A stretch of 64,000 nucleotides of DNA from Sedimenticola selenatireducens (GTDB lineage Bacteria > Pseudomonadota > Gammaproteobacteria > Chromatiales > Chromatiaceae), in NCBI RefSeq assembly GCF_007625115.1, contig NZ_VMNH01000005.1:62001-126000 (forward strand), in the 5' to 3' direction. The notes below the pieces were generated by a model that searched no databases, was not told the origin of the DNA, and was given only the letters and a program-made list of their open reading frames with translations. A program made the position numbers and the translations under genes. Of this stretch, positions 1 through 64,000 are shown one piece after another; positions within the stretch are counted from its first letter, which is position 1, and each line of letters opens with the position of its first letter.

Positions 1-902
1 GGCGGATCTACCAGCACCACATCAAACCGTTCATTCGCCAACCGCAGTTCACGCAATGCATCGAAGGCATCGCCCTGAAGACCCGCCACACGCTCAGCCA
101 CACCGTTAAGCTGCGCATTCCCATCGACTGCATCTAACGCACTGCTCGATGCATCGACACAGATCACTTCCGTAGCACCCTTCACCGCCGCCTGCACACC
201 CCATGCGCCGATATAGCTACAAACATCCAGCACCCTTTTTCCCTGAATATAGGGAATCATACGCCCCCGATTGACCGCCTGATCAAAGAACCAGCCCGTC
301 TTCTGTCCACCTTGAGATGGCACGTTAAACCGAACACCATGCTCCTCAACCGTCAAGACGTCCGGCCAACCACCCAACGCATCCTCTACATAAGGTGCCA
401 AGCCCTCAAGCTCTCGAGAGGCGGTGTCGTTTCGAAAAAGCACACCTGCCGGCTTTAACACTTTTTCAACCGCCGCAAGAATATCCGACTTCATCCGCTC
501 CATGCCGGCCGTGGTGATCTGAATGACCAAGTAATCACCAAAACGATCGATTACCAATCCAGGTAGACCATCACTCTCTCCAAACACCAGTCGGTAAAAC
601 GGCTGTGTATAAAGCCGCTCCCGCAGACTCAAGGCCACTTTAAGCCGATGAACCATGAGTGAACCATTAACCGGATGCTTATGATCACGACTGACTATTC
701 GCGCGCTAATCAGTGAGTGCGGATTCACATACCCAGTACCAAGCAACTTCCCTTTATCATTAAAAATCTCAACCAGCTGACCGGGCTCCATACCTTGCAA
801 AGGTGTTACAGCCGTATCGATTTCATTACTGTAAATCCAGCAGTGACCCGCCCGTAAGCGTCGGTCTTCATTTTTCTTCAATCGTAAAGGCGCAAAAGTC
901 AT
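1..902 (-). CDS. rlmI: 23S rRNA (cytosine-C5) methyltransferase, RlmI-like, partial (C-terminus beyond window)
   Basis: About 300 residues are visible, reading from an ATG at 902 to the window edge, where the frame is still open. The protein starts MTFAPLRLKKNEDRRLR and has a PUA-like N-terminal domain (roughly residues 1-75, with the typical GHxWIYSNEI). A central domain and a SAM-binding Rossmann domain follow (GKRVLDVCSYIGAWGVQAA). The last visible residues are VLVDPP, the motif IV region of class I methyltransferases. RlmI methylates a 23S rRNA cytosine (C1962 in E. coli) and is about 396 residues, so some 95 residues are missing. It is divergent from the padR gene. Assignment to the RlmI family is firm; the exact rRNA target is inferred. 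Confidence 0.9.
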   Translation of the reverse strand, partial: MTFAPLRLKKNEDRRLRAGHCWIYSNEIDTAVTPLQGMEPGQLVEIFNDKGKLLGTGYVNPHSLISARIVSRDHKHPVNGSLMVHRLKVALSLRERLYTQPFYRLVFGESDGLPGLVIDRFGDYLVIQITTAGMERMKSDILAAVEKVLKPAGVLFRNDTASRELEGLAPYVEDALGGWPDVLTVEEHGVRFNVPSQGGQKTGWFFDQAVNRGRMIPYIQGKRVLDVCSYIGAWGVQAAVKGATEVICVDASSSALDAVDGNAQLNGVAERVAGLQGDAFDALRELRLANERFDVVLVDP

Positions 903-997
903 AGCAGGATTTCCAGGTGGTCATAGATGGGTAACAGAGCGAGCGCAAGACTAGCAGATTTGACAAGCCAGCGCCTCATTATTTATATTGAGCCGAC

Positions 998-1016
998 ATA
1001 TAACGATCCGATATAT
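998..1016. promoter_or_regulatory. Imperfect AT-rich inverted repeat, candidate PadR operator
   Basis: The arms ATATA-n-CG and CG-n-TATAT are symmetric around a 3-base centre, 8 bases upstream of the likely padR start. PadR-family regulators usually bind AT-rich dyads overlapping their own promoter, so this is the natural autoregulatory site. This is inference from position and symmetry only. Confidence 0.35.
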
Positions 1017-1023
1017 ATTAACA

Positions 1024-1569
1024 ATGAATACCAATCACCTCTGCCTCGGGATATTGAGTCTCGGCGATGCCAGTGGATACGAGATAAAAAAGGCCTTTGA
1101 AGAGACCTTCAGCCATTTTCAGGCAACCAGTTTTGGCTCTATCTACCCCGCTCTTGCAAAGTTAACCGAACAGGGATTGGTCAGCTTCCATGAAGAGACC
1201 CAGGAAAAACGCCCGACAAAAAAAGTGTTTACCATCACCCAAGAGGGTCAAGCCCATTTCTATCAGACGCTGTTGAAAGCGGAACCTACAGAGCAGTATC
1301 GCAGTGACTTCCTCTTCCTGATGATGTTTGCCCACCTGATGCCACGGGAGCATATTGAGGCACTACTGAACAAGCAGACTGACCACCTTAAAATGGAACT
1401 TGGCATCCTGGAAAGAATCATTACTGAATGCCAAACGCTAACACCTGGTATGCGCTTTACCCTGGAGTACGGAATCATCGGAAATCGGGCCTTGTTGGAA
1501 CTGATGCAACAACGCAGCATGCCATTAATCGAAGAGATCGACGCGGCAAGGAGCCCGCAAGCGCTATGA
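1024..1569 (+). CDS. PadR-family transcriptional regulator of the adjacent RND efflux pair
   Basis: 181 residues from the ATG at 1024. An upstream in-frame start at 988 would translate through the candidate operator, so the MNTNHLCLG start is preferred. Residues 5-80 form a PadR winged helix (LGILSLGDASGYEIKKAF, then SIYPALAKLTEQGLV and a basic wing). The rest matches the helical Vir_act_alpha_C dimerisation region. PadR proteins repress neighbouring genes until a small molecule, often a phenolic acid or drug, is bound. The stop overlaps the start of the membrane fusion protein gene as ATGA, so all three genes to 5727 are likely one operon. The ligand is unknown. Confidence 0.85.
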   Translation: MNTNHLCLGILSLGDASGYEIKKAFEETFSHFQATSFGSIYPALAKLTEQGLVSFHEETQEKRPTKKVFTITQEGQAHFYQTLLKAEPTEQYRSDFLFLMMFAHLMPREHIEALLNKQTDHLKMELGILERIITECQTLTPGMRFTLEYGIIGNRALLELMQQRSMPLIEEIDAARSPQAL

Positions 1570-2591
1570 ACTACCCCCTCACACTGGCCAAACTACTCGG
1601 TGGCCTCCTACTGGTTGCATTTTCCCTAACCGGCCATGCAGAGAAAAAAGTAACCCAGGTCACCACCGCTAAACTGGCCGATATCACTTTTTTTCAGACC
1701 TATACCGCACCAGCCACGACCCTGAGTCTGAACGAGAGCCGCGTCAGTGCTGAAACCAGCGGCAAGATCCTCAAGATACCTGTTCGGGTAGGTGATTCCG
1801 TTGCTAAAGGTGAACTGCTGGCAGCCCTTGATTGCCAGGAAAACAGCTTTCGAGTAACACGTGCAGAGGCCGGACTGACCAGTATCGAAGCGCGTGTCAC
1901 TCTGGCAAATCAGCAAATCAAGCGCACGAAATCTTTGATTAAAACCAGCAGTGTCTCGGAAGAGCGGTTAAACCAGCAGCAGGCAGACCTTCAGGTAGCC
2001 CTTGCCGATCGCAGCGCTCAATATACCACCATCGCCGAGGCCAGACTGAATCAGGCGCGCTGTCTTATTACTGCCCCCTTTACCGGCATTGTCAGAGAGC
2101 GCCTCGCAGGCGAGGGGGAGTGGATTAATCCGGGACAACCAATAATCCAACTGATTGACAAGGAGCGACTGGAGATTTCCGCACAGATCTCTGTTGACCT
2201 GATTGATACCCTACAGCAAACCGACAAGATTCAGCTTGAAACCAACCAGGGTAATTATGGGGTCGCTATTAGACAGGTCGTCCCGACCGTTGAGTCACTG
2301 GGGCGTAACAGGGAAGTGCGTTTGCAGTTTACGGATGGGCAAGCACTGCCGGGTAGCAGTGGCCGTCTGACCTGGCAATCCACCCAACCCTACGTTCCGG
2401 CGGATATCCCGGTAAGAAGGGATAAGCAACTTGGACTGTTCCTGCTGGATCAGGAAAAGGCCCGCTTCCATCCTTTGGCAAATGCACTGGAGGGCCATCC
2501 TGCACGCGTTGATCTGCCGAGCAATGTTGAAGTGATCATGGAGGGGCGACAGGCGCTGAATAACGGCGATAGCATAGAGCAGGCAAACTGA
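1566..2591 (+). CDS. RND efflux periplasmic adaptor (membrane fusion protein)
   Basis: 341 residues from the ATG at 1566, which overlaps the padR stop by four bases. The longer frame opening at 1428 lies inside padR and is rejected. The first 24 residues (MNYPLTLAKLLGGLLLVAFS, then LTGHA) form a signal peptide, with no lipobox. The mature protein has the adaptor layout: a lipoyl half (GKILKIPVRVGDSVAKGELLA), a helical hairpin (about residues 85-145), the second lipoyl half (CLITAPFTGIVRERLAGEGE) and a beta-barrel. It should bridge the inner-membrane pump encoded next to an outer-membrane channel that is not in this window. Substrate unknown. Confidence 0.9.
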   Translation: MNYPLTLAKLLGGLLLVAFSLTGHAEKKVTQVTTAKLADITFFQTYTAPATTLSLNESRVSAETSGKILKIPVRVGDSVAKGELLAALDCQENSFRVTRAEAGLTSIEARVTLANQQIKRTKSLIKTSSVSEERLNQQQADLQVALADRSAQYTTIAEARLNQARCLITAPFTGIVRERLAGEGEWINPGQPIIQLIDKERLEISAQISVDLIDTLQQTDKIQLETNQGNYGVAIRQVVPTVESLGRNREVRLQFTDGQALPGSSGRLTWQSTQPYVPADIPVRRDKQLGLFLLDQEKARFHPLANALEGHPARVDLPSNVEVIMEGRQALNNGDSIEQAN

Positions 2592-2592
2592 G

Positions 2593-5500
2593 ATGCTGGG
2601 TCGCTTTTTCAACAATCATGTCTTAGCCAACCTGACGTTTGGTCTGGTGCTTGTCGTAGGCTTCCTCTCCTATAATCTGATGCCCAGGGAACAGGACCCC
2701 AGTATCAATTTCAACTGGATTGATATCACCACCGTGCTCCCGGGTGCTGCTGCCGCCGATGTGGAAAAACGGGTCACCGAGGTGCTGGAAAAGAAGATCC
2801 GCACCCTCTCGGATATCAAGTTTGTCTCCAGCACCAGCCGGGAGAGCATCTCCAGCATCCTGGTGCGCTTTGAAGACATTCCCCCTGAGGTCTTTGATAA
2901 GCGGGTGGCCGATCTAAGGCGCGAGGTACAAAACGCCGATGATGAATTACCGGACAATGCCACCACGCCCTTTGTTTTTGAGATCACTACCGCCAATGCG
3001 TTCCCCAGCGCCACCCTCGCCATTGTCGGTCCGGCAGATGATGAAAATCTGCGGCGCCAAGCCGAGAATGTGAAAAAAGATATTGAACGAATCAAGGGGG
3101 TTGACCGCATCCTCGACACCGCACTGCGCGACCCGGAACTGCAAATCAACTTTTATCCAGAACGCCTCGAAAATGCCGGCGTCTCTCCCAGTCAGCTGGC
3201 CGATACTGTCGCACGGACATTTCAAGATCTGGCGGCTGGAAGCGCCCGGGTGAATGACCAAAACTGGCTGGTGCGGATCATTGGCCAGGACAGCAATCCT
3301 GAATATCTCGCCGCTCTGCCGGTACTGGGGGCGACAGGCGAGGTCCCACTTGGGGATCTGGCCCAGGTGGTCCGCGCCCGGGAGAAGCAGGACAAAGTCG
3401 TGTTCTACCAGAACCAACCCGCTGTCATGCTGGCCATCACCAAAAAGGAGAGCGCCAACACACTGGAGCTGGTGCAGCAGATTGCCGATTACGTGGAGAC
3501 ACGGAATCAATTCACGGATAAGACCGGGGTCAGGGTGGTACTGATCGACGACCAGACCGAAATTACCCGTAATGCGCTCAATATTATGCAGACCAACGCC
3601 CTACTGGGATTGATTATGGTGCTGTTTGTGACCTGGCTATTTCTGGGTACGCGCATATCGCTACTCACCACCATCGGCATCCCGTTTATCCTGGCCGGCA
3701 CCTTTCTGGTACTCAACAGCATTGATCAGACCCTCAACGTCAGCGTCCTTTTGGGTGTAGTGATCAGTCTCGGCATGCTGGTGGATGACGCCGTGGTAGT
3801 GGTGGAGTCGATCTACTATCGCCTGCAACGTGGCATGGCGACACTCCCCGCTACACTGGAGGCGTTGCGTGAGGTGGTGGCCCCGGTCACCACCGCCGTC
3901 CTCACCACCATGGCCGCCTTCCTGCCGCTGATGCTGCTGCCCGGCATCCTTGGTAAGTTCATGCTGATTATTCCCCTGGTGGTCACTATCGCCTTGGCAA
4001 TCAGCCTGATTGAGGCCTACTGGATGCTGCCAGCCCATATACTCGGTGCCAACATCAGCTTCAAGAACCCTTCTCGCATGCAGCGGTGGCGTACCAACGC
4101 ACTGCACTGGGTTCGGGTGAAATACACACTCATGCTGGTGCGCGCCCTGCGCTGGCCGAAAAGCATACTACTCAGTGTTCTCCTAATGTTCATTGGGGCA
4201 TTTATTGCAACGGGCAATGGGCTTGTGAAGATCGATTTTTTCGCCACCGACCCCATCCGCCTGTTCTACGTCAGTCTTGAGATGCCAGCTGGCACGCCTC
4301 TCGAGGTAACCCGTGATAAGGTTTTGCAAGTTGAAGAGAAGATCCGTAACAAGATCCTGCCGGGCGAAACACGCAATATCCTCAGCTATGCTGGACAACT
4401 CTTTACCGAAACCGCGCCCTTCTTCGGTGACCACTATGGACAGGTGCTGATAGCCCTCAATCCGAAGACCGATGAACTTCGCAGTGTCGATGGGATGATC
4501 GAATCGATGCGCAGCGACATTGAATCCACTGCAGGTCCGGACAAAATATCCTTCCTCCGTCTGGCAGGTGGCCCGCCCACCTCCAAACCCATTTTGGTCA
4601 AAGTGCGCGGCGATGATACTGAGATCATCCGCCAGGCGGTCAAAGACCTAAAGCAGATCATGAAGCTGGACCCGGCCATCCGGGACATTACCGACGATGA
4701 CAGCCAGGGACAGATGGAGCTGGCACTGCGGGTGAATCAGGATGCGGCACGCCGGGCCGGCATCAGCCCGGCCGAGGTAACCCGCACCTTACGACTGCTC
4801 GTGGACGGTGAGATCGTCAGCAAGATGCAGGACCAGGGGGAAGAGCTGGAGATCCGGGTACGCGCTTTGCCCCGCACGCTATCGACCATCACTGAACCTG
4901 GAAACTTTACCCTGTCATTGCCCAACGGCGGGCGTATCGCACTCAAGGAGCTGGTACACAGCGAGACAGGCCCCAGCATTAACAGTATTCGCCACTATAA
5001 CTTCCGTCGCACAATTACCGTGGAAGCGGATCTTGACAAAACCCTCACCGATACTGTGACGGCCAACAAGGCCATTCAAGACGGATGGGGCAAGATTGCC
5101 CAGCGCTATCCCAGCATCAATCTCGACTTCTCTGGTGAGCTAGATGATATCCAGGAGAGTATCGACTCTATTGCCGTACTGTTCCTGTTTGGTATCGGCC
5201 TGATGTACCTAATTCTCGGCACCCAGTTCAAGAGCTATTTCCAGCCCCTGATGATCCTGGCAACCGTTCCCATGGCCTTCACCGGCGTGGTGATCGGACT
5301 GGCCATTACCAGCAACCCGCTCAGCCTGTTCACCCTCTACGGCGTGGTCGCTCTGGCCGGTATTGCGGTCAATGCGGCAATCGTATTGATCTCCGCGGCC
5401 AACGAACGCCTGAATCGCGGCATGAGCGTACTGCATGCCACGCTGTATGCCGCCCGGCGGCGGGTAATCCCGATCCTGATCACCTCCATGACCACAATCG

Positions 5501-5727
5501 CCGGACTCTTCTCCCTAGCCACCGGCCTGGGTGGATCGTCCCTGATGTGGGGACCGGTGGCCACGGCCATTGTCTGGGGGCTGGCGGTCTCTACGGTATT
5601 GACCCTGTTCGTGATCCCGCTGCTTTATCGCCTGTTCATGGGTAATCGCTGGGTCTCAGAGCAACGAATACGGGCCAATCAACGCCACCAATCCAAGCTT
5701 CAGGCGGCGCCGGAAAATCGTATATAA
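2593..5727 (+). CDS. RND efflux transporter permease (AcrB/HAE1-like)
   Basis: 1044 residues, the usual size of an RND pump. It begins one base after the adaptor stop. The N-terminal transmembrane helix (FGLVLVVGFLSYNLMP) precedes the first periplasmic porter domain. Helices 2-6 follow at about residues 330-480, and the fourth carries the proton-relay aspartates in GMLVDDAVVVVESI. The second periplasmic domain spans about 550-850, and the last helices end near 1020. The pump is driven by proton influx and exports hydrophobic or cationic compounds. The PadR regulator upstream suggests inducible detoxification. The gene ends at a strong hairpin terminator. Confidence 0.92.
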   Translation: MLGRFFNNHVLANLTFGLVLVVGFLSYNLMPREQDPSINFNWIDITTVLPGAAAADVEKRVTEVLEKKIRTLSDIKFVSSTSRESISSILVRFEDIPPEVFDKRVADLRREVQNADDELPDNATTPFVFEITTANAFPSATLAIVGPADDENLRRQAENVKKDIERIKGVDRILDTALRDPELQINFYPERLENAGVSPSQLADTVARTFQDLAAGSARVNDQNWLVRIIGQDSNPEYLAALPVLGATGEVPLGDLAQVVRAREKQDKVVFYQNQPAVMLAITKKESANTLELVQQIADYVETRNQFTDKTGVRVVLIDDQTEITRNALNIMQTNALLGLIMVLFVTWLFLGTRISLLTTIGIPFILAGTFLVLNSIDQTLNVSVLLGVVISLGMLVDDAVVVVESIYYRLQRGMATLPATLEALREVVAPVTTAVLTTMAAFLPLMLLPGILGKFMLIIPLVVTIALAISLIEAYWMLPAHILGANISFKNPSRMQRWRTNALHWVRVKYTLMLVRALRWPKSILLSVLLMFIGAFIATGNGLVKIDFFATDPIRLFYVSLEMPAGTPLEVTRDKVLQVEEKIRNKILPGETRNILSYAGQLFTETAPFFGDHYGQVLIALNPKTDELRSVDGMIESMRSDIESTAGPDKISFLRLAGGPPTSKPILVKVRGDDTEIIRQAVKDLKQIMKLDPAIRDITDDDSQGQMELALRVNQDAARRAGISPAEVTRTLRLLVDGEIVSKMQDQGEELEIRVRALPRTLSTITEPGNFTLSLPNGGRIALKELVHSETGPSINSIRHYNFRRTITVEADLDKTLTDTVTANKAIQDGWGKIAQRYPSINLDFSGELDDIQESIDSIAVLFLFGIGLMYLILGTQFKSYFQPLMILATVPMAFTGVVIGLAITSNPLSLFTLYGVVALAGIAVNAAIVLISAANERLNRGMSVLHATLYAARRRVIPILITSMTTIAGLFSLATGLGGSSLMWGPVATAIVWGLAVSTVLTLFVIPLLYRLFMGNRWVSEQRIRANQRHQSKLQAAPENRI

Positions 5728-5740
5728 TGCCCAGCCTTGC

Positions 5741-5781
5741 GCCAGCCCATGACCACTACAGTCATGGGCTGGCGGCGTTTT
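5741..5781 (+). terminator. Rho-independent terminator after the padR-RND operon
   Basis: A perfect 13-base stem (GCCAGCCCATGAC pairing with GTCATGGGCTGGC, 7-base loop) is followed shortly by a TTTT run. It lies 13 bases after the RND stop codon. Confidence 0.8.
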
Positions 5782-5808
5782 AAATGACGACTGACTATAC
5801 TGCTATCT

Positions 5809-6144
5809 ATGAGCAATCCATTTACCGCCGCCTGGAGCGAACAGGGCCATCTGATCTGTCTGGGACGCTGGGAGATCAGCTATCAGGGCCGACCCCTGGA
5901 GATCCCCCAGCCCAAAGCCGAAGAAGATATGGGCACCTACGGTATCTACTCTTTCCTCTATCCGGATGACCCGGAATTTGCAGAAGGACTGAATGAAGAT
6001 GACTGGGTGCTGGAGAACATCGACTGGCTGAGCGACCTGTTTATTGAGAACGACATCCCCATTGATGAGCAGCACGCCCGCTGGTTCTACCAAGCGGTCA
6101 ACGGCAGTGACTGGCGTTGCGGCAGTTGTGGTGGCTGCACCTGA
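5809..6144 (+). CDS. Small conserved-type protein with a C-terminal CGSCGGC motif, function unknown
   Basis: 111 residues. The protein is acidic and aromatic, with no signal peptide or membrane segment. It ends WRCGSCGGCT, with its three cysteines clustered in the last seven residues as CxxCxxC. Such a flexible tail could bind a metal or an iron-sulfur cluster, or act as a redox tether; none of this is demonstrated. No good ribosome binding site is visible before the ATG at 5809. The stop codon directly abuts the start of the MFS transporter gene, so the two are probably co-expressed. I do not recognise a named family. Confidence 0.7.
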   Translation: MSNPFTAAWSEQGHLICLGRWEISYQGRPLEIPQPKAEEDMGTYGIYSFLYPDDPEFAEGLNEDDWVLENIDWLSDLFIENDIPIDEQHARWFYQAVNGSDWRCGSCGGCT

Positions 6145-7302
6145 ATGAGTGAGCACTCACCCCTGCGTCTGCAGCTCGTCGTCTTTGCCCTGGTCGCGGC
6201 CTCCTTCACCAATATCTATCTGACTCAACCGGTGCTGCCGGTGTTGCAGGCCGAGTTCGTTGCTGACACCCTGCTAGTCTCCTATACCGTGGCCGCAGTC
6301 ATCCTGGGCATTGCCCTCTCCAATCTACCGTTTGGCGTGCTGGTGGATCGACTGCCGATACAGCCGATCATCCTCATCGGCGGTATTGCGGTGGCCATTG
6401 CTGGACTGATCTGCGCAACCACCCATAACATCTGGCTGCTAATTGGCGCTCGTTTTGTACAAGGCCTGTTTATCCCGGCACTGACCACCTGCCTTGCCGC
6501 TTATCTGGCCAAGAGCCTGCCCATAGAACGACTCAATGTCGTCATGGGGTCCTATGTCTCCGCCACGGTCGTGGGTGGACTCGGCGGTCGGCTACTCGGC
6601 GGCTGGATTCATCCGCCACTGCATTGGCGTTACGCCTTTGTCTCCGCTGCCGTGCTGATTCTGATCGCCACCTTTGCGGCCCTGCGCATCCTGCCCAGTC
6701 AACCTAAGGCCACAACCACCTCACTGGAACAGCCGCGTTTCCTATCACTGTTAAAACGTTGGGAGTTGGTACGCATCTACCTGGCCGCGGCCGGCGGGTT
6801 CTTTATCTTTTCATCGGTGTTTAATTATCTGCCCTTTAGGCTGGCAGCCGCTCCTTTCAGCTTCTCCACCGAGCTAATCACCCTGCTCTATCTGGTCTAT
6901 GTGATGGGCATTTTCATGGGCCCCCTCTCGGGCAGGATCAGCAACCGCATCGGCAGTGGTTACACCCTGATGGGTGGCACGTTGCTTCTCGGGGTATCAA
7001 TCACCCTCACCCTGCTACCTTACATCAGCGCTATCATTCTCGGTCTACTGGGCCTGTGCGCCGGTTTTTTTGCCGTGCACGCCGCTGCTGTCGGATCGCT
7101 CAATCGGCGACTGACTGGGGGCCAGGGCCGAGCCAACGCACTCTATGTACTGTTCTACTACGTGGGTGGTTGGATAGGCATCACCGCCAGCGGCTTCGCC
7201 TATACCCAGTGGGGCTGGCAGGGTGTCATTCTCATCTGCTTACTCCTGTTGTTACTTCCTTTTATGGCAGGAATAGGAGAGCAAAGGGACGCCTCCCGCT
7301 AA
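6145..7302 (+). CDS. MFS transporter, YnfM-like exporter
   Basis: 385 residues with about twelve hydrophobic segments, the usual size of the major facilitator family. The ATG directly follows the stop of the CGSCGGC gene. The loop between helices 2 and 3 reads NLPFGVLVDRLP, a form of the MFS signature G-x-L-x-D-R. The N-terminus (TNIYLTQPVLPVLQAEF) resembles YnfM/arabinose-efflux proteins. It is an inner-membrane, proton-coupled exporter by family; the substrate cannot be read from sequence. Transcription probably continues from 5809. Confidence 0.85.
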   Translation: MSEHSPLRLQLVVFALVAASFTNIYLTQPVLPVLQAEFVADTLLVSYTVAAVILGIALSNLPFGVLVDRLPIQPIILIGGIAVAIAGLICATTHNIWLLIGARFVQGLFIPALTTCLAAYLAKSLPIERLNVVMGSYVSATVVGGLGGRLLGGWIHPPLHWRYAFVSAAVLILIATFAALRILPSQPKATTTSLEQPRFLSLLKRWELVRIYLAAAGGFFIFSSVFNYLPFRLAAAPFSFSTELITLLYLVYVMGIFMGPLSGRISNRIGSGYTLMGGTLLLGVSITLTLLPYISAIILGLLGLCAGFFAVHAAAVGSLNRRLTGGQGRANALYVLFYYVGGWIGITASGFAYTQWGWQGVILICLLLLLLPFMAGIGEQRDASR

Positions 7303-7363
7303 TTTCGGGTATATTATTCGGCCTTAAGAGCAACCTTAACCTGATTAGAGAAGACTGTACGCC

Positions 7364-8218
7364 GTGAAGTTGAGCCTGGAAGAGTTCCGTAACTGGAAAA
7401 ACAAGAGTATCACCCTGCTGGGCATGTCCGGCGTGGGCAAGACGCACCTCTCCAAGATGATGCGCCGCTATAACTGGTTCCACTACTCTGGGGACTACCG
7501 CATCGGCACCCGTTATCTGGATGAGTCTATTCTCGACACCATCAAGCAGGAGGCGATGCAGGTCCCTTTCCTGCGCGATCTGCTACGCAAGGACTGGATC
7601 TATATCCGCAACAACATCAAGGTGGATGACCTGGGCCCAGTCCTCTCCTATGTCGGAAAACTGGGTAATCCAGAACTGGGCGGCGTACCGCTGGGGGCGT
7701 TCCAGCAACGCCAGGCAGAGTACCGCACGGCCGAAATCAACGCCATGCGGGACGTGCCGGAGTTTATCCACAAGGCACGGGATATCTATGGCTACCAGCA
7801 CTTTGTCAATGATGTAGGGGGCAGTCTGTGCGACATGGAAGCGCCTGGGGTGATTGACCTGCTGGCAGAGCACAGCCTGATTCTCTACATCCAGGCCACC
7901 GAGGCCGATGAAGAGGCCGAACTAATCCGGCGTGCCCAGAACGATCCGAAACCGCTCTACTTCAGACCTGAATTTCTGCGTCAGCAGGTGCAGGCCTACC
8001 TGAAAGAGCAGGGATTGGCCTATGCCGCCGAGATGGACCCGGATGATTTCACCCGATGGGTCTTCCCCCATCTGTTCCGTTCCCGCATTCCGCGTTATGA
8101 AGCGATTGCGGAGCCGCTCGGCTATACCGTCACCTCCTATGAGGTCAACCAGGTAAGGGACGAAGCCGATTTTCTTGCCCTGCTGGAACTGGCCATATCA
8201 CGCAAACAAACGCCTTGA
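7364..8218 (+). CDS. P-loop ATPase of unknown role, upstream of metA
   Basis: 284 residues starting at GTG (7364). A Walker A motif, GMSGVGKTHLSK, lies at about residues 20-31. The rest contains an acidic, helical body (GYQHFVNDVGGSLCDME, DLLAEHSLILYIQATE). It looks like a soluble kinase-like or ATPase protein rather than an ABC or AAA+ protein. The gene ends 12 bases before metA and may be transcribed with it. It has no recognised function. A role connected with homoserine/methionine metabolism is only suggested by position. Confidence 0.75.
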   Translation: MKLSLEEFRNWKNKSITLLGMSGVGKTHLSKMMRRYNWFHYSGDYRIGTRYLDESILDTIKQEAMQVPFLRDLLRKDWIYIRNNIKVDDLGPVLSYVGKLGNPELGGVPLGAFQQRQAEYRTAEINAMRDVPEFIHKARDIYGYQHFVNDVGGSLCDMEAPGVIDLLAEHSLILYIQATEADEEAELIRRAQNDPKPLYFRPEFLRQQVQAYLKEQGLAYAAEMDPDDFTRWVFPHLFRSRIPRYEAIAEPLGYTVTSYEVNQVRDEADFLALLELAISRKQTP

Positions 8219-8230
8219 TCGGGAGCCATC

Positions 8231-9301
8231 ATGCCACTGGTATCACATAATAATCTGCCGACCTTTGACCGATTGAGAAACGCGGGCCAGACCGTACTGG
8301 AACCGGATCGCGCCAAACACCAGGATATTCGTGAACTGCATATCGGCCTGCTGAACATGATGCCGGATGGCGCACTGGAGCCAACCGAGCGACAGTTCTT
8401 TCAGCTGGTCGGCGAAAGCAACCCCATTGCCCAGTTCTACGTACACCCTTTTACCCTGGATGAACTACCCCGGGGCGAGAAGGCACGGAAACATATTGAG
8501 CAGTTCTATGATCCGCTGGAAAAGATCCAGGAAGAGGGGCTGGATGCCCTGATCATCACTGGCGCCACACCCATCCACCCTAACCTCTCGGACGAGCCCT
8601 TCTGGGAACCGTTGGAGCGCGTTGTGGAGTGGGCCTATAACAATGTGACGTCCACCCTCTGCTCCTGCCTGGCCACCCACGCCGTTCTGGAGGCCCGCCA
8701 TGCCACCAAACGGCGACCACTGGGTTATAAGCGCTGGGGGGTCTTTCCACACCGGGTGGTTAATCGCCACCATCCCCTTACCAATGATGTGAATACCCGG
8801 TTTGATGTACCGCACTCCCGATTCAACGAGATTTCACGGCAGCAGTTCGAGGATGCCGGGCTGCATATCCTGGCAGAGAGTGAAGAGGCCGGTGTCCACC
8901 TGGCCGTCAGCCAGGACGGTTTCCGCATGGTCTATTTCCAGGGACACCCGGAGTACGAGACCATCAGCCTGCTGAAAGAGTACAAGCGTGAGGTATTGGT
9001 CTACGCCGCCGGCAAACGGGACAGCTATCCGCCCTTCCCGGACAACTACTTCATGGCCCGAGAACGGGCCATACTGGATGAATACCAGCTCAATCTCGAA
9101 CGCTCACTGGCCGACGGCACCGAACCCCCTGAGTTCCCCGAGGGCCTGATTGCTCACGAAGTGGATAACACGTGGCATGATACCGCTGAGGGGATCGTCG
9201 GTAACTGGATGGGTCTGGTCTACCAGATCACCAACAGTGATCGCCGCCTGCCCTTTATGGACGGCATCGATCCAGGCAATCCGCTTAATCTGAAGCGCTA
9301 G
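8231..9301 (+). CDS. metA: Homoserine O-succinyltransferase/acetyltransferase (MetA)
   Basis: 356 residues. MetA transfers an acyl group from acyl-CoA to homoserine, the first step of methionine synthesis. Catalytic residues are visible: Cys146 in CSCLATHA and His239/Glu241 in FQGHPEYE. The spacing of 93 residues between Cys and His equals that of E. coli MetA (Cys142/His235/Glu237). It is longer than the E. coli enzyme (309 residues), mainly at the C-terminus (residues 250-356). GGGAGCC lies just upstream of the ATG. Whether succinyl- or acetyl-CoA is used cannot be told here. The 3' end overlaps the convergent HD-GYP gene by 17 bases. Confidence 0.92.
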   Translation: MPLVSHNNLPTFDRLRNAGQTVLEPDRAKHQDIRELHIGLLNMMPDGALEPTERQFFQLVGESNPIAQFYVHPFTLDELPRGEKARKHIEQFYDPLEKIQEEGLDALIITGATPIHPNLSDEPFWEPLERVVEWAYNNVTSTLCSCLATHAVLEARHATKRRPLGYKRWGVFPHRVVNRHHPLTNDVNTRFDVPHSRFNEISRQQFEDAGLHILAESEEAGVHLAVSQDGFRMVYFQGHPEYETISLLKEYKREVLVYAAGKRDSYPPFPDNYFMARERAILDEYQLNLERSLADGTEPPEFPEGLIAHEVDNTWHDTAEGIVGNWMGLVYQITNSDRRLPFMDGIDPGNPLNLKR

Positions 9302-10397
9302 GGATATCCTCGTCGCGATCCTTGAAGCAGTCGTGGATCTCACGCAGCTCACCGATGTGATCCAACAGTGGCGCAACGCAGAGCGGGTCAAACATACTGC
9401 CTGACTTCGCCTGCAGGTAGTCGATCGCCTCCTCAAAACTCCAGGCCGGTTTGTAGGAGCGCCGGGTGGTGAGTGCATCCAGCACATCCGCTACGGCGGT
9501 TATCCGTCCCTCCAGAGGGATGGCTTCGCCGGCCAACCCATTCGGATAGCCCGTCCCGTCAAACCGCTCATGGTGGGTGCCAATAATATTTCTCAGGATA
9601 TCGATATGGGCCAGATGGCCGAGGTCAAACTCATCAACCACTGAGTCGATAATCTCCAGACCGGAAAGTACGTGAATCTTGGCCGCTTCATACTCATCCG
9701 GACTCAGTTCACCCCGTTTCAGCAAAATGTTGTCAGGCACACCGATCTTGCCAATATCATGCATGGGGGCGTATTGCAGCACGAACTCGATATACTCATC
9801 CGAAAGATCTATCTGCGGGGCCAGCTTGAACGCAATGAACTGGGCATAACGGCCGACACGACGAATATGGCAGGCCGTCTCGCTGTCACGCTTGAGTGCC
9901 AGGTGCCGAACCGTATTCAGGGCCCCCCTGAGGATGTAGATGGGTGCCAGTTGATTGGTGATAATGGCACTGATCAGTTCGGTATAGACTGCCAGGTAGC
10001 GCACCATGGTCTCGGTAAAATAGTTGGAACGGTCCGCATCAAAAAAGAGAAAACCAATCAGATGATCATTGCCATAGAGTGGCATGGTATAGCTTGAGGC
10101 AAAGCCCGCCTCAATCAGCCATTGGGTATGGGGTGATAGCGGTTGGGGTTGATCCCTGAGATCTTGTTTAATACGTGGACTGTGCTGCTCTGCCAACTGT
10201 TTGAGAGAAGGCACTTCAGACAATTTGGCACTGTAGTTCTGTAGCTGCCGCTGCCCATCACCGCTGTTGACGAAGGTGTTAAGCCGATCCGTTTCATGAT
10301 CATAGACCGCAACGGCGAGACGGCTGAGATGGGGCCAACTAGCCCTCAGCTCACTGTGTAAATGAATAATGCGCTCACCAACCAGATCCCAACTCAT
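9285..10397 (-). CDS. HD-GYP cyclic-di-GMP phosphodiesterase with N-terminal GAF-like domain
   Basis: 370 residues. Residues 10-150 look like a GAF sensory domain (LAVAVYDHETDRLNTF, MPLYGNDHLIGFLFFDAD). Residues 165-340 form an HD-GYP domain. The metal-binding His-Asp pair is at 213-214 (MHDIGKIGVPD), the second signature HHERFDGTGYP is at 275-285, and DVLDALTTRRSYKP follows. All expected metal ligands appear present, so it should hydrolyse cyclic-di-GMP in the cytoplasm in response to a small ligand or redox signal. It is a lone gene, convergent with metA, with a candidate promoter at 10431-10459. Confidence 0.92.
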   Translation of the reverse strand: MSWDLVGERIIHLHSELRASWPHLSRLAVAVYDHETDRLNTFVNSGDGQRQLQNYSAKLSEVPSLKQLAEQHSPRIKQDLRDQPQPLSPHTQWLIEAGFASSYTMPLYGNDHLIGFLFFDADRSNYFTETMVRYLAVYTELISAIITNQLAPIYILRGALNTVRHLALKRDSETACHIRRVGRYAQFIAFKLAPQIDLSDEYIEFVLQYAPMHDIGKIGVPDNILLKRGELSPDEYEAAKIHVLSGLEIIDSVVDEFDLGHLAHIDILRNIIGTHHERFDGTGYPNGLAGEAIPLEGRITAVADVLDALTTRRSYKPAWSFEEAIDYLQAKSGSMFDPLCVAPLLDHIGELREIHDCFKDRDEDIPSASD

Positions 10398-10744
10398 AAC
10401 AGCACTCTTCTTATAAAATTTTTCTTATTGATAATCAGACCTGACACAAAAATGTACAACGCACTGACAGAGATGCGTTACGGAGTAAAGCCCATCCCAG
10501 GCATAATATCCATCGGCACATAAAGACCATTAATTGAGGTATAGCCCAGGAAATAAAATAATTCCAGGGCACTTCTCAAAAATCCTTTTGCATTGCACTG
10601 TGGGATTGGACAGATCCTGTGCGTGCGTGAAATCACCAGGATTTACGTTGTTGAAGCATCTATAGTTTATGTCATGATCCCTAATACATTGGCCGTATAC
10701 GACGCTACAATCCCTTCTCCCCGAACAGCTCAACAGGAAATGAC
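10398..10744. other. Intergenic region between divergent HD-GYP and thioredoxin-domain genes
   Basis: 347 bases with no convincing gene on either strand. It holds a candidate promoter for the HD-GYP gene near 10431-10459. AGGAAA at about 10736 serves the gene starting at 10745. I see no clear sigma-70 promoter for the plus-strand gene. Confidence 0.5.
10431..10459 (-). promoter_or_regulatory. Candidate sigma-70 promoter for the HD-GYP gene
   Basis: On the minus strand TTGTAC and GATTAT are separated by 17 bases, with the start codon about 33 bases downstream of the -10 box. Match by eye only. Confidence 0.35.
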
Positions 10745-12865
10745 ATGTCCGCGAACCGCTTGAGAGAGTGCACCAGCCCCTACCTGCAACAGCACGCTGA
10801 CAACCCCGTGGATTGGTATCCCTGGGGAGAAGAGGCACTCGCCAGGGCACACGCAGAAGATAAGCCGATACTCCTCTCCATTGGCTACTCGGCCTGCCAT
10901 TGGTGCCATGTCATGGCGCATGAATCCTTCGAAGACCCGGCCACTGCCGAGGTCATGAATCGCCTCTTTATCAACATCAAGGTGGATCGCGAAGAACGGC
11001 CCGACCTGGACAAGGTATATCAGTCCGCCCATCAACTGCTGGCACAGCGCCCCGGCGGATGGCCGCTGACGGTCTTTCTCACACCTGATGACCAAACGCC
11101 GTTTTTTGCCGGCACCTATTTCCCTGATGAGGAGCGCCACGGCCTTCCCGCCTTTATGGGTGTATTGCAAAATATCTCCAACGCGTTTCATGAACAGCGG
11201 GCTGACATCAAGGAGCAGAACAAGGCCCTGATACGGGCCATTAATCAGATTGACCCGATTGCCACAGGCAAGGCCACTCCACTTGACTCAGCTCCCCTGG
11301 AGACAGCACGACAACAACTGGCCAGCGGATTTGATGAAACCCATGGCGGATTTGGCCGCGCGCCCAAATTTCCCCACCCAAGCAGTCTGGAACAGCTGTT
11401 GCGCCACTGGGCTGCCACAGGCACGCAAGACCCCCGTTCACTCTATATGGCGGATTTCACTCTCACCCGCATGGCGCTTGGCGGCATCAACGACCAACTG
11501 GCGGGTGGGTTTTGTCGCTACTCGGTGGATGATCGCTGGATGATCCCCCACTTTGAAAAGATGCTCTATGACAACGGCCCGCTATTGGCCCTCTATGCCG
11601 ATCTATGGCAAGCCACAGGCAAATCGCTGTTCAAGGATACTGCGCTGAAGACCGCCCAGTGGGTCATTGAGGAGATGCAATCGCCAGAAGGGGGATTCTA
11701 TTCATCGCTGGATGCCGACAGTGAAGGAGAAGAAGGGCGCTTTTACGCCTGGAGTAACGAAGAGGTCAAACAACTGTTAGACGAAGATGAATACCGCCAC
11801 GTCAGTCGTTATTACGGACTGGACCAGGAACCCAATTTTGAAGGTAAATGGCATCTGCATTGTCAAACAGATATCGCCACATTGAACCACGAACTGGGGA
11901 GTACATCTGAGCAGGCACGCAATCTTCTTGAACAGGCGAAACTGAAACTACTGGCTCAGCGGGCACACCGCATCCGACCAGGACGGGATGAGAAGATCCT
12001 CACCACCTGGAATGCCCTCATGATCAAGGGCCTGGCCAGGGCAGGGCGTCTCCTGGAGAGACCAGAACTGATCGCTGCAGCACAGCAGGCGGTTGGTTTC
12101 ATTCGAGACAAACTCTGGCAGGATCAACACCTCCTGGCCTCATACAAGGATGGACGCGCCAACTTCAATGGCTATCTGGATGACTATGTAAATCTGATAG
12201 ATGCACTGATTGAATTACTTCAGGCCGAGTGGAACAACGCCACACTCCAATTCGCAACCGATCTGACTGACATCATCCTGGAGCGTTTTGAAGACAAAGA
12301 CCAAGGCGGCTTCTATTTTACTGCCAATGACCATGAGCAGCTGATCTACCGGCCAAAACCCTTCGGCGACGAATCAATCCCGGCAGGTAACGGTGTCGCC
12401 GCGGCTGTACTGACACGACTCGGCCACCTACTCGGTGAAACCCGGTACCTCAAGGCCGCTGAGCGCACCCTGCACTGCACCTGGGATCAACTCAAGCAAT
12501 TCCCCCACGCCTACTGCACCCTGCTGCAATCTCTGGATGAACTGCTCAATCCTACCGAAATAATCATCCTGCGTGGTGAACCCGATACCCTTTTACCTTG
12601 GATTAAAAGGGCACACCAACACTACGCCCCCCGGCGTATGACATTGGCCATACCATCGGCTACGACCGATCTCCCAAAAGCCCTTTCGGTGAAACAGCCC
12701 GCAGGAGAGGTTGTCGCTTACCTCTGCCACGGAACCCACTGCGACGCACCCATCATCTCACTCGAAGATTTCAATTCAGCACTGAGCAGCACTGAGGCAG
12801 CGGCTCATGATAAGAGCCAGCGATTTGATGGGGCCGTAGGCTCTTTTAAACGATTCCGAGAGTAG
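10745..12865 (+). CDS. Thioredoxin-domain/six-hairpin protein (YyaL, SPATA20-like, DUF255)
   Basis: 706 residues, the normal size of this family. The first 160 residues are the DUF255 thioredoxin-like domain, with the [14 protein letters not shown] signature near residue 55 and [14 protein letters not shown]. The remainder is an alpha/alpha-barrel typical of glycan- or sugar-processing enzymes ([33 protein letters not shown]). The family is widespread but its reaction is not established. It is cytoplasmic, with no signal peptide. It stands alone, between a divergent HD-GYP gene and the ECF sigma operon 109 bases downstream. Confidence 0.9.
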
Positions 12866-12912
12866 CTAAAGAACCCAAACTGCAAAACCCACAGCAGCGA
12901 ACGAAAAAAAAT

Positions 12913-12941
12913 GGAATAAATCCATCGGCGCCTGCGTCTAA
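12913..12941 (+). promoter_or_regulatory. Candidate ECF-type promoter upstream of the sigma factor gene
   Basis: GGAATAA (12913-12919) and CGTCTAA (12935-12941) have the layout of group IV sigma promoters: a GGAA-type -35 and a CGTC-type -10, with 17 bases between GGAAT and CGTCTAA. The start codon is at 12975. Such operons commonly drive their own transcription. Recognised by eye, not scored. Confidence 0.45.
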
Positions 12942-12974
12942 CGGGCAGTAAAGAAAAAGGGGGAGCAGGTTTTA

Positions 12975-13520
12975 ATGTTTAACGGCTGGCTCACAGAACG
13001 AAGCAACAGGCAGCGGTTGGCGGCACTGAGTCCACGACTCAGGCGTCTTGCTTTTGCCTGGTGTGGCGATGAACACCTAGCCGATGACCTGACCCAGGAG
13101 ACACTAGCCAAGGCCCTCTCCAGCCTTCATACGCTCAAGCGTGACAATGCCCTGGAAGGCTGGGCCTTTGCCATCCTGGCCAACTGTTTTCGAGACCACT
13201 GCCGGCGCAGCAGGGCAACGGATCCCTTTGAAGAGCATGCAGATGATTCGCAACTCTCCTCCGATGATCAGATCACTCAACAGCAGAACGTGTTGCGCGT
13301 CCAGCAAGCCATTGCCAGGCTTAGCCCTCCACAACGCGAGGTGCTGCTGCTGGTCGACCTGGAGTCCTGCAGCTATGCAGAAGTTGCCGATATCCTTGGC
13401 ATACCGGTTGGCACGGTCATGAGCCGATTGAGCCGCGCCCGACAAACACTTAAACAATTTCTGCAACCGGTCAAGCGCACGCAGACTACCAACCGGCCAT
13501 TCATGGAGCGGATTAAATGA
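12975..13520 (+). CDS. ECF (group IV) RNA polymerase sigma factor
   Basis: 181 residues. Region 2 lies at about residues 18-85 (FAWCGDEHLADDLTQETLAKA). Region 4 lies at about 115-165 (SPPQREVLLLVDLESCSYAE, then LGIPVGTVMSRLSRARQTL). There is no region 1 or 3, as expected for extracytoplasmic-function sigma factors. A purine-rich sequence (AAGGGGGAGCAGG) precedes the ATG. The stop overlaps the next start as ATGA, so sigma factor and putative anti-sigma are translationally coupled. The regulon is unknown, but a matching promoter element lies upstream at 12913. Confidence 0.92.
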   Translation: MFNGWLTERSNRQRLAALSPRLRRLAFAWCGDEHLADDLTQETLAKALSSLHTLKRDNALEGWAFAILANCFRDHCRRSRATDPFEEHADDSQLSSDDQITQQQNVLRVQQAIARLSPPQREVLLLVDLESCSYAEVADILGIPVGTVMSRLSRARQTLKQFLQPVKRTQTTNRPFMERIK

Positions 13521-14227
13521 GTGACTTCCATTACAGCGATGACCAACTCAACGCCTTCGTCGATGATGAAATGGCAGCCAATGAACGGCTGGAGATATTA
13601 AGTGCCGCCGCGGGTTCAGATTCACTTCGTGCCCGAATAGTGGAGTTGCAGTACCTCAAAGAGTCTACTCGAAACGCCTTCCCTCTCCACACGGAGAGGC
13701 CGACAACAAGTCGGCCATCTCGGGGGCTCTTTACCCGTTACTTGGCCGCAGCCGCCATCGGAGGCCTCTCACTCTTTGCTGTATTGGCATCCACTGGCCA
13801 TATACAGGCAACCAGAGAACCCGTCCTGGTGACGCTCAATAACACCCCATCCTCATCACAACAGACCCGCGTGGTATTTCACATAAGCAGTGATCGCCAA
13901 CAGGATGCTTCGCTGTTGTTGGATCAGGTGGAGCTTGTAATGCAGGAACACCAGAGCAACGGCCGCCCCATTCGACTCGAAGTCGTGGCCAATAACCAGG
14001 GACTACGCATGCTGCAACAAGGGCGTTCACCCGTAGCTGAACGCATCAGACAGTTACACGCCGTCTATCCACAGCTGATATTCGCCGCCTGCGGCAATAC
14101 CCTTGAACGCATGACTCAAGAGACTGGAGAAAAAATAGACATCCTTCCCGAAGCGATCATCATTCGCTCAGGTGTCTCCTATATTACCCGGCGCCAGCAA
14201 ATCGGCTGGAGCTATATTAAGGTCTGA
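13517..14227 (+). CDS. Putative anti-sigma factor with a C-terminal DsrE-like domain
   Basis: 236 residues. Residues 1-55 (YSDDQLNAFVDDEM, later RARIVELQYLKEST) resemble the cytoplasmic region of anti-sigma factors but lack the zinc-binding His-Cys-Cys set. One membrane helix lies at about 72-92. Residues 115-236 resemble a DsrE/DsrF-like fold, with the protein's only cysteine, Cys192, in FAACGNTLERM. This would put the DsrE-like part in the periplasm. Position directly after an ECF sigma gene with a 4-base overlap supports an anti-sigma role. The pairing of an anti-sigma layout with a DsrE-type domain is unusual. Function is inferred, not shown. Confidence 0.75.
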   Translation: MSDFHYSDDQLNAFVDDEMAANERLEILSAAAGSDSLRARIVELQYLKESTRNAFPLHTERPTTSRPSRGLFTRYLAAAAIGGLSLFAVLASTGHIQATREPVLVTLNNTPSSSQQTRVVFHISSDRQQDASLLLDQVELVMQEHQSNGRPIRLEVVANNQGLRMLQQGRSPVAERIRQLHAVYPQLIFAACGNTLERMTQETGEKIDILPEAIIIRSGVSYITRRQQIGWSYIKV

Positions 14228-14316
14228 AATCAACACCCCGGATCATTAAGGGTGGTAGTGGCCGTGCATAAAAGAGCCGCAAAAGTCAGACTCACACACC
14301 AAAGAGAGGACGTTAT

Positions 14317-14754
14317 ATGAAAATATTATCCCGAGGCTTAATGACCCTGATACTCATTGCCGGCTTGTTTGGCGGACAAGCTGTGATGGCGGAGGCTAAG
14401 GCACCCCACAAGATTGTCATCCAAGTCAGCACAGATGAACCCCGCACTCAGCAGATTGCATTGAATAACGCCGTTAACCTGCAAAAGGCCCTGGGACAAG
14501 ATAACGTTGTCATCGAGATCGTCGCCTATGGTCCAGGCTTGGGTATGTTGACCAGTACGTCACCCCAAGGTGAACGCATCTCTAGCCTGGCGATGCAGGA
14601 CATCCAATTCAGTGCCTGCGGTAATACGATGAAGGGCGTTGAGAAAAAGACCGGCAAAATGCCAGTACTTCTGGATGGCGTTAAAGTAGTGGAGGCCGGT
14701 GTCTTACGTATTATGGAGTTGCAGGAACAAGGCTATGCCTATGTCAGGCCCTGA
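14317..14754 (+). CDS. Secreted DsrE-family protein
   Basis: 145 residues. A signal peptide covers residues 1-25 (LMTLILIAGLFGGQAVMA). The mature part is a DsrE-like domain (KIVIQVSTDEPRTQQIALNN, VEIVAYGPGLGML-type strands). Its single cysteine, Cys101, lies in FSACGNTMKGVEKKTGK, matching the FAACGNTLERMTQETG site of the preceding protein. DsrE-type proteins bind or relay sulfane sulfur or other small ligands at such a cysteine. AGAGAGGA precedes the ATG. It lies 89 bases after the putative anti-sigma gene and ends at a hairpin, so it closes the sigma operon. A role as ligand donor or sensor partner is inference. Confidence 0.85.
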   Translation: MKILSRGLMTLILIAGLFGGQAVMAEAKAPHKIVIQVSTDEPRTQQIALNNAVNLQKALGQDNVVIEIVAYGPGLGMLTSTSPQGERISSLAMQDIQFSACGNTMKGVEKKTGKMPVLLDGVKVVEAGVLRIMELQEQGYAYVRP

Positions 14755-14774
14755 GTTGATCACACTGTAAATTT

Positions 14775-14809
14775 GGATGTGCCGAGCCAATTGCTCGGCG
14801 CATCCATTT
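14775..14809 (+). terminator. Hairpin terminator after the ECF sigma operon
   Basis: A 13-pair stem (GGATGTGCCGAGC with GCTCGGCGCATCC, one G-U pair, 5-base loop) is followed by ATTTC. The T tract is short. It separates the operon from the convergent acyltransferase gene. Confidence 0.6.
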
Positions 14810-14830
14810 CAGCATCCAATATGACCCTTC

Positions 14831-15868
14831 TTAATTCACCACCCGTGACCGTTGCTCTTCTTGGCCCATCGCCAACAGGAACGGATCATCACTCTGGCGC
14901 TGTTTGAATAGAGGCTTGTTTGAAAGCCCCAGCCAGTTGTGTTTGATCAACGCCTGTCCGATAGGGGCACCCAGTGTGCTGCCCGGACCCAGCAGTATCA
15001 ATTTATCGGGTGCAAACTCCTTTATTGCCACCTCAATGACTGAGGAGAAGTTATACGGAGCCACCACTTGATGGCCCAGTGTGTAGTCATACAGGGCATG
15101 AATGTCAGTCGCAAACGGTTGCCAGATATGCCCTCGACCATCAATCAGCGGCAAGGCTGGCCGGGTAAATAACTTGGACGAAAGCATTGACTTGGCACGG
15201 CTTGATACCGATGCCAAAAGCGGCGTATGAAAGGCCGCATGCTTGGCCAACATAAGGGGATAACGACCGTCTACCGGGGGCAATCTTGATTTCAACTCAT
15301 TGAGTGCCGATTGGTTCGCGCCAATGACCATTAAACCACCCAGATCAATTGAGAGGTAGGCCTCACAGTCAGCGAGCTGATTAACGGCTGCCACCTGTTG
15401 CAGTAACTGCTCTCTCATGGCGGGAACCGGCCGCCATGCCTCATCGACAACGGGGTAGACCAACTGCCCACCAATAACACCCTCCTGCATCATCGAGCCC
15501 ATGCTATTAACGACCTTGATGGCCGTCTCAGCATCAAGCGCCTGTGCCGCCGCCAGTGCCAGATACCACCCCATAGAGTTCCCGGTTACCGCAACAATAT
15601 CGTATCGGTCCCGATCAATGTCAGCGAAATCTCCAAGCGCACAGGCGTAGATAAGTGCCGAGGCATTCTCCCCGACGCCGTGGCGATTAAGTGAGTAGCT
15701 GGCGCTACCATCCAGCGCTTCAATGCTGGGCTGACCCAGTCCTTGCCGATAATGATCGATAGCGGCTATGAACGCTTTTTTATCCGCATGGTAACGTCCC
15801 CAATAACCCAGCTCTTCCCGGTTATAAGTCCCCCGCCCAGGACAGATCACCACGGCCGTCTGTTTCAT
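14831..15868 (-). CDS. FabD-like acyl-CoA:ACP acyltransferase paired with a fused E1
   Basis: 345 residues. It resembles malonyl-CoA:ACP transacylase. The nucleophile Ser98 lies in VTGNSMGWY, in place of GHSxG, and the second catalytic residue is His214 in AAFHTPLLAS. The glycine-rich end LLGPGSTLGAPI is also typical. The first residue of the usual GHSLG motif is altered (His to Asn), and the arginine that selects malonyl groups is not obvious. The acyl group may therefore not be malonyl. The gene overlaps the end of the 2-oxoacid dehydrogenase E1 gene by four bases and must be made with it. The carrier or acceptor is unknown. Confidence 0.75.
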   Translation of the reverse strand: MKQTAVVICPGRGTYNREELGYWGRYHADKKAFIAAIDHYRQGLGQPSIEALDGSASYSLNRHGVGENASALIYACALGDFADIDRDRYDIVAVTGNSMGWYLALAAAQALDAETAIKVVNSMGSMMQEGVIGGQLVYPVVDEAWRPVPAMREQLLQQVAAVNQLADCEAYLSIDLGGLMVIGANQSALNELKSRLPPVDGRYPLMLAKHAAFHTPLLASVSSRAKSMLSSKLFTRPALPLIDGRGHIWQPFATDIHALYDYTLGHQVVAPYNFSSVIEVAIKEFAPDKLILLGPGSTLGAPIGQALIKHNWLGLSNKPLFKQRQSDDPFLLAMGQEEQRSRVVN

Positions 15869-18084
15869 CGAACACCCCCCAGCAATGCAAGGGCCGCACT
15901 CACAATCTGCTGTTTGTCCGGTAAAACCAGATTGGCCGCTTCAGCCAGTGGAATAAAGCTGTCTTCCGCCGTCACCCGGGCTATCCGATGCTCTCCAGGG
16001 GCCTGTTCTGTCAACAGGGTTACCAAGGCTTCACTGATGGACCCCGTTCGGCGGCACTCATCCACAATCAAGACATCCCGGCAGGGTGCAGCGGCCTTGA
16101 TTAATCCCGCCTCATCCAGGGGCGCCAGCCAACGCAGATCAATCAAACGCAACGCAACGCCATGTTCCTGCTCCAATACCCTGGCGGCCTGTCGCGAAAG
16201 ATAATAACCATTGCCATAACTCATAATACAGAGATCCGTACCTTCCCCCTGGCAACCAAACTGACTCAGTGCGATAGGTTCACCTTCAGTAGGCGATTGA
16301 TAGATCGACGCCCAGAGATCGTCACCCGCCTCATGAAGATCCCGCGTCATGTAGAGCGCAATAGGTTCAATAAAGATCACTACGCGACGCTGCTCATGTG
16401 CCAGCGCCACACAACGGCGGAGCATCTGCACGGCATCCGCCCCATTGGATGGGCAAGCGATCACCACACCGGGTATGTCCCGAAACACCGCAAATGAGTT
16501 GTCATTATGAAAGTGGCCACCAAATCCTTTTTGGTAGGCAAGCCCGGCAATGCGTATCACCATCGGGTTAGTGTATTGTCCCCCTGAGAAGAACGAGAGG
16601 GTCGCCGCTTCACCACGGATCTGATCCTCCGCGTTATGCACATAGGCCAGAAACTGGATCTCGGGAATGGGTAAAAAACCGGTGTGGGCCAGGCCTATTG
16701 CCAGCCCAAGAATACTCTGCTCATCCAGCAGGGTATTGATTACCCGATGCGCGCCGAACTTATCAAACAGCCCGGTCGTGACGCTATATACACCACCCTT
16801 CTTTCCAACGTCCTCACCACACACCACACTGTGGGGATATTCCAACAGGATATCGGCCAGCGCCAGATTAATCAGGCGCGCCATATTCTGCGGCTTATTC
16901 AGTTGACGCAGATCTTTTCCCAGCATCGCTTCCCGGGTCTTGCTATCAACCTCGGGTATCTCGCCATACTTCTGCGCCACGGGTATCACCGAGGCCATCA
17001 CCTCCTCTGCTGTCTGCAGCTTGGGACGTTTGATCGCCAGTTCAGCTATCCGGGCGACGCGCTGCTCTATCTGTGAATTCAACTGGCAAATCGCTTCTGC
17101 AGAAAGCATTCCATGATCCAGCAATAGACGGGCCGAATGCAGCAGCGGATCGTGCAGCTCATCTGCTTCAACCTGCTGCAACGCGCGATAACTGACCTCG
17201 GTATCCGAGCCGGCATGCCCCATCAAGCGAACGGCCCGCATATGCAAAAAGACGGGCTTACGAAAACGCCGGGCATAGCGAATAGCTTCCTTAACACCAC
17301 GGGTACAATCCAGCAGGTCAGTGCCGTCACAATAAATGTAATGCAATCCGGCCCGACCAGAAAAACTGGCATGAATCCAACCTTTAGGTGTCGAGGTCGA
17401 GATGCCAATGCCGTTATCTTCACAAACAAACACAATGGGCATAGGCGAGTTTTGGTAGGCCGCCCAGGAGGCCGCATTGATCGCACCCTGCGCTGTAGAG
17501 TGATTGGCTGAGGCATCCCCAAAGTTACACAGAATCACGCTATCAGCGGGAAAGGGCTTACCATCGGGCAGTAGCACCTGTGCAAGACCCAAACCATGGG
17601 CAGCGCCCATTGCCTTCGGCAGGTGAGAGGCGATGGTGCTGGTCTGCGGCGGTACCCACAGGGTTTTGCTACCAAGCACCTTATGTCGACCACCGGAGAT
17701 CGGATCTTCCTTTGATGCCGCAAACGAGAGCAGCATGTCATACAGGGGCGTCTCCCCCGGCCGCTGCTTACTACGTTGAATCAATAACGCCCCACTGCGA
17801 TAATGCAGGAACGCCATATCGGTGATCCGGAACAGCTTGCCCAAAACCGCATTGCCTTCATGCCCGGCACTGCCGATGGTGTAAAAACTCTCGTTGCGCG
17901 CCCGCAACTTGCGGGATTGATAATCAAGATGACGACTCATCAGCTGACTCTCGAACAGATCAACGACTTCTGCAGGTGTCAGATCAACATCCTTTGGCTT
18001 AAGTTGAATAACAGCATCAGGCAAATCACCGCTCATCACGCGCTCGGGAAAACGTGACTCAATAATTTCTGCTCGGGTTTTCAA
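15865..18084 (-). CDS. 2-oxoacid dehydrogenase E1, alpha and beta subunits fused
   Basis: 739 residues. Residues 40-370 are the E1 alpha domain with the thiamine diphosphate motif GDASANHSTAQGA (from 189) ending in EDNGIGIST. Residues 400-739 are the E1 beta domain (SVVCGEDVGKKGGVYSVTTG, later FIEPIALYMTRDL). The family (branched-chain 2-oxoacid or pyruvate/acetoin type) decarboxylates a 2-oxoacid and passes the acyl group to a lipoyl E2. No E2 or E3 gene is in the window; an acyltransferase gene overlaps instead. The frame opens at TTG (18084), with GAGAGG eight bases before it. An ATG upstream of it reads only three codons (MAS) before stopping. Substrate not known. Confidence 0.85.
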   Translation of the reverse strand: MKTRAEIIESRFPERVMSGDLPDAVIQLKPKDVDLTPAEVVDLFESQLMSRHLDYQSRKLRARNESFYTIGSAGHEGNAVLGKLFRITDMAFLHYRSGALLIQRSKQRPGETPLYDMLLSFAASKEDPISGGRHKVLGSKTLWVPPQTSTIASHLPKAMGAAHGLGLAQVLLPDGKPFPADSVILCNFGDASANHSTAQGAINAASWAAYQNSPMPIVFVCEDNGIGISTSTPKGWIHASFSGRAGLHYIYCDGTDLLDCTRGVKEAIRYARRFRKPVFLHMRAVRLMGHAGSDTEVSYRALQQVEADELHDPLLHSARLLLDHGMLSAEAICQLNSQIEQRVARIAELAIKRPKLQTAEEVMASVIPVAQKYGEIPEVDSKTREAMLGKDLRQLNKPQNMARLINLALADILLEYPHSVVCGEDVGKKGGVYSVTTGLFDKFGAHRVINTLLDEQSILGLAIGLAHTGFLPIPEIQFLAYVHNAEDQIRGEAATLSFFSGGQYTNPMVIRIAGLAYQKGFGGHFHNDNSFAVFRDIPGVVIACPSNGADAVQMLRRCVALAHEQRRVVIFIEPIALYMTRDLHEAGDDLWASIYQSPTEGEPIALSQFGCQGEGTDLCIMSYGNGYYLSRQAARVLEQEHGVALRLIDLRWLAPLDEAGLIKAAAPCRDVLIVDECRRTGSISEALVTLLTEQAPGEHRIARVTAEDSFIPLAEAANLVLPDKQQIVSAALALLGGVR

Positions 18085-18121
18085 CTAGCCATCCTCTCGT
18101 GAAATGTAAGAGATCCCTTTT

Positions 18122-18754
18122 TTATCCTAGGGCCAACCAGACACCGACTCCCATCATCAAAGTGCCCGCCAGCCTGTTGAGTATGCGCACATTGCCACTC
18201 TTTTGCAGAAACAGACTCAGGGTCCGCCCTCCACTGGCGTAAAGTATCAGGCAAAGAAACTCAATAAACAGAATCAAACTGAGCAGCACGCCGAGTTGGG
18301 GAAACATCGGTTGCTGATCATTGATAAATGGGGGTAGTAGAGAGATGAAAAACGCCCATCCCTTGGGATTGGCAACTGCAGTGACAAAACCCTGTACAGC
18401 GAGCATAGACCGAGTAGCGCGATCATGACGCGGAGAAACAAGATCGATGGCCATCCTGCCGCGCGAAAGCCACATCTGCACACCCAGGTAGACCAGATAG
18501 CCGCCACCGATGTATTTGAAAACTTCAAATGCCAGTGGATAGCGCAACATCACCGTGGCCACACCAATGACGGCTGCCGCAGCCACCAAACCAACACCGA
18601 CCAACTCACCTGCCATCATCCAGAAGGTACGCCGCACACCAATGGTCATCCCCATAGTCAGGGAGAGCGTCATACACATACCCGGTGTTATGGAGACGAC
18701 AAAGAAGGTCGGAATAAAGATGGCCAACAACGAGAGATTGAGAGCCGAGCTCAT
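18122..18754 (-). CDS. LysE/RhtB-family amino acid exporter
   Basis: 210 residues and six hydrophobic helices, the family norm. The N-terminus has the typical helix and loop IPTFFVVSITPGMCMTL, followed by GVRRTFWMMAGELVG. GGYLVYLGVQMW and NPKGWAFFISLLPPFI are further signature segments. It is an inner-membrane exporter of amino acids or analogues; the substrate is unknown. The start overlaps the moaE stop by four bases, so it is translated with the molybdopterin genes, an odd functional pairing. Confidence 0.9.
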   Translation of the reverse strand: MSSALNLSLLAIFIPTFFVVSITPGMCMTLSLTMGMTIGVRRTFWMMAGELVGVGLVAAAAVIGVATVMLRYPLAFEVFKYIGGGYLVYLGVQMWLSRGRMAIDLVSPRHDRATRSMLAVQGFVTAVANPKGWAFFISLLPPFINDQQPMFPQLGVLLSLILFIEFLCLILYASGGRTLSLFLQKSGNVRILNRLAGTLMMGVGVWLALG

Positions 18755-19206
18755 TGTTTCCAGCGACTCTCCGCTTGGTCATCGGAGTGACGTGCATCAA
18801 CCCAACGCTCACCATCAGGTGTCTGCTCTTTCTTCCAGAAGGGGGCGCGGGTCTTCAAATAATCGATGATAAATTCACAGGCCTGGAAGGCCTCTCCACG
18901 ATGGGCGCTGGCAACGGCCACCAACACAATGGGATCCAACGGCTGTAACGGCCCAACCCGGTGAACAACACGAATACCCATCAGATCCCAGCGCTCATCA
19001 GCCTCATCAACAATCGCCTGAAGTGCCCTCTCGGTCATGCCTGGATAGTGTTCCAGGGTCATGGTGGAGACGGTATCACCCTCATTGATATCCCGCATCT
19101 GTCCAACAAAAGTCACAACCGCACCGATCCCCGGAGAAGCCAATCGTAACTCCTCCTGAATGGTTGTCATGTCGAAGGGCTCTTTCTGGACCTTGATCTG
19201 ATTCAT
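18751..19206 (-). CDS. moaE: Molybdopterin synthase catalytic subunit MoaE
   Basis: 151 residues. MoaE together with thiocarboxylated MoaD inserts the dithiolene sulfurs into precursor Z. Hallmarks are GAVVTFVGQMRDINEGD, LEHYPGM, RVGPLQPLD, VASAHRGEAFQACEFIID and the active-site lysines in KTRAPFWKKE. The gene lies 102 bases after moaD, overlaps the downstream LysE-type gene, and belongs to the moaB-moeA-moaD-moaE run on the minus strand. Confidence 0.95.
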   Translation of the reverse strand: MNQIKVQKEPFDMTTIQEELRLASPGIGAVVTFVGQMRDINEGDTVSTMTLEHYPGMTERALQAIVDEADERWDLMGIRVVHRVGPLQPLDPIVLVAVASAHRGEAFQACEFIIDYLKTRAPFWKKEQTPDGERWVDARHSDDQAESRWKQ

Positions 19207-19308
19207 GATAATTACCGTAGCGAGTGGAATCGAAGTAATAAGCGATCAGTTAAGCCTGTAATCCGAACACCTTATCTCTAAGATTAAAGGTAGTTCAAAA
19301 TGGGCGTT

Positions 19309-19563
19309 TTACCCGCCAGTAACCGGCGGGAAGAAGGCCACCTCATCCCCATCACTGACAGGGGCATCCATGTCACACATCTCCTGATTAACAGCGGCCA
19401 GAACCGTCTGCCCATCTCCAAACACATCCTGCCAAACCCCACCTCGCAGCCTTAATAGTGCGACAACAGCGCCCACCGTAGCGATTTCAGGTGCATAGTC
19501 AAGGGTCTCAGAAGCTGTTTTAAGCTCCTCACGCAACCGGGCAAAAAAAAGCACATTGATCAT
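19309..19563 (-). CDS. moaD: Molybdopterin synthase sulfur-carrier subunit MoaD
   Basis: 84 residues with a ubiquitin-like fold. It ends FFPPVTGG, with the C-terminal Gly-Gly that is adenylated and thiocarboxylated to supply sulfur for molybdopterin. The start overlaps the moeA stop by four bases (ATGA), and moaE follows after a short gap. Size and the diglycine tail make the assignment firm. Confidence 0.94.
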   Translation of the reverse strand: MINVLFFARLREELKTASETLDYAPEIATVGAVVALLRLRGGVWQDVFGDGQTVLAAVNQEMCDMDAPVSDGDEVAFFPPVTGG

Positions 19564-20807
19564 TTGAGTAGCTCGCTAAAAGGTAAAAACTGCACCATCT
19601 CACCACGCGCCAGGGTCTGCTGCTCAGGCAAGATGGCCAAGCCATTGGCCCAGGTCAGTGAATTGAGCACCCCTGATGAGCGGCTGGAAAAGAGACTGAT
19701 CTGCGCCTGCCCCTGATCATCAAGGTTCAGCTGGGCCCGCGCGAACTCACGGCGTTTCTCGGCCTTCGGCCAGTCGAAATCTGCCTTAGCCAAGAGTGGG
19801 GTAGGGACCACCATCGCTTCATTCACACCCTGAGACTTAAGGATGAAGGGCCGGGCAAACAGCAAAAATGTAACGAACAGTGAGACTGGATTGCCTGGCG
19901 TCCCAATAAAAGGCGTCCCTTGAATATGCCCAAATGCCAATGGCTTTCCGGGTCTAATGGCAATCTTCCACATATCCAGCGAGCCCAATTTTTCCACCGC
20001 TGGCTTGAGATGATCTTCCTCTCCAACGGATACACCGCCCGAGGTCATCACCAGATCAGCCTGTGCCGCAGCGGAAGTGAGTGCAGCACAGGTTGCATCA
20101 AAGGTGTCTTCAACAATACCCAGGCTGACCAGCTCACAACCCAGCGCCTGTAACAGGGCCTGCATGGTGTATTCATTGGAGTTATAGATCTGTCCTGGCC
20201 CTAACGGCTGACCCGGATTGATCAGCTCATCGCCCGAAGAGAAGAGCGCCACTTTAAGGCGACGATAAACCTTCAACTCACCCACGCCAACGGAAGCCGC
20301 CAAGCCGATATGCTGTGCACCCAGTCGGGTACCCGTCTGCAACACTTCCTGACCTATCTGGGTGTCTTCTCCAGCCAAACGAATATTGGCTCCAGGAGCT
20401 ACCACCTCAGAGATGATGACACTCTCACCCGCCTGCTCACATACCTCTTGAATCACAACAGCATTGGCATTAGGGGGTACAGGCGCGCCAGTAAAAATGC
20501 GTGCCGCGGTACCCGCCGCCAAAGGGATTGGAGCCGCACCGGCAGGGATACGTTGTGAGACAACTAGCTTTGTTCCCACCGCCGGGACATCAGCGGTGTT
20601 CACCGCATAACCATCCATCGCACTGTTATCCCAGGGCGGCATATTTATCTGGCTTACTACGGATTCAGCAAGGACGCGTCCATTAGCCTCCGCCAGGGAT
20701 ACCGTTTCAGTTTCCCCAACCGCTTTCGCATGGGAAAGCAACAGGGTCAGCGCCTCTTCAAGCGGCTTCAGGCAATCCGTTACCGCATCACAACCACAAT
20801 CACTCAT
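19560..20807 (-). CDS. moeA: Molybdopterin molybdenumtransferase MoeA
   Basis: 415 residues, the family size. MoeA inserts molybdate into adenylylated molybdopterin. Visible blocks are MPPWDNSAMDGYAVN, the IFTGAPVPPNANAVV region, SSGDELINPGQPLGPGQIYN, VMTSGGVSVGEEDHLKPAVE and GTPGNPVSLFVTF. It begins MSDCGCDAVTDCLKP, a cysteine-rich N-terminus seen in a subset of proteobacterial MoeA proteins. It lies between moaB and moaD on the minus strand. Confidence 0.95.
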   Translation of the reverse strand: MSDCGCDAVTDCLKPLEEALTLLLSHAKAVGETETVSLAEANGRVLAESVVSQINMPPWDNSAMDGYAVNTADVPAVGTKLVVSQRIPAGAAPIPLAAGTAARIFTGAPVPPNANAVVIQEVCEQAGESVIISEVVAPGANIRLAGEDTQIGQEVLQTGTRLGAQHIGLAASVGVGELKVYRRLKVALFSSGDELINPGQPLGPGQIYNSNEYTMQALLQALGCELVSLGIVEDTFDATCAALTSAAAQADLVMTSGGVSVGEEDHLKPAVEKLGSLDMWKIAIRPGKPLAFGHIQGTPFIGTPGNPVSLFVTFLLFARPFILKSQGVNEAMVVPTPLLAKADFDWPKAEKRREFARAQLNLDDQGQAQISLFSSRSSGVLNSLTWANGLAILPEQQTLARGEMVQFLPFSELLK

Positions 20808-20845
20808 TGATCAACCCTCTAAAAACTCTTTATTTGGGGCGGTAT

Positions 20846-21364
20846 TCAGGCCCTGAACATCTGCGCGAAATTACATGGACGCGTGCGATGATCCAACTGC
20901 GGATTCAGAATCTTGTCCCAGCCGGTTCTACAGGCCCCCGTGGATCCCGGCAGACAAAAAATCAACGTCTGGTTGGTCAATCCACCAATGGCGCGGGACT
21001 GGATGGCCGATGCACCAATCTCGTCCAATGAAACATGCCGAAAAAGCTCGCCAAATCCTTCAATGGATTTCTCCAGCAAGGGCATGACGGCTTCAGGTGT
21101 ACTGTCACGTCCGGTAATACCGGTACCGCCGGTACTGATGACAACATGCACCTCAGGATCAGCAATCCAGCGTGAGAAGATGGCGCGCATCTGATAGACA
21201 TCATCCTTAACAATGGCTTTTTCAACCACTTTATGGCCCGCAGCCTCAGCACCCTCTTTCAGGATTTTGCCCGACTTATCGGTCTCTTCCGTCCGGGTAT
21301 CTGATATCGTGAGTACAGCAATGTTTAAAGGTACGAAACCTGATTCGTCGTAATGTCCACTCAT
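20846..21364 (-). CDS. moaB: Molybdenum cofactor biosynthesis protein MoaB
   Basis: 172 residues of the MoaB/Mog family, which adenylates molybdopterin before MoeA acts. Blocks include LTISDTRTEETDKSG, VHVVISTGGTGITGRDSTPE, FGELFRHVSLDEIG and the C-terminal LIFCLPGSTGACRTGWD. It lies upstream of moeA, and no moaA or moaC is in the window, so the early steps are encoded elsewhere. Confidence 0.94.
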   Translation of the reverse strand: MSGHYDESGFVPLNIAVLTISDTRTEETDKSGKILKEGAEAAGHKVVEKAIVKDDVYQMRAIFSRWIADPEVHVVISTGGTGITGRDSTPEAVMPLLEKSIEGFGELFRHVSLDEIGASAIQSRAIGGLTNQTLIFCLPGSTGACRTGWDKILNPQLDHRTRPCNFAQMFRA

Positions 21365-21387
21365 ATCGATTCTCTTAAAGTTTCAGT

Positions 21388-22320
21388 TTAGAGGCTGTAG
21401 CCGAAGGCGATATTGAAGCACTGACTGAACTCATCACACAAAAAACGGTGATTCTGGGTCCCGGCCTCCTCAATCTTGATTGCCCCCATCAAAGAGGCGA
21501 TACGCCCGGTTGTCTCCCAATCCATACTATTCATCAAACCATACAACAGGCCGGCCCGATACGCATCACCACAACCTGTGGGGTCAATGACATTGGCAAC
21601 CGGTGCAGCCGGAATCTCATAGACTTTTTTGCGGGTATAAATCAACGAGCCTTCACCACCCCGGGTGATTACGACCGCTTCAACCTCTTGCGCCATCTGC
21701 TCAGGTGTGAGCCCGGTACGATCTTGCATTAACTTGGCTTCATAGTCATTGAACGCCAACCAGGTCGCCTGCTGCATAAATCGAGTCAGGTCATCACCGT
21801 CAAACATCGGCATACCCTGACCGGGATCGAAAATAAAGGGGATTCCCTGCTCAACAAACTGCTGTGCATGCTCAATCATCCCCTGCCGACCATCGGGAGA
21901 GACGATACCAATGGTACAGCCCTTCGCCTCTTCTACCTTGACCAGATGGGAGCGGTTCATGGCACCAGGATGAAAGGCTGTAATCTGGTTGTCGTCACGA
22001 TCTGTGGTGATATAGGCTTGGGCCGTATAACTGTCCGCAATAACCCGAATGTGGTCCCGGCTCAGCTCATTCTCATCCATCCATTCAGCATAGGCGCCAA
22101 AATCGGCACCCACTGTGGCCATTGCCTTGCCTTCGCCACCTAACAACTTCAGGTTATAGGCAATATTACCGGCACAGCCGCCAAACTCTCTCCGCAGCTC
22201 AGGCACCAGAAAGGAGACATTGAGAATATGCACCTGCTCTGGAAGAATGTGATTCTTGAATTGGTCCTGAAAGACCATAATGGTATCGAAGGCCATAGAG
22301 CCACAAATCAAAGCAGACAT
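21388..22320 (-). CDS. PfkB-family kinase, probably adenosine kinase
   Basis: 310 residues of the ribokinase/PfkB family. The N-terminal substrate region reads GSMAFDTIMVFQDQF, with GGCAGNIAYNLKLLGGE. The phosphotransfer motif is in VIDPTGCGDAYRAGLLYG, with the catalytic Asp. The GCAGN block and size resemble bacterial adenosine kinases used in purine salvage, but other sugar or nucleoside substrates are possible. A very strong ribosome binding site (AAGGAGGA) precedes the ATG at 22320. It lies between dgkA and moaB on the same strand. Confidence 0.82.
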   Translation of the reverse strand: MSALICGSMAFDTIMVFQDQFKNHILPEQVHILNVSFLVPELRREFGGCAGNIAYNLKLLGGEGKAMATVGADFGAYAEWMDENELSRDHIRVIADSYTAQAYITTDRDDNQITAFHPGAMNRSHLVKVEEAKGCTIGIVSPDGRQGMIEHAQQFVEQGIPFIFDPGQGMPMFDGDDLTRFMQQATWLAFNDYEAKLMQDRTGLTPEQMAQEVEAVVITRGGEGSLIYTRKKVYEIPAAPVANVIDPTGCGDAYRAGLLYGLMNSMDWETTGRIASLMGAIKIEEAGTQNHRFLCDEFSQCFNIAFGYSL

Positions 22321-22419
22321 GCCATCCTCCTTAGTTTTTATTAAGCGGGGAATTCTACACCGTTAGCCGAGGAATTGTGTAGGAAGTAGACAGCGGATAC
22401 GGAGGGTATGTGATCCAGG

Positions 22420-22782
22420 TCAGGTGAGCAACACCAGTCCCCAGGTCAACAGTGCCAAGACAATGGAAAGAAACACGGCTGCCGAGCCCATATCCTTAGC
22501 TCGACCCGACAGCTCATGCTGCTCACCACCAAACCGATCGACTACGGCCTCAATGGCAGAATTGACCAACTCCATCAACAGCACCAATAATAGGCTGCCA
22601 AGCAGTAGCGCTCGTTCCACACCGCTGTTACCTAAATATAGCGCCAGGGGCAGCAGCGGAACCAAGGCGAGCAGCTCTTGACGAAAGGCCGCCTCATGTT
22701 GATAACACGCCTTGAATCCCGCCATGGAATAACCAGCGGCGTTGATGATCCGCTGCAACCCTGTAACCTTCTGGTTGGCCAT
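22420..22782 (-). CDS. dgkA: Diacylglycerol kinase DgkA
   Basis: 120 residues with three membrane helices. The signature LMELVNSAIEAVVDRFGGEQHELSGRAKDMGSAAV matches, in overlapping pieces, the E. coli enzyme (ELLNSAIEAVVDR, KDMGSAAV). DgkA phosphorylates diacylglycerol in the inner membrane to recycle it into phospholipid synthesis. The start codon directly follows the gcvPB stop, so it is probably translated from the glycine cleavage transcript as well as any promoter of its own. Confidence 0.94.
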   Translation of the reverse strand: MANQKVTGLQRIINAAGYSMAGFKACYQHEAAFRQELLALVPLLPLALYLGNSGVERALLLGSLLLVLLMELVNSAIEAVVDRFGGEQHELSGRAKDMGSAAVFLSIVLALLTWGLVLLT

Positions 22783-24237
22783 CTATTCGGCTACCGGACT
22801 CCAGGCCAGATCCAGCTCCCTTGCCGCCTTCACATCATCCAGTCGTTTAACCGGCATCGTGTGAGGGGCACCCTTGACCAGCTCAGGGTCCTCTGTCGCC
22901 TCTTCAAGGATACTGCGCATGGCGTCGATAAAATCATCCAAGGTTGCCTTATCCTCTGTTTCAGTTGGTTCAATCAGCAGACACTCTGGCACCAATAGCG
23001 GGAAGTAAGTGGTCGGTGCATGGAATCCATAATCCAGCAGTCGTTTGGCAAAATCCATGGTATTGACACCCAACTCTTTTGCCTGTTTTTTCAGGGTAAT
23101 AATAAACTCATGGGTCGCCCGGCGTTGGGGATAAGCCGCCTGAAATCCCATTGCCTGAAGCTGCTTGAGCATATAGTTGGCATTCAGCGTTGAGTACTCG
23201 GCTACGCGAGGCATCCCTTCACGTCCCAGCATACGGGCATAGATATAGGCCCGTATCAACACACCGGCGTTACCCGCAAAAGCTGTCAGTCTGCCGATAC
23301 TCTCTGGGCGATCCTTCTCTGTGATCCAGGTGAACTGATCACCCTCTTTTGCCACCATGGGTACTGGCAAGTAAGGCACCAGTCGCTCACTCACACCCAC
23401 GGGCCCAGCACCCGGGCCTCCACCACCGTGGGGGGTAGAGAACGTCTTATGCAAGTTCATATGGATGACGTCGAACCCCATCTTACCCGGACGCACCTTG
23501 CCCAGAATGGCATTGAGGTTGGCACCATCGTAGTAAAGCAGGCCACCCGCTTCATGTACGGTGCGGGCAATGGCTTCAATCTTGCGATCAAACACGCCCA
23601 ATGTGGAGGGGTTGGTCAGCATGATGCCCGCCGTCTGAGGACCCACAACCGCCTTTAGCGCCTCAAGGTCCACATCACCATCAGGGCCTGTCGGGATCTC
23701 GCGTACCTTGTAACCACACATCACGGCGGTAGCCGGGTTGGTGCCATGGGCCGCATCGGGGGCCAATATCTCACAACGCGCGGTATCGCCCCGGGCATCG
23801 TGATAGGCCTTGATCATGGCAACACCCGCGAATTCACCCTGGGCGCCTGCAGCAGGACTCAATGAAACGGCCTCCATTCCGGTCACTTCCCTGAGCATTT
23901 CCTGTAACTCGTAGAGACACGCCATAAAACCCTGACTATGACTCTCAGGTGCCTCAGGGTGTCGCGCTAACAAACCCGGCAAACTGGCCAGACTGTTGCA
24001 GGCACGTGGATTATATTTCATGGTGCAGGAACCCAGCGGATAAAACTGGGTATCGATCGAGAAGTTCTTGCGTGAGAGACGCGTATAGTGTCTGACCGCC
24101 TGCATCTCGGAGACTTCAGGCAGGGCCGCCGACCGCTTGCGGCGGAACTGCGCCGGAATGGCGCTGACATCTGCGCGCGTCAATGGCGCTTGAGCGGTTG
24201 CCTTGCGGCCGGCTTTTGATTGTTCAAAGATCAACAT
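22783..24237 (-). CDS. gcvPB: Glycine dehydrogenase (decarboxylating) subunit 2
   Basis: 484 residues. It is the C-terminal half of the glycine cleavage P-protein, carrying the pyridoxal phosphate lysine Lys264 in [17 protein letters not shown]. Other blocks are [17 protein letters not shown] and [14 protein letters not shown]. With subunit 1 it decarboxylates glycine and loads aminomethyl onto GcvH. The split P-protein is the form found in many bacteria outside the enterics. It follows gcvPA by 18 bases in the riboswitch-controlled operon. Confidence 0.95.
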
Positions 24238-24255
24238 GTTTTCAGATTCTCCAGC

Positions 24256-25653
24256 TCACTCTTTTGGCACCAGTCCACAGGTCACACCCCCCTGCAACTG
24301 GATGACTCGCTCAAGTTTTTGCGCATAGGCCGCAATCTCATCCTCAGTCCGCTTTTCAGTGGCGCAGACCAGCAGGGCGTTGCCCAACTCCGGATAATCC
24401 GCTGATAGATCAAAGCCACCCAGAACATTATGGGCTGCCAAGGAGCGCAAAATACCTTTTGCTGGCGCCGGCAGGCGCACTACACGCTCATGGAATGCGG
24501 GCTGTTCAAACATCACCTCCACACCGGGAATCGCCGTCAGCACCTCAACCAGATGCCGGGTATTCTGGAAGGATGCAGCTGCGGCACGCTCTAATCCCTC
24601 ACTGCCCAGCAAGGCCATATGTATGGTTGCTGCAGTGACCATCAATCCCTGATTCGTGCAAATATTTGAGGTCGCTTTAGATCGGCGAATATGCTGTTCT
24701 CGTGCCTGCAGGGTCAAGGAGTAACCCACCTTGCCATCCAGATCGACCGTACGGCCGATGATGCGTCCGGGCATCTGCCTAACCTGTGCTATCTTGCAGC
24801 AGAGAAACCCGAAATAGGGACCACCAGATGCAAGCGGCGCACCGAGCGGTTGACCCTCTCCACAACAGATATCCGCGCCGGCCTCACCCCATAATCCAGG
24901 CGGTGTCAGTAACGCCAAGGCGAGCGGATTCACCACACCAACCGCTAAAGCACCGTTGGCATGGGCCCAGTTGGTCAGTGCATCAACATCTTCCAGCACA
25001 CCAAAAAAATTGGGCTGCGGTATCACGAGCGCGGCAAAATCTTCACCCGCATATTGTTCGAGCACTGCCAGATTAGTTTGGCCGCTCTTCGGATCAAACG
25101 CCACTTCGACCAATTCGATTTGCTGATTCCGCACAATATTGTGCACTACACGACGATAAGCCGGATGTACTGTCCGCGGCATGAGTACACGCTTTGACTT
25201 GGATTTGCGGTTAGCGCGAACAGACATCAGCACAGCTTCCGCCAGTGCCGAGGCTCCGTCGTAGAGCGATGCATTAGAGGCATCCATGCCTGTCAGCGCC
25301 ACCATCATAGATTGAAATTCATAGAGCAGCTGGAGCGTTCCCTGACTCGCCTCCGCCTGATAGGGGGTGTAGGCGGTATAGAACTCGCCCCGGGTGGTCA
25401 ATTGCCACACTGCCGCAGGGATATGATGATCATAGGCACCGGCCCCAATGAAGCAGCTGGGTTCCCCATCCTGCAGGGAGCGCTTGCCCATCAACTGGGT
25501 GATTTCCATCTCCGACAGAGCTGTCGGAATGGCATCCAGCTGAGTCAGCTTCAGGTTTTCTGGAATTTCATCAAAAAGCTCATCAATGGAGGCGGCTCCA
25601 ATAGCCACCAGCATCTCCTGAACCTCTTCTTCTGTATGGGGGATAAAAGGCAT
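24256..25653 (-). CDS. gcvPA: Glycine dehydrogenase (decarboxylating) subunit 1
   Basis: 465 residues from the ATG at 25653 ([15 protein letters not shown]). The frame is open further upstream, but a start at 25713 would overlap gcvH, and GAGAGGAT precedes the chosen ATG. The N-terminal half of the P-protein is recognised by [34 protein letters not shown] and [18 protein letters not shown]. It forms the active enzyme with GcvPB, encoded just downstream. Confidence 0.95.
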
Positions 25654-25669
25654 TTCGTTGCAAATCCTC

Positions 25670-26065
25670 TCAGTGCTCTTCTGATTCCACAATCTCTGTA
25701 TAGGCTTCTGCATCCAGCAGATCTTCCAGTTGTGCCGGATCAGAGAGCTTCACCTGGAACAGCCAGCCATCGCCAAAGGCATCCTGATTGACCGTCTCAG
25801 GGGCATCAGCCAGCGCTTCATTCACCGCAATCACCTCACCGGAGACGGGACTGTAGACATCAGAAGCGGCTTTCACCGATTCAACCACTGCGCACTCGTT
25901 ACCGGCATCGACCGTATCACCGACCTCTGGCAACTCGACAAATACCAGATCACCCAGCAATTCCTGTGCATGTTCGGTGATACCTATGACCACAGTGCCA
26001 TCTTCTTCATCACGCACCCACTCGTGACTCGTAGCATATTTCAGATCATTGGGTACATTGCTCAT
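25670..26065 (-). CDS. gcvH: Glycine cleavage system H protein
   Basis: 131 residues, the usual length. The lipoyl attachment residue is Lys65 in [19 protein letters not shown], and the N-terminus reads [20 protein letters not shown]. GcvH carries the aminomethyl group between the P, T and L proteins. It lies 48 bases after gcvT and 16 before gcvPA. No L-protein (lipoamide dehydrogenase) is in the window. Confidence 0.96.
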
Positions 26066-26113
26066 CTCTCGGCCCTCATTTTGATTTTTAAAATTGACTG
26101 TCTTGTGAGCTGA

Positions 26114-27205
26114 TCATAGCTCTACGCGAATCTTTCCGTTGCGCACAAAGGGCGGAGCTACCACCTTTGCGGCCACACGTTTACCCCTGATTTCAACATC
26201 ACAATGCTCCATCACACCGGCCTCAACCCTCGCCAGGGCGATCGACTTTTCCAGTGTAGGCGAAAAACCACCCGAGGTAATCTCACCAACCTCACGATCA
26301 CCGACAAATATCTTTTGATGATCCCTCAGCACGCCTCGGCCAGTCAAAACCAGCCCGACAAAACATCTGTTGCTTGGATTTTCCCGATTAACCTCAATCG
26401 CCTCACGCCCAATAAACTGACGCTCAGCCGGCTCCCAGGCAATAGTCCAGTTCAAACCAGCTTCCAAGGGACTAATGGATTCATCCATATCAGAACCATA
26501 AAGATTCATACCTGCTTCCAGACGCAAGGTATCCCGTGCCCCAAGGCCACTCGGTTGAACACCCGCATCGGCCAACGCTTGCCAGAATGCAACGGCCTTA
26601 GACTCTGGCAACACGACTTCAAAGCCATCCTCTCCGGTATAGCCCGTTCGCCCAACAAACCAGTCACCCTTCGTTGCCGCATAAAAGGGTTTTAGATCTG
26701 CCGCCGAAGCACTCAGGTTTTCAGGCAATAGGGGTAGCGCCTTCATACGTGCATTGGGACCCTGGACTGCAATCATTGCGAGATCCTTGCGTGGCTTCAC
26801 ATCAACACCGAAGGCGGGCGCTTGTTTGGATAGCCAGGCCACATCCTTCTCCGTAGTGCCAGCATTAACCACCATACGAAACCAGGTTTCATTCATAAAG
26901 TAGACGATGAGGTCATCAATGACACCGCCTTCGGGATTGAGCATGCAGGAGTAGAGCGCCTTACCAGGCTCTTTCAATCTGGCAACATCATTAGCCAGGA
27001 GATGGCGAAGAAAATCACGGACACGCTCACCCGTCAGATCGACCACCGTCATATGACAGACATCGAACATGCCGGCGTCCCTACGGACGGCGTGGTGCTC
27101 TTCCAGTTGTGAACCATAATGCAACGGCATATCCCAGCCACCAAAGGGCACGATGCGGGCACCCATTGCATTATGAATATCGAATAGAATGGTTCTGTTT
27201 CCCAT
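26114..27205 (-). CDS. gcvT: Aminomethyltransferase, glycine cleavage system T protein
   Basis: 363 residues from the ATG at 27205 ([15 protein letters not shown]), preceded by GGAGAA. An open frame runs upstream to 27352, but that stretch is the riboswitch leader and is not coding. The folate- and substrate-binding blocks are [44 protein letters not shown] and [17 protein letters not shown]. GcvT transfers the methylene group from H-protein to tetrahydrofolate and releases ammonia. It is the first gene of gcvT-H-PA-PB and is controlled by the riboswitch at 27266-27455. Confidence 0.95.
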
Positions 27206-27229
27206 GGGATTCTCCACCAGATTAAACAC

Positions 27230-27267
27230 AAAAAAAGGCGGCGCAAGAATACACACCCTGCGCCGCC
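27230..27267 (-). terminator. Terminator of the glycine riboswitch expression platform
   Basis: On the minus strand GGCGGCGCA (from 27267) pairs with TGCGCCGCC and is followed by seven T. It begins at the last bases of the second aptamer and ends 25 bases before the gcvT start. This predicts transcriptional control: glycine binding should prevent terminator formation. Confidence 0.8.
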
Positions 27268-27455
27268 CCTCTGTCCTAAACCTGAGAGTTTGAAACCGGA
27301 TAAACCAGCCCCTGCCCCGTCGGTGGGCCTCACGGCCACTCTCCAGAGACAACCCGGAAGGATATTATCCTCCCCACCCTGCGGTCCTTTTGCCTGAGCG
27401 ATTCCGGACGGTTTGCGCCTTCGGCCCCGGCGTATAGCCGGCCTCTCCCACAGGG
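27266..27455 (-). promoter_or_regulatory. Tandem glycine riboswitch upstream of gcvT
   Basis: Two aptamers of the glycine (gcvT) type are visible on the minus strand. The first runs from GGGAGAGGCCGGC through GCCGAAGGCGCAA to CTCAGGCAAAAGGACC. The second runs from TCTGGAGAGTGG through GTGAGGCCCACCG to ACTCTCAGGTTTAGGACAG. A short linker joins them, as in cooperative glycine riboswitches. Terminator and gcvT follow. The recurring GGAGAG and CTCAGG...GGAC elements are the family signature. Confidence 0.93.
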
Positions 27456-27567
27456 GTTTGGATTGAGTGACCGACTATACCCTCAAGAAACGGCTTTGCC
27501 AACAAAAGAGGGGAGGAGGAAGATCCCACAAAACGCTAAAAAAATGAGGGAAATTGCCTAAAGGCTA

Positions 27568-27596
27568 TTGATAACGAGAATGATTCTTAATACAAT
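27568..27596 (+). promoter_or_regulatory. Sigma-70 promoter of fbpABC
   Basis: TTGATA and TACAAT are separated by exactly 17 bases, 38 bases before the fbpA start codon. The Fur box lies between and over the -35 element. Confidence 0.7.
27570..27588 (+). promoter_or_regulatory. Fur box over the fbpABC promoter
   Basis: GATAACGAGAATGATTCTT agrees with the 19-base consensus GATAATGATAATCATTATC at most positions. It covers the spacer of the promoter, so iron-loaded Fur would block RNA polymerase. This fits an iron uptake operon induced by iron shortage. Confidence 0.8.
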
Positions 27597-27634
27597 GCAG
27601 GCCATCGACAATACTCAACCGGAGTCACCAACCA

Positions 27635-28651
27635 ATGAAGTCATCTGTAAAGCTGGCCATCCTCACCACCACACTTACCCTCTCGGCCAGCGCAATGGCG
27701 ACCGAGGTCAATGTCTATTCTGCTCGAAAAGAGGCGCTGATCAAACCCTTGCTGGATCAATTCACCAGCGCAAGCGGGATCAAGGTCAATCTGGTGACAG
27801 GCAAGGCCGACGCCCTACTGAAACGCCTGAAAAGCGAAGGCGCCAACTCGCCGGCCGATCTTTTCATTACGACTGATGCCGGTCGCCTACACCGCGCTAA
27901 AGAGGCGGATGTATTACAACCCATCTCGTCTGAAAAACTGGATGCTGCTATTCCCGCAAGCTACCGCGACCCAGAGGGGTACTGGCACGGCCTCTCTGTC
28001 CGCGCCCGCGTCATCACTTACATAAAAGACAAGGTCGACCCAAAATCCCTCTCAAGCTATGAAGGCTTGGCAGACGACAAATGGAAGGGGCGTATCTGCA
28101 TTAGGGGCTCGGGAAACATCTACAATCAATCACTCGTGGCCTCAATGATTGAGGCCAACGGAGAAGCCGCCACCCAAGCCTGGGCGGAGGGATTTGTCAG
28201 CAACTTTGCCCGCCCACCGAAGGGCGGTGACCGTGATCAGGTTAAAGCGGCTGCCGCTGGCGTTTGCGACTTGGCCATCGTGAACACCTATTATCTTGGC
28301 GCAATGATTCACAGCAAAGATGAAAACGAGCGAACGGCCGCATCTAAAGTCGCCCTTTTCTGGCCCAACCAATCTGATCGAGGTGCTCACGTCAACATCA
28401 GTGGCGCAGGCATTACTAAATCATCCAAGAACAAAGACGCCGCGATCAAACTTATGGAGTTTCTCGCAAGTGACGAGTCTCAAGCATGGTATGCCAGCGT
28501 CAACCACGAGTACCCGGTCAAGAGCGGTGTTGAATGGTCCGCTACTTTGAAGACATGGGATACTTTCAAGGCCGACTCCCTGAATCTTTCACAGTTAGGA
28601 AAAAATAATCCGACTGCCGTTAAACTGATGGATAAAGCCGGCTGGAAATAA
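27635..28651 (+). CDS. fbpA: Ferric iron ABC transporter, periplasmic binding protein
   Basis: 338 residues. A signal peptide ends near residue 22 (LTLSASAMA). The mature protein is of the FbpA/FutA type: EVNVYSARKEALIKPLLDQF at the start, and the iron-binding tyrosine pair in IVNTYYLGAMIHSK. NISGAGITKSSKNKDAAI is another family block. It captures Fe(III) in the periplasm for the permease and ATPase encoded downstream. Expression is probably Fur-repressed from the promoter at 27568. A hairpin after the gene probably keeps it more abundant than the membrane parts. Confidence 0.93.
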   Translation: MKSSVKLAILTTTLTLSASAMATEVNVYSARKEALIKPLLDQFTSASGIKVNLVTGKADALLKRLKSEGANSPADLFITTDAGRLHRAKEADVLQPISSEKLDAAIPASYRDPEGYWHGLSVRARVITYIKDKVDPKSLSSYEGLADDKWKGRICIRGSGNIYNQSLVASMIEANGEAATQAWAEGFVSNFARPPKGGDRDQVKAAAAGVCDLAIVNTYYLGAMIHSKDENERTAASKVALFWPNQSDRGAHVNISGAGITKSSKNKDAAIKLMEFLASDESQAWYASVNHEYPVKSGVEWSATLKTWDTFKADSLNLSQLGKNNPTAVKLMDKAGWK

Positions 28652-28670
28652 CACAACAGGAAGACTCCAT

Positions 28671-28710
28671 GCACTATTGCACTATAGTGCGCCTAGCCAG
28701 AGAATAGTGC
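28671..28710. repeat. Nested palindromes between fbpA and fbpB
   Basis: GCACTATAGTGC is a perfect 12-base palindrome (28679-28690). It is enclosed by GCACTATT (28671-28678) and AATAGTGC (28703-28710), which can pair with each other. The unit could fold two alternative ways in the mRNA, just before the terminator-like hairpin. Confidence 0.5.
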
Positions 28711-28717
28711 TTAACAG

Positions 28718-28752
28718 ATCAACGCCACCCCAAGGGTGGCGTTGATGCTTTT
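28718..28752 (+). terminator. Partial terminator/attenuator between fbpA and fbpB
   Basis: A perfect 13-base stem (ATCAACGCCACCC with GGGTGGCGTTGAT, 3-base loop) is followed by GCTTTT. A hairpin between the binding protein and permease genes of an ABC operon commonly lets only part of the transcripts continue. Confidence 0.75.
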
Positions 28753-28781
28753 AATTTCAGCCACTCAACTGCGGTGACCCA

Positions 28782-30446
28782 GTGACGACTTGGGGACAAA
28801 GTAGAGCAACCGCGCCTCTCTACTGGCGCATGGGAATACTGGGCATTGCAAGCCTGATCGCCTTACCGGTGGTCGTGGTTGCGAGCTACGGATTTCAGCC
28901 AGCAGGGGAGGTATGGCAGCACCTCGCCAATACGGTGCTGACGGATTATGTCTCCAACTCGCTGATCCTGATGGCTGAAGTGGCTATCGGAACGCTGTTG
29001 CTGGGTGTTTCCACCGCCTGGCTCACCACCATGTGCCGCTTTCCCGGCCGCCGAATTTTCGAATGGGCACTGCTACTGCCAATGGCCATGCCGGCCTATA
29101 TCATCGCTTACACCTATACCGGGATGTTTGATGTTGCAGGTCCAATTCAGAGCAGCCTGCGTGAATGGCTCAACCTCCAGTATGGCGAGTACTGGTTCCC
29201 AGATATCCGCTCACTCTGGGGTGCTGGTGCCATGTTGTCGCTTACCCTTTATCCTTATGTCTATCTACTCTCGCGTGCCGCATTCCTGGAGCAGTCGGTC
29301 TGTGTCCTGGAAGTCAGTCGCTCACTGGGTAATGGCCCTTGGCGTACCTTCTTCCGTGTTGCTCTGCCACTCGCCAGGCCCGCCGTAGTCGCCGGACTGA
29401 GCCTGGCATTAATGGAAACGCTTGCTGACTATGGCACCGTCCAATACTTCGGCATAGCGACTTTCACCACCGGCATCTTCCGCACTTGGTTCGGCATGGA
29501 TGACAGTGCTGCAGCCGCTCAACTCTCGACCGCACTCCTGGTCTTTGTGTTCACCCTGGTACTGCTGGAGCGCTGGTCTCGCCGCAAAATGCGCTACCAC
29601 CATTCGGGCCAGCGTCACCAATCCCTCCCCGGTTTCGTACTGCAGCGTCATCAGAAATTTGGGGCCATACTGATCTGCTCCTGCACACTCTTTTTCGGCT
29701 TCTTACTTCCGGCCGGCCAACTGGCCTACTGGGCCGTGAAAACACGCTACATGATCAATGCCGACTTTCTACAGCTCACACTGAACACGATCAGCCTCGC
29801 CGCAGGAACAGCCCTATTGGCGCTCCTATTGGCGCTACTGATGGGCTACGGCCGAAGACTCAGTCCGGACAGATTCACTATAAGCGCTGTCAGGGTTGCA
29901 GGTATGGGTTATGCGGTGCCTGGAACGGTCATTGCCGTAGGTGTAATGCTACCTTTCGCGTGGATCGATAATAGCGTAGACCACTGGATGCAGATGCAAT
30001 TTGGCATCTCGACAGGGTTGCTGCTCAGCGGCACACTGGTCGCACTGGTATCTGCCTATCTCGTACGTTTTCTTGCGGTATCGCTGCAAACAGTTGAAGC
30101 GGGACTTGGGAAAATCAAGCAAACGATTGATGAAAGCGCCCGCACCTTAGGCGCAACACCCGGACAAGTATTAGGTAAAATCCATCTCCCCATGCTCAAG
30201 GGCAGTCTGCTGACAGCCATTCTACTCGTGTTTGTAGATGTCATGAAGGAGTTACCAGCCACCTTGGTGCTGCGTCCGTTCAACTTCAACACACTGGCTG
30301 TTAGGGCCTTCGAACTGGCTTCAGATGAGCGTTTGATGGACTCTGCCAGTGCAGCATTGACGATTGTACTCGCGGGAATACTTCCAGTTATCCTACTAAG
30401 TCGATCGATTCGGAATTCACGAGATAAAAATGATACCCCGACTTGA
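28782..30446 (+). CDS. fbpB: Ferric iron ABC transporter, permease
   Basis: 554 residues, a duplicated permease with about twelve membrane helices. Each half carries an EAA loop for ATPase contact: EVSRSLGNGPWRTFFRVALP in the first and ESARTLGATPGQVLGKIHLP in the second. This double-domain form is typical of FbpB/SfuB iron permeases. The start used is GTG at 28782; an ATG at 28830 (MGILGIASL) is an alternative. It follows the attenuator and overlaps fbpC by 17 bases. Confidence 0.92.
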   Translation: MTTWGQSRATAPLYWRMGILGIASLIALPVVVVASYGFQPAGEVWQHLANTVLTDYVSNSLILMAEVAIGTLLLGVSTAWLTTMCRFPGRRIFEWALLLPMAMPAYIIAYTYTGMFDVAGPIQSSLREWLNLQYGEYWFPDIRSLWGAGAMLSLTLYPYVYLLSRAAFLEQSVCVLEVSRSLGNGPWRTFFRVALPLARPAVVAGLSLALMETLADYGTVQYFGIATFTTGIFRTWFGMDDSAAAAQLSTALLVFVFTLVLLERWSRRKMRYHHSGQRHQSLPGFVLQRHQKFGAILICSCTLFFGFLLPAGQLAYWAVKTRYMINADFLQLTLNTISLAAGTALLALLLALLMGYGRRLSPDRFTISAVRVAGMGYAVPGTVIAVGVMLPFAWIDNSVDHWMQMQFGISTGLLLSGTLVALVSAYLVRFLAVSLQTVEAGLGKIKQTIDESARTLGATPGQVLGKIHLPMLKGSLLTAILLVFVDVMKELPATLVLRPFNFNTLAVRAFELASDERLMDSASAALTIVLAGILPVILLSRSIRNSRDKNDTPT

Positions 30447-31491
30447 ACTGAACAATGTCTCTATCGCCTTCGACTCAACGGCCGTTGTCCGGCAGGTCAG
30501 TCTGCAATTACCCGAAGGTGACATCGGCTCACTATTGGGCCCAAGTGGTTGTGGCAAGACAACACTGCTGCGCGCCATAGCCGGATTTGAGCAGCTACAA
30601 CAAGGCAGTATCGCTTTGCATGGTAAATGTGTCAGTAGCGAGCAGCTGATGATTGCGCCGGAGAAACGGCGAGTCGGCATGGTTTTTCAGGACTTCGCCT
30701 TGTTCCCACACCTCAGTGTTGCCGACAATATCGCCTTTGGACTCAACGGCCAGTCAAGCCAACAGAAACGAGCACGAATCGCAGAACTTCTTAAGCTAGT
30801 CGGCCTTTCCGAACTGTCCAACCAGCACCCCCACCAACTCTCTGGCGGGCAACAACAACGCGTGGCGCTTGCTCGGGCCATGGCACCAAGACCTGAGATA
30901 CTGTTATTGGACGAACCCTTCTCAGCCCTCGATCCCGAACTGCGCGGTCAATTGGCGACGGAAGTGCGCCTCTTACTTAAACAGGATGGCATTACCGCGA
31001 TACTGGTGACGCATGATCAGACCGAAGCATTCGCCATGGCCGATCAGATCGGCGTCATGCATCAAGGTGCATTGCATCAATGGGACAACAGCTACAATCT
31101 CTATCATCACCCAGCGACCACATTCGTGGCCGATTTTATTGGCCGCGGCACACTGCTCACGATTGTAGTTGCCGACAAAAACAGCATCGACACCCCGTTT
31201 GGCCGGCTAAGCGGGAAATTGCCTCCAGGCAGTGAGCCGGGCGGTCGATTGCAGCTTCTATTACGGCCCGACGATCTGCACCTCACCACTAAGCAAGATG
31301 GTATTCGTGCACAGATCATTGAGCGTCTTTTTCAGGGAGCGGACTACCTTTACACCCTCCAGCTCGATTCAGGTGATCGATTCCACTGTCTGGCACCGAG
31401 TCATCAACAGCACAATAAGGGCGATACCGTCACCCTCAAACTGGACATTCAAGATCTGGTGCTATTCTCAGATGACGGACTAGCGCTCTAA
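30430..31491 (+). CDS. fbpC: Ferric iron ABC transporter, ATP-binding protein
   Basis: 353 residues. Walker A is GPSGCGKTTLLRAIAG, the ABC signature is QLSGGQQQRVALARAMA, and Walker B is ILLLDEPFSALDP, with the switch histidine in ILVTHDQTEAFAMAD. A C-terminal regulatory TOBE-like region (residues 240-353) is present, as in FbpC. It energises iron uptake by the permease encoded upstream and overlapping. The 3' end lies 4 bases from the convergent pepP. Confidence 0.93.
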   Translation: MIPRLELNNVSIAFDSTAVVRQVSLQLPEGDIGSLLGPSGCGKTTLLRAIAGFEQLQQGSIALHGKCVSSEQLMIAPEKRRVGMVFQDFALFPHLSVADNIAFGLNGQSSQQKRARIAELLKLVGLSELSNQHPHQLSGGQQQRVALARAMAPRPEILLLDEPFSALDPELRGQLATEVRLLLKQDGITAILVTHDQTEAFAMADQIGVMHQGALHQWDNSYNLYHHPATTFVADFIGRGTLLTIVVADKNSIDTPFGRLSGKLPPGSEPGGRLQLLLRPDDLHLTTKQDGIRAQIIERLFQGADYLYTLQLDSGDRFHCLAPSHQQHNKGDTVTLKLDIQDLVLFSDDGLAL

Positions 31492-31495
31492 TTGA

Positions 31496-32803
31496 TCATG
31501 CCGCCATTAAGGCTTCAATCTCTTCAACGGTCTTCGGAACATCTTTCGAAAGGATATCGTAGCCATCCTTGGTCACCAGCAAATCATCTTCAATTCGAAT
31601 ACCAATATTCCACCACTTCTTGGCAACCCCTTTAGCACCCGCAGGCATATAGATGCCGGGCTCTACCGTAAGGACCATGCCAGGCTCCAGCAGACGCCAC
31701 TTACCATCTATCTTGTAATCCCCGACATCATGCACATCCATTCCCAGCCAATGGCCAGCCCGGTGCATATAGAAGGGTTTATAAGCCTCATTCTTGATCA
31801 GGGTAGAGACTCGCCCCTTAAGTATGCCTAACTCAACCAATCCCTTGGTGATCACCTTCACCACCGCATCATGTGGATCATTCCAGTGATTACCCGGACG
31901 CACTTTCTCAATAGCTGCCGCTTGAGATTTCAAGACCAGCTCATAAAGTGCCCGCTGTTCAGGTGAAAATCTTCCATTGACCGGAAAGGTACGGGTAATA
32001 TCAGACGCATAGTAGTCATACTCACACCCGGCATCGATCAACAGTAGATCGCCCGACTTCAACTCGGCACTGTTCTCGACATAGTGCAGGATACAACCGT
32101 TCGCTCCACCACCGACAATTGGCGTATAAGCCTGATATCGACCACCGTTTTTTGCGCATTCATGCACCAATTCGGCTTCAACCTGCCATTCCATCAGACC
32201 GGGGCGGCAATACTGCATGGCACGCTTGTGTGCCTTGGCCGATATCTTGGCGGCTGTTCGCATCGCCTTTATCTCAGAGCGGCTCTTATACAGGCGCATG
32301 TCATGCAGATAGTGATCCAGCGCCACAAATTCGATAGGCCCATGCACGCCTGCGCGGCCCTGATTTCGAATGGTACTGATCCACTCAGACATCTGCTTAT
32401 CCAACTCATGATTGCAACCCATGGCATAAAAGACCCGCTCACTCTGCTCAATCATTCGTGGCAATATGTCATTCAGATCACCAATGGGAAAGGAGTCATC
32501 TGCACCATAGACCTCACAGGCACCCTCCTGCCCAGCACGCAGGCCATTCCAGGTCTCTTTCTCCATATCCCGCTCACGACAAAACAGCACATACTCCGCC
32601 TGCTTTCGTCCAGGAATCAATACAGCCACGGCTTCCGGCTCTGGAAATCCCGTCAGGTAGTGGAAATCACTATCGGGACGATAGGGATAGTCCGCATCTC
32701 TATTGCGTATAGAGATGGGGGCTGAGGGCAGTATGGCAATACTGCCAGGCCCCATCATACGCATCAGTTGCTTACGTCGGCGTTTGAATTCACTGACTGT
32801 CAT
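31496..32803 (-). CDS. pepP: Xaa-Pro aminopeptidase PepP
   Basis: 435 residues, close to E. coli PepP (441). The N-terminal domain begins VSEFKRRRKQLMRMMG with the PYRPDSDFHYLTGFPEP block. The catalytic pita-bread domain shows metal ligands in LLIDAGCEYDYYASDITRTF, HRAGHWLGMDVHDVG, LTVEPGIY and GIRIEDDLLVT. It removes N-terminal residues preceding proline and needs two Mn ions. The start overlaps the stop of the YgfB-like gene (ATGA), the same pairing as in E. coli. Confidence 0.95.
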   Translation of the reverse strand: MTVSEFKRRRKQLMRMMGPGSIAILPSAPISIRNRDADYPYRPDSDFHYLTGFPEPEAVAVLIPGRKQAEYVLFCRERDMEKETWNGLRAGQEGACEVYGADDSFPIGDLNDILPRMIEQSERVFYAMGCNHELDKQMSEWISTIRNQGRAGVHGPIEFVALDHYLHDMRLYKSRSEIKAMRTAAKISAKAHKRAMQYCRPGLMEWQVEAELVHECAKNGGRYQAYTPIVGGGANGCILHYVENSAELKSGDLLLIDAGCEYDYYASDITRTFPVNGRFSPEQRALYELVLKSQAAAIEKVRPGNHWNDPHDAVVKVITKGLVELGILKGRVSTLIKNEAYKPFYMHRAGHWLGMDVHDVGDYKIDGKWRLLEPGMVLTVEPGIYMPAGAKGVAKKWWNIGIRIEDDLLVTKDGYDILSKDVPKTVEEIEALMAA

Positions 32804-33354
32804 GAGCGCTCCGATTCATCGGCTACCATTTCTGAATGCACCAGCATGGCAGCTACCCAGATAAATTCCGTAATCTCCATCAACGCCTCCTCATCCTCTT
32901 CTGCACCCTGCAAATGCTCAACATCCATGCGTGTGATCTCAGCCAAGGCATTCAGTGCATCCTGAGTCTCTTCCGAGAATTGATGATCAGAAGGCAATCC
33001 AGCCACGCCAACACCATAGAGAAAACCCTGACACCAATCGGCTACAGCAGATGCTCGCAACGTCAAAGCTTGATCATCGTCAGGTAGAAAGGGGGTAAAC
33101 CCCAGTCCAGGGCCGGATACGGCCACCCTCGTTTCGTCATACAAAATCTTAAGTGATCCGGCGCATTCACGTACCAAGAGATCCGCCGCAGTAGCCTCAT
33201 CAAACAGTTCAGCAAACCAGCGCGCTTCCGCATCACCCCTGCCCGCACAGATCAGACCACACAAAATACCGTGGACCTCAGCACCCGAACTCTCAATATC
33301 AGCCGACGCTAACTGTCGCTCCACCCGTTCATAATTTAGACTGCTTTCGGTCAT
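32800..33354 (-). CDS. UPF0149 (YgfB-like) protein
   Basis: 184 residues. The N-terminal SGAEVHGILCGLICAGRG and C-terminal ITEFIWVAAMLVHSEM regions, plus ASAVADWCQGFLYGVGVAGL, mark the UPF0149/YgfB family. It is cytoplasmic and mostly helical. Family members lie next to pepP in many gammaproteobacteria; in Pseudomonas a YgfB protein modulates beta-lactamase-related gene expression, but no general role is settled. It is divergent from the zapA cluster. Confidence 0.88.
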   Translation of the reverse strand: MTESSLNYERVERQLASADIESSGAEVHGILCGLICAGRGDAEARWFAELFDEATAADLLVRECAGSLKILYDETRVAVSGPGLGFTPFLPDDDQALTLRASAVADWCQGFLYGVGVAGLPSDHQFSEETQDALNALAEITRMDVEHLQGAEEDEEALMEITEFIWVAAMLVHSEMVADESERS

Positions 33355-33506
33355 GTATAATTTTTCTCTTGAAAGTGCATATACTCAGGAATATCGCCAT
33401 CGATTTATTCCATCCCTCGCCAGATGGAATACCTGGTTGACATAATATAGTATCATGGCTATTGATAACGTTGACCCGCGCGATAACGCGCTCTATATTG
33501 AAGCGT

Positions 33507-33737
33507 ATGAACTTAAATGACCCCAACTCCACTTCTGAACTGGATCTCAATAAGCTTGAGACACAAGTCGATGAGCTGATCCGCACTATTAGCCGCCTGA
33601 AAGAGGAAAACAGAAACCTCCGGGGCAAGCAACAAGAGCTGATGTCAGAACGCGCCGAGCTCATCGAGAAAACTGAACTCGCAAGAAGTCGCGTTGAGGC
33701 AATGATATCCCGTTTACGTACCATCGAAACCGGCTAA
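33507..33737 (+). CDS. Coiled-coil protein of the TIGR02449 type, upstream of zapA
   Basis: 76 residues from the ATG at 33507 (MNLNDPNSTSELDL). An in-frame extension to 33462 is less likely. Almost the whole protein is a heptad-rich helix (LETQVDELIRTISRLKEEN, RVEAMISRLRTIE). Small coiled-coil proteins are conserved directly before zapA in gammaproteobacteria (TIGR02449), and some act with division proteins; this role is inferred from position. zapA starts 73 bases downstream. Confidence 0.8.
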   Translation: MNLNDPNSTSELDLNKLETQVDELIRTISRLKEENRNLRGKQQELMSERAELIEKTELARSRVEAMISRLRTIETG

Positions 33738-33810
33738 GCAACGAGACCCAAGCATTACTCAAGAACAAGCCACCTCTAATTATCCATAATCAGATCCCGA
33801 GCATACAATA

Positions 33811-34125
33811 GTGAGCGAAAACAGCATCCCCGTTACTGTGCATATACTGGATAAGGAGTATCGAGTTGCCTGCAAACAAGGTGAAGAGGATAGCCTTATA
33901 GCCACCGCCCGCTTTGTAGACATGAAGATGCGAGAGATACGCTCCAGTGGCAAAGTATTGGGCACCGACAGAATCGCCGTGATGACGGCACTCAACCTCG
34001 CACACGAACTTCTCGATAAGCAATCTCAAAAAAATGAGACCGGGCAAAACATGAGCTATCGATTGCGTGCAATGCAGCAAAAAATTGATGCCGCCCTTAG
34101 TAAGGAAAATCAGCTAGATCTTTAA
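33811..34125 (+). CDS. zapA: Cell division protein ZapA
   Basis: 104 residues, starting at GTG. The globular N-terminal domain reads IPVTVHILDKEYRVACKQGE and is followed by LIATARFVDMKMREIR. A coiled-coil C-terminus contains RIAVMTALNLAHELLD. ZapA bundles FtsZ filaments at the division site. The order coiled-coil gene, zapA, 6S RNA, fau is the classic gammaproteobacterial arrangement. Confidence 0.92.
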   Translation: MSENSIPVTVHILDKEYRVACKQGEEDSLIATARFVDMKMREIRSSGKVLGTDRIAVMTALNLAHELLDKQSQKNETGQNMSYRLRAMQQKIDAALSKENQLDL

Positions 34126-34152
34126 ACTCAATAGAGGTAGCCTATTCTTACA

Positions 34153-34340
34153 GGTATCCCCTGCGGTGTTTGTAAGCAAATTGGGTATTTTCTTGAGCCT
34201 ATTCATTACCCCGGGGACTTAATAGGAATGACATTGTGCATGTCCGCCTCGAGCGGAAAGCCTTAATCTTCCTTGTTGTCCCCACTTGAGCCTACCGGTT
34301 CAAGAACGATGATTTGCTACGGCACAGGTGGGGGATACCT
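34153..34340 (+). ncRNA. ssrS: 6S RNA
   Basis: About 188 bases between zapA and fau. The ends pair (GGTATCCC with GGGATACC), and the middle is an open bubble flanked by long imperfect stems, mimicking an open promoter for RNA polymerase. Blocks like E. coli 6S RNA are GCATGTCCGCC followed by GCGGAAAGCCTTAA, and CCACTTGAGCC with CGGTTCAAG. 6S RNA binds the sigma-70 holoenzyme in stationary phase. Exact ends are approximate. Confidence 0.88.
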
Positions 34341-34359
34341 TATTTACTTCTACCTACCC

Positions 34360-34953
34360 ATGAATAACCCAGCTAAATTACGTAAATCTATTCGCGCTCA
34401 CAGAAGAGCGCTGTCCAAACAGCAGAAAAGGCGCAATAGCCTTGCAGCCTGCCGTCATTTCATTAATACCCTCGCGCTCATTCGCTGTAAAAAAATCGCC
34501 CTGTATCTCGCCGCTGACAGTGAACTTGATCCACAACCACTGCTCAAAAAATTGCTTAGATTAAACAAAACAATCTACCTACCCATCTTAAGACCTGCCA
34601 ATGTGAATGCACTCTGGTTTTCCGAATACCGCATTAACGATCCTTTACGCAGTAACCGATACGGCATACTCGAACCTAACTATAAACTGAGAAAGCCCAT
34701 ACCAACATGGGGACTCGATCTTATCGTCATGCCATTAGTAGCGTTCAGTAATGACGGAACACGCCTTGGTATGGGCGGAGGCTACTACGACAGGACACTC
34801 AGCTACCAAAGTACTCGGCTTAGTTGGATTAAGCCAAAGTTAGTGGGCTATGCACATGAATGTCAGCGCACCCACGCCTTGCCCAAGCGTCATTGGGACA
34901 TACCATTACATGCCATTATTACTGAGCAAGGCTATCAATCCTTCATCGACTAA
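34360..34953 (+). CDS. fau: 5-formyltetrahydrofolate cyclo-ligase
   Basis: 197 residues from the ATG at 34360 (MNNPAKLRKSIRAHRRAL). The frame extends back to 34273, but that stretch is 6S RNA. Family blocks are LYLAADSELDPQPLL, the substrate loop ending DLIVMPLVAFSNDGTRLGMGGGYYDRTL, given in parts, and a C-terminal VGYAHECQR. The enzyme converts 5-formyl-THF to methenyl-THF using ATP. It follows 6S RNA as in E. coli (ygfA) and may be co-transcribed with it. Confidence 0.92.
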   Translation: MNNPAKLRKSIRAHRRALSKQQKRRNSLAACRHFINTLALIRCKKIALYLAADSELDPQPLLKKLLRLNKTIYLPILRPANVNALWFSEYRINDPLRSNRYGILEPNYKLRKPIPTWGLDLIVMPLVAFSNDGTRLGMGGGYYDRTLSYQSTRLSWIKPKLVGYAHECQRTHALPKRHWDIPLHAIITEQGYQSFID

Positions 34954-35134
34954 CATCCGATAACGCAATAAATAACCCGATGACCACCTTCACATCATTT
35001 AAAAAAACATAAAACTGCACTTAAAACAAAAAATACACCAAAAAATCTCAAAATATCCGTTATTTACTAGCTTTTTCTGAATACTTTATTATACTCAAAC
35101 TTGACATTTGCACACCGAGCGTGGAGGAAGCGTA

Positions 35135-35647
35135 ATGGCCGTCAAAAAAGCTGCTAAGAAGAAGACTGCAAAGAAGAAGAGCGCGGTCGCTAAGAAGACC
35201 AACAGTAAAAAAACAGTTGCTGCGAAAACTGCAGTAAGCAAAAAGAAAGTGACGGCAAAGAAAAAAGTCGCTGCCAAGAAGAAAGTCGTTAAGAAAAAGG
35301 TCGCGAAGAAGAAGGTTGCTGCTAAAAAGAAAGTGGCCAAGAAAAAGGTAGCGAAGAAGAAGGTTGCTACCAAAAAGAAAGTAGCCAAGAAAAAGGTAGC
35401 AAAGAAGAAGGTTGCTGCTAAAAAGAAAGTGGCTAAGAAAAAGGTAGCGAAGAAGAAAGTTGCCGCCAAAAAGAAAGTGGCTAAGAAAAAGGTAGCGAAG
35501 AAGAAAGTTGCCGCCAAAAAGAAAGTAGCGAAGAAGAAGGTTGCTGCTAAAAAGAAAGTAGCTAAGAAAAAGGTAGCGAAGAAGAAAGCTACTCTTCGCC
35601 CTCGTAAGGTTAGGCCTCGCAAAAAAGCCGCTACGAAAGCCGGTTAA
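35135..35647 (+). CDS. Histone H1-like lysine/alanine-rich repeat protein
   Basis: 170 residues from the ATG at 35135 ([10 protein letters not shown]), with GGAGGAAG eight bases upstream. The protein is almost only Lys, Ala and Val: a 16-residue unit of the form [16 protein letters not shown] repeats about six times, then an arginine-containing tail ([16 protein letters not shown]) ends it. Such proteins resemble the C-terminal tail of eukaryotic histone H1 and bacterial AlgP/Hc-like proteins. They bind DNA through charge and are probably nucleoid-associated. It is flanked by an AT-rich leader (34954-35134) and a strong terminator, and is monocistronic. The Phe/Ala-rich reading of the opposite strand is a shadow. 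Confidence 0.85.
35297..35588 (+). repeat. 48-base tandem repeats inside the histone-like gene
   Basis: A 48-base unit (16 codons: [16 protein letters not shown]) repeats about six times with third-base changes and one shortened copy near 35521. Such repeats can expand or contract by slippage and change protein length. Confidence 0.8.
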
Positions 35648-35657
35648 TTACTCGCTC

Positions 35658-35688
35658 ACAAAAAGGCCCTGTTTCAGGGCCTTTTTGT
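35658..35688 (+). terminator. Terminator of the histone-like gene
   Basis: ACAAAAAGGCCCTG pairs perfectly with CAGGGCCTTTTTGT around a TTT loop, with a T run in the 3' arm. It has A and T tracts on both sides, so it may work for both strands; ilvA ends 62 bases away on the opposite strand. Confidence 0.88.
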
Positions 35689-35749
35689 TAATACTGAAAG
35701 CTCAGGACACCAGCGAGATAACGGCATACACGTGCCTGAATAGTGTGGT

Positions 35750-37288
35750 TTATTGACGCTTTGGGCATTCACCCCCGCATGCAAACAGGCGGTAGGCCAG
35801 GTTATCGGTCTCTTCTTCCCACACAAACCCCAGGGCTTTCAAAAAGCCTATAAACTGGCGCTTTTCACCCGGTTCAATCTGAACACCCAGTAAAACCCGA
35901 CCGTAAGCCGCACCGTGATTTCGATAATGGAAGAGCGATATGTTCCACCGCTTGCCCATCTCTGTAAGAAAATCCAGCAACGCACCAGGCCGCTCAGGAA
36001 ACTCAAAACGAAACAGCGCCTCATCTCTCACACCCGGTGCATGCCCGCCCACCATATAGCGGATATGCAACTTCGCTGTTTCATTTTCTGTCATATCCAC
36101 AACCCGGTAACCCTGCCCTAATAAACGAGCTATAACCTGCTCTCGCTCAGATAGCGCATCAGCAAGCTCAATACCAACAAACACATGCGCATGCTTGGAA
36201 TCAGTAAAACGATAGTTGAACTCCGTTACACTGCGTTTCCCTATAGCGCGACAGAAATTCAAAAAGCTACCAGGCTCTTCGGGTATCTCAACTGCTAACA
36301 ATACTTCACGTTGCTCACCCAGCTCAGCACGTTCAGCGACATGTCGAAGACGATCAAAATTGATATTAGCCCCGCTCTCAATTGCAACCAAACTCTGATC
36401 AACAATTCCTTCGCGTGTGACATACTTTTTCAATCCCGCCACGGCTAATGCACCAGCAGGCTCAGCCACGGTCCGCGTATCATCAAAGACGTCTTTGATG
36501 GCCGCACAGATCTCATCCGTTGTAACCAGCACAACCTCATCGACAACTTCCCTGGCCAATCGAAAGGTCTCTTTTCCGATTTTTTTCACGGCGACACCGT
36601 CTGCAAAAATACCCACGTGTTTTAGACTGACACGCTTACCCTTGGCCAAGGCACTATGCAAGGTGGGGGCATCTTCAGGTTCAACACCAATCACTTTGAC
36701 CTGAGGATAGACATACTTTACATAGGCGCCAATCCCACTAATTAACCCACCACCCCCGACAGGAACAAATATGGCATGAGGCGGCCCTGCATGCTGACGT
36801 AACAACTCCATGGCGATCGTACCCTGACCCGCTATGACCTCTGGGTCATCAAAGGGATGCACAAAAGTCATATCCTCATCTACAGCCAGTTTTAGCGCAT
36901 ACTCACAAGCCGCATCATATGAGTCACCCCAGAGTACAATCTTTGCACCTAGCGCCTTCACTGATTGCACTTTGATTGTCGGTGTGGTTTTAGGCATCAC
37001 GATCAATGCCTTTATACCTAGATGACGGGCTGATAACGCGACACCCTGGGCATGGTTTCCAGCCGATGCCGCAATAACCCCTTTTCTTCGCTCGATTTCT
37101 GAAAGTGAGCGTATACGGTTATAGGCACCCCGTAACTTAAATGAAAAAACCGGCTGCAGATCTTCCCTTTTCAGGTAGACCTGGTTGCTCAATCGCCGCG
37201 TCAAGCGCTCCGCTTTATCCAGCGGGGTTTCACGGACAATATCGTAGATCTGGGCCCGCAGGATCCTCTCTATATAATTTTGTGGCAT
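35750..37288 (-). CDS. ilvA: Threonine ammonia-lyase, biosynthetic
   Basis: 512 residues, the length of the long biosynthetic form. The pyridoxal phosphate lysine is Lys51 in FSFKLRGAYNRIR, followed by ASAGNHAQGVALSA and VPVGGGGLISGIG. Two ACT-like regulatory domains fill residues 330-510 (EEPGSFLNFCRAIG and ERPGALLDFLTEMG), which give isoleucine feedback inhibition. The enzyme makes 2-oxobutanoate for isoleucine. It is divergent from rpiA. It ends FACGGECPKRQ, a slightly unusual cysteine-containing tail. Confidence 0.95.
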   Translation of the reverse strand: MPQNYIERILRAQIYDIVRETPLDKAERLTRRLSNQVYLKREDLQPVFSFKLRGAYNRIRSLSEIERRKGVIAASAGNHAQGVALSARHLGIKALIVMPKTTPTIKVQSVKALGAKIVLWGDSYDAACEYALKLAVDEDMTFVHPFDDPEVIAGQGTIAMELLRQHAGPPHAIFVPVGGGGLISGIGAYVKYVYPQVKVIGVEPEDAPTLHSALAKGKRVSLKHVGIFADGVAVKKIGKETFRLAREVVDEVVLVTTDEICAAIKDVFDDTRTVAEPAGALAVAGLKKYVTREGIVDQSLVAIESGANINFDRLRHVAERAELGEQREVLLAVEIPEEPGSFLNFCRAIGKRSVTEFNYRFTDSKHAHVFVGIELADALSEREQVIARLLGQGYRVVDMTENETAKLHIRYMVGGHAPGVRDEALFRFEFPERPGALLDFLTEMGKRWNISLFHYRNHGAAYGRVLLGVQIEPGEKRQFIGFLKALGFVWEEETDNLAYRLFACGGECPKRQ

Positions 37289-37433
37289 AAGACCTGACTG
37301 ATTCTTGTGGTTTATTAAAAGTTAAAAACTACCTTACAGCGAATAATAATCACCGTGCATCAAACTTCCTTATAGATTGGTATAACAATCCTTCTGTTCT
37401 GATCCTCAGCAGTTAGCGAAAGGAGTGTTATTA

Positions 37434-37461
37434 TTGTATGCATTTATACATTGACTACTAT
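37434..37461 (+). promoter_or_regulatory. Candidate promoter of rpiA
   Basis: TTGTAT and TACTAT lie 16 bases apart, 29 bases before the rpiA start codon. Match by eye only. Confidence 0.35.
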
Positions 37462-37490
37462 AGCCAGACTGATTGGTGCGAGGGAAGATA

Positions 37491-38144
37491 ATGAATCAAG
37501 ATGAACTAAAGCGCATGGCGGCACAGGCGGCCATCGATCATGTAAAGGGCGGCATCATTGGTGTCGGCACAGGATCTACCGTTAATCACTTTATCGATCT
37601 ATTGGCGGAGATCAAGCACACCATTGAAGGCGCAGTCTCTAGTTCAGAAGTCTCCACCGAGCGAATGAAAGCACACGGTATTCCCGTCTTTGACTTGAAC
37701 GCCACCGGAGAACTGGACCTTTATGTGGACGGCGCAGACGAATCCACCAAGCATCTGCATTTGATAAAAGGTGGCGGCGGCGCTCTGACACGGGAGAAAA
37801 TTGTCGCAGGGGCCAGTAAGCGATTTATCTGTATCGCCGATGAAAGCAAGTTGGTCGATATCCTGGGAGAATTCCCACTCCCTGTCGAAGTGATTCCCAT
37901 GGCCCGCAGCCATGTCGCGAGACAACTCGTAAAACTAGGGGGAACCCCAGTTTGGCGGGACGGCTTTATTACGGACAACGGGAACATTATCCTGGACGTG
38001 CATAATCTGCGCATCATGGACCCGGTTAAAACAGAGCAGGATATAAACAATATTGCAGGGGTTGTGACGACAGGGATTTTTGCATTGCGGCCTGCGGATT
38101 TGTTGATTCTGGGTTCTCCAAGTGGCGTCACTGTAATAGATTAA
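37491..38144 (+). CDS. rpiA: Ribose-5-phosphate isomerase A
   Basis: 217 residues from the ATG at 37491, preceded by AGGGAAG; a TTG at 37473 is a poor alternative. Family blocks are [25 protein letters not shown]-type [26 protein letters not shown], and [14 protein letters not shown], with the active-site Asp and Lys. It interconverts ribose and ribulose 5-phosphate. It is divergent from ilvA. Confidence 0.94.
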
Positions 38145-38273
38145 TAACTCCTTTCATTGATGTGAGAGCCTTATCCTTTATCCCTCCTTGAAGGGACAAA
38201 GGCAGCTTGTAACACTTTATTACTGCCACTCCCTTTACCCCGCCTTGCACAGGGATGATATCCATCGAATTTT

Positions 38274-38282
38274 TGCTATGAT
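38274..38282 (+). promoter_or_regulatory. Candidate extended -10 promoter for the radical SAM gene
   Basis: TGCTATGAT is an extended -10 element (TG-n-TATGAT), with no good -35 box upstream. Transcription would begin near 38289, after the first possible start codon (38283) and before the ATG at 38343. This favours the shorter protein. Confidence 0.4.
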
Positions 38283-38342
38283 ATGCGTTCAACGCATACA
38301 CAGCGCCTCCCCCAATACCTGCAGAAACTAGAGAATACCGAT

Positions 38343-39404
38343 ATGTTTAATATGATTATTACTGGCAAATGCTCAAAAAACTGCAGTTTCTGCTTTACGG
38401 AAGAGGAAGCCAGGAAGGAAAAAAAATATGACGACATGTCTCTCGACTACATCAAAGAGATTGTCGAAAAGTATGAATATAAAAAGCGGGGGCATGTTCT
38501 TAAATTATTGGGGGGAGAGCCCACTGAGCACCCACAATTTCTCGACATCATCGAATACGCTGCCAAAGAGCAGATCCCCGTCTATTTGATCAGTAATTTT
38601 CTATTTGGAACGAAAATTCAGGAAGGGATTCTTAAGCACATCGACACATTCACCAGTTTCCTGGTGAATGGCGCCGAACTTGCGGAAAAAAATCGACTTA
38701 AAAATTTCGCGAAGAATTTCAACAAAATTGCCTATCAGTTCGCCAGATCCAAACAGGGAGGGAAGCAAAAATTCACCCTCGCGCAAACCATCCCCGATAC
38801 TCATTATGACGTCATCAACTTCACCGAATATCTAAAGTCACTGAAGCGAGAACTCGACTTTTCAAATCTGGGAAATATCCGTATCGGACTAGGGCTAAGC
38901 GGCACCTATCTACTGCACAATAAAAAACTTGGCGACAAAGTGGCGGAAATACTACGCTTTAATCGTGAAAATAGGCTAGGCACGCAGTTTGACTGTCAGT
39001 TCCCGCCCTGCATATTCACTGATGAACATTTTAAAGAATTTGAAACGCCCAGTTTCTCTCTCTGGAACAACGTTACGGCCAACCCAGACGCAAAAACCTT
39101 CCCAGGCGGGATATGCCACATGCCCGCTTTTGATCTGATGCCGGATGAGACCCTGCTGTACTGCTATCAAACACAATCAGCCATCAGCCCAAAGCTCCCT
39201 GATCTGGAAAAATCTGTCGACCCTGAAACTCTGAAAGACTCTTTTATTGGTAAATTAGGGGCCGGCTTGGATCATGTCGTATCACAACGCTTGCGCGCCA
39301 GCTATCTTGAAGAGCGTGAAAAACGCCCCACATTAGACGAGTGTAAAAGCTGCCATCTCTACCCACAATACTGCGGGTCACTTTGCCTGGGCTGCTATCT
39401 ATAA
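38343..39404 (+). CDS. Radical SAM protein with C-terminal cysteine-rich (SPASM-like) region
   Basis: 353 residues from the ATG at 38343; an in-frame ATG at 38283 would add 20 residues but has no ribosome binding site. The radical SAM cluster motif CSKNCSFC (CxxxCxxC) is at residues 10-17, followed by LKLLGGEPTEHPQFLDII. Late cysteines (DCQFPPC, GGICHMP, LLYCYQT, and a final CKSCHLYPQYCGSLCLGC) could hold auxiliary Fe-S clusters, as in SPASM enzymes that modify peptides. No candidate peptide gene or partner is adjacent. The gene stands alone and looks richer in A and T than its neighbours, which suggests transfer. Substrate unknown. Confidence 0.85.
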   Translation: MFNMIITGKCSKNCSFCFTEEEARKEKKYDDMSLDYIKEIVEKYEYKKRGHVLKLLGGEPTEHPQFLDIIEYAAKEQIPVYLISNFLFGTKIQEGILKHIDTFTSFLVNGAELAEKNRLKNFAKNFNKIAYQFARSKQGGKQKFTLAQTIPDTHYDVINFTEYLKSLKRELDFSNLGNIRIGLGLSGTYLLHNKKLGDKVAEILRFNRENRLGTQFDCQFPPCIFTDEHFKEFETPSFSLWNNVTANPDAKTFPGGICHMPAFDLMPDETLLYCYQTQSAISPKLPDLEKSVDPETLKDSFIGKLGAGLDHVVSQRLRASYLEEREKRPTLDECKSCHLYPQYCGSLCLGCYL

Positions 39405-39455
39405 CAGGAAAGACCCAATCTAAAACCTACAGCTGTTTTTTTAATTAGCTCGGCA

Positions 39456-39490
39456 TAAAAAGCCACACTCCAAGAATGTGGCTTTTATTT
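39456..39490 (+). terminator. Terminator of the radical SAM gene
   Basis: TAAAAAGCCACA pairs with TGTGGCTTTTA around a short loop and is followed by TTTTTT. Confidence 0.85.
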
Positions 39491-39504
39491 TTTATCGGTA
39501 ATAA

Positions 39505-39530
39505 AAAACGGGGTCCGAAGACCCCGTTTT
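39505..39530 (-). terminator. Terminator of the porin gene with a UUCG tetraloop
   Basis: On the minus strand AAAACGGGGTC pairs with GACCCCGTTTT around TTCG, closed by a C-G pair, and is followed by T. The C(UUCG)G loop is exceptionally stable. It lies 30 bases after the porin stop. Confidence 0.88.
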
Positions 39531-39559
39531 CTTTAACTCACTAAACTGAATAGATCAGA

Positions 39560-40501
39560 TTAGAAGTCGTGACGCAGACCGAGTGCAAACTCGCTTACGT
39601 CAACACCACCAGTGGTGTCTTGGCTAGCGTACTCAGCATAAACGCGGGTGCGCTTGCTGAAGCTGTGCTCCAGACCGACAGCCCATGCATCGGTGTCTGC
39701 TGCAGCATCATTATCGATCTCACCGATCAGAATACGAGCAGTGTTGTTGCCGAAGTAGGCTTCTGCACCCAACTGCCAAGCTTCCTGGTCAGCTGCGCCG
39801 AAATCCCGGTCCTCATAGGCACCAACAATAGCGAAGTTACCGAAATTGTACTTACCAGACAGGCCCAATGTTTCGTTATCGTTTACCGTTGCATTGGTCG
39901 CACTGTTAGCTTCGAATGCATTGTAGCCAAGGCCAACGCTCAGAGGACCGTTGTCATATTTCAGGGCCAAGCTCGTACCGTCAACACCGTCTTCGGCATC
40001 TGCACCGCTGTTATCAATAACAAAGGCCAGTGACGCACTGAAACCATTCATGTTAGGAGTAACATAAGCCAGTGCATTACCGGTACGGTAGCTGTTCAGA
40101 GTCTGACGGAAACCAGCTGAAGGCGCATTCATGATGTTGGTCTTTGCAACTGCACCGTAGTAAGGAGTCCATTGACGACCGATCGCAACAGTACCGAAAC
40201 CACCGGTCAGGCCAACAAAGCCCAGACGGTTAGTGAAGCCCAGAGAGGTAGAACCACCTTCGGTGGTCTCAGTAGCCCACTCATACTGGAAGATGGCCTT
40301 CATGCCATTACCCAGATCTTCGCTACCCTTAACGCCTAGACGTGAGGTACCGTTACCTTTCTCGATATCCCAAGCATCAGTTGTGCCGTTATCGTTGTGG
40401 GTCAGAGCGTTATCGATCAGACCATAGATGGTGGTATCTGCGCTTACAGCCATTGGAGCAGCAACAGCTGCAGCGATAGCAATAGAAAGAAGTTTTTTCA
40501 T
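39560..40501 (-). CDS. Gram-negative outer-membrane porin
   Basis: 313 residues. A signal peptide ends near residue 21 (AVAAPMAVSA|DTTIYG). The mature protein begins TTIYGLIDNALTHN and alternates short strands (RLGVKGSEDLGNGMKAIFQY, GFVGLTGGFGTVAIGRQWTP), as in 16-strand trimeric porins. It ends in phenylalanine (FALGLRHDF), the outer-membrane assembly signal. The strands are rich in Asp and Asn, suggesting a general or cation-tolerant pore. It has its own promoter (40551-40579) and terminator, so it is expressed alone, probably at a high level. Confidence 0.93.
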   Translation of the reverse strand: MKKLLSIAIAAAVAAPMAVSADTTIYGLIDNALTHNDNGTTDAWDIEKGNGTSRLGVKGSEDLGNGMKAIFQYEWATETTEGGSTSLGFTNRLGFVGLTGGFGTVAIGRQWTPYYGAVAKTNIMNAPSAGFRQTLNSYRTGNALAYVTPNMNGFSASLAFVIDNSGADAEDGVDGTSLALKYDNGPLSVGLGYNAFEANSATNATVNDNETLGLSGKYNFGNFAIVGAYEDRDFGAADQEAWQLGAEAYFGNNTARILIGEIDNDAAADTDAWAVGLEHSFSKRTRVYAEYASQDTTGGVDVSEFALGLRHDF

Positions 40502-40550
40502 TATAGATTCCCGCTAAAAGTAAATTTACGAAAAATGCTGTGCAGGGGAG

Positions 40551-40579
40551 ATACTATTACTCTAATCAGGGGTTTGCAA
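40551..40579 (-). promoter_or_regulatory. Sigma-70 promoter of the porin gene
   Basis: On the minus strand TTGCAA and TAGTAT are separated by 17 bases. The leader to the ATG is about 45 bases. Confidence 0.65.
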
Positions 40580-40816
40580 CTCTTTTTTCAAAAAAAACCA
40601 CAAATATACCGCTTGTTGTATTTTTACTACAAAAATAGATGCCGAAGCACACTATAAAATCGCAAATCCCTATCAATGTAATAAGTTAAGGCGCAATAGC
40701 TAGAACTCGCTTGAATATCGTATGGCAGCTGAACCGATATATTTTAATATATGTAGTTTCGCACGCATAAGCCTATTTGCTTTATTTTCACACCCCATAC
40801 CCAATGAAGGGAAATT

Positions 40817-40835
40817 TGGCTGGGGACGGAGGATT
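40817..40835 (+). repeat. Partial copy of the tRNA-Gln 3' end (att-like), left of the Fic gene
   Basis: TGGCTGGGGACGGAGGATT differs at one base from the 3'-terminal 19 bases of the tRNA-Gln gene (43138-43156). The following bases ATTCGGTCTGCAGCCCC resemble the start of the two 165-base repeats and then diverge. Together with the tRNA it flanks the Fic gene as a direct repeat. Confidence 0.7.
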
Positions 40836-41081
40836 ATTCGGTCTGCAGCCCCATGCTGAAGGGGGGAAGACTAAACAGAAGACACGGAAAACTGGCTTGA
40901 TCTGCTTCTGCATAGTGTTGATCTGTCAGAAACTGAGTTGTCTTAGGTAAGATTAGCCTGCATCTATAGAAGTGCTATGAAAATGCATGGCTGGATATGA
41001 TAAGTAGGCGAAATAAGCCGAACGTAATTCAGCTCACGCATAATAGAACCACTAAAAGTCACTACAGCGAACAGTCACTCT

Positions 41082-42422
41082 TCAAGTATCGCTCTGATAT
41101 TCAGCAAGTTTTTTTGCCGGCATATATATAACTTGACGTCCTGCCTCAGGATGAAACTCTTCTAAAAGCCCGTGCTTAACCAAGTACTGCAAATCATTTC
41201 GTGCCGTAGCTGTCGCAATACTGTGACTCGCCTTATGTGTTTGTACCGTGTATTCCGAATGAGGCTTACGGAGCGCATGGGCAAGCAAGGCTAACTGCCG
41301 ATAATTGAAATGCCCTTGCGATCTCAACAAACTCTCCACTTCAGCTATCTGTTTTGCTTTGATTTCAAGGTATAACTCAGCGGCCTTGAGCGCCTTTCTA
41401 ATCACCTCCAACTGATAAGTAATGAAATATGTCGCATCATTATCATCCGACTCTGCATACAAAAAAGAACGCCCATATTGTGCCTGCGAGCGATTTAGAA
41501 TGGATGATATTGATATGAATTCAAACAACCAATAACCATGCCGAAGCATTGCCCAATAAAACAATGCCCTCGCAGTCCTACCATTTCCATCCATAAAAGG
41601 GTGATCATAAGCCAACCAAAAGTGCAAGATGATCGCTCGAATTACAGGGTGTAAAAACTCCCTTTTACCCGCACCATTTGCAAAATCACACATCATCTTT
41701 AGCCGACCAGGCAATTCTTCGGCAGGAGGCGGATAATGCAACACATCTCCCGTTGTATTTGACCCAACATGAATTCGCTCATCTTCTGGAGTCTGCAGCC
41801 TTCCAACAGCACTTGCTTCCAGTGTCCCCCTGGTCATTCGCCGATGAATCTCCAATACCAACTCAGGCGTTAAATCATCATTCTGGTGATGCCTTATGAA
41901 TGACATTCCTTCAAGATTATTAAATATCATTCTTTCAGCTTTGTTACTTGGTTTACGCCCACTTCGAAACATGTCCATAGCCGCTTTACGCGTTGTGGAT
42001 GCCCCTTCTAATTGACTCGATGTGATGGCTTCTTCGATTAACGACCGAACCAGAAACCGTTCTTTTGGCCCTGATTCAGAAATCTGCTTCGGCATAGCAA
42101 TACGCCCTGCCGCCTTCGAATCGATTTCATGTAAAATCTCCATCGCTCCCGGTATCAAGAGATATGAAAAGGGCGTACTGTCAGTACCAATCAAAGGCAG
42201 TATCTTGACACCATTCATTCGGGCTAACTTAATACCCAGCCACCACTGATCCAGCGTTAATCCATCTGGAGGCTCTCGGTGTATTAATTCGGAGTAATGT
42301 AGATACTTGCCAGAATCTGTGACCGGAGACATGCCAATCAACTTGAAAAGGCTATCTTTCTTTTCGTCAATTAACGAGCTGATCGTTGGCGCACGCGGGA
42401 TTGGCTTCATATGCATTGTCAA
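41082..42422 (-). CDS. Fic-domain protein (adenylyltransferase) with C-terminal winged helix
   Basis: 446 residues. The Fic core motif HPFMDGNGRTAR is at residues 274-285, complete with the catalytic His and the Gly-Asn-Gly-Arg phosphate grip. The inhibitory helix motif SSQLEG lies at 135-140 with Glu139, so it is an autoinhibited class II Fic protein. An N-terminal domain (DUF4172-like, to about 120) and a C-terminal winged helix (ALLAHALRKPHSEYTVQTHK) complete it. Such enzymes attach AMP to target hydroxyl groups and may regulate themselves. It sits alone between tRNA-Gln-like repeats, which suggests acquisition by insertion. Target unknown. Confidence 0.9.
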   Translation of the reverse strand: MTMHMKPIPRAPTISSLIDEKKDSLFKLIGMSPVTDSGKYLHYSELIHREPPDGLTLDQWWLGIKLARMNGVKILPLIGTDSTPFSYLLIPGAMEILHEIDSKAAGRIAMPKQISESGPKERFLVRSLIEEAITSSQLEGASTTRKAAMDMFRSGRKPSNKAERMIFNNLEGMSFIRHHQNDDLTPELVLEIHRRMTRGTLEASAVGRLQTPEDERIHVGSNTTGDVLHYPPPAEELPGRLKMMCDFANGAGKREFLHPVIRAIILHFWLAYDHPFMDGNGRTARALFYWAMLRHGYWLFEFISISSILNRSQAQYGRSFLYAESDDNDATYFITYQLEVIRKALKAAELYLEIKAKQIAEVESLLRSQGHFNYRQLALLAHALRKPHSEYTVQTHKASHSIATATARNDLQYLVKHGLLEEFHPEAGRQVIYMPAKKLAEYQSDT

Positions 42423-42595
42423 TTATTGAATTATTGACAACATACTGGCAGCAATCCCCATCAACTGTCAATTATTTGATATTTAACACTATAAAGAATA
42501 GGTTCAATTCATCAGAAATGAACAGACAGCCTGCCCACTGTATTAGAAATTATTCAGCGGCGATACACACCAAAAAGCGTGATCCATAAGTGCCC

Positions 42596-42634
42596 CAAAG
42601 AAAAAAGGCTTACAGTGCGACGCTGTAGGCCTTT
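42596..42634 (-). terminator. Terminator at the end of the tRNA-Gln repeat patch
   Basis: On the minus strand AAAGGCCTACAG pairs with CTGTAAGCCTTT (12 pairs including one G-U) around a 7-base loop, followed by TTTC. It would end transcripts running from tRNA-Gln through both repeats. Confidence 0.65.
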
Positions 42635-42643
42635 GATCTAATT

Positions 42644-42808
42644 TGGCTGGGGATGGAGGATTATTCGGCCTGCGACCTCACCCCTACGGGGCGGGCTTCA
42701 CTCTGTTTCGCCGTGGCGCTGCGCGCCAACCTCGGTGGAGCTTCTCACCCTCCATCCAGTGCCTTTTTAAGCTGATACGAAAAACCCCGCCTGAGCGGGT
42801 TGATTCAA
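42644..42808. repeat. 165-base structured repeat, copy A
   Basis: It starts with the tRNA-Gln 3'-end sequence GGCTGGGGATGGAGGATT and ends with the tRNA-type terminator AACCCCGCCTGAGCGGGTT and GATTCAA. Inside are CCCTACGGGG-type and GGCGCTGCGCGCC hairpins. The outer ends are an inverted repeat (GGATGGAGG with CCCTCCATCC). About 96% identical by eye to copy B, from which it is separated by 163 bases. Confidence 0.8.
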
Positions 42809-42971
42809 AGGGTTCTTCGGTTGATTCTGGGCTGAATGACTGGTGAGATGAAAAATCCTGAATTGAGGCGAAGATTGCAGGCAATAGCAACGCTATTGGC
42901 AAAATCTTCAACGAAGAGTCAGGGCTTTTCAGCCAGCGGCCATCAGACCATGAATTGACCGGAGAGCCCCG

Positions 42972-43136
42972 GGCTGGGGATGGAGGATTATTCGGCCTAC
43001 GGCCTCACCCCTACGGGGCGGGCTTCACTCCGTTTCGCCGTGGCGCTGCGCGCCGAACCTCGGTGGAGCTTCTCACCCTCCATCCAGAGCCTTTTTAACT
43101 GATACGAAAAAACCCGCCTGAGCGGGTTGATTCAAT
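42972..43136. repeat. 165-base structured repeat, copy B
   Basis: Same layout as copy A with about seven differences, counted by eye. It abuts the true tRNA-Gln gene, and its last part is that gene's terminator. Seen from the minus strand each unit is: tRNA terminator, structured insert of about 120 bases, then a copy of the tRNA 3' end. That looks like a decayed tandem tRNA array or a mobile structured element. Confidence 0.8.
43107..43128 (-). terminator. Terminator of tRNA-Gln
   Basis: On the minus strand AACCCGC, TCAG loop, GCGGGTT, then a T run. It lies 9 bases after the tRNA CCA end. Confidence 0.8.
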
Positions 43137-43137
43137 T

Positions 43138-43211
43138 TGGCTGGGGATGGAGGATTCGAACCTCCACTGACGGAGTCAGAGTCCGTAGTCCTGCCGTTAG
43201 ACGAATCCCCA
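43138..43211 (-). tRNA. tRNA-Gln (anticodon CTG)
   Basis: A 74-base cloverleaf with encoded CCA. Acceptor arm TGGGGAT pairs with ATCCCCA, with G73 as discriminator. The anticodon stem ACGGA/TCCGT encloses CTCTGAC, giving anticodon CTG. The T-arm reads GGAGGTTCGAATCCTCC. It lies 34 bases downstream of rpsI on the same strand. Confidence 0.95.
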
Positions 43212-43245
43212 ATTGCAGGAGTCGGCCAGCGACTCCAACAACGGT

Positions 43246-43638
43246 TTAGCGTTTTGAGTACTGAGGACGCTTACGCGCCTTGTGCAGGCCAACCTTTTTA
43301 CGCTCTACCTCACGGGCATCGCGGGTCAGGAAGCCAGCACGTCTCATTGGGCTCTGCAGCGTTTCATCGTATTCCGACAATGCCCGGGCGATACCCAAGC
43401 GGATAGCGCCAGCCTGACCGGTAGTGCCACCACCTTTTACTGTGGCTTTAATGTCAACGCTTTTTAGCAGGTCAGCAATACCAAGTGGCTGACGAACAAC
43501 CATTCGGGCGGTTTCACGGCCAAAGTACTCATCCAGCGGACGACCATTGACAACGATGTTGCCGCTTCCGGCACTCAGGAAGACGCGCGCAGCTGAGCTT
43601 TTGCGACGTCCGGTAGCATAATTCTGGGTTTGAGCCAT
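43246..43638 (-). CDS. rpsI: 30S ribosomal protein S9
   Basis: 130 residues, the same length as in E. coli. Blocks are [53 protein letters not shown] and the basic end [17 protein letters not shown] that reaches P-site tRNA. It follows rplM in the universal rplM-rpsI operon, with 23 bases between. Confidence 0.97.
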
Positions 43639-43661
43639 GTTTCTGTTCCGTTATTTGGATT

Positions 43662-44090
43662 TCAGATATCCAGTGACTGGGGTTGCTGTGCCTGATGTGC
43701 ATGCTCTGGGCCGGCAAAGACCTTCAGCTTTTTGAACATCGCACGTCCCAGTGGATTCTTGGGCAGCATGCCCTTAACTGCAGCTTCGATCACACGCTCT
43801 GGCGCTTTATCCAGCAGCTTTTCAAGACTGATGGATTTCAGGTTGCCAATGTAACCGGTGTGATGATGATACATCTTATCTTGCATTTTATTGCCGGTAA
43901 CGCGAATTTTTTCGGCATTGACTACTACGATGTAGTCACCCGTATCCACGTGCGGCGTATATTCTGGCTTATGCTTTCCGCGCAAACGCCGTGCTATCTC
44001 TGTTGAGAGGCGGCCAAGGGTCTTGTCTGCGGCGTCAACCACGAACCAGTCGCGGCGCACTTCTGCGGGTTTTGCACTTACGGTCGTCAT
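43662..44090 (-). CDS. rplM: 50S ribosomal protein L13
   Basis: 142 residues, as in E. coli. Blocks are [39 protein letters not shown] and [21 protein letters not shown]-like (in parts). First gene of rplM-rpsI, with a good promoter at 44142-44170. The short leader can form a GCGCT/AGCGC hairpin, a possible site for L13 autoregulation as known in E. coli (inference). Confidence 0.97.
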
Positions 44091-44141
44091 CTGACTTGCT
44101 CCAGCGGAGTAACAATACTAGCGCTTTAAAAAAGAGCGCGA

Positions 44142-44170
44142 ATATTACCGGACCCTGCGCACGCTGGCAA
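44142..44170 (-). promoter_or_regulatory. Sigma-70 promoter of rplM-rpsI
   Basis: On the minus strand TTGCCA and TAATAT are separated by 17 bases; the rplM start is about 50 bases downstream of the -10 box. Confidence 0.7.
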
Positions 44171-44245
44171 GACCCGAATACACTATTTTATATAAAGCTG
44201 CCCTCGCAGATCCCTGTGCTTCGCAGCAGACGCCAATCACTGGGC

Positions 44246-44335
44246 AAAAAAATAGGCGCAGCGGGGACGCTGCGCCATTAAATATTAAACCACCAAAGGA
44301 GGATGGGGTACTTAAATTGCAAAGCATTTAAAGTG
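44246..44335 (-). ncRNA. Candidate small RNA (or long rplM leader) between glcF and rplM
   Basis: A promoter-like sequence upstream (44341-44369) and a strong terminator here (GGCGCAGCG, TCCC loop, CGCTGCGCC, then TATTTTTTT) frame about 90 bases without a conserved gene. The rplM promoter lies beyond the terminator, so this looks like an independent short transcript. A 60-residue open frame crosses the terminator and is unlikely to be real. The existence of the RNA is inference. Confidence 0.4.
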
Positions 44336-44340
44336 TTAGA

Positions 44341-44369
44341 ATATTCTAATATATTAGCCACTATGTCAA
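44341..44369 (-). promoter_or_regulatory. Promoter-like sequence for the candidate small RNA
   Basis: On the minus strand consensus TTGACA, then 17 bases to GAATAT (or 15 bases to TAGAAT). The perfect -35 box in an AT-rich stretch makes it one of the better promoters seen here. Confidence 0.5.
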
Positions 44370-44495
44370 GACCTTTAATCCTAACCCAAATCAACGCCCA
44401 CCCCATCATCTATAGCGTCTTGCTGCTGGCATTTCGGCAGCGCACAGGTACAATTTGCCGCCTACTTTAATATATGACTCCTCGTTAATGACCAC

Positions 44496-45686
44496 GTGAA
44501 CTCAGTGAATCTTTCTGATCTCATCCACGAAGCCGATCGCTGTGTAAAATGCGGTATCTGCCTACCCGTCTGCCCGACCTATCAACTGACACAAGATGAA
44601 GGAGATTCACCCCGGGGCCGCATCTCACTCATTCAGGCCCTTGCGAATGGCCATCTCACGAGCGCGGACACCCAATATCATCTCGATCGCTGCTTGAACT
44701 GCCTGGCCTGTCAAAGCGCCTGTCCATCGGGCGTCCAGTATGGTGAGCTGATCGATGGCGCTCGCGCAACGGGAAAAACAGGCTGGAAAAAAAGATTCAC
44801 GCTCAAGCTGATATCACGGCAACCCTATCGCCGATCAAGTCGCGCTGGATTATGGCTATACCGATCCAGTGGCCTTCGAGCACTTTTTAGGCTTATCGGC
44901 GGCAAACGCTATCAAAGACTTGATAACCTAATACCGGAGAACGCCAAGGTAGGCTCCTGGGCCAATCTTTATCCCCCAACAACAACACCGCAGGGCCGGG
45001 TAGGCCTCTTCACAGGTTGCGTTGGGCGAATCAGCGACCGAACGGCCTTAGATGCCGCCATTAAAGTGCTGACTCGTCTCGGCTTCGAAGTTGCCATCCC
45101 CTCTGACCAGGGCTGTTGTGGTGCCCTTCAGCAACATGCTGGAGAATCCCTGGAAGCTCAGCAGATGAGTGAAATCAATATCCAGGCCTTCAAACGCGCG
45201 GGACTGGACGCCATCCTCTTTGTTGCCAGTGGCTGTGGCGCCCATCTGGTTAAGCAGTCCTTCGATATCCCTGTGCTGGAAATAACGCAATTTCTCAATC
45301 GCTGTCACTGGCCCGCTCAGATCGAGCTCAAGCCATTGCCACATACCGTAGGGCTGCACACACCCTGTTCACTCAAGCACCAACTGAAACTTGCCAGCGA
45401 ACCCGAACGGCTGCTTCAGCGAATTCCAGGAATTCAGCTAATCACGCTTCAACAGGTCGATTGTTGCGGCGCTGCTGGTAGCTATTTGTTAGAGCAGCCC
45501 GCCATGGCGGATGCTTTGCGCCAGAACGCTATCGACAAGATAACACCCATGAACCTACAGTACCTTGCCACCAGCAATAGCGGATGCGCACTGCATCTGG
45601 CAGGTGGCCTACGCGAGATAGTCGGGAAACCGCAAATCCTGCAACCCATCGAACTGATTGAAATGAGCCTGAGCATCGACGCATGA
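44496..45686 (+). CDS. glcF: Glycolate oxidase iron-sulfur subunit
   Basis: 396 residues, starting at GTG (44496). Two 4Fe-4S motifs, CVKCGICLPVCP and CLNCLACQSACP, lie in the first 80 residues. Two CCG domains follow (GLFTGCVGRISDR with QGCCGALQQHAGE, and HTPCSLKHQ with VDCCGAAGSYLL). GlcF is the electron-transfer subunit of glycolate oxidase (GlcDEF), which makes glyoxylate and passes electrons to quinone. glcD and glcE are not adjacent, so the partners must lie elsewhere. The same modules recur fused in the large dehydrogenase at 60182. Confidence 0.9.
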   Translation: MNSVNLSDLIHEADRCVKCGICLPVCPTYQLTQDEGDSPRGRISLIQALANGHLTSADTQYHLDRCLNCLACQSACPSGVQYGELIDGARATGKTGWKKRFTLKLISRQPYRRSSRAGLWLYRSSGLRALFRLIGGKRYQRLDNLIPENAKVGSWANLYPPTTTPQGRVGLFTGCVGRISDRTALDAAIKVLTRLGFEVAIPSDQGCCGALQQHAGESLEAQQMSEINIQAFKRAGLDAILFVASGCGAHLVKQSFDIPVLEITQFLNRCHWPAQIELKPLPHTVGLHTPCSLKHQLKLASEPERLLQRIPGIQLITLQQVDCCGAAGSYLLEQPAMADALRQNAIDKITPMNLQYLATSNSGCALHLAGGLREIVGKPQILQPIELIEMSLSIDA

Positions 45687-45885
45687 ATAGAGCAGACTAT
45701 CGACGCAATCCTTGATAGATTGGTACTATTGTCCACTTTTCTGTGATTGAAGCATCGTTCGCTTGCAATAGGTCATTTGAAGAACGCCAGCACTAAGCGA
45801 GAATGTCATATCAAACCGCTAAACTGTAGCGTTCAACGCAACGCGTTAAGCTCTCTTTTTTAAAAACATTAGGAACACACATACA

Positions 45886-47100
45886 ATGAGTACTGTATTG
45901 ATTATCGGGGCCGGCGGTGTAGGTCGTGTTGTTGTTCATAAATGCGCCCAGATACCGGAAGTGTTCAGCGAGATTCATCTGGCGAGCCGTACGCGCTCAA
46001 AATGCGACCAAATTGCTGACGAAGTTAAAGAAAAAACCGGCAGGACAATTCATACAGCCCAGGTAGATGCCGATAATGTGCCGGAGCTGGTCGAGCTGAT
46101 CAATCAGATCAAGCCCGCCATGGTGATAAACGTCGCACTTCCGTATCAGGACCTCACCATTATGGATGCCTGCCTGGAGACGGGCGTGCATTACCTGGAT
46201 ACCGCCAACTACGAACCACTCGATGAAGCCAAGTTCGAGTATAAATGGCAGTGGGCTTATCGCGAGCGCTTTGAGCAGGCTGGCCTGATGGCATTGCTGG
46301 GTTCTGGCTTTGACCCAGGTGTAACCAATGTATTTTGCGCCCATCTACAGAAACACCATTTCGACCAGATCGATACTGTAGACATTCTTGATTGCAATGG
46401 GGGCGATCACGGCTACGCCTTTGCGACCAATTTCAACCCGGAGATCAATATTCGCGAGGTAACGGCCAATGGCCGCTATTTCGAGAATGGCACATGGGTA
46501 GAAACCCAGCCCATGGAGATCCACCATACTTTTGATTTTGAACAGGTCGGTCCCAAAAAGATGTACCTACTCTATCACGAGGAGATGGAATCGCTCTCCC
46601 AAAACATCAAGGGCATTAAACGGATGCGCTTCTGGATGACCTTTGGCGAGGCCTACCTGAAGCACCTCGAGGTATTCCGAAATATTGGCCTCGACTCCAT
46701 CGAACCCATTATGTTTGAGGGCCGGGAGATCGTGCCTATACAGTTCCTCAAAGCCCTACTACCCGATCCCGCATCCCTGGGTCCCAGGACCACAGGTAAG
46801 ACCAACATCGGCGTCATCGCCCATGGCTCAAAGGACGGCAAACCCGTTTCACGATACGTCTACAACATCTGTGACCACCAAGAGTGTTATAAAGAGACCT
46901 TTGCCCAGGGCGTCTCCTACACCACCGGCGTACCTGCCATGATTGGCGCAATGATGATGCTGACCGGTAACTGGATGAAAGCGGGCGTATGGAATATGGA
47001 AGAGTTTGATCCTGATCCCTTCATGGCCGCATTGAACGAGCACGGACTCCCCTGGACCGATATTGAAACCGACATTGATGTCGACTCATTGCCAGAATAA
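45886..47100 (+). CDS. Carboxynorspermidine dehydrogenase (saccharopine dehydrogenase family)
   Basis: 404 residues. The NAD(P)-binding Rossmann motif is LIIGAGGVGRVVVHKC at the N-terminus. NVALPYQDLTIMDACLETGV and GLMALLGSGFDPGVTNVFC are typical of the Lys9-like family. The enzyme reductively condenses aspartate semialdehyde with diaminopropane or putrescine to carboxynorspermidine or carboxyspermidine. The decarboxylase gene nspC follows after 17 bases, which settles the pathway. An upstream gap of 199 bases shows AGGAACAC before the ATG and no other element I can name. Confidence 0.92.
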   Translation: MSTVLIIGAGGVGRVVVHKCAQIPEVFSEIHLASRTRSKCDQIADEVKEKTGRTIHTAQVDADNVPELVELINQIKPAMVINVALPYQDLTIMDACLETGVHYLDTANYEPLDEAKFEYKWQWAYRERFEQAGLMALLGSGFDPGVTNVFCAHLQKHHFDQIDTVDILDCNGGDHGYAFATNFNPEINIREVTANGRYFENGTWVETQPMEIHHTFDFEQVGPKKMYLLYHEEMESLSQNIKGIKRMRFWMTFGEAYLKHLEVFRNIGLDSIEPIMFEGREIVPIQFLKALLPDPASLGPRTTGKTNIGVIAHGSKDGKPVSRYVYNICDHQECYKETFAQGVSYTTGVPAMIGAMMMLTGNWMKAGVWNMEEFDPDPFMAALNEHGLPWTDIETDIDVDSLPE

Positions 47101-47117
47101 GGGCTAAAGAGAGCAGC

Positions 47118-48248
47118 ATGACACTCGACATCTCACGCATCCCCACCCCCTGCTATGTATTGGAGGAGGAGAAGTTACGTGCCAATCTGAATCTGATGGA
47201 GCAGGTTCAGCAGGCCTCTGGTGGAAAAATCATCCTGGCTCTAAAGGGCTACGCCATGTGGAGTACGTTCCCGATCATCCGTGAGGTGTTACACGGCTGC
47301 ACAGCCAGTTCCCTGAATGAAGCCCGATTAGCAGCTGAAGAATTTGGTAAAGAGGTGCATGTCTATGCCCCTGCTTATACCGACGCCGAGTTCCCGGAAA
47401 TCTTGAAGCTGGCCCACCACATCACTTTCAACTCTTTCAATCAGTGGGCGAAATTTGGGCAACGTGCACTGGCGGCAGGGGTTTCTTGTGCAATACGGGT
47501 CAATCCACAGGTTTCTGAAGTTGCGGTTGATATGTACAACCCCTGCGGCAGTACCTCACGCCTCGGCGTGACACCCGAGGAGTTCCAGCCTGAAGCGCTC
47601 GAAGGCATCGAAGGCCTCCATTTCCACGCCCTCTGTGAGTGTGGCGCAGAAAGCCTGGAGAGAACACTGGCCGCATTCGAACAGCACTTTGGCCAGTGGA
47701 TTCCGCAAATGAAGTGGATCAACTTTGGCGGCGGCCACCTGATGACCCGGGAAGGGTATGATCTTGAGCTGCTTATTCGTTTAGTCAAAGAATTTCGGGA
47801 ACGTTATGACGTCGAGGTATACCTGGAACCGGGCGGCGCCGTGGGCTGGCAGACCGGACCACTCGTGGCTTCGGTATTAGACATCGTGCACAACAACATG
47901 GACATCGCCATACTCGACACCTCCGCCGCCGCGCATATGCCCGATGTCCTGGAGATGCCCTACCGGCCAAAAGTTAGACATGCTGGCGAACCAGGCGAGA
48001 AGCCATTTACCTATCGGCTCGGCGGAAACACCTGCCTGGCCGGTGATGTGATTGGTGATTACGCCTTTGACAAACCACTGCAGACGGGCGACAAGATTGT
48101 GTTGGAGGATATGATCCACTACACCTTCGTAAAAAACACCACCTTCAATGGCGTCAATCTACCCTCCCTGGCAATTTGGACCGCCAATGATCAGCTACGC
48201 ATGATTCGTACCTTTGGCTACCAGGAATTCAAGAACCGTCTCTCCTGA
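47118..48248 (+). CDS. nspC: Carboxynorspermidine decarboxylase
   Basis: 376 residues of the alanine racemase-fold (fold III) decarboxylases. The pyridoxal phosphate lysine is Lys43 in IILALKGYAMWST. CNPCGSTSRLGV-type YNPCGSTSRLGVTPEEF, WINFGGGHLMTREGYD and EPGGAVGWQTGPLVA are family blocks. It removes the carboxyl group to give norspermidine or spermidine, the alternative to the S-adenosylmethionine decarboxylase route. AGAGAGCAG precedes the ATG. With the gene before it, it forms the Vibrio-type spermidine pathway. Confidence 0.94.
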   Translation: MTLDISRIPTPCYVLEEEKLRANLNLMEQVQQASGGKIILALKGYAMWSTFPIIREVLHGCTASSLNEARLAAEEFGKEVHVYAPAYTDAEFPEILKLAHHITFNSFNQWAKFGQRALAAGVSCAIRVNPQVSEVAVDMYNPCGSTSRLGVTPEEFQPEALEGIEGLHFHALCECGAESLERTLAAFEQHFGQWIPQMKWINFGGGHLMTREGYDLELLIRLVKEFRERYDVEVYLEPGGAVGWQTGPLVASVLDIVHNNMDIAILDTSAAAHMPDVLEMPYRPKVRHAGEPGEKPFTYRLGGNTCLAGDVIGDYAFDKPLQTGDKIVLEDMIHYTFVKNTTFNGVNLPSLAIWTANDQLRMIRTFGYQEFKNRLS

Positions 48249-48270
48249 TTTGTTAGCGGGGAACCGATAA

Positions 48271-48340
48271 GGGGTCAGAGTCGAGCCGCCCGGCTTAAAG
48301 GTATCGTAAAAAGCCTTAAGCGCGGCTCGACTCCGGCCCC
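48271..48340. repeat. REP-like inverted repeat downstream of nspC
   Basis: GAGTCGAGCCGC (48278-48289) is perfectly inverted at 48322-48333. The outer GGGGTCA and CGGCCCC extend the pairing imperfectly, and GGCTT/AAGCC pairs inside. GGGGTCAGAGTC-type sequences are common ends of REP elements mobilised by RAYT transposases; no transposase is present here. It may also serve as terminator between nspC and the convergent OsmC gene. Confidence 0.65.
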
Positions 48341-48366
48341 TGAAGAAATAGACAGGTAACACTGTA

Positions 48367-48783
48367 TCAATCGGTGACCAACTCGAAGTCGTGACTGATC
48401 TCCACCACCTGCCCCAGCATAATGGACGCCGAGCAGTATTTTTCGGCACTCAACTTGACGGCTCTTTCCACGGCCTTTTCTGTCAGGCCGGGTCCCGCCA
48501 CTTTGAAATGAACATGGATCTTAGTAAAGACCTTGGGATCGGTCTCGGCACGCTCGGCCTCTAACTCCACCTCGCAAAGAGTGATCTCATGTCTGCCCTT
48601 GCGCAATATATGCACCACGTCGAACTGAGTACATCCACCCAGCCCCAAAAGCAGCATCTCCATCGGCCGAACACCGAGATTACGACCACCAAAATCAGGA
48701 GGGCCGTCCATCACGATGGCATGTCCACTACCCGATTCACCCACCATAAGGGTCTGTTCTACCCATTTTACCCGTGCTTTCAT
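48367..48783 (-). CDS. OsmC-family protein (YhfA-like)
   Basis: 138 residues from the ATG at 48783 (MKARVKWVEQTLM); a longer frame to 48822 is less likely. It has RPMEMLLLGLGGCTQFDVVHI and a second cysteine in SAEKYCSASIML, the paired redox cysteines of OsmC/Ohr proteins, which reduce organic hydroperoxides. It is divergent from crp, the same neighbourhood as yhfA-crp in E. coli. Whether it is a peroxidase here is not shown; YhfA-type members are poorly characterised. Confidence 0.9.
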   Translation of the reverse strand: MKARVKWVEQTLMVGESGSGHAIVMDGPPDFGGRNLGVRPMEMLLLGLGGCTQFDVVHILRKGRHEITLCEVELEAERAETDPKVFTKIHVHFKVAGPGLTEKAVERAVKLSAEKYCSASIMLGQVVEISHDFELVTD

Positions 48784-48845
48784 CACATACTCGCAAGTTA
48801 ATAAAGGTTTGAAGCCTAGCATAGATCGACAATTCGGAAGAGCTA

Positions 48846-48861
48846 ACCTAGAATCCTAGGT
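48846..48861. promoter_or_regulatory. Short palindrome in the OsmC-crp divergent region
   Basis: ACCTAG, AATC, CTAGGT: perfect 6-base arms 40 bases before the crp start. It may be an operator; no protein can be named. Confidence 0.3.
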
Positions 48862-48900
48862 GGAACGTTTCATTCCCAGTCCTTAACCAGAAGGTCATAC

Positions 48901-49554
48901 ATGAGTATTATCAAGCCACCAGAACAGGATCCCGCTTTTCTCAAGCCTTTTCTATCGTTCTGCCATAGACGCCGCTATCCTGCCAAGACGGACATCATCC
49001 ATCCGGGCGATCGGGCTGATATTCTCTACTATATAGTGGACGGATCAGTCACTATCCTGATTGAGGATGAAGATGGCAAAGAGATTATCCTTACCTACCT
49101 CAACAAAGGCGATTTCATCGGTGAGATGGGACTCTTCCTCGCTCAATCCAATCGCAGCGTACTGGTACGCACCCGTTCCGATTGCATGCTCGCTGAAATC
49201 AGCTATGCCCGACTCGAGCAGCTGTTTGATGGTGACCTTCGTGCGCATGCAAAGGATATCCTATATGCGCTGGGTGGTCAGCTAACTCAGCGCTTGATCC
49301 ATACCAGCCGGAAGGTCGGACACTTGGCTTTTCTGGATGTCACAGGACGCGTAGCAGGCACACTGCTTGAATTGTGCAAACAACCTGACGCCATGACCCA
49401 TCCCGACGGCATGCAGATTCGCATCACACGCCAGGAGATTGGTCGTATCGTGGGGTGCTCACGGGAAATGGCCGGGCGCGTACTCAAGAACCTGGAGGAA
49501 CAGGGCCTGGTTTACGTCAAAGGCAAAACCATTGTTGTTTTCGGGACACGCTGA
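48901..49554 (+). CDS. crp: cAMP receptor protein Crp/Vfr
   Basis: 217 residues. The cAMP-binding beta-roll has [22 protein letters not shown] split over the phosphate cassette, and the Thr-Ser pair that contacts adenine appears as [17 protein letters not shown]. The C-terminal helix-turn-helix reads [19 protein letters not shown], then [11 protein letters not shown] and KTIVVFGTR, very close to E. coli Crp. It is a global activator responding to cAMP. Synteny with the OsmC-like gene supports the call. It ends directly against the convergent gene at 49555. Confidence 0.95.
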
Positions 49555-50559
49555 TTACTTTCGGGCCGTAGCGGTTTCTCGCTTAAGCTCATCACCGGTA
49601 CCAAATTCCTTATCGGGACCCGCTGAAATAACCCTATAAACCTGCGCTTCAGGTTCAAACCGGAGCGCAGTACCCCAACCATCTAACATATCCTGCTCAC
49701 TCATTTTAAGGTCCTGCTGCAGGCGTTCCAGGGTTACCTGAGCTGGATTGAAGCCAGAGCCGTACTGAATCATCCACACGCTCACTGAACGGTTAAGCTG
49801 CTCTAGCCGCCGAAGAGTTTGTGCACGCTGAGGGTCGACAGGTACTGCTGGGGCTGTACTGACTACAGGTGTTGGCTCTTCTTCCATAAGCATAGGCATC
49901 AGCAACCAAGCAGCCACCACCACGCCGATCAAGCCCGCCAACACGATATACAGCTGATTTTTTTTATTAACCGCAGATTTCTCCTCATCCTTCGAGCGTG
50001 TACCAACGCCCCGCTCATAGAATGTTCCTACATTTTCAGAGTCATCTTCCGGCTTGAATTCGGCCACCTCCGGAGAAGAGGCCAATACAATTTCATCACC
50101 CGACGAGCGTTCCGGTTTAACAACAGCCATGGGGCGGGTATTGTCATCATCTGGAGTCAGCTCAGGCAAATCGAGTGTCAAAGGTGACTCATCGTTGACT
50201 GATGAGGCATCACCACCATGAGAAAAGTCCAGCGTCAATCGCTCACTTGTATCGACCAGCTCAGTGTCAACCTGATCAACCGGGTCGGCCTCGGCGGCTG
50301 ACTTAATCGGCTTACTCTCCTTGTTACGTACAGGCTCAACAGAACACTCAGCACCACGAAGGATGATCTTCTCCAGCAAACGCTCTGCCTTATCCTTTTC
50401 CAGGGCCTTCTTTATCCTGAAACGATCGCCCTGTATCAGATGACCCGCCTGATCCAACGGTATCTTCAAAAGATGAGCGAGCGCTTTCTGAACTTCAGCG
50501 TGCTTAAAACCCTTAAGCAGCTTGCCACTGAATACAAGTTGATACTTCGAACTAGACAT
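49555..50559 (-). CDS. Membrane-anchored protein with a pseudopilin-like C-terminal tail, unknown
   Basis: 334 residues. Residues 1-75 form a basic helical domain (YQLVFSGKLLKGFKHAEVQK, FRIKKALEKDKAERLLEKII). An acidic, low-complexity linker (80-200) precedes one membrane helix (LYIVLAGLIGVVVAAWLLMP). The outer part ends DGWGTALRFEPEAQVYRVIS, then AGPDKEFGTGDEL, which resembles the C-terminal region of type II secretion pseudopilins such as GspG. It might anchor or recruit a secretion or pilus part. The arrangement is not one I recognise. It is convergent with crp, with no gap. Confidence 0.6.
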   Translation of the reverse strand: MSSSKYQLVFSGKLLKGFKHAEVQKALAHLLKIPLDQAGHLIQGDRFRIKKALEKDKAERLLEKIILRGAECSVEPVRNKESKPIKSAAEADPVDQVDTELVDTSERLTLDFSHGGDASSVNDESPLTLDLPELTPDDDNTRPMAVVKPERSSGDEIVLASSPEVAEFKPEDDSENVGTFYERGVGTRSKDEEKSAVNKKNQLYIVLAGLIGVVVAAWLLMPMLMEEEPTPVVSTAPAVPVDPQRAQTLRRLEQLNRSVSVWMIQYGSGFNPAQVTLERLQQDLKMSEQDMLDGWGTALRFEPEAQVYRVISAGPDKEFGTGDELKRETATARK

Positions 50560-50630
50560 TTTTATATGTGTGCATAATTACTGAAAACAGCCTAAGGCTA
50601 GCATACGCCTATAAATCTTTTCTAGCGGAA

Positions 50631-51077
50631 TCAATCGATCAAGCTCACTTTTAACACCACACCATCGACACCCACGATTTTCACTCGCGATCCAGCAGGA
50701 CAGTCATCACCGCTGATTTTCCAAGTTGTATCATCGACCTTGATTTTACCCTGGCCATTCACAACCGCCTCAGTAAGGGTAAAAATACGATCTACATACT
50801 GCTCCCCCCGACGATTCAATCGCGGCTGATCACTTTTGGTTGGGTTTTTCACCAGATACAGACGCCATGCCACAATGCTTGCCACACTGAACAGTGCAAA
50901 GGTGAGGATCTGAATCTCCCAACTCACATCCGGCACCACTAGCAGTATAAAACCGACGATACCAGCAGAAACGGCCATCCATAGAAAGAATGCTCCGGGA
51001 GAGAATACCTCCAAGACGATCAATATCACCCCCAGCACCCACCAGTGCCAGTAAGTCGCGTTATCCAGCCACTCCAT
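50631..51077 (-). CDS. NfeD-family membrane protein
   Basis: 148 residues. Two or three membrane helices (WVLGVILIVLEVFSPGAFFL, MAVSAGIVGFILLVVPD, EIQILTFALFSVASIVAW) are followed by an OB-fold domain (TLTEAVVNGQGKIKVDDTTW). NfeD proteins work with band-7 proteins in membrane microdomains and quality control. The ATG overlaps the stop of the SPFH gene by one base, so the two are coupled. Confidence 0.92.
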   Translation of the reverse strand: MEWLDNATYWHWWVLGVILIVLEVFSPGAFFLWMAVSAGIVGFILLVVPDVSWEIQILTFALFSVASIVAWRLYLVKNPTKSDQPRLNRRGEQYVDRIFTLTEAVVNGQGKIKVDDTTWKISGDDCPAGSRVKIVGVDGVVLKVSLID

Positions 51078-52000
51078 TACGACTCACTCCGAGCAGTCTT
51101 AGCTATTGCCTCTTTAGCAATTTCAGATATCCCTGCAATAGAGCCAATCAGCGACGATGCTTCAAGCGGCATCATTATGATCTTCTGATTTGGGGCAGAG
51201 GCAATATCCCGCAGGGCTTCTGTATACTTCTGAGCTATAAAGTAATTAATCGCATTCACATCACCCTTTGCAATCGCCTGCGACACCATCATGGTTGCCT
51301 TTGCTTCCGCTTCTGCCAGACGCTCTCTCGCCTCAGCTTCCCGAAAAGCCGCCTCTTTCTCACCTTCCGCCTCAAGAATAGCGGCCTCTTTCTCGCCTTC
51401 TGCCTTCAAAATTGCAGCTTGACGATGCCCTTGGGCTTCTAGAATCTGCGCTCGCTTCTCACGCTCCGCCTTCATCTGGCGGGCCATCGAATCGACCAGA
51501 TCGCGAGGCGGGGAGATATCCTTGATCTCAATACGAGTGACCTTGATACCCCAGGGCGTTGTGGCATCATCCACCACCTCCAGCAACTTGGCATTAATCT
51601 GGTCACGCATGGAGAGCAGTTCATCCAGATCCATAGAGCCCATGACCGTTCGCACATTGGTCATGGTCAGATTCAAGATGGCATGGGTCAGCTGGCTCAC
51701 TTCATAGGCCGCCTTGGCTGCATCCAAAATCTGATAAAAGACCACGCCATCCACGGTGACCATGGCGTTGTCTTTGGTAATCACCTCCTGAGAGGGGACA
51801 TCCAACACCTGCTCCATCATATTGAGTTTGGCGCCGACAATATCGACCAGGGGGACAATCAGGTTCAGGCCAGGACGAAGCGTCTTGGTATAACGACCAA
51901 ACCGCTCCACGGTGTACTCCATACCCTGCGGTACCCGCTTGGCACCCAGTACGACAATCACGATAGCCAGCACCAGTACCGCTATTGCAAAGAGCTCCAT
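51077..52000 (-). CDS. SPFH/band-7 (stomatin-like, QmcA-type) protein
   Basis: 307 residues. One N-terminal membrane helix ([18 protein letters not shown]) precedes the band-7 domain ([35 protein letters not shown]). A charged helical region with Glu/Ala-Lys repeats ([20 protein letters not shown]) follows, typical of oligomerisation. It forms ring or raft-like scaffolds at the inner membrane with NfeD, encoded next. Confidence 0.93.
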
Positions 52001-52277
52001 TATTCTTCTCCATTGTGGGACCAGTCAGAAGTATACCCGTCTTCCCGGGACGAGCGACATGCCTAAGCATTATGAATTATCAATATATGCAACCGATATG
52101 CAAAAGTATTACGACAAGCAAAAAATGATGCTCTATCTTGAACCGGGTAGTCGATGTAGGATAAAAGAGTAGAAGGCAAATACGATAAATCATTCAAATA
52201 AAAGCTATTTGTTCAGTTTATAGGCTTAGAGATTTCACCTATAGACCATGAACCGCACCCAGGAGATAGAATCTGCC

Positions 52278-53321
52278 ATGACGCATCGCCCTCTTATGCT
52301 AATTCTATTTATCCTTATCTGCAGCCCACTGCAGGCTACCGATAGTCTGCTCACTGAAGCGGCAAAGCTGGCAACAATACCCCGGACGTATCAGTTTGAT
52401 GGCGTGATCGAGGCCACCCAACAATCAACCATCTCCGCGCAAACACAAGGACAGGTGACTGAGATACTGGTGGACGTGGATGACTTTGTCGAACAGGGAA
52501 GTGTCATCATTCGCCTGAAAGATACCGAACAACGCGCCCGATTGGATCAAGTCAAAGCTGAGCTAAATGCCGCTATGGCACAACTTCAGGAAGCACGCAA
52601 AGAGCACGAGCGCACCCAAGAGATCTTTGCACGCAAACTGGTTGCACAGTCTGCCATGGATAAAGTGACCGCCACTCTGAAGTCAGCAAAGGCTCGCCAG
52701 GAAGCGGCCAGTGCAGCACTCTCCCAAGCAGAGGAGCAGCTGGCCTATACCCAGGTACGTGCACCCTATTCAGGCATTGTCACAGATCGACTCATTGAGC
52801 TGGGAGAAACCGCCTCGCCAGGTCAACGATTAATCAGCGGAATTTCACTCGAACTACTGCGTGTCAGCGTCGAGATACCCCAAAGCCTGGTAGCAGATAT
52901 CAGAAAACAAGCTAACGTCGAGGTGATACTCCCGGACAACCGGGTCACTGCGGTCGAGTCCGTCACCATTTTCCCCTTTGCAGACCCCTCAGGTGGGACT
53001 TTCAAGGTACGACTGAAGCTCCCTGCCGGTATCACCGACCTGTTTCCAGGTATGCTGGTAAAAACAATTTTTGAAATTGGCCAAACAGAAGCCCTGCTGA
53101 TTCCCGCCTCCAGCGTGATCTATCGCAGCGAAGTAACGGCCGTCTATGTTGTTGACGCGGATAACAGACCCTTACTGCGACACATCCAGGCGGGACAAAA
53201 ACGGAATGGCGACAGGATCACCGTGCTTTCAGGTCTGGATGCAGACGAAAGGGTCGCCCTCGACCCGATAAAAGCCGGTAGCTTGTTAATGCTCCAAAGC
53301 AAAGGGATTGCCAATGAGTAA
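52278..53321 (+). CDS. RND efflux periplasmic adaptor, second system
   Basis: 347 residues from the ATG at 52278 (MTHRPLMLILFILICSPLQA signal peptide), preceded by AGGAG; a longer start at 52248 has no ribosome binding site. The lipoyl halves (QVTEILVDVDDFVEQGSVII and TQVRAPYSGIVTDRLIELGE) surround a coiled-coil hairpin (residues 80-140). It overlaps the permease start by eight bases. The pump has no adjacent regulator or outer-membrane channel. The 277-base gap before it shows no certain element. Confidence 0.9.
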   Translation: MTHRPLMLILFILICSPLQATDSLLTEAAKLATIPRTYQFDGVIEATQQSTISAQTQGQVTEILVDVDDFVEQGSVIIRLKDTEQRARLDQVKAELNAAMAQLQEARKEHERTQEIFARKLVAQSAMDKVTATLKSAKARQEAASAALSQAEEQLAYTQVRAPYSGIVTDRLIELGETASPGQRLISGISLELLRVSVEIPQSLVADIRKQANVEVILPDNRVTAVESVTIFPFADPSGGTFKVRLKLPAGITDLFPGMLVKTIFEIGQTEALLIPASSVIYRSEVTAVYVVDADNRPLLRHIQAGQKRNGDRITVLSGLDADERVALDPIKAGSLLMLQSKGIANE

Positions 53322-56300
53322 GCTGGGTATATCGGGTAGCATAGCCGCACGATTTCTCACTACAGAAATTACTCCGCTACTGGCCCTGGTAGGTCTATTG
53401 CTCGGCCTCTTCGCCATTCTGGTGACGCCCCGCGAAGAAGAGCCCCAGATCAATGTTACCTTTGCCAACGTCTTTATCCCCTTCCCCGGTGCTACCGCCA
53501 CCGAAATTGAAAATCTCGTCGCGACGCCTGCCGAACAGGTGCTCTCAGAGATAGAAGACATCAAGCATATCTACTCGACCTCACGACCCGGCATGGCGGT
53601 TCTTACACTGCAGTATCGAGTAGGTGTGGACCGTACGGACGCCATTGTTCGCTTGTATAATAAAATATTTTCAAATCAGGATTGGTTACCCAACAATCTG
53701 GGCGTGGGGCAACCCATCATCAAGCCGAAGGGCATTGACGATGTACCTATCGTCACACTGACACTTCATTCAGAAAATCCTTCCACCGGCGCCTACGAAC
53801 TGGGTCAGGTAGCCCATGCGATTGAGGCGGAACTAAAGCGGGTACCAGGTACCCGCGACATCTATACGCTTGGCGCACCAACCCGGGTTATTAGCGTTCG
53901 GCTCGACCCACAGGCCCTGAACGGTTATGGCATTGATCTGAACCAGCTCAGGCGAGCACTCCAGTCTGGCAACAGCGTCAGGGATGATATGACGATCACC
54001 CGTGATAACCATGAGATTCTGATCCAAGCAGGAGCCTTTCTCACCAACAGTGAAGAGATCGGTGACCTGGTGGTTGCCAGCCATCAAGACCGACTGGTCT
54101 ATCTGCGTGATGTAGCAGAGATCCGTCACGGGCCTGATCAGCCGGATCAATATGTCTGGCTGGGCGCCGGACCAGGCGCTGCAGAGAAACAGCTCAATCT
54201 GACCACGACCACCCCTGCAGTCACCATTGCCATTGCCAAGAAACCGGGCACCAACGCCGTGGAAATTGCCCGCGCCGTTATTGAGCGCTTCGAGCAGCTG
54301 AAAGGCACATTCATACCCAGTGATATCAAGGCCACAGTGACTCGAAACTATGGTGAAACAGCCGATACCAAGGCGAAACAGTTGATCAGCAAACTGATAT
54401 TCGCCACCGCCTCAGTCATTCTGTTGGTGTTGATTGCACTGGGCTGGCGAGAGGCACTGATCGTAGGGGCGGCAGTAGTCGTAACCCTCGCTATTACACT
54501 GTTTGCCTCCTGGGCCTGGGGATTCACCCTGAACAGGGTCTCCCTGTTTGCCCTGATCTTTTCTATCGGCATACTGGTAGATGATGCCATTGTGGTGGTT
54601 GAGAACATCCATCGCCATCTGGCTCTCGGTGCCAGAAATCTGTTAGAGGCCATCCCGGCGGCGGTCGATGAAGTGGGCGGACCGACCATCCTGGCCACCT
54701 TTACGGTGATTGCCGCCTTGCTGCCGATGGCCTTTGTAACGGGGCTCATGGGGCCTTATATGAGTCCCATACCGATTAACGCATCACTCGGCATGCTGAT
54801 CTCCCTTGCTGTCGCCTTTATCTTTACCCCCTGGCTAACACATAAAGCACTGCATCGGATCAGTCACAAAATCGGTGCACATGCGCCGGAAGATAACAAC
54901 GCTACCTGGATAGGCCGGCTGTTTAATCACATCATGCCACCCTTCCTACAGGGAAGCCGGGGGCGAGCCATGCGCTGGCTTCTGCTTCTCTCTGTACTGG
55001 TGCTGATTGGTGGCTCATTTGCGCTGGTAGCCAACCAGTCCGTAGTTCTCAAGATGCTGCCTTTTGATAATAAATCTGAGTTTCAGGTCGTACTCGACAT
55101 GCCAGAAGGCACCAGCCTGGAGCAGACAACGCGTGTGCTGGACAGCATGGGACGATACCTGGGGGGAGTCTCTGAAGTGACCGATTATCAGGTCTATGCC
55201 GGCACCTCCGCCCCGATCAGTTTTAATGGCCTGGTACGGCAATACTACCTGCGCAAAGGCGCCAATCTGGGTGACATACAGGTGAATCTGCTGGATAAGC
55301 ACCTGCGAGAACGTAAAAGTCATGAGGTGGCACTCTCTGTGAGGGCGCCGCTGCAAGCAATCGCTACCCGGTTCGGCGGTAACGCGAAGATCGTCGAACT
55401 GCCACCCGGCCCCCCGGTGCACGCGCCTTTAGTTGGTGAAGTATACGGGATCGATTACACGGGGCAGATTGCCCAAGCCAAGGCGCTGCGTAACCTGTTT
55501 GAAGCCACGGCGGACATTGTCGATGTCGATGACTCGGTAGAACACCCTTCAGAGAAAATATTGCTTCAGGTCGATCGTGCAAAAGCCGCCCGGTTGGGCA
55601 TCGCACAATCAGAGATTACCCGGACGCTTGGCATGCTGCTAGCCGGTGAGGATGTCAGCTATCTACACGGGGAAAATCTTAAATACGCCGTACCCATTCG
55701 GGTTGAATATCATCCGGGAGACAAAACCGATATCACACAACTGCTAACCCTGCGTATTGCCGCTGAGAACGGGCGCCACATTCCATTATCCGAGGTGGTG
55801 ACACCGATAGAGACCCATCGGGCACATGCCATCTACCACAAAGATCTGTTGCCGGTAGTTTATGTCACAGGCGATATGGCGGGAGAGACTGACAGCCCGC
55901 TGTATGGGCTGTTCGCTATTTCGGATCAACTTCAACAGCAGGATGGTCTGCAACAATGGTTTCTCAGCCAACCGGAAAACCCCTATGAATACAGCCTGAA
56001 ATGGGACGGTGAATGGCAAGTGACCTATGAAACCTTCCGGGATATGGGCATCGCTTACAGCGTGGGTTTGCTTTTGATCTATCTGCTGGTGGTGGCCCAA
56101 TTCCGCTCCTATCTGGTACCGCTGGTTATCATGGCGCCGATTCCACTTACCCTGATCGGCATCCTGCCCGGACATGCGCTGCTCGATCGTCAGTTCACGG
56201 CCACATCAATGATTGGCATGATCGCGCTAGCGGGGATTATCGTCCGCAACTCCATACTGTTGGTGGATTTTATCAATCAGCAGGTACGCGATGGGATGGC

Positions 56301-56535
56301 GCTGGAGAAGGCCGTTGTACTCTCGGCCGTGGTGCGCTCAAAACCGATCGTCCTTACTGCGCTGGCCGCTATGGCGGGTGCCTTCTTTATCCTGGATGAC
56401 CCGATCTTCAGCGGCTTGGCCGTGGCACTGATCTTTGGTCTGCTGGTATCGACGCTGCTGACCCTGATCGTGATTCCGGTGGTCTATTTTGCGGCCATGC
56501 AGAACCGGGTTGAGCAGATCAAGGCAACGGGGTAA
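53314..56535 (+). CDS. RND efflux transporter permease, second system
   Basis: 1073 residues from the ATG at 53314, eight bases inside the adaptor end. Helix 1 is LLALVGLLLGLFAILVTPRE. The relay aspartates in GILVDDAIVVVENIHRHLAL lie in helix 4. The pore domain has the repeated layout of RND pumps (LPPGPPVHAPLVGEVYGIDY in the second periplasmic half). The sequence differs from the pump at 2593, so the two are separate systems and not a recent duplication. Substrate unknown. Confidence 0.92.
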   Translation: MSKLGISGSIAARFLTTEITPLLALVGLLLGLFAILVTPREEEPQINVTFANVFIPFPGATATEIENLVATPAEQVLSEIEDIKHIYSTSRPGMAVLTLQYRVGVDRTDAIVRLYNKIFSNQDWLPNNLGVGQPIIKPKGIDDVPIVTLTLHSENPSTGAYELGQVAHAIEAELKRVPGTRDIYTLGAPTRVISVRLDPQALNGYGIDLNQLRRALQSGNSVRDDMTITRDNHEILIQAGAFLTNSEEIGDLVVASHQDRLVYLRDVAEIRHGPDQPDQYVWLGAGPGAAEKQLNLTTTTPAVTIAIAKKPGTNAVEIARAVIERFEQLKGTFIPSDIKATVTRNYGETADTKAKQLISKLIFATASVILLVLIALGWREALIVGAAVVVTLAITLFASWAWGFTLNRVSLFALIFSIGILVDDAIVVVENIHRHLALGARNLLEAIPAAVDEVGGPTILATFTVIAALLPMAFVTGLMGPYMSPIPINASLGMLISLAVAFIFTPWLTHKALHRISHKIGAHAPEDNNATWIGRLFNHIMPPFLQGSRGRAMRWLLLLSVLVLIGGSFALVANQSVVLKMLPFDNKSEFQVVLDMPEGTSLEQTTRVLDSMGRYLGGVSEVTDYQVYAGTSAPISFNGLVRQYYLRKGANLGDIQVNLLDKHLRERKSHEVALSVRAPLQAIATRFGGNAKIVELPPGPPVHAPLVGEVYGIDYTGQIAQAKALRNLFEATADIVDVDDSVEHPSEKILLQVDRAKAARLGIAQSEITRTLGMLLAGEDVSYLHGENLKYAVPIRVEYHPGDKTDITQLLTLRIAAENGRHIPLSEVVTPIETHRAHAIYHKDLLPVVYVTGDMAGETDSPLYGLFAISDQLQQQDGLQQWFLSQPENPYEYSLKWDGEWQVTYETFRDMGIAYSVGLLLIYLLVVAQFRSYLVPLVIMAPIPLTLIGILPGHALLDRQFTATSMIGMIALAGIIVRNSILLVDFINQQVRDGMALEKAVVLSAVVRSKPIVLTALAAMAGAFFILDDPIFSGLAVALIFGLLVSTLLTLIVIPVVYFAAMQNRVEQIKATG

Positions 56536-56541
56536 TTCGGA

Positions 56542-57741
56542 TCAGCCGGCCAATCGATCAAAGATCCTGAAACCCGCCAGATAGGTACCGGCAGCAGAAC
56601 CCAGAGTACTGAACAGAAACACCAGCAGCGTGCGGGAGACCCGATTACGCCACCACCCCTTGATTTCGGTAGTGTCATGTTTGAGTCTGCTGAAATCGCC
56701 CACTTCGGGTTTACGCAGATAAATCTCCACAGCCGCCGTCACCATACCTGCGCCGACTGTGGGATTGAGTGAGGTGATAGGTGCTGCAACAAAGGCCGTT
56801 AAAACAGTCAGTGGATGCGCCGCCGCAATCAATGCGCCGAGCGCTGAGAGAACGCCGTTAATCAATACCCAATCCATGATCAGTTGCCAGCCCAGTTCCG
56901 GACTGCGCATAAACCCAATGGCAAAACCGGTGACAATCAGCGCCACAATCAGCCAGGGAATTACCTTGGGCCAGCGACTTGGTACCGGCAGGTGATCAAG
57001 CTTTTCGATCACGCGCTCTGGTCTGGGCATACCCTCTGTCAGGTATTGGTTTATCCCCTTAAGGTGCCCTGCACCCACCACCGCTAGTATATTCTCAGGC
57101 GACTGCGTCTTTGCCTCCTGCAACAGCCTTGCTGCCATGTAGCGGTCACGCTCATCAATCAAGGGTAAAAAAAGATCCTGACGATCTTCCGCAAACTCGG
57201 CGAAGGTATGCTCCAGCATATCGCCCTCTTTCAGCCCTTCAATATCTGCTTCGCTAACCTCTTCACGGGAAAACAGGCTACCCAACAGTCCGGCAAACAA
57301 TCCAAAGCGCTTCCACCAGGGTACGTTATGCAGCACCCGTCGGAGGGTCACGCCAATCTCCCGATCAATCAGTAAGATGGGCTTATGATGGGCCTGGGCA
57401 TGACGAATGGCTGCCAACTGCTCAGCCCCTGGCTCTATACCAAACTGCTCAGCCAATCGTTGCTGATAAGCCCCTAGAGCCAGATTGGCCGCCACCATAC
57501 TGGCCTTGCCTTCGCGGATCACTTTAAACAGATCCATACGGGCGAGCGCATCCGGGTCCAGGATGGCATGGTAACGGCTGGGACAGAGCTCGACCGCCAC
57601 GGCATCATACTGGCCACTCTCCAGCAACGCTTCTACCTTTTCGGCACTGACACGGGAGACATGAGCCGTCCCCAATAGCGTCACCTTACTGCCGTCGATC
57701 TGTACCTCTTTCAACGGTTCCTGTTCTACGCACTCTGTCAT
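56542..57741 (-). CDS. TraB-family membrane protein (TraB/PrgY-like)
   Basis: 399 residues from the ATG at 57741 (MTECVEQEPLKEV), with TAAGGAGCG upstream; starts further upstream are less likely. The N-terminal domain has the TraB motif VTLLGTAHVSRVSAEKV and VGAGHLKGI late in the domain, the metalloprotease-like GxxH pair. C-terminal residues 280-399 hold three or four membrane helices. Related proteins shut down peptide pheromone in Enterococcus and occur in archaea and mitochondria; the reaction in gammaproteobacteria is not known. It is convergent with the RND pump. Confidence 0.82.
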   Translation of the reverse strand: MTECVEQEPLKEVQIDGSKVTLLGTAHVSRVSAEKVEALLESGQYDAVAVELCPSRYHAILDPDALARMDLFKVIREGKASMVAANLALGAYQQRLAEQFGIEPGAEQLAAIRHAQAHHKPILLIDREIGVTLRRVLHNVPWWKRFGLFAGLLGSLFSREEVSEADIEGLKEGDMLEHTFAEFAEDRQDLFLPLIDERDRYMAARLLQEAKTQSPENILAVVGAGHLKGINQYLTEGMPRPERVIEKLDHLPVPSRWPKVIPWLIVALIVTGFAIGFMRSPELGWQLIMDWVLINGVLSALGALIAAAHPLTVLTAFVAAPITSLNPTVGAGMVTAAVEIYLRKPEVGDFSRLKHDTTEIKGWWRNRVSRTLLVFLFSTLGSAAGTYLAGFRIFDRLAG

Positions 57742-57919
57742 TAATTCGCTCCTTAACCAGCGGCGCATCATAACCTCTCTCCTGTTATTTGTCTTATCCG
57801 TGCCACTGGAAAGCGTTTCTGTCCTGCCCACCGTGAACCATTTGGCTGATTGAATAATGGCCACGTACATTTTTCAGATGATCCGGGTTAAACTGCCGGG
57901 AACACATGAGGAGTAAACG

Positions 57920-58336
57920 ATGAACGGAACCGTCCTGAGAACCGTTGGATTGCTGTTAGTGGTGGCCCTGCTGAGCGGGTGCAAAACCCTGAATATGATG
58001 CAGGATAAAAAGGAGGAGTCTCTTCAAGAGACGCTGAAGAATTACCGGACAGCCATTCGCTGGGGCTATCCCGGCCAAGCCTACAACTACCTGCACAAGG
58101 ATCTTGCTGAAAAGGCCGTCATTCCCGCAAACCTGAATAACATCAGTATTACTGACTACAAGGTGGTGCAGCCACCCGACCTGGTTTCAGAAAAGCAGGC
58201 CAGTCAAACCGCTGTCATCAGCTATATCTTCGATGACCGCCAGGTTGAGAAAAGTCTGACCGATCGACAGCTTTGGGAGTTCAATGAGGAAACAACTTCA
58301 TGGACCCGCATCAACCCAATCCCAGAGTATCAGTAG
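57920..58336 (+). CDS. Small lipoprotein, function unknown
   Basis: 138 residues. The signal peptide ends in the lipobox LLSGC, with the lipidated Cys21. The mature part has an amphipathic helix and a beta-rich region (ITDYKVVQPPDLVSEKQASQ, YIFDDRQVEKSL) that looks like an NTF2-like cystatin-type fold. It overlaps the next gene by 37 bases, and a GAGGAAA for that gene lies inside it, so the two are coupled. No function assigned. Confidence 0.8.
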   Translation: MNGTVLRTVGLLLVVALLSGCKTLNMMQDKKEESLQETLKNYRTAIRWGYPGQAYNYLHKDLAEKAVIPANLNNISITDYKVVQPPDLVSEKQASQTAVISYIFDDRQVEKSLTDRQLWEFNEETTSWTRINPIPEYQ

Positions 58337-59442
58337 TGGGGGATCTGGGCCGGACACCCGGTGGTGGACGCATCCTGCTAATCACTGCAGCCTTCGTCAT
58401 TGTTGTCGCCGGGATGCGGGAGGCGCAGAGTGTGTTGGTGCCATTTCTGCTCTCGGGCTTCATCGCTATCATTGCAGCACCCGCCCTGTTATTCCTGCGT
58501 GCCTACAAGGTACCCTCCATCATCGCCATCATTCTGGTGATACTCGCCATCGCCTCTACGGGCCTGTTGCTGGGGGTATTGGTAGGTAATGCGGTCGATG
58601 ACTTTTCCACCCAGCTCCCGACCTATCAGGCAAAACTCAAGACCCTCACCAATGACGGACTGACCTGGCTCTCCGGCGTGGGCGTACCTGTACCCCAGGA
58701 GATACTCTCCAAGCTGCTGGATCCCGCCAAGGCAATGTCTATGGCTGCCCAAGGATTAAGCAGTTTGGGTGGACTACTGACCAACACCTTCCTGATACTT
58801 TTGACTGTGGTTTTTATCCTGCTGGAGGCCTCCAGCTTCCCAGCAAAACTCCACCGTATTCTGGATAATCCGGAGCAGTCATTCGTCCACTTTGATCAGT
58901 TCATTGAGAACATCAAACGCTACATGGCGATCAAGACCGGTACCAGCCTGCTGACCGGTATCATAATCTACGTCTGGCTGCTGGTCGTTGGAGTCGACTA
59001 TCCTGTCCTCTGGGGTGTCATCGCCTTTTTTCTCAACTATGTGCCTAATATCGGCTCCATCATTGCGGCCATACCCGCTCTGCTTCTGGCATTGATTCAA
59101 TTAGGTCCCGCAGGAACCGCCTGGGCGGGTCTTGGTTACATCCTCGCGAACAATTTAGTCGGTAATGTGATCGAGCCCCGCTTCATGGGCAAAGGGTTGG
59201 GACTCTCCAGCCTGGTCGTGTTTCTTTCCCTGGTGTTTTGGGGTTGGGTGCTCGGTTCGGTGGGCATGTTCCTATCGGTACCGCTGACCATGACCATCAA
59301 GATCGCCCTGGACAGTAACGACGATACCCGCTGGCTAGCTATTTTGCTTGGCCCAGAGATTGAGGATGAACCCTCCACACCCGGAAAAGGTGGCCTGCTC
59401 AAAGGCTGGCGCCTGCCCTATAAACCCAACAATGACGAGTAG
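58300..59442 (+). CDS. AI-2E-family (PerM-like) membrane transporter
   Basis: 380 residues with about seven or eight membrane helices. Family blocks are VLVPFLLSGFIAIIAAPAL, NYVPNIGSIIAAIPALLLAL, and NLVGNVIEPRFMGKGLGLS. The family includes proteins claimed to export autoinducer-2, sodium/proton exchangers and PerM; the substrate here is unknown. The ATG at 58300 is favoured by GAGGAAA nine bases upstream. A GTG at 58336 beside the lipoprotein stop is an alternative. Confidence 0.88.
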   Translation: MDPHQPNPRVSVVGDLGRTPGGGRILLITAAFVIVVAGMREAQSVLVPFLLSGFIAIIAAPALLFLRAYKVPSIIAIILVILAIASTGLLLGVLVGNAVDDFSTQLPTYQAKLKTLTNDGLTWLSGVGVPVPQEILSKLLDPAKAMSMAAQGLSSLGGLLTNTFLILLTVVFILLEASSFPAKLHRILDNPEQSFVHFDQFIENIKRYMAIKTGTSLLTGIIIYVWLLVVGVDYPVLWGVIAFFLNYVPNIGSIIAAIPALLLALIQLGPAGTAWAGLGYILANNLVGNVIEPRFMGKGLGLSSLVVFLSLVFWGWVLGSVGMFLSVPLTMTIKIALDSNDDTRWLAILLGPEIEDEPSTPGKGGLLKGWRLPYKPNNDE

Positions 59443-59448
59443 TAGCTT

Positions 59449-60108
59449 ATGCCATTGAGATTAAGTCAGATTCCAGGAAAACGTGAGCGTCACCTGATCC
59501 GCAAACAGGACAATCCACTCTTCCCTGAGGCTGAACGCACACTGACAGAAGCCATGTTAGATGAAGCTCAACGACTGGATCATGAAGAGCTGGTCACCTT
59601 CATCACTGAGTTCAGAGCCCTGGTTCATGAAGCCGTTAAATTGCCGACCAATGCAGAGAGTGAGCTGATACTCTCCATCAAGGAGAGACTGGACCAGGCT
59701 TACGAGCAGGCCTCCAGGATGGTCGATGATCAGCAGGAGACAAAAGAGGCTATTGGAAAGCTGGTAACCGTCATCATGCATGCTGTAAAAAAAGGGGCAG
59801 GCAGCGACAAGGTAGCGTTACAGGAACTTGCTGATGAAGAGGCGGCCAGAGCCGCCCATTATGCACTGCTGGATTATCCCTTGGTGGCCGACTTGCTAGA
59901 CCCGGATTCTGCAATATCAGGGGCCGACTTGGCACCCACATTGCTGTCATCGACCGCTGATGCACTGCAGGCCGCCTGTTCGCTGTTTGACGGAACCCAA
60001 ATGACCGCATTGATTGAAACTGCCAAACAGTTACTGGATCAAACACCCGATGCACCCGAGGAGGCGCATGGCAGACTGCAGGAGATGATTCGGCACCGGA
60101 ATAACTAA
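59449..60108 (+). CDS. Helical protein of unknown function downstream of the AI-2E gene
   Basis: 219 residues, all helical by eye, acidic, without signal or membrane segments. The middle (residues 70-120) is rich in charged heptads (SIKERLDQAYEQASRMV). The C-terminal half contains an unusual Ala/Asp-rich run (LADEEAARAAHYALLDYPLV). It begins 6 bases after the AI-2E gene and is probably the last gene of the operon from 57920. I cannot assign a family. Confidence 0.75.
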   Translation: MPLRLSQIPGKRERHLIRKQDNPLFPEAERTLTEAMLDEAQRLDHEELVTFITEFRALVHEAVKLPTNAESELILSIKERLDQAYEQASRMVDDQQETKEAIGKLVTVIMHAVKKGAGSDKVALQELADEEAARAAHYALLDYPLVADLLDPDSAISGADLAPTLLSSTADALQAACSLFDGTQMTALIETAKQLLDQTPDAPEEAHGRLQEMIRHRNN

Positions 60109-60152
60109 TCCCGGTATACCTGAGGCGGTTTAGACTTAACCCAGGTTTTCGT

Positions 60153-60174
60153 GTGGGCACAAAAAGGTGCCCAC
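60153..60174. other. Hairpin between convergent genes
   Basis: GTGGGCAC pairs with GTGCCCAC around AAAAAG. There is no T run directly after it on either strand, so its use as a terminator for 59449 or the dehydrogenase is uncertain. Confidence 0.4.
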
Positions 60175-60181
60175 TCTCACC

Positions 60182-63100
60182 TTAGAGCAGCACCCGTTCG
60201 ATACCACCTTTGAGTACACGCTCGACAAAGGTTTTTTGCCAATCATCGCCTAATCGGTTCTTGGCCAGCTCTTCCACAATGTAGGAGACTTCCAGACCCG
60301 TCTCATCTTTATACCGATTGAGCCCCTGGGTGCAGGCCGGGCAAGTGGTAAGCATTTTCACGTTGCCTTCCACTGCATGCTCATTCCCGGTGAGTTCCTT
60401 GATACCCTGCTCAAGCTCTTCCACCTTGCGGTAACGGAGCTGGCTGGCGATATCCGGTCTGGCGGTTCCCAAAGTACCTGCCTCACCGCAACAGCGATCA
60501 GACAGCAACACCTTCTTATCCATCAGCTTGGATGCTACATCCGTTGGATTGTATTGCTTGATTGGGCTATGGCAGGGATCGTGATAGAGGTATTCCGTAC
60601 TATTAGCCCCTTCCAACACGACACCTTTCTCCATCAAATACTCATGGATATCCATCAGTCGACAGCCGGGGAAAATCTTCTCAAACTCATATTTCATGAG
60701 CTGATCAATACAGGTGCCGCAAGAGACGATTACTGTCTTGATATCCATATAGTTCAGGGTATTGGCGACACGGTGGAATAGCACACGATTACCCGTAGTG
60801 ATCTCCTGCCCTTTAGCATATTGACCAGCGGCCGTTTGCGGATAACCGCAGCAGAGATAGCCCGGTGGTAAAACCACCTCGTTGCCCAACTCATAGAGCA
60901 TGGCAATCGTCGCCAGCCCCACATCACTGAATAACCGCTCCGAACCACAGCCAGGGAAATAGAAGATGGCATCCGATTCATCCGTGACGCGGGCAGGATC
61001 ACGGAATATAGGGATCATTCCGTCCTCCTCAATACCCAACAGGGCACGCGTAGTCTTCTTCGGCAACGCCACCCGAATGGGGCGCCGCACCAACTCCACG
61101 ATCAGTGATTTGGGTTCAGGCTTTCCCGTAGTGCTTTTGGGTATCTGCTTACCCCGGCCTAACATGCCGGCACGTTTGAACAGTTCATGTCCCAACGCCA
61201 ACCCCTTGAACCCCCACTCCAGCATGCCTTTGCGCAGGCTGCGAATCGTGCGAGGATCGGTGGTATTAAGGAATGACATGGCCGCCCAAGTACCGATATT
61301 GCGGCGCTTCTTTCCCTGTTCGGTAAGGATCTTACGCATCCGCACGGTTACATCACCGAAGTCGATATTGACGGGGCAGGGATTGAGACACTTGTGGCAG
61401 ATGGTGCAGTGATCCGCCACATCATTCATCTCTTCAAAGTGGCGCATTGAGATACCGCGCCGGGTCTGCTCCTCATAGAGAAATGCCTCGATCATCAATC
61501 CGGTACCGAGAATCTTGTTGCGAGGCGAATAGAGGAGATTGGCCCTTGGTACATGGGTCATACAGACGGGCTTGCACTTTCCACAACGCAGACAGTGCTT
61601 CACATCGTCATTCAGCTCACCCAGTTCACTCGCTTCCAGGATGATGGCCTCTTGCTGTACCAAACGCAGTGACGGGGTATAGGCACTGTCCAGATTAGAT
61701 CCCGGCATCAACTTGCCACGATTGAAATTTCGACCAGGATCTACCTGCTCCTTATAGGCCACAAAATCACGCAGCTTGTCCTCTTCGAGAAACTGGATCT
61801 TGGTCAAACCGATGCCATGCTCACCTGAGATCACACCATCCAGAGATTTGGCAAGATGCATAATCCGCTCGACCATGCGTTCGGACTCATGCAGCATCTC
61901 ATAGTTATGCGAATGCACCGGTATATTGGTATGCACATTACCGTCCCCCGCATGCATATGCAGGGCGACAAACAGTCGTGCATCACGAATTTCGGCATGC
62001 ACGGCGTTGAGACGCGCCTGCACGGCCAGCATATCCTGGCCATCGAAGATCTCGTTCAGTCGTGCCGCCACCTCTTTGCGATAGTTCTGCACCAGGTCAC
62101 GCCGCAGCATCATGTCGAGCAGGCTGTCGCCGGGCAGTAATCGATTCAGCTCCTTGTCCCGCAGCAACCCCTGAAAATGTTCGGCGGGCGCCTCCAGGTT
62201 TTCCAGAATGGTGCGCCAGCGCTGTTCGGCGGTTACAACCACTTCACAGGCCGCAGACCGTTTGGCCTGAAGAATGGCGCGACTCTCTTCGGACTCTTCA
62301 TACTCCTCGGGCAGGCGCAACTCAGGCATGCCCCCCTGTAGATAGGTAAGCACCGCCTGCATGATCTTCAGCTTATTGCTGATCGACTGCTCGATATTGA
62401 TCTGCTCAATACCGCGACTGTATTCGGCCAACCGCTCCAACGGGATGACCACATCCTCATTCACCTTGAAGGCGTTGGTATGGGCAGAGATGGCCGCCGT
62501 TCGGCTGCGATCCAGCCAGAACCTTCGGCGAGCCTCAGGACTGACCGCGATAAAACCCTCACCTTCACGCGCATTCACCAACCTGACGACTTCCGAGGCG
62601 GCTTTAGCCACTGCATCTTCATCATCAGCGATCAAATCAGTAATCAGGACCATCTTTGGCCGTTCGCGACGGGGGGCTTTTGTGCTGTATTTGACCGCTT
62701 TGATATAACGCTCATCCAGATGTTCCAGACCAACCATCTGGACACCTTCAGCCTGGGCGATGCTGTCCCGGATCTCGATAATAGCCGGGACCGCCTTGGA
62801 GAGATCAGACCCGAAAAATTCCATACAGACTGTTCGCACATGAGCCGGCATACGGTGCAGAATGAAACGCGCTGAAGTAATCAGTCCGTCACACCCCTCC
62901 TTCTGAACACCGGGTAGTCCAGAGAGAAATTTGTCTGTGACATCCTTACCGAGACCCGCCTTACGGAAGCTGGAACCGAGCATTTCGAGGATCTGTGGCT
63001 CACCTGCCAGCGTTTTACCATCGGTCTGATAACGGCTAATCCGAAAGCTGACGTTCTCCTGTTCGTGTATTTTGCCCAGATTGTGATTCAGGCGCTCAAC

Positions 63101-64000
63101 TTCCAACCAACTCGCATCCGGCATCACCATACGCCAGGAAGCGAGGTTATCCAGGGTCGTGCCCCACAATACCGCCTTCTTGCCACCCGCATTCATGGCA
63201 ATATTGCCACCGATGGTGGAGGCGTTCTGGGAGGTTGGATCAACCGCAAAAGCCAGCCCCTGGAGAGCGGCCAGATCGGAAACCCGTTTGGTCACCACAC
63301 CCGCACCCACATGAACCGTAGGCACCGGCGCCTCAACGCCCGGCAGAGATGAGAGTTCCACCTCGCCCATCTGCTCCAATTTCTCGGTATTGATGACGGC
63401 GCAATAGGGATCAAGAGGTACGGCAGAACCGGTATAACCGGTACCGCCGCCCCGTGGAATAATGGTCAGTCCGCACTCAATACAGGACTTAACAATCGCC
63501 GCTACTTCAGACTCATGGTCAGGACAGATCACCACAAATGGGACTTCAACACGCCAGTCGGTTGCATCCGTCGCGTGGGATACGCGAGCAAGCCCACCAA
63601 AATCGATATTGTCCCGGCGGGTAATTTTCGACAGCGTGCGGCTGACCTGGCGCCGCAGATCGTGGTTACGTTGAAAACAGGCGGAGAACTTCTCTACCGC
63701 GATTCGCGCAGAGGCTAGCAAGCGAATGGCTTCCTCATTACCGTTAGTGCGTGCCTCGAATTGATCCAGGCGATGCTTCAGAGCATCAATCAGCGCACCC
63801 CGGCGACCGACATCCATCAACAGATCGTCCTGCAGATAGGGATTTCGCACCACGACCCACATATCACCCAACACTTCATAAAGCATGCGTGCCGATCGGC
63901 CAGTACGCCGACTGCCACGCAGTGTTTCAATCACCTGCCACATCTCCTCTCCGAGAAAACGAATGACGATTTCTCGATCTGAAAATGAGGTGTAGTTATA
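60182..64000 (-). CDS. Large FAD-linked dehydrogenase fused to Fe-S/CCG domains, partial (5' end beyond window)
   Basis: The reading frame continues past an internal ATG at 63943 to the window edge ([19 protein letters not shown], matching the conserved start of this family), so the true start is outside. At least 1272 residues are present. In order: an N-terminal domain; FAD-binding PCMH domain ([34 protein letters not shown]); a cap with [16 protein letters not shown] and [14 protein letters not shown]; two 4Fe-4S motifs ([34 protein letters not shown]); and two CCG domains ([21 protein letters not shown]). This combines GlcD- and GlcF-like parts in one chain. It should oxidise a 2-hydroxyacid and feed electrons to the membrane, but the substrate is unknown. 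Confidence 0.9.

Follow-up and report, generated by a model that had tools for sequence, protein, structure and literature searches.

What does an ECF sigma factor respond to, and which genes does it switch on, when its gene overlaps that of a membrane protein with a DsrE-like domain and is followed by the gene of a secreted DsrE-family protein? The question is raised by a locus of Sedimenticola selenatireducens in a stretch of 64,000 nucleotides (here called the window), which belongs to contig C26 of a genome of 4.03 Mb. The locus has the following features.

12913-12941, + strand: ECF-type promoter of the operon, -35 element GGAATAA at 12913-12919 and -10 element CGTCTAA at 12935-12941
12975-13520, + strand: ECF sigma factor, 181 aa, with regions 2 and 4 (PF04542, E 3e-13; PF08281, E 4e-19)
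13517-14227, + strand: putative membrane anti-sigma factor with a C-terminal DsrE-fold candidate sensor, 236 aa, 4-nt overlap with the sigma gene
13517-13687, + strand: N-terminal helical anti-sigma-like domain, residues 1-57, with helices at 8-15, 21-32 and 35-54 in the structural model; presumably cytoplasmic
13742-13798, + strand: predicted membrane helix, residues 76-94, mean Kyte-Doolittle hydropathy 1.79 over 19 residues; helix at 74-91 in the model
13859-14224, + strand: predicted DsrE-fold domain, residues 115-236, from Foldseek on the predicted structure; presumably periplasmic
14090-14092, + strand: Cys192 codon of the anti-sigma factor, candidate sensor cysteine; Cys in 79/79 anti-sigma factors, window included
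14317-14754, + strand: secreted DsrE-family protein, 145 aa, signal peptide at about residues 1-25 as judged by eye
14617-14619, + strand: Cys101 codon of the secreted DsrE protein; Cys in 72/79 partners, window included

The open reading frame coordinates agree with the gene order given by a first-pass annotation of the sequence, in which a sigma gene overlaps a membrane-protein gene and a secreted DsrE gene follows, and the translations bear out its statement that Cys192 and Cys101 are the sole cysteines of their respective proteins. The layout that it gave for the membrane protein, an N-terminal region, one membrane helix and a DsrE-like part, is likewise recovered in the three model helices, the hydropathy and the predicted fold.

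The sigma factor and its putative anti-sigma factor

The first gene encodes an ECF sigma factor, as the protein is small and contains only sigma-70 regions 2 and 4. PF04542, PF08281 and TIGR02937 all match it above cut-off, and it is approximately 40% identical to a sigma factor encoded on pSymA of S. meliloti. The membrane protein encoded by the overlapping gene probably holds this sigma factor in check. Its AF2 model has a mean pLDDT of 84.7, with high confidence in the DsrE domain, and we infer that the sigma factor is bound by the N-terminal domain and that the DsrE domain lies on the periplasmic side of the membrane. Family profiles match the N-terminal region weakly among homologs (zf-HC2 in 22 of 57 and RseA_N in 2 of 57, at E up to 0.1), and at the same threshold neither profile matches the anti-sigma factor of the window itself. 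Zinc-type sensing by this N-terminal region was considered and rejected, as the one cysteine of the protein sits in the DsrE part. FecI-type cell-surface signalling was also set aside, no receptor being present in the subset of neighbours that was scanned, and none of the three window proteins gave a match to ArsR profiles. Plasmid-borne spread of the system was rejected as well, with 0 plasmid records covering 80% of the anti-sigma factor.

The predicted DsrE fold and the two cysteines

The first-pass annotation had proposed a DsrE fold for residues 115-236 of the anti-sigma factor, and the predicted structure of this region does fold as DsrE. In Foldseek searches it aligned to 1l1s (MTH1491) with a TM score normalised by target length (TMt) of 0.93 and E 3e-10, while the AF2 model of the secreted partner (pLDDT 90.4) aligned to the same entry with a TMt of 0.94, and the partner's sequence matched it at E 6e-13; identity to 1l1s was 32-33% for both DsrE parts. 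The top structure matches of both models include 1l1s, 2pd2 and subunits of DsrEFH, with 2hy5_A (DsrE, subunit A of DsrEFH) giving a TMt of 0.64 against the anti-sigma domain and 0.60 against the partner. Both window proteins are thus predicted from these models to carry the DsrE fold, and the C-terminal half of the anti-sigma factor is homologous to the partner (BLASTP E 9e-14; profile-profile probability 99.8, E 2e-27). The family profile PF02635 scores 20.0 bits against the window partner, where the cut-off is 22.7, and gives no match to the window anti-sigma factor; it scores 45, 49 and 18 bits in the three relatives' partners that were scanned and matches 28 of 57 anti-sigma factors at E up to 0.1. 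A hydrophobic stretch precedes the DsrE domain in all 79 partners compared. DsrE is a fold of sulfane-sulfur carriers. Sulfur binding by this branch of the family is only putative, because the title of its closest structural match, 1l1s, describes a protein of unknown function.

The cysteine at the position of Cys192 is invariant among the 79 anti-sigma sequences. One of the two patterns used in the scan itself contained the cysteine; 46 of the 79 anti-sigma factors do not match that pattern and yet have it, as do all 27 anti-sigma factors hand-picked from a pattern-free search. At the position of Cys101 seven partners have A, S, G or K instead, which indicates that a cysteine-free partner can persist. 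As the cysteine is kept more strongly in the anti-sigma factor than in the partner, it is the anti-sigma factor that seems to be the seat of the chemistry.

Conservation of the gene trio and its promoter

In a pattern-free search, 63 of the 210 genomes of the order gave a match, some through the DsrE part only. A scan of named genomes found 332 relatives, and the conservation counts that follow use the best 80 of these 332, which are not independent of each other and in which Thioalkalivibrio is over-represented. Among these best 80 the hosts include Sedimenticola, Thiodiazotropha, Thioalkalivibrio, Sulfuricaulis, Muproteobacteria, Acidiferrobacterales, Cocleimonas, some Betaproteobacteria and others. 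Sulfur-oxidising genera account for many of the named hosts, and the closest named relative is Sedimenticola thiotaurini, with 71% identity in the anti-sigma factor. Profile searches in six frames placed a sigma gene directly upstream of the anti-sigma gene in 75 of the 80 loci; three of the other five end at a contig edge and two (L089 and L090) are without a sigma gene. Of the 80 loci, 75 also have a separate DsrE gene as a neighbour, which follows on the same strand in 65 and is divergent in 10; in the remaining five, one of them at a contig end, no partner gene was found alongside. The neighbourhood survey that had been suggested for the sigma-DsrE trio therefore finds both flanking genes in most of these relatives. 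In one of the genomes analysed (G060) the anti-sigma gene reads in two frames.

The GGAATAA/CGTCTAA element upstream of the sigma gene had been noted at the window locus as a sign of autoregulation, and this holds well beyond it: of the 74 testable loci, 66 have GGAATA-N15-17-CGTC ahead of the sigma gene, where 0.07 would be expected from dinucleotide shuffles. On the evidence of this motif, predicted autoregulation of the operon is strongly supported. Nine of the 10 divergent DsrE genes carry a copy of the motif of their own, in several cases with a porin-type gene next in line. The motif thus precedes the secreted DsrE gene whatever the gene order, and as such this gene looks like the constant output of the circuit. 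Eight loci lack the full promoter motif. Four of them (L097, L111, L118 and L142) retain GGAATAA without a CGTC at the normal spacing, and these four also belong to the seven in which the partner cysteine is missing.

Predicted targets in relatives and in Sedimenticola

The same motif points to further targets in some relatives. In two complete genomes of one genus (G060 and G062), GGAATAW-N14-16-CGTCT occurs six times each, against 0 for the reversed control, and each site of one genome has its counterpart in the other. They precede the sigma operon, an isolated secreted DsrE gene next to mutL, soxB, soxX-soxY-soxZ-soxA, a gene for a SoxAX-binding-protein-like (SAXB-like) protein and a TsuA-like transporter gene; in NCBIfam searches SoxB, SoxX, SoxY, SoxZ and SoxA scored above cut-off, and SAXB and TsuA below it. 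Two further genomes have a motif site before soxXYZ (G067) or before soxYZ (G214). Across 11 Thioalkalivibrio genomes, GGAATAR-N14-16-CGTCC gave 29 sites where the reversed control gave 5; the 29 were distributed as 11 at the circuit's own operon, 7 before soxYZ (in 7 of the 11 genomes), 6 at tandem DsrE genes, 1 before soxB, in T. sulfidiphilus ALJ17, and 4 without an assigned target.

A wider set of 14 trio-positive genomes held 35 strict sites against 13 for the reversed pattern. Thirty of these lay in extracted loci, 20 with an assigned target and 10 without; four more were at a TsuA-like gene, two own operons and one DsrE gene. The number of target-less sites across the 14 genomes is close to that expected by chance, and two of the genomes (G129 and G014) have no strict site genome-wide. 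The strict motif was found upstream in 6 of 30 soxY loci of trio-positive genomes, where 0.09 would be expected from mononucleotide shuffles, and was absent upstream of the other 24; among trio-negative genomes of the order, none of 30 soxY loci had it. This difference gives a one-sided Fisher p of approximately 0.012, with four of the six positives coming from one genus, with the genomes for both the target scans and the soxY comparison hand-picked, and with trio-negative meaning no match in the search of the order. Predicted control of sox genes by the circuit therefore has good support in some lineages, without being general.

Sedimenticola gives a narrower picture. In the window genome the strict motif GGAATA-N15-17-CGTCT occurs once, only at the operon's own promoter (12913), against five reversed matches, and a looser motif gives four matches against three reversed. 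No wider regulon is visible in the genus, because nine genomes together yielded 28 motif matches against 23 reversed. The window genome does have sox genes: on contig C2, soxB and soxY were recognised by family match, and by eye their neighbours include soxX-, soxA-, SAXB- and soxZ-like genes; adjoining these are genes that by eye resemble a two-component system of response regulator and large sensor. This sox locus contains no strict motif, nor was a strict match found at a second soxY on contig C28, so that in Sedimenticola the switch may control only the sigma factor, the anti-sigma factor and the DsrE protein. The periplasmic thiol or sulfur circuit that had been proposed from the window alone thus draws support from the promoter motif before sox genes in several lineages, but not from the window's own genome.

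Relation to described systems

The first-pass annotation knew of no described system of this form. For the DsrE sensor this stands within the literature searched, but sulfur-related ECF circuits with GGAAT/CGTC promoters have been described (PMC3511301, PMC6527743). Two ECF factors, RpoE4 of S. meliloti and SigE of Starkeya novella, are reported in the accessible text of these sources as responding to sulfite and controlling sulfite-oxidising enzymes (PMC3511301, PMC6527743), with a promoter consensus of GGAAT at -35 and CGTC at -10 (PMC6527743) and with targets that are induced on thiosulfate (PMC3511301); most ECF26 anti-sigma factors are stated to have COG5662 domains (PMC3511301). The window system shares with ECF26-type circuits (RpoE4/RpoE1 and SigE) a sigma gene with a co-transcribed anti-sigma gene, a sulfur theme and the GGAAT/CGTC promoter, a likeness that does not imply membership of ECF26 for the window sigma factor. 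Whereas the accessible descriptions of ECF26-type circuits give sulfite-oxidising enzymes as targets and mention neither a DsrE sensor nor a secreted DsrE protein, the window type has a DsrE-fold candidate sensor and a secreted DsrE partner, with predicted sox targets in relatives. Our best reading is that sulfur-related ECF circuits are already known and that the window type is set apart by these three features.

A literature search that covered neither subscription journals nor the 2021 ECF classification found in the text available no DsrE-bearing anti-sigma factor and no sox regulon controlled by an ECF factor, and the accessible text of papers naming both sox and ECF factors states no link between them. 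Two papers with both DsrE and anti-sigma in their text (PMC10512742, PMC12563154) are, in their available parts, unrelated to a DsrE-bearing anti-sigma factor, PMC8103513 mentions neither DsrE nor sulfur, and the available text of an RNA-seq study of the trio host Thioalkalivibrio thiocyanoxidans (PMC5744179) does not mention the operon. In Hyphomicrobium, sox genes are known to be controlled by SoxR, which reacts to sulfane sulfur via cysteine modification (PMC10451225). In contrast to SoxR and sHdrR of that organism, which are ArsR-type cytoplasmic repressors, the sensor proposed here would be periplasmic and would act through a sigma factor.

MTH1491 (1l1s) and ST0148 (2pd2), DsrE-like proteins that stand alone and are of unknown function, have the same fold as the window proteins and sequence likeness to them, and differ in that the window type has one copy fused to a membrane anti-sigma factor and one secreted. 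The DsrE parts also share their fold, at lower similarity, with DsrEFH (2hy5), which is a cytoplasmic sulfur relay; comparing profiles with the DsrE of the window genome itself gave no significant match. In its general plan the system resembles RseA/RseB and the class I anti-sigma factors, having an N-terminal helical region, one membrane helix, a presumably periplasmic part and an extra periplasmic protein, and it differs from them in sensor fold and inducer, with RseA_N matching only those 2 of 57 members, and weakly.

Proposed mechanism and alternatives

We consider it fairly probable, from the sequence evidence taken together, that the locus encodes an autoregulated circuit of ECF sigma factor and membrane anti-sigma factor of sulfur-oxidising bacteria that responds to periplasmic sulfane sulfur or to thiosulfate metabolism. 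The N-terminal helical domain of the anti-sigma factor would hold the sigma factor, and the DsrE-fold domain would present the invariant Cys192 to the periplasm, where sulfane sulfur that derives from thiosulfate, from polysulfide or from sulfur bound to Sox may load it. The loaded anti-sigma factor would be inactivated, probably by regulated proteolysis, which is the release route for other one-helix anti-sigma factors, and the freed sigma factor would then transcribe its own operon. The constant output would be the secreted DsrE protein, likely a periplasmic sulfur carrier or co-sensor, and in several lineages sox genes, a porin gene or the gene of a TsuA-like transporter may be added to the output. 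The partner could deliver sulfur to the domain, compete with it for sulfur, or form a mixed oligomer with it as a feedback brake, and a role is thereby proposed for secreted DsrE proteins.

The described sulfite circuits raise the alternative that the signal is sulfite, as for RpoE4 and Starkeya SigE, which would bind or modify the DsrE site in a sulfite stress response that has been extended to sox. Their promoter elements and their control of sulfite-oxidising enzymes, as reported in the sources cited above, favour this reading. We nevertheless regard it as unlikely, since the targets recognised here, at those of the motif sites that have an assigned target, comprise sox, SAXB-like and TsuA-like genes together with DsrE and porin genes, and since the candidate sensor domain has a fold of sulfane-sulfur carriers. 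Less likely still is a general sensor of envelope thiol or oxidative stress in which Cys192 is oxidised with no specific link to sulfur metabolism: a single cysteine is oxidisable and the window genome and its genus offer no sox link, but the predicted targets in other lineages are thiosulfate-oxidation genes and many of the named hosts are from sulfur-oxidising genera.

A further alternative concerns the division of labour between the two DsrE parts. By analogy with the docking of RseB on RseA, the secreted DsrE protein could itself be the sensor, with the DsrE domain of the anti-sigma factor as a docking site on which the partner oligomerises and which it shields from proteolysis until loaded. 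The partner does resemble the domain in fold, and oligomers are known among related DsrE proteins; the partner gene lies alongside in 75 of 80 loci, and its use of the same promoter when divergent (9 of 10) fits feedback. Against this, the cysteine that is invariant in the anti-sigma factor (79/79) has been lost from 7 of 79 partners, so that the chemistry seems to reside in the anti-sigma factor, and five of the 80 loci, one at a contig end, have no partner gene found alongside; we find this arrangement rather doubtful. Within the favoured reading, sensing at Cys192 of the anti-sigma factor, we put forward more tentatively a specific form in which the anti-sigma factor is a station of a sulfur relay: the secreted DsrE protein would pass sulfane sulfur from thiosulfate, polysulfide or SoxYZ to Cys192, and persulfide transfer between the homologous domains would release the sigma factor. 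If true, such a relay would be a sigma-factor switch gated by periplasmic persulfide, by which external sulfur could be sensed directly without import. With a single invariant cysteine in its candidate sensor, a defined promoter, and sox genes as predicted targets in genomes among which are named Thioalkalivibrio strains, the circuit reduces the question raised by the locus to a reporter-and-mutant experiment.

Variation within the trio loci

Of the 80 loci compared, which are the best 80 of 332 named relatives, 11 have a second ECF sigma gene no more than 2.6 kb downstream of the anti-sigma gene (L082, L083, L084, L088, L089, L090, L094, L095, L096, L101 and L104). At a further locus, L038, a downstream ECF sigma gene is followed by a gene for a DUF3379 protein (PF11859), which matches an anti-sigma model weakly and below the cut-off. 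Such a second sigma gene together with the DUF3379 protein suggests a nested second sigma/anti-sigma pair.

In L089 and L090 (around positions 5200-7800), profile searches in all six frames did not find the first sigma gene, although the anti-sigma gene is retained in both loci, and in L090 is still preceded by the GGAATA/CGTC promoter motif. The secreted DsrE partner, which carries Cys101 in the window, is without its cysteine in both.

In the complete genome G060 (L062:5813-6507) the anti-sigma matches as two overlapping pieces in different frames, although sigma gene, promoter and DsrE gene are all in place; either the gene is disrupted or the sequence contains an error.

Lone secreted DsrE genes

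Three genomes from two genera carry a lone secreted DsrE gene behind a promoter motif of the GGAATA/CGTC type, and in each the next gene is mutL, identified by Pfam in L063 and by cluster membership or by eye in L224 and L064:

L224:5332-5769, lone secreted DsrE gene
L063:5284-5709, lone secreted DsrE gene
L064:5904-6386, lone secreted DsrE gene

Neighbouring genes

Directly upstream of the trio promoter in the window lies a gene whose cluster is present in 10 of the 81 compared loci:

10745-12865, gene for a 706-residue protein

In L087, L102, L109, L129, L138, L140 and L152 the gene after the divergent DsrE gene belongs to a single clustered family; in L060 and L061 it belongs to a different one. 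Porin family PF07396 is matched by these downstream genes in both L138 and L060, and the L138 protein also shows a weak resemblance to ExtI, a selenite/tellurite porin.

A 5'-nucleotidase/SoxB-like gene, scoring below the SoxB cut-off, stands directly after the DsrE gene in L080 (7304-9094), and L142 has a nearby gene from the same cluster. On contig C2 of the window's genome, which carries soxB and soxY, response-regulator-like and large sensor-like genes were recognised by eye directly upstream of the sox genes (L236:11018-13779), and these two-component-like genes are a candidate for a separate sox regulator in this genome.
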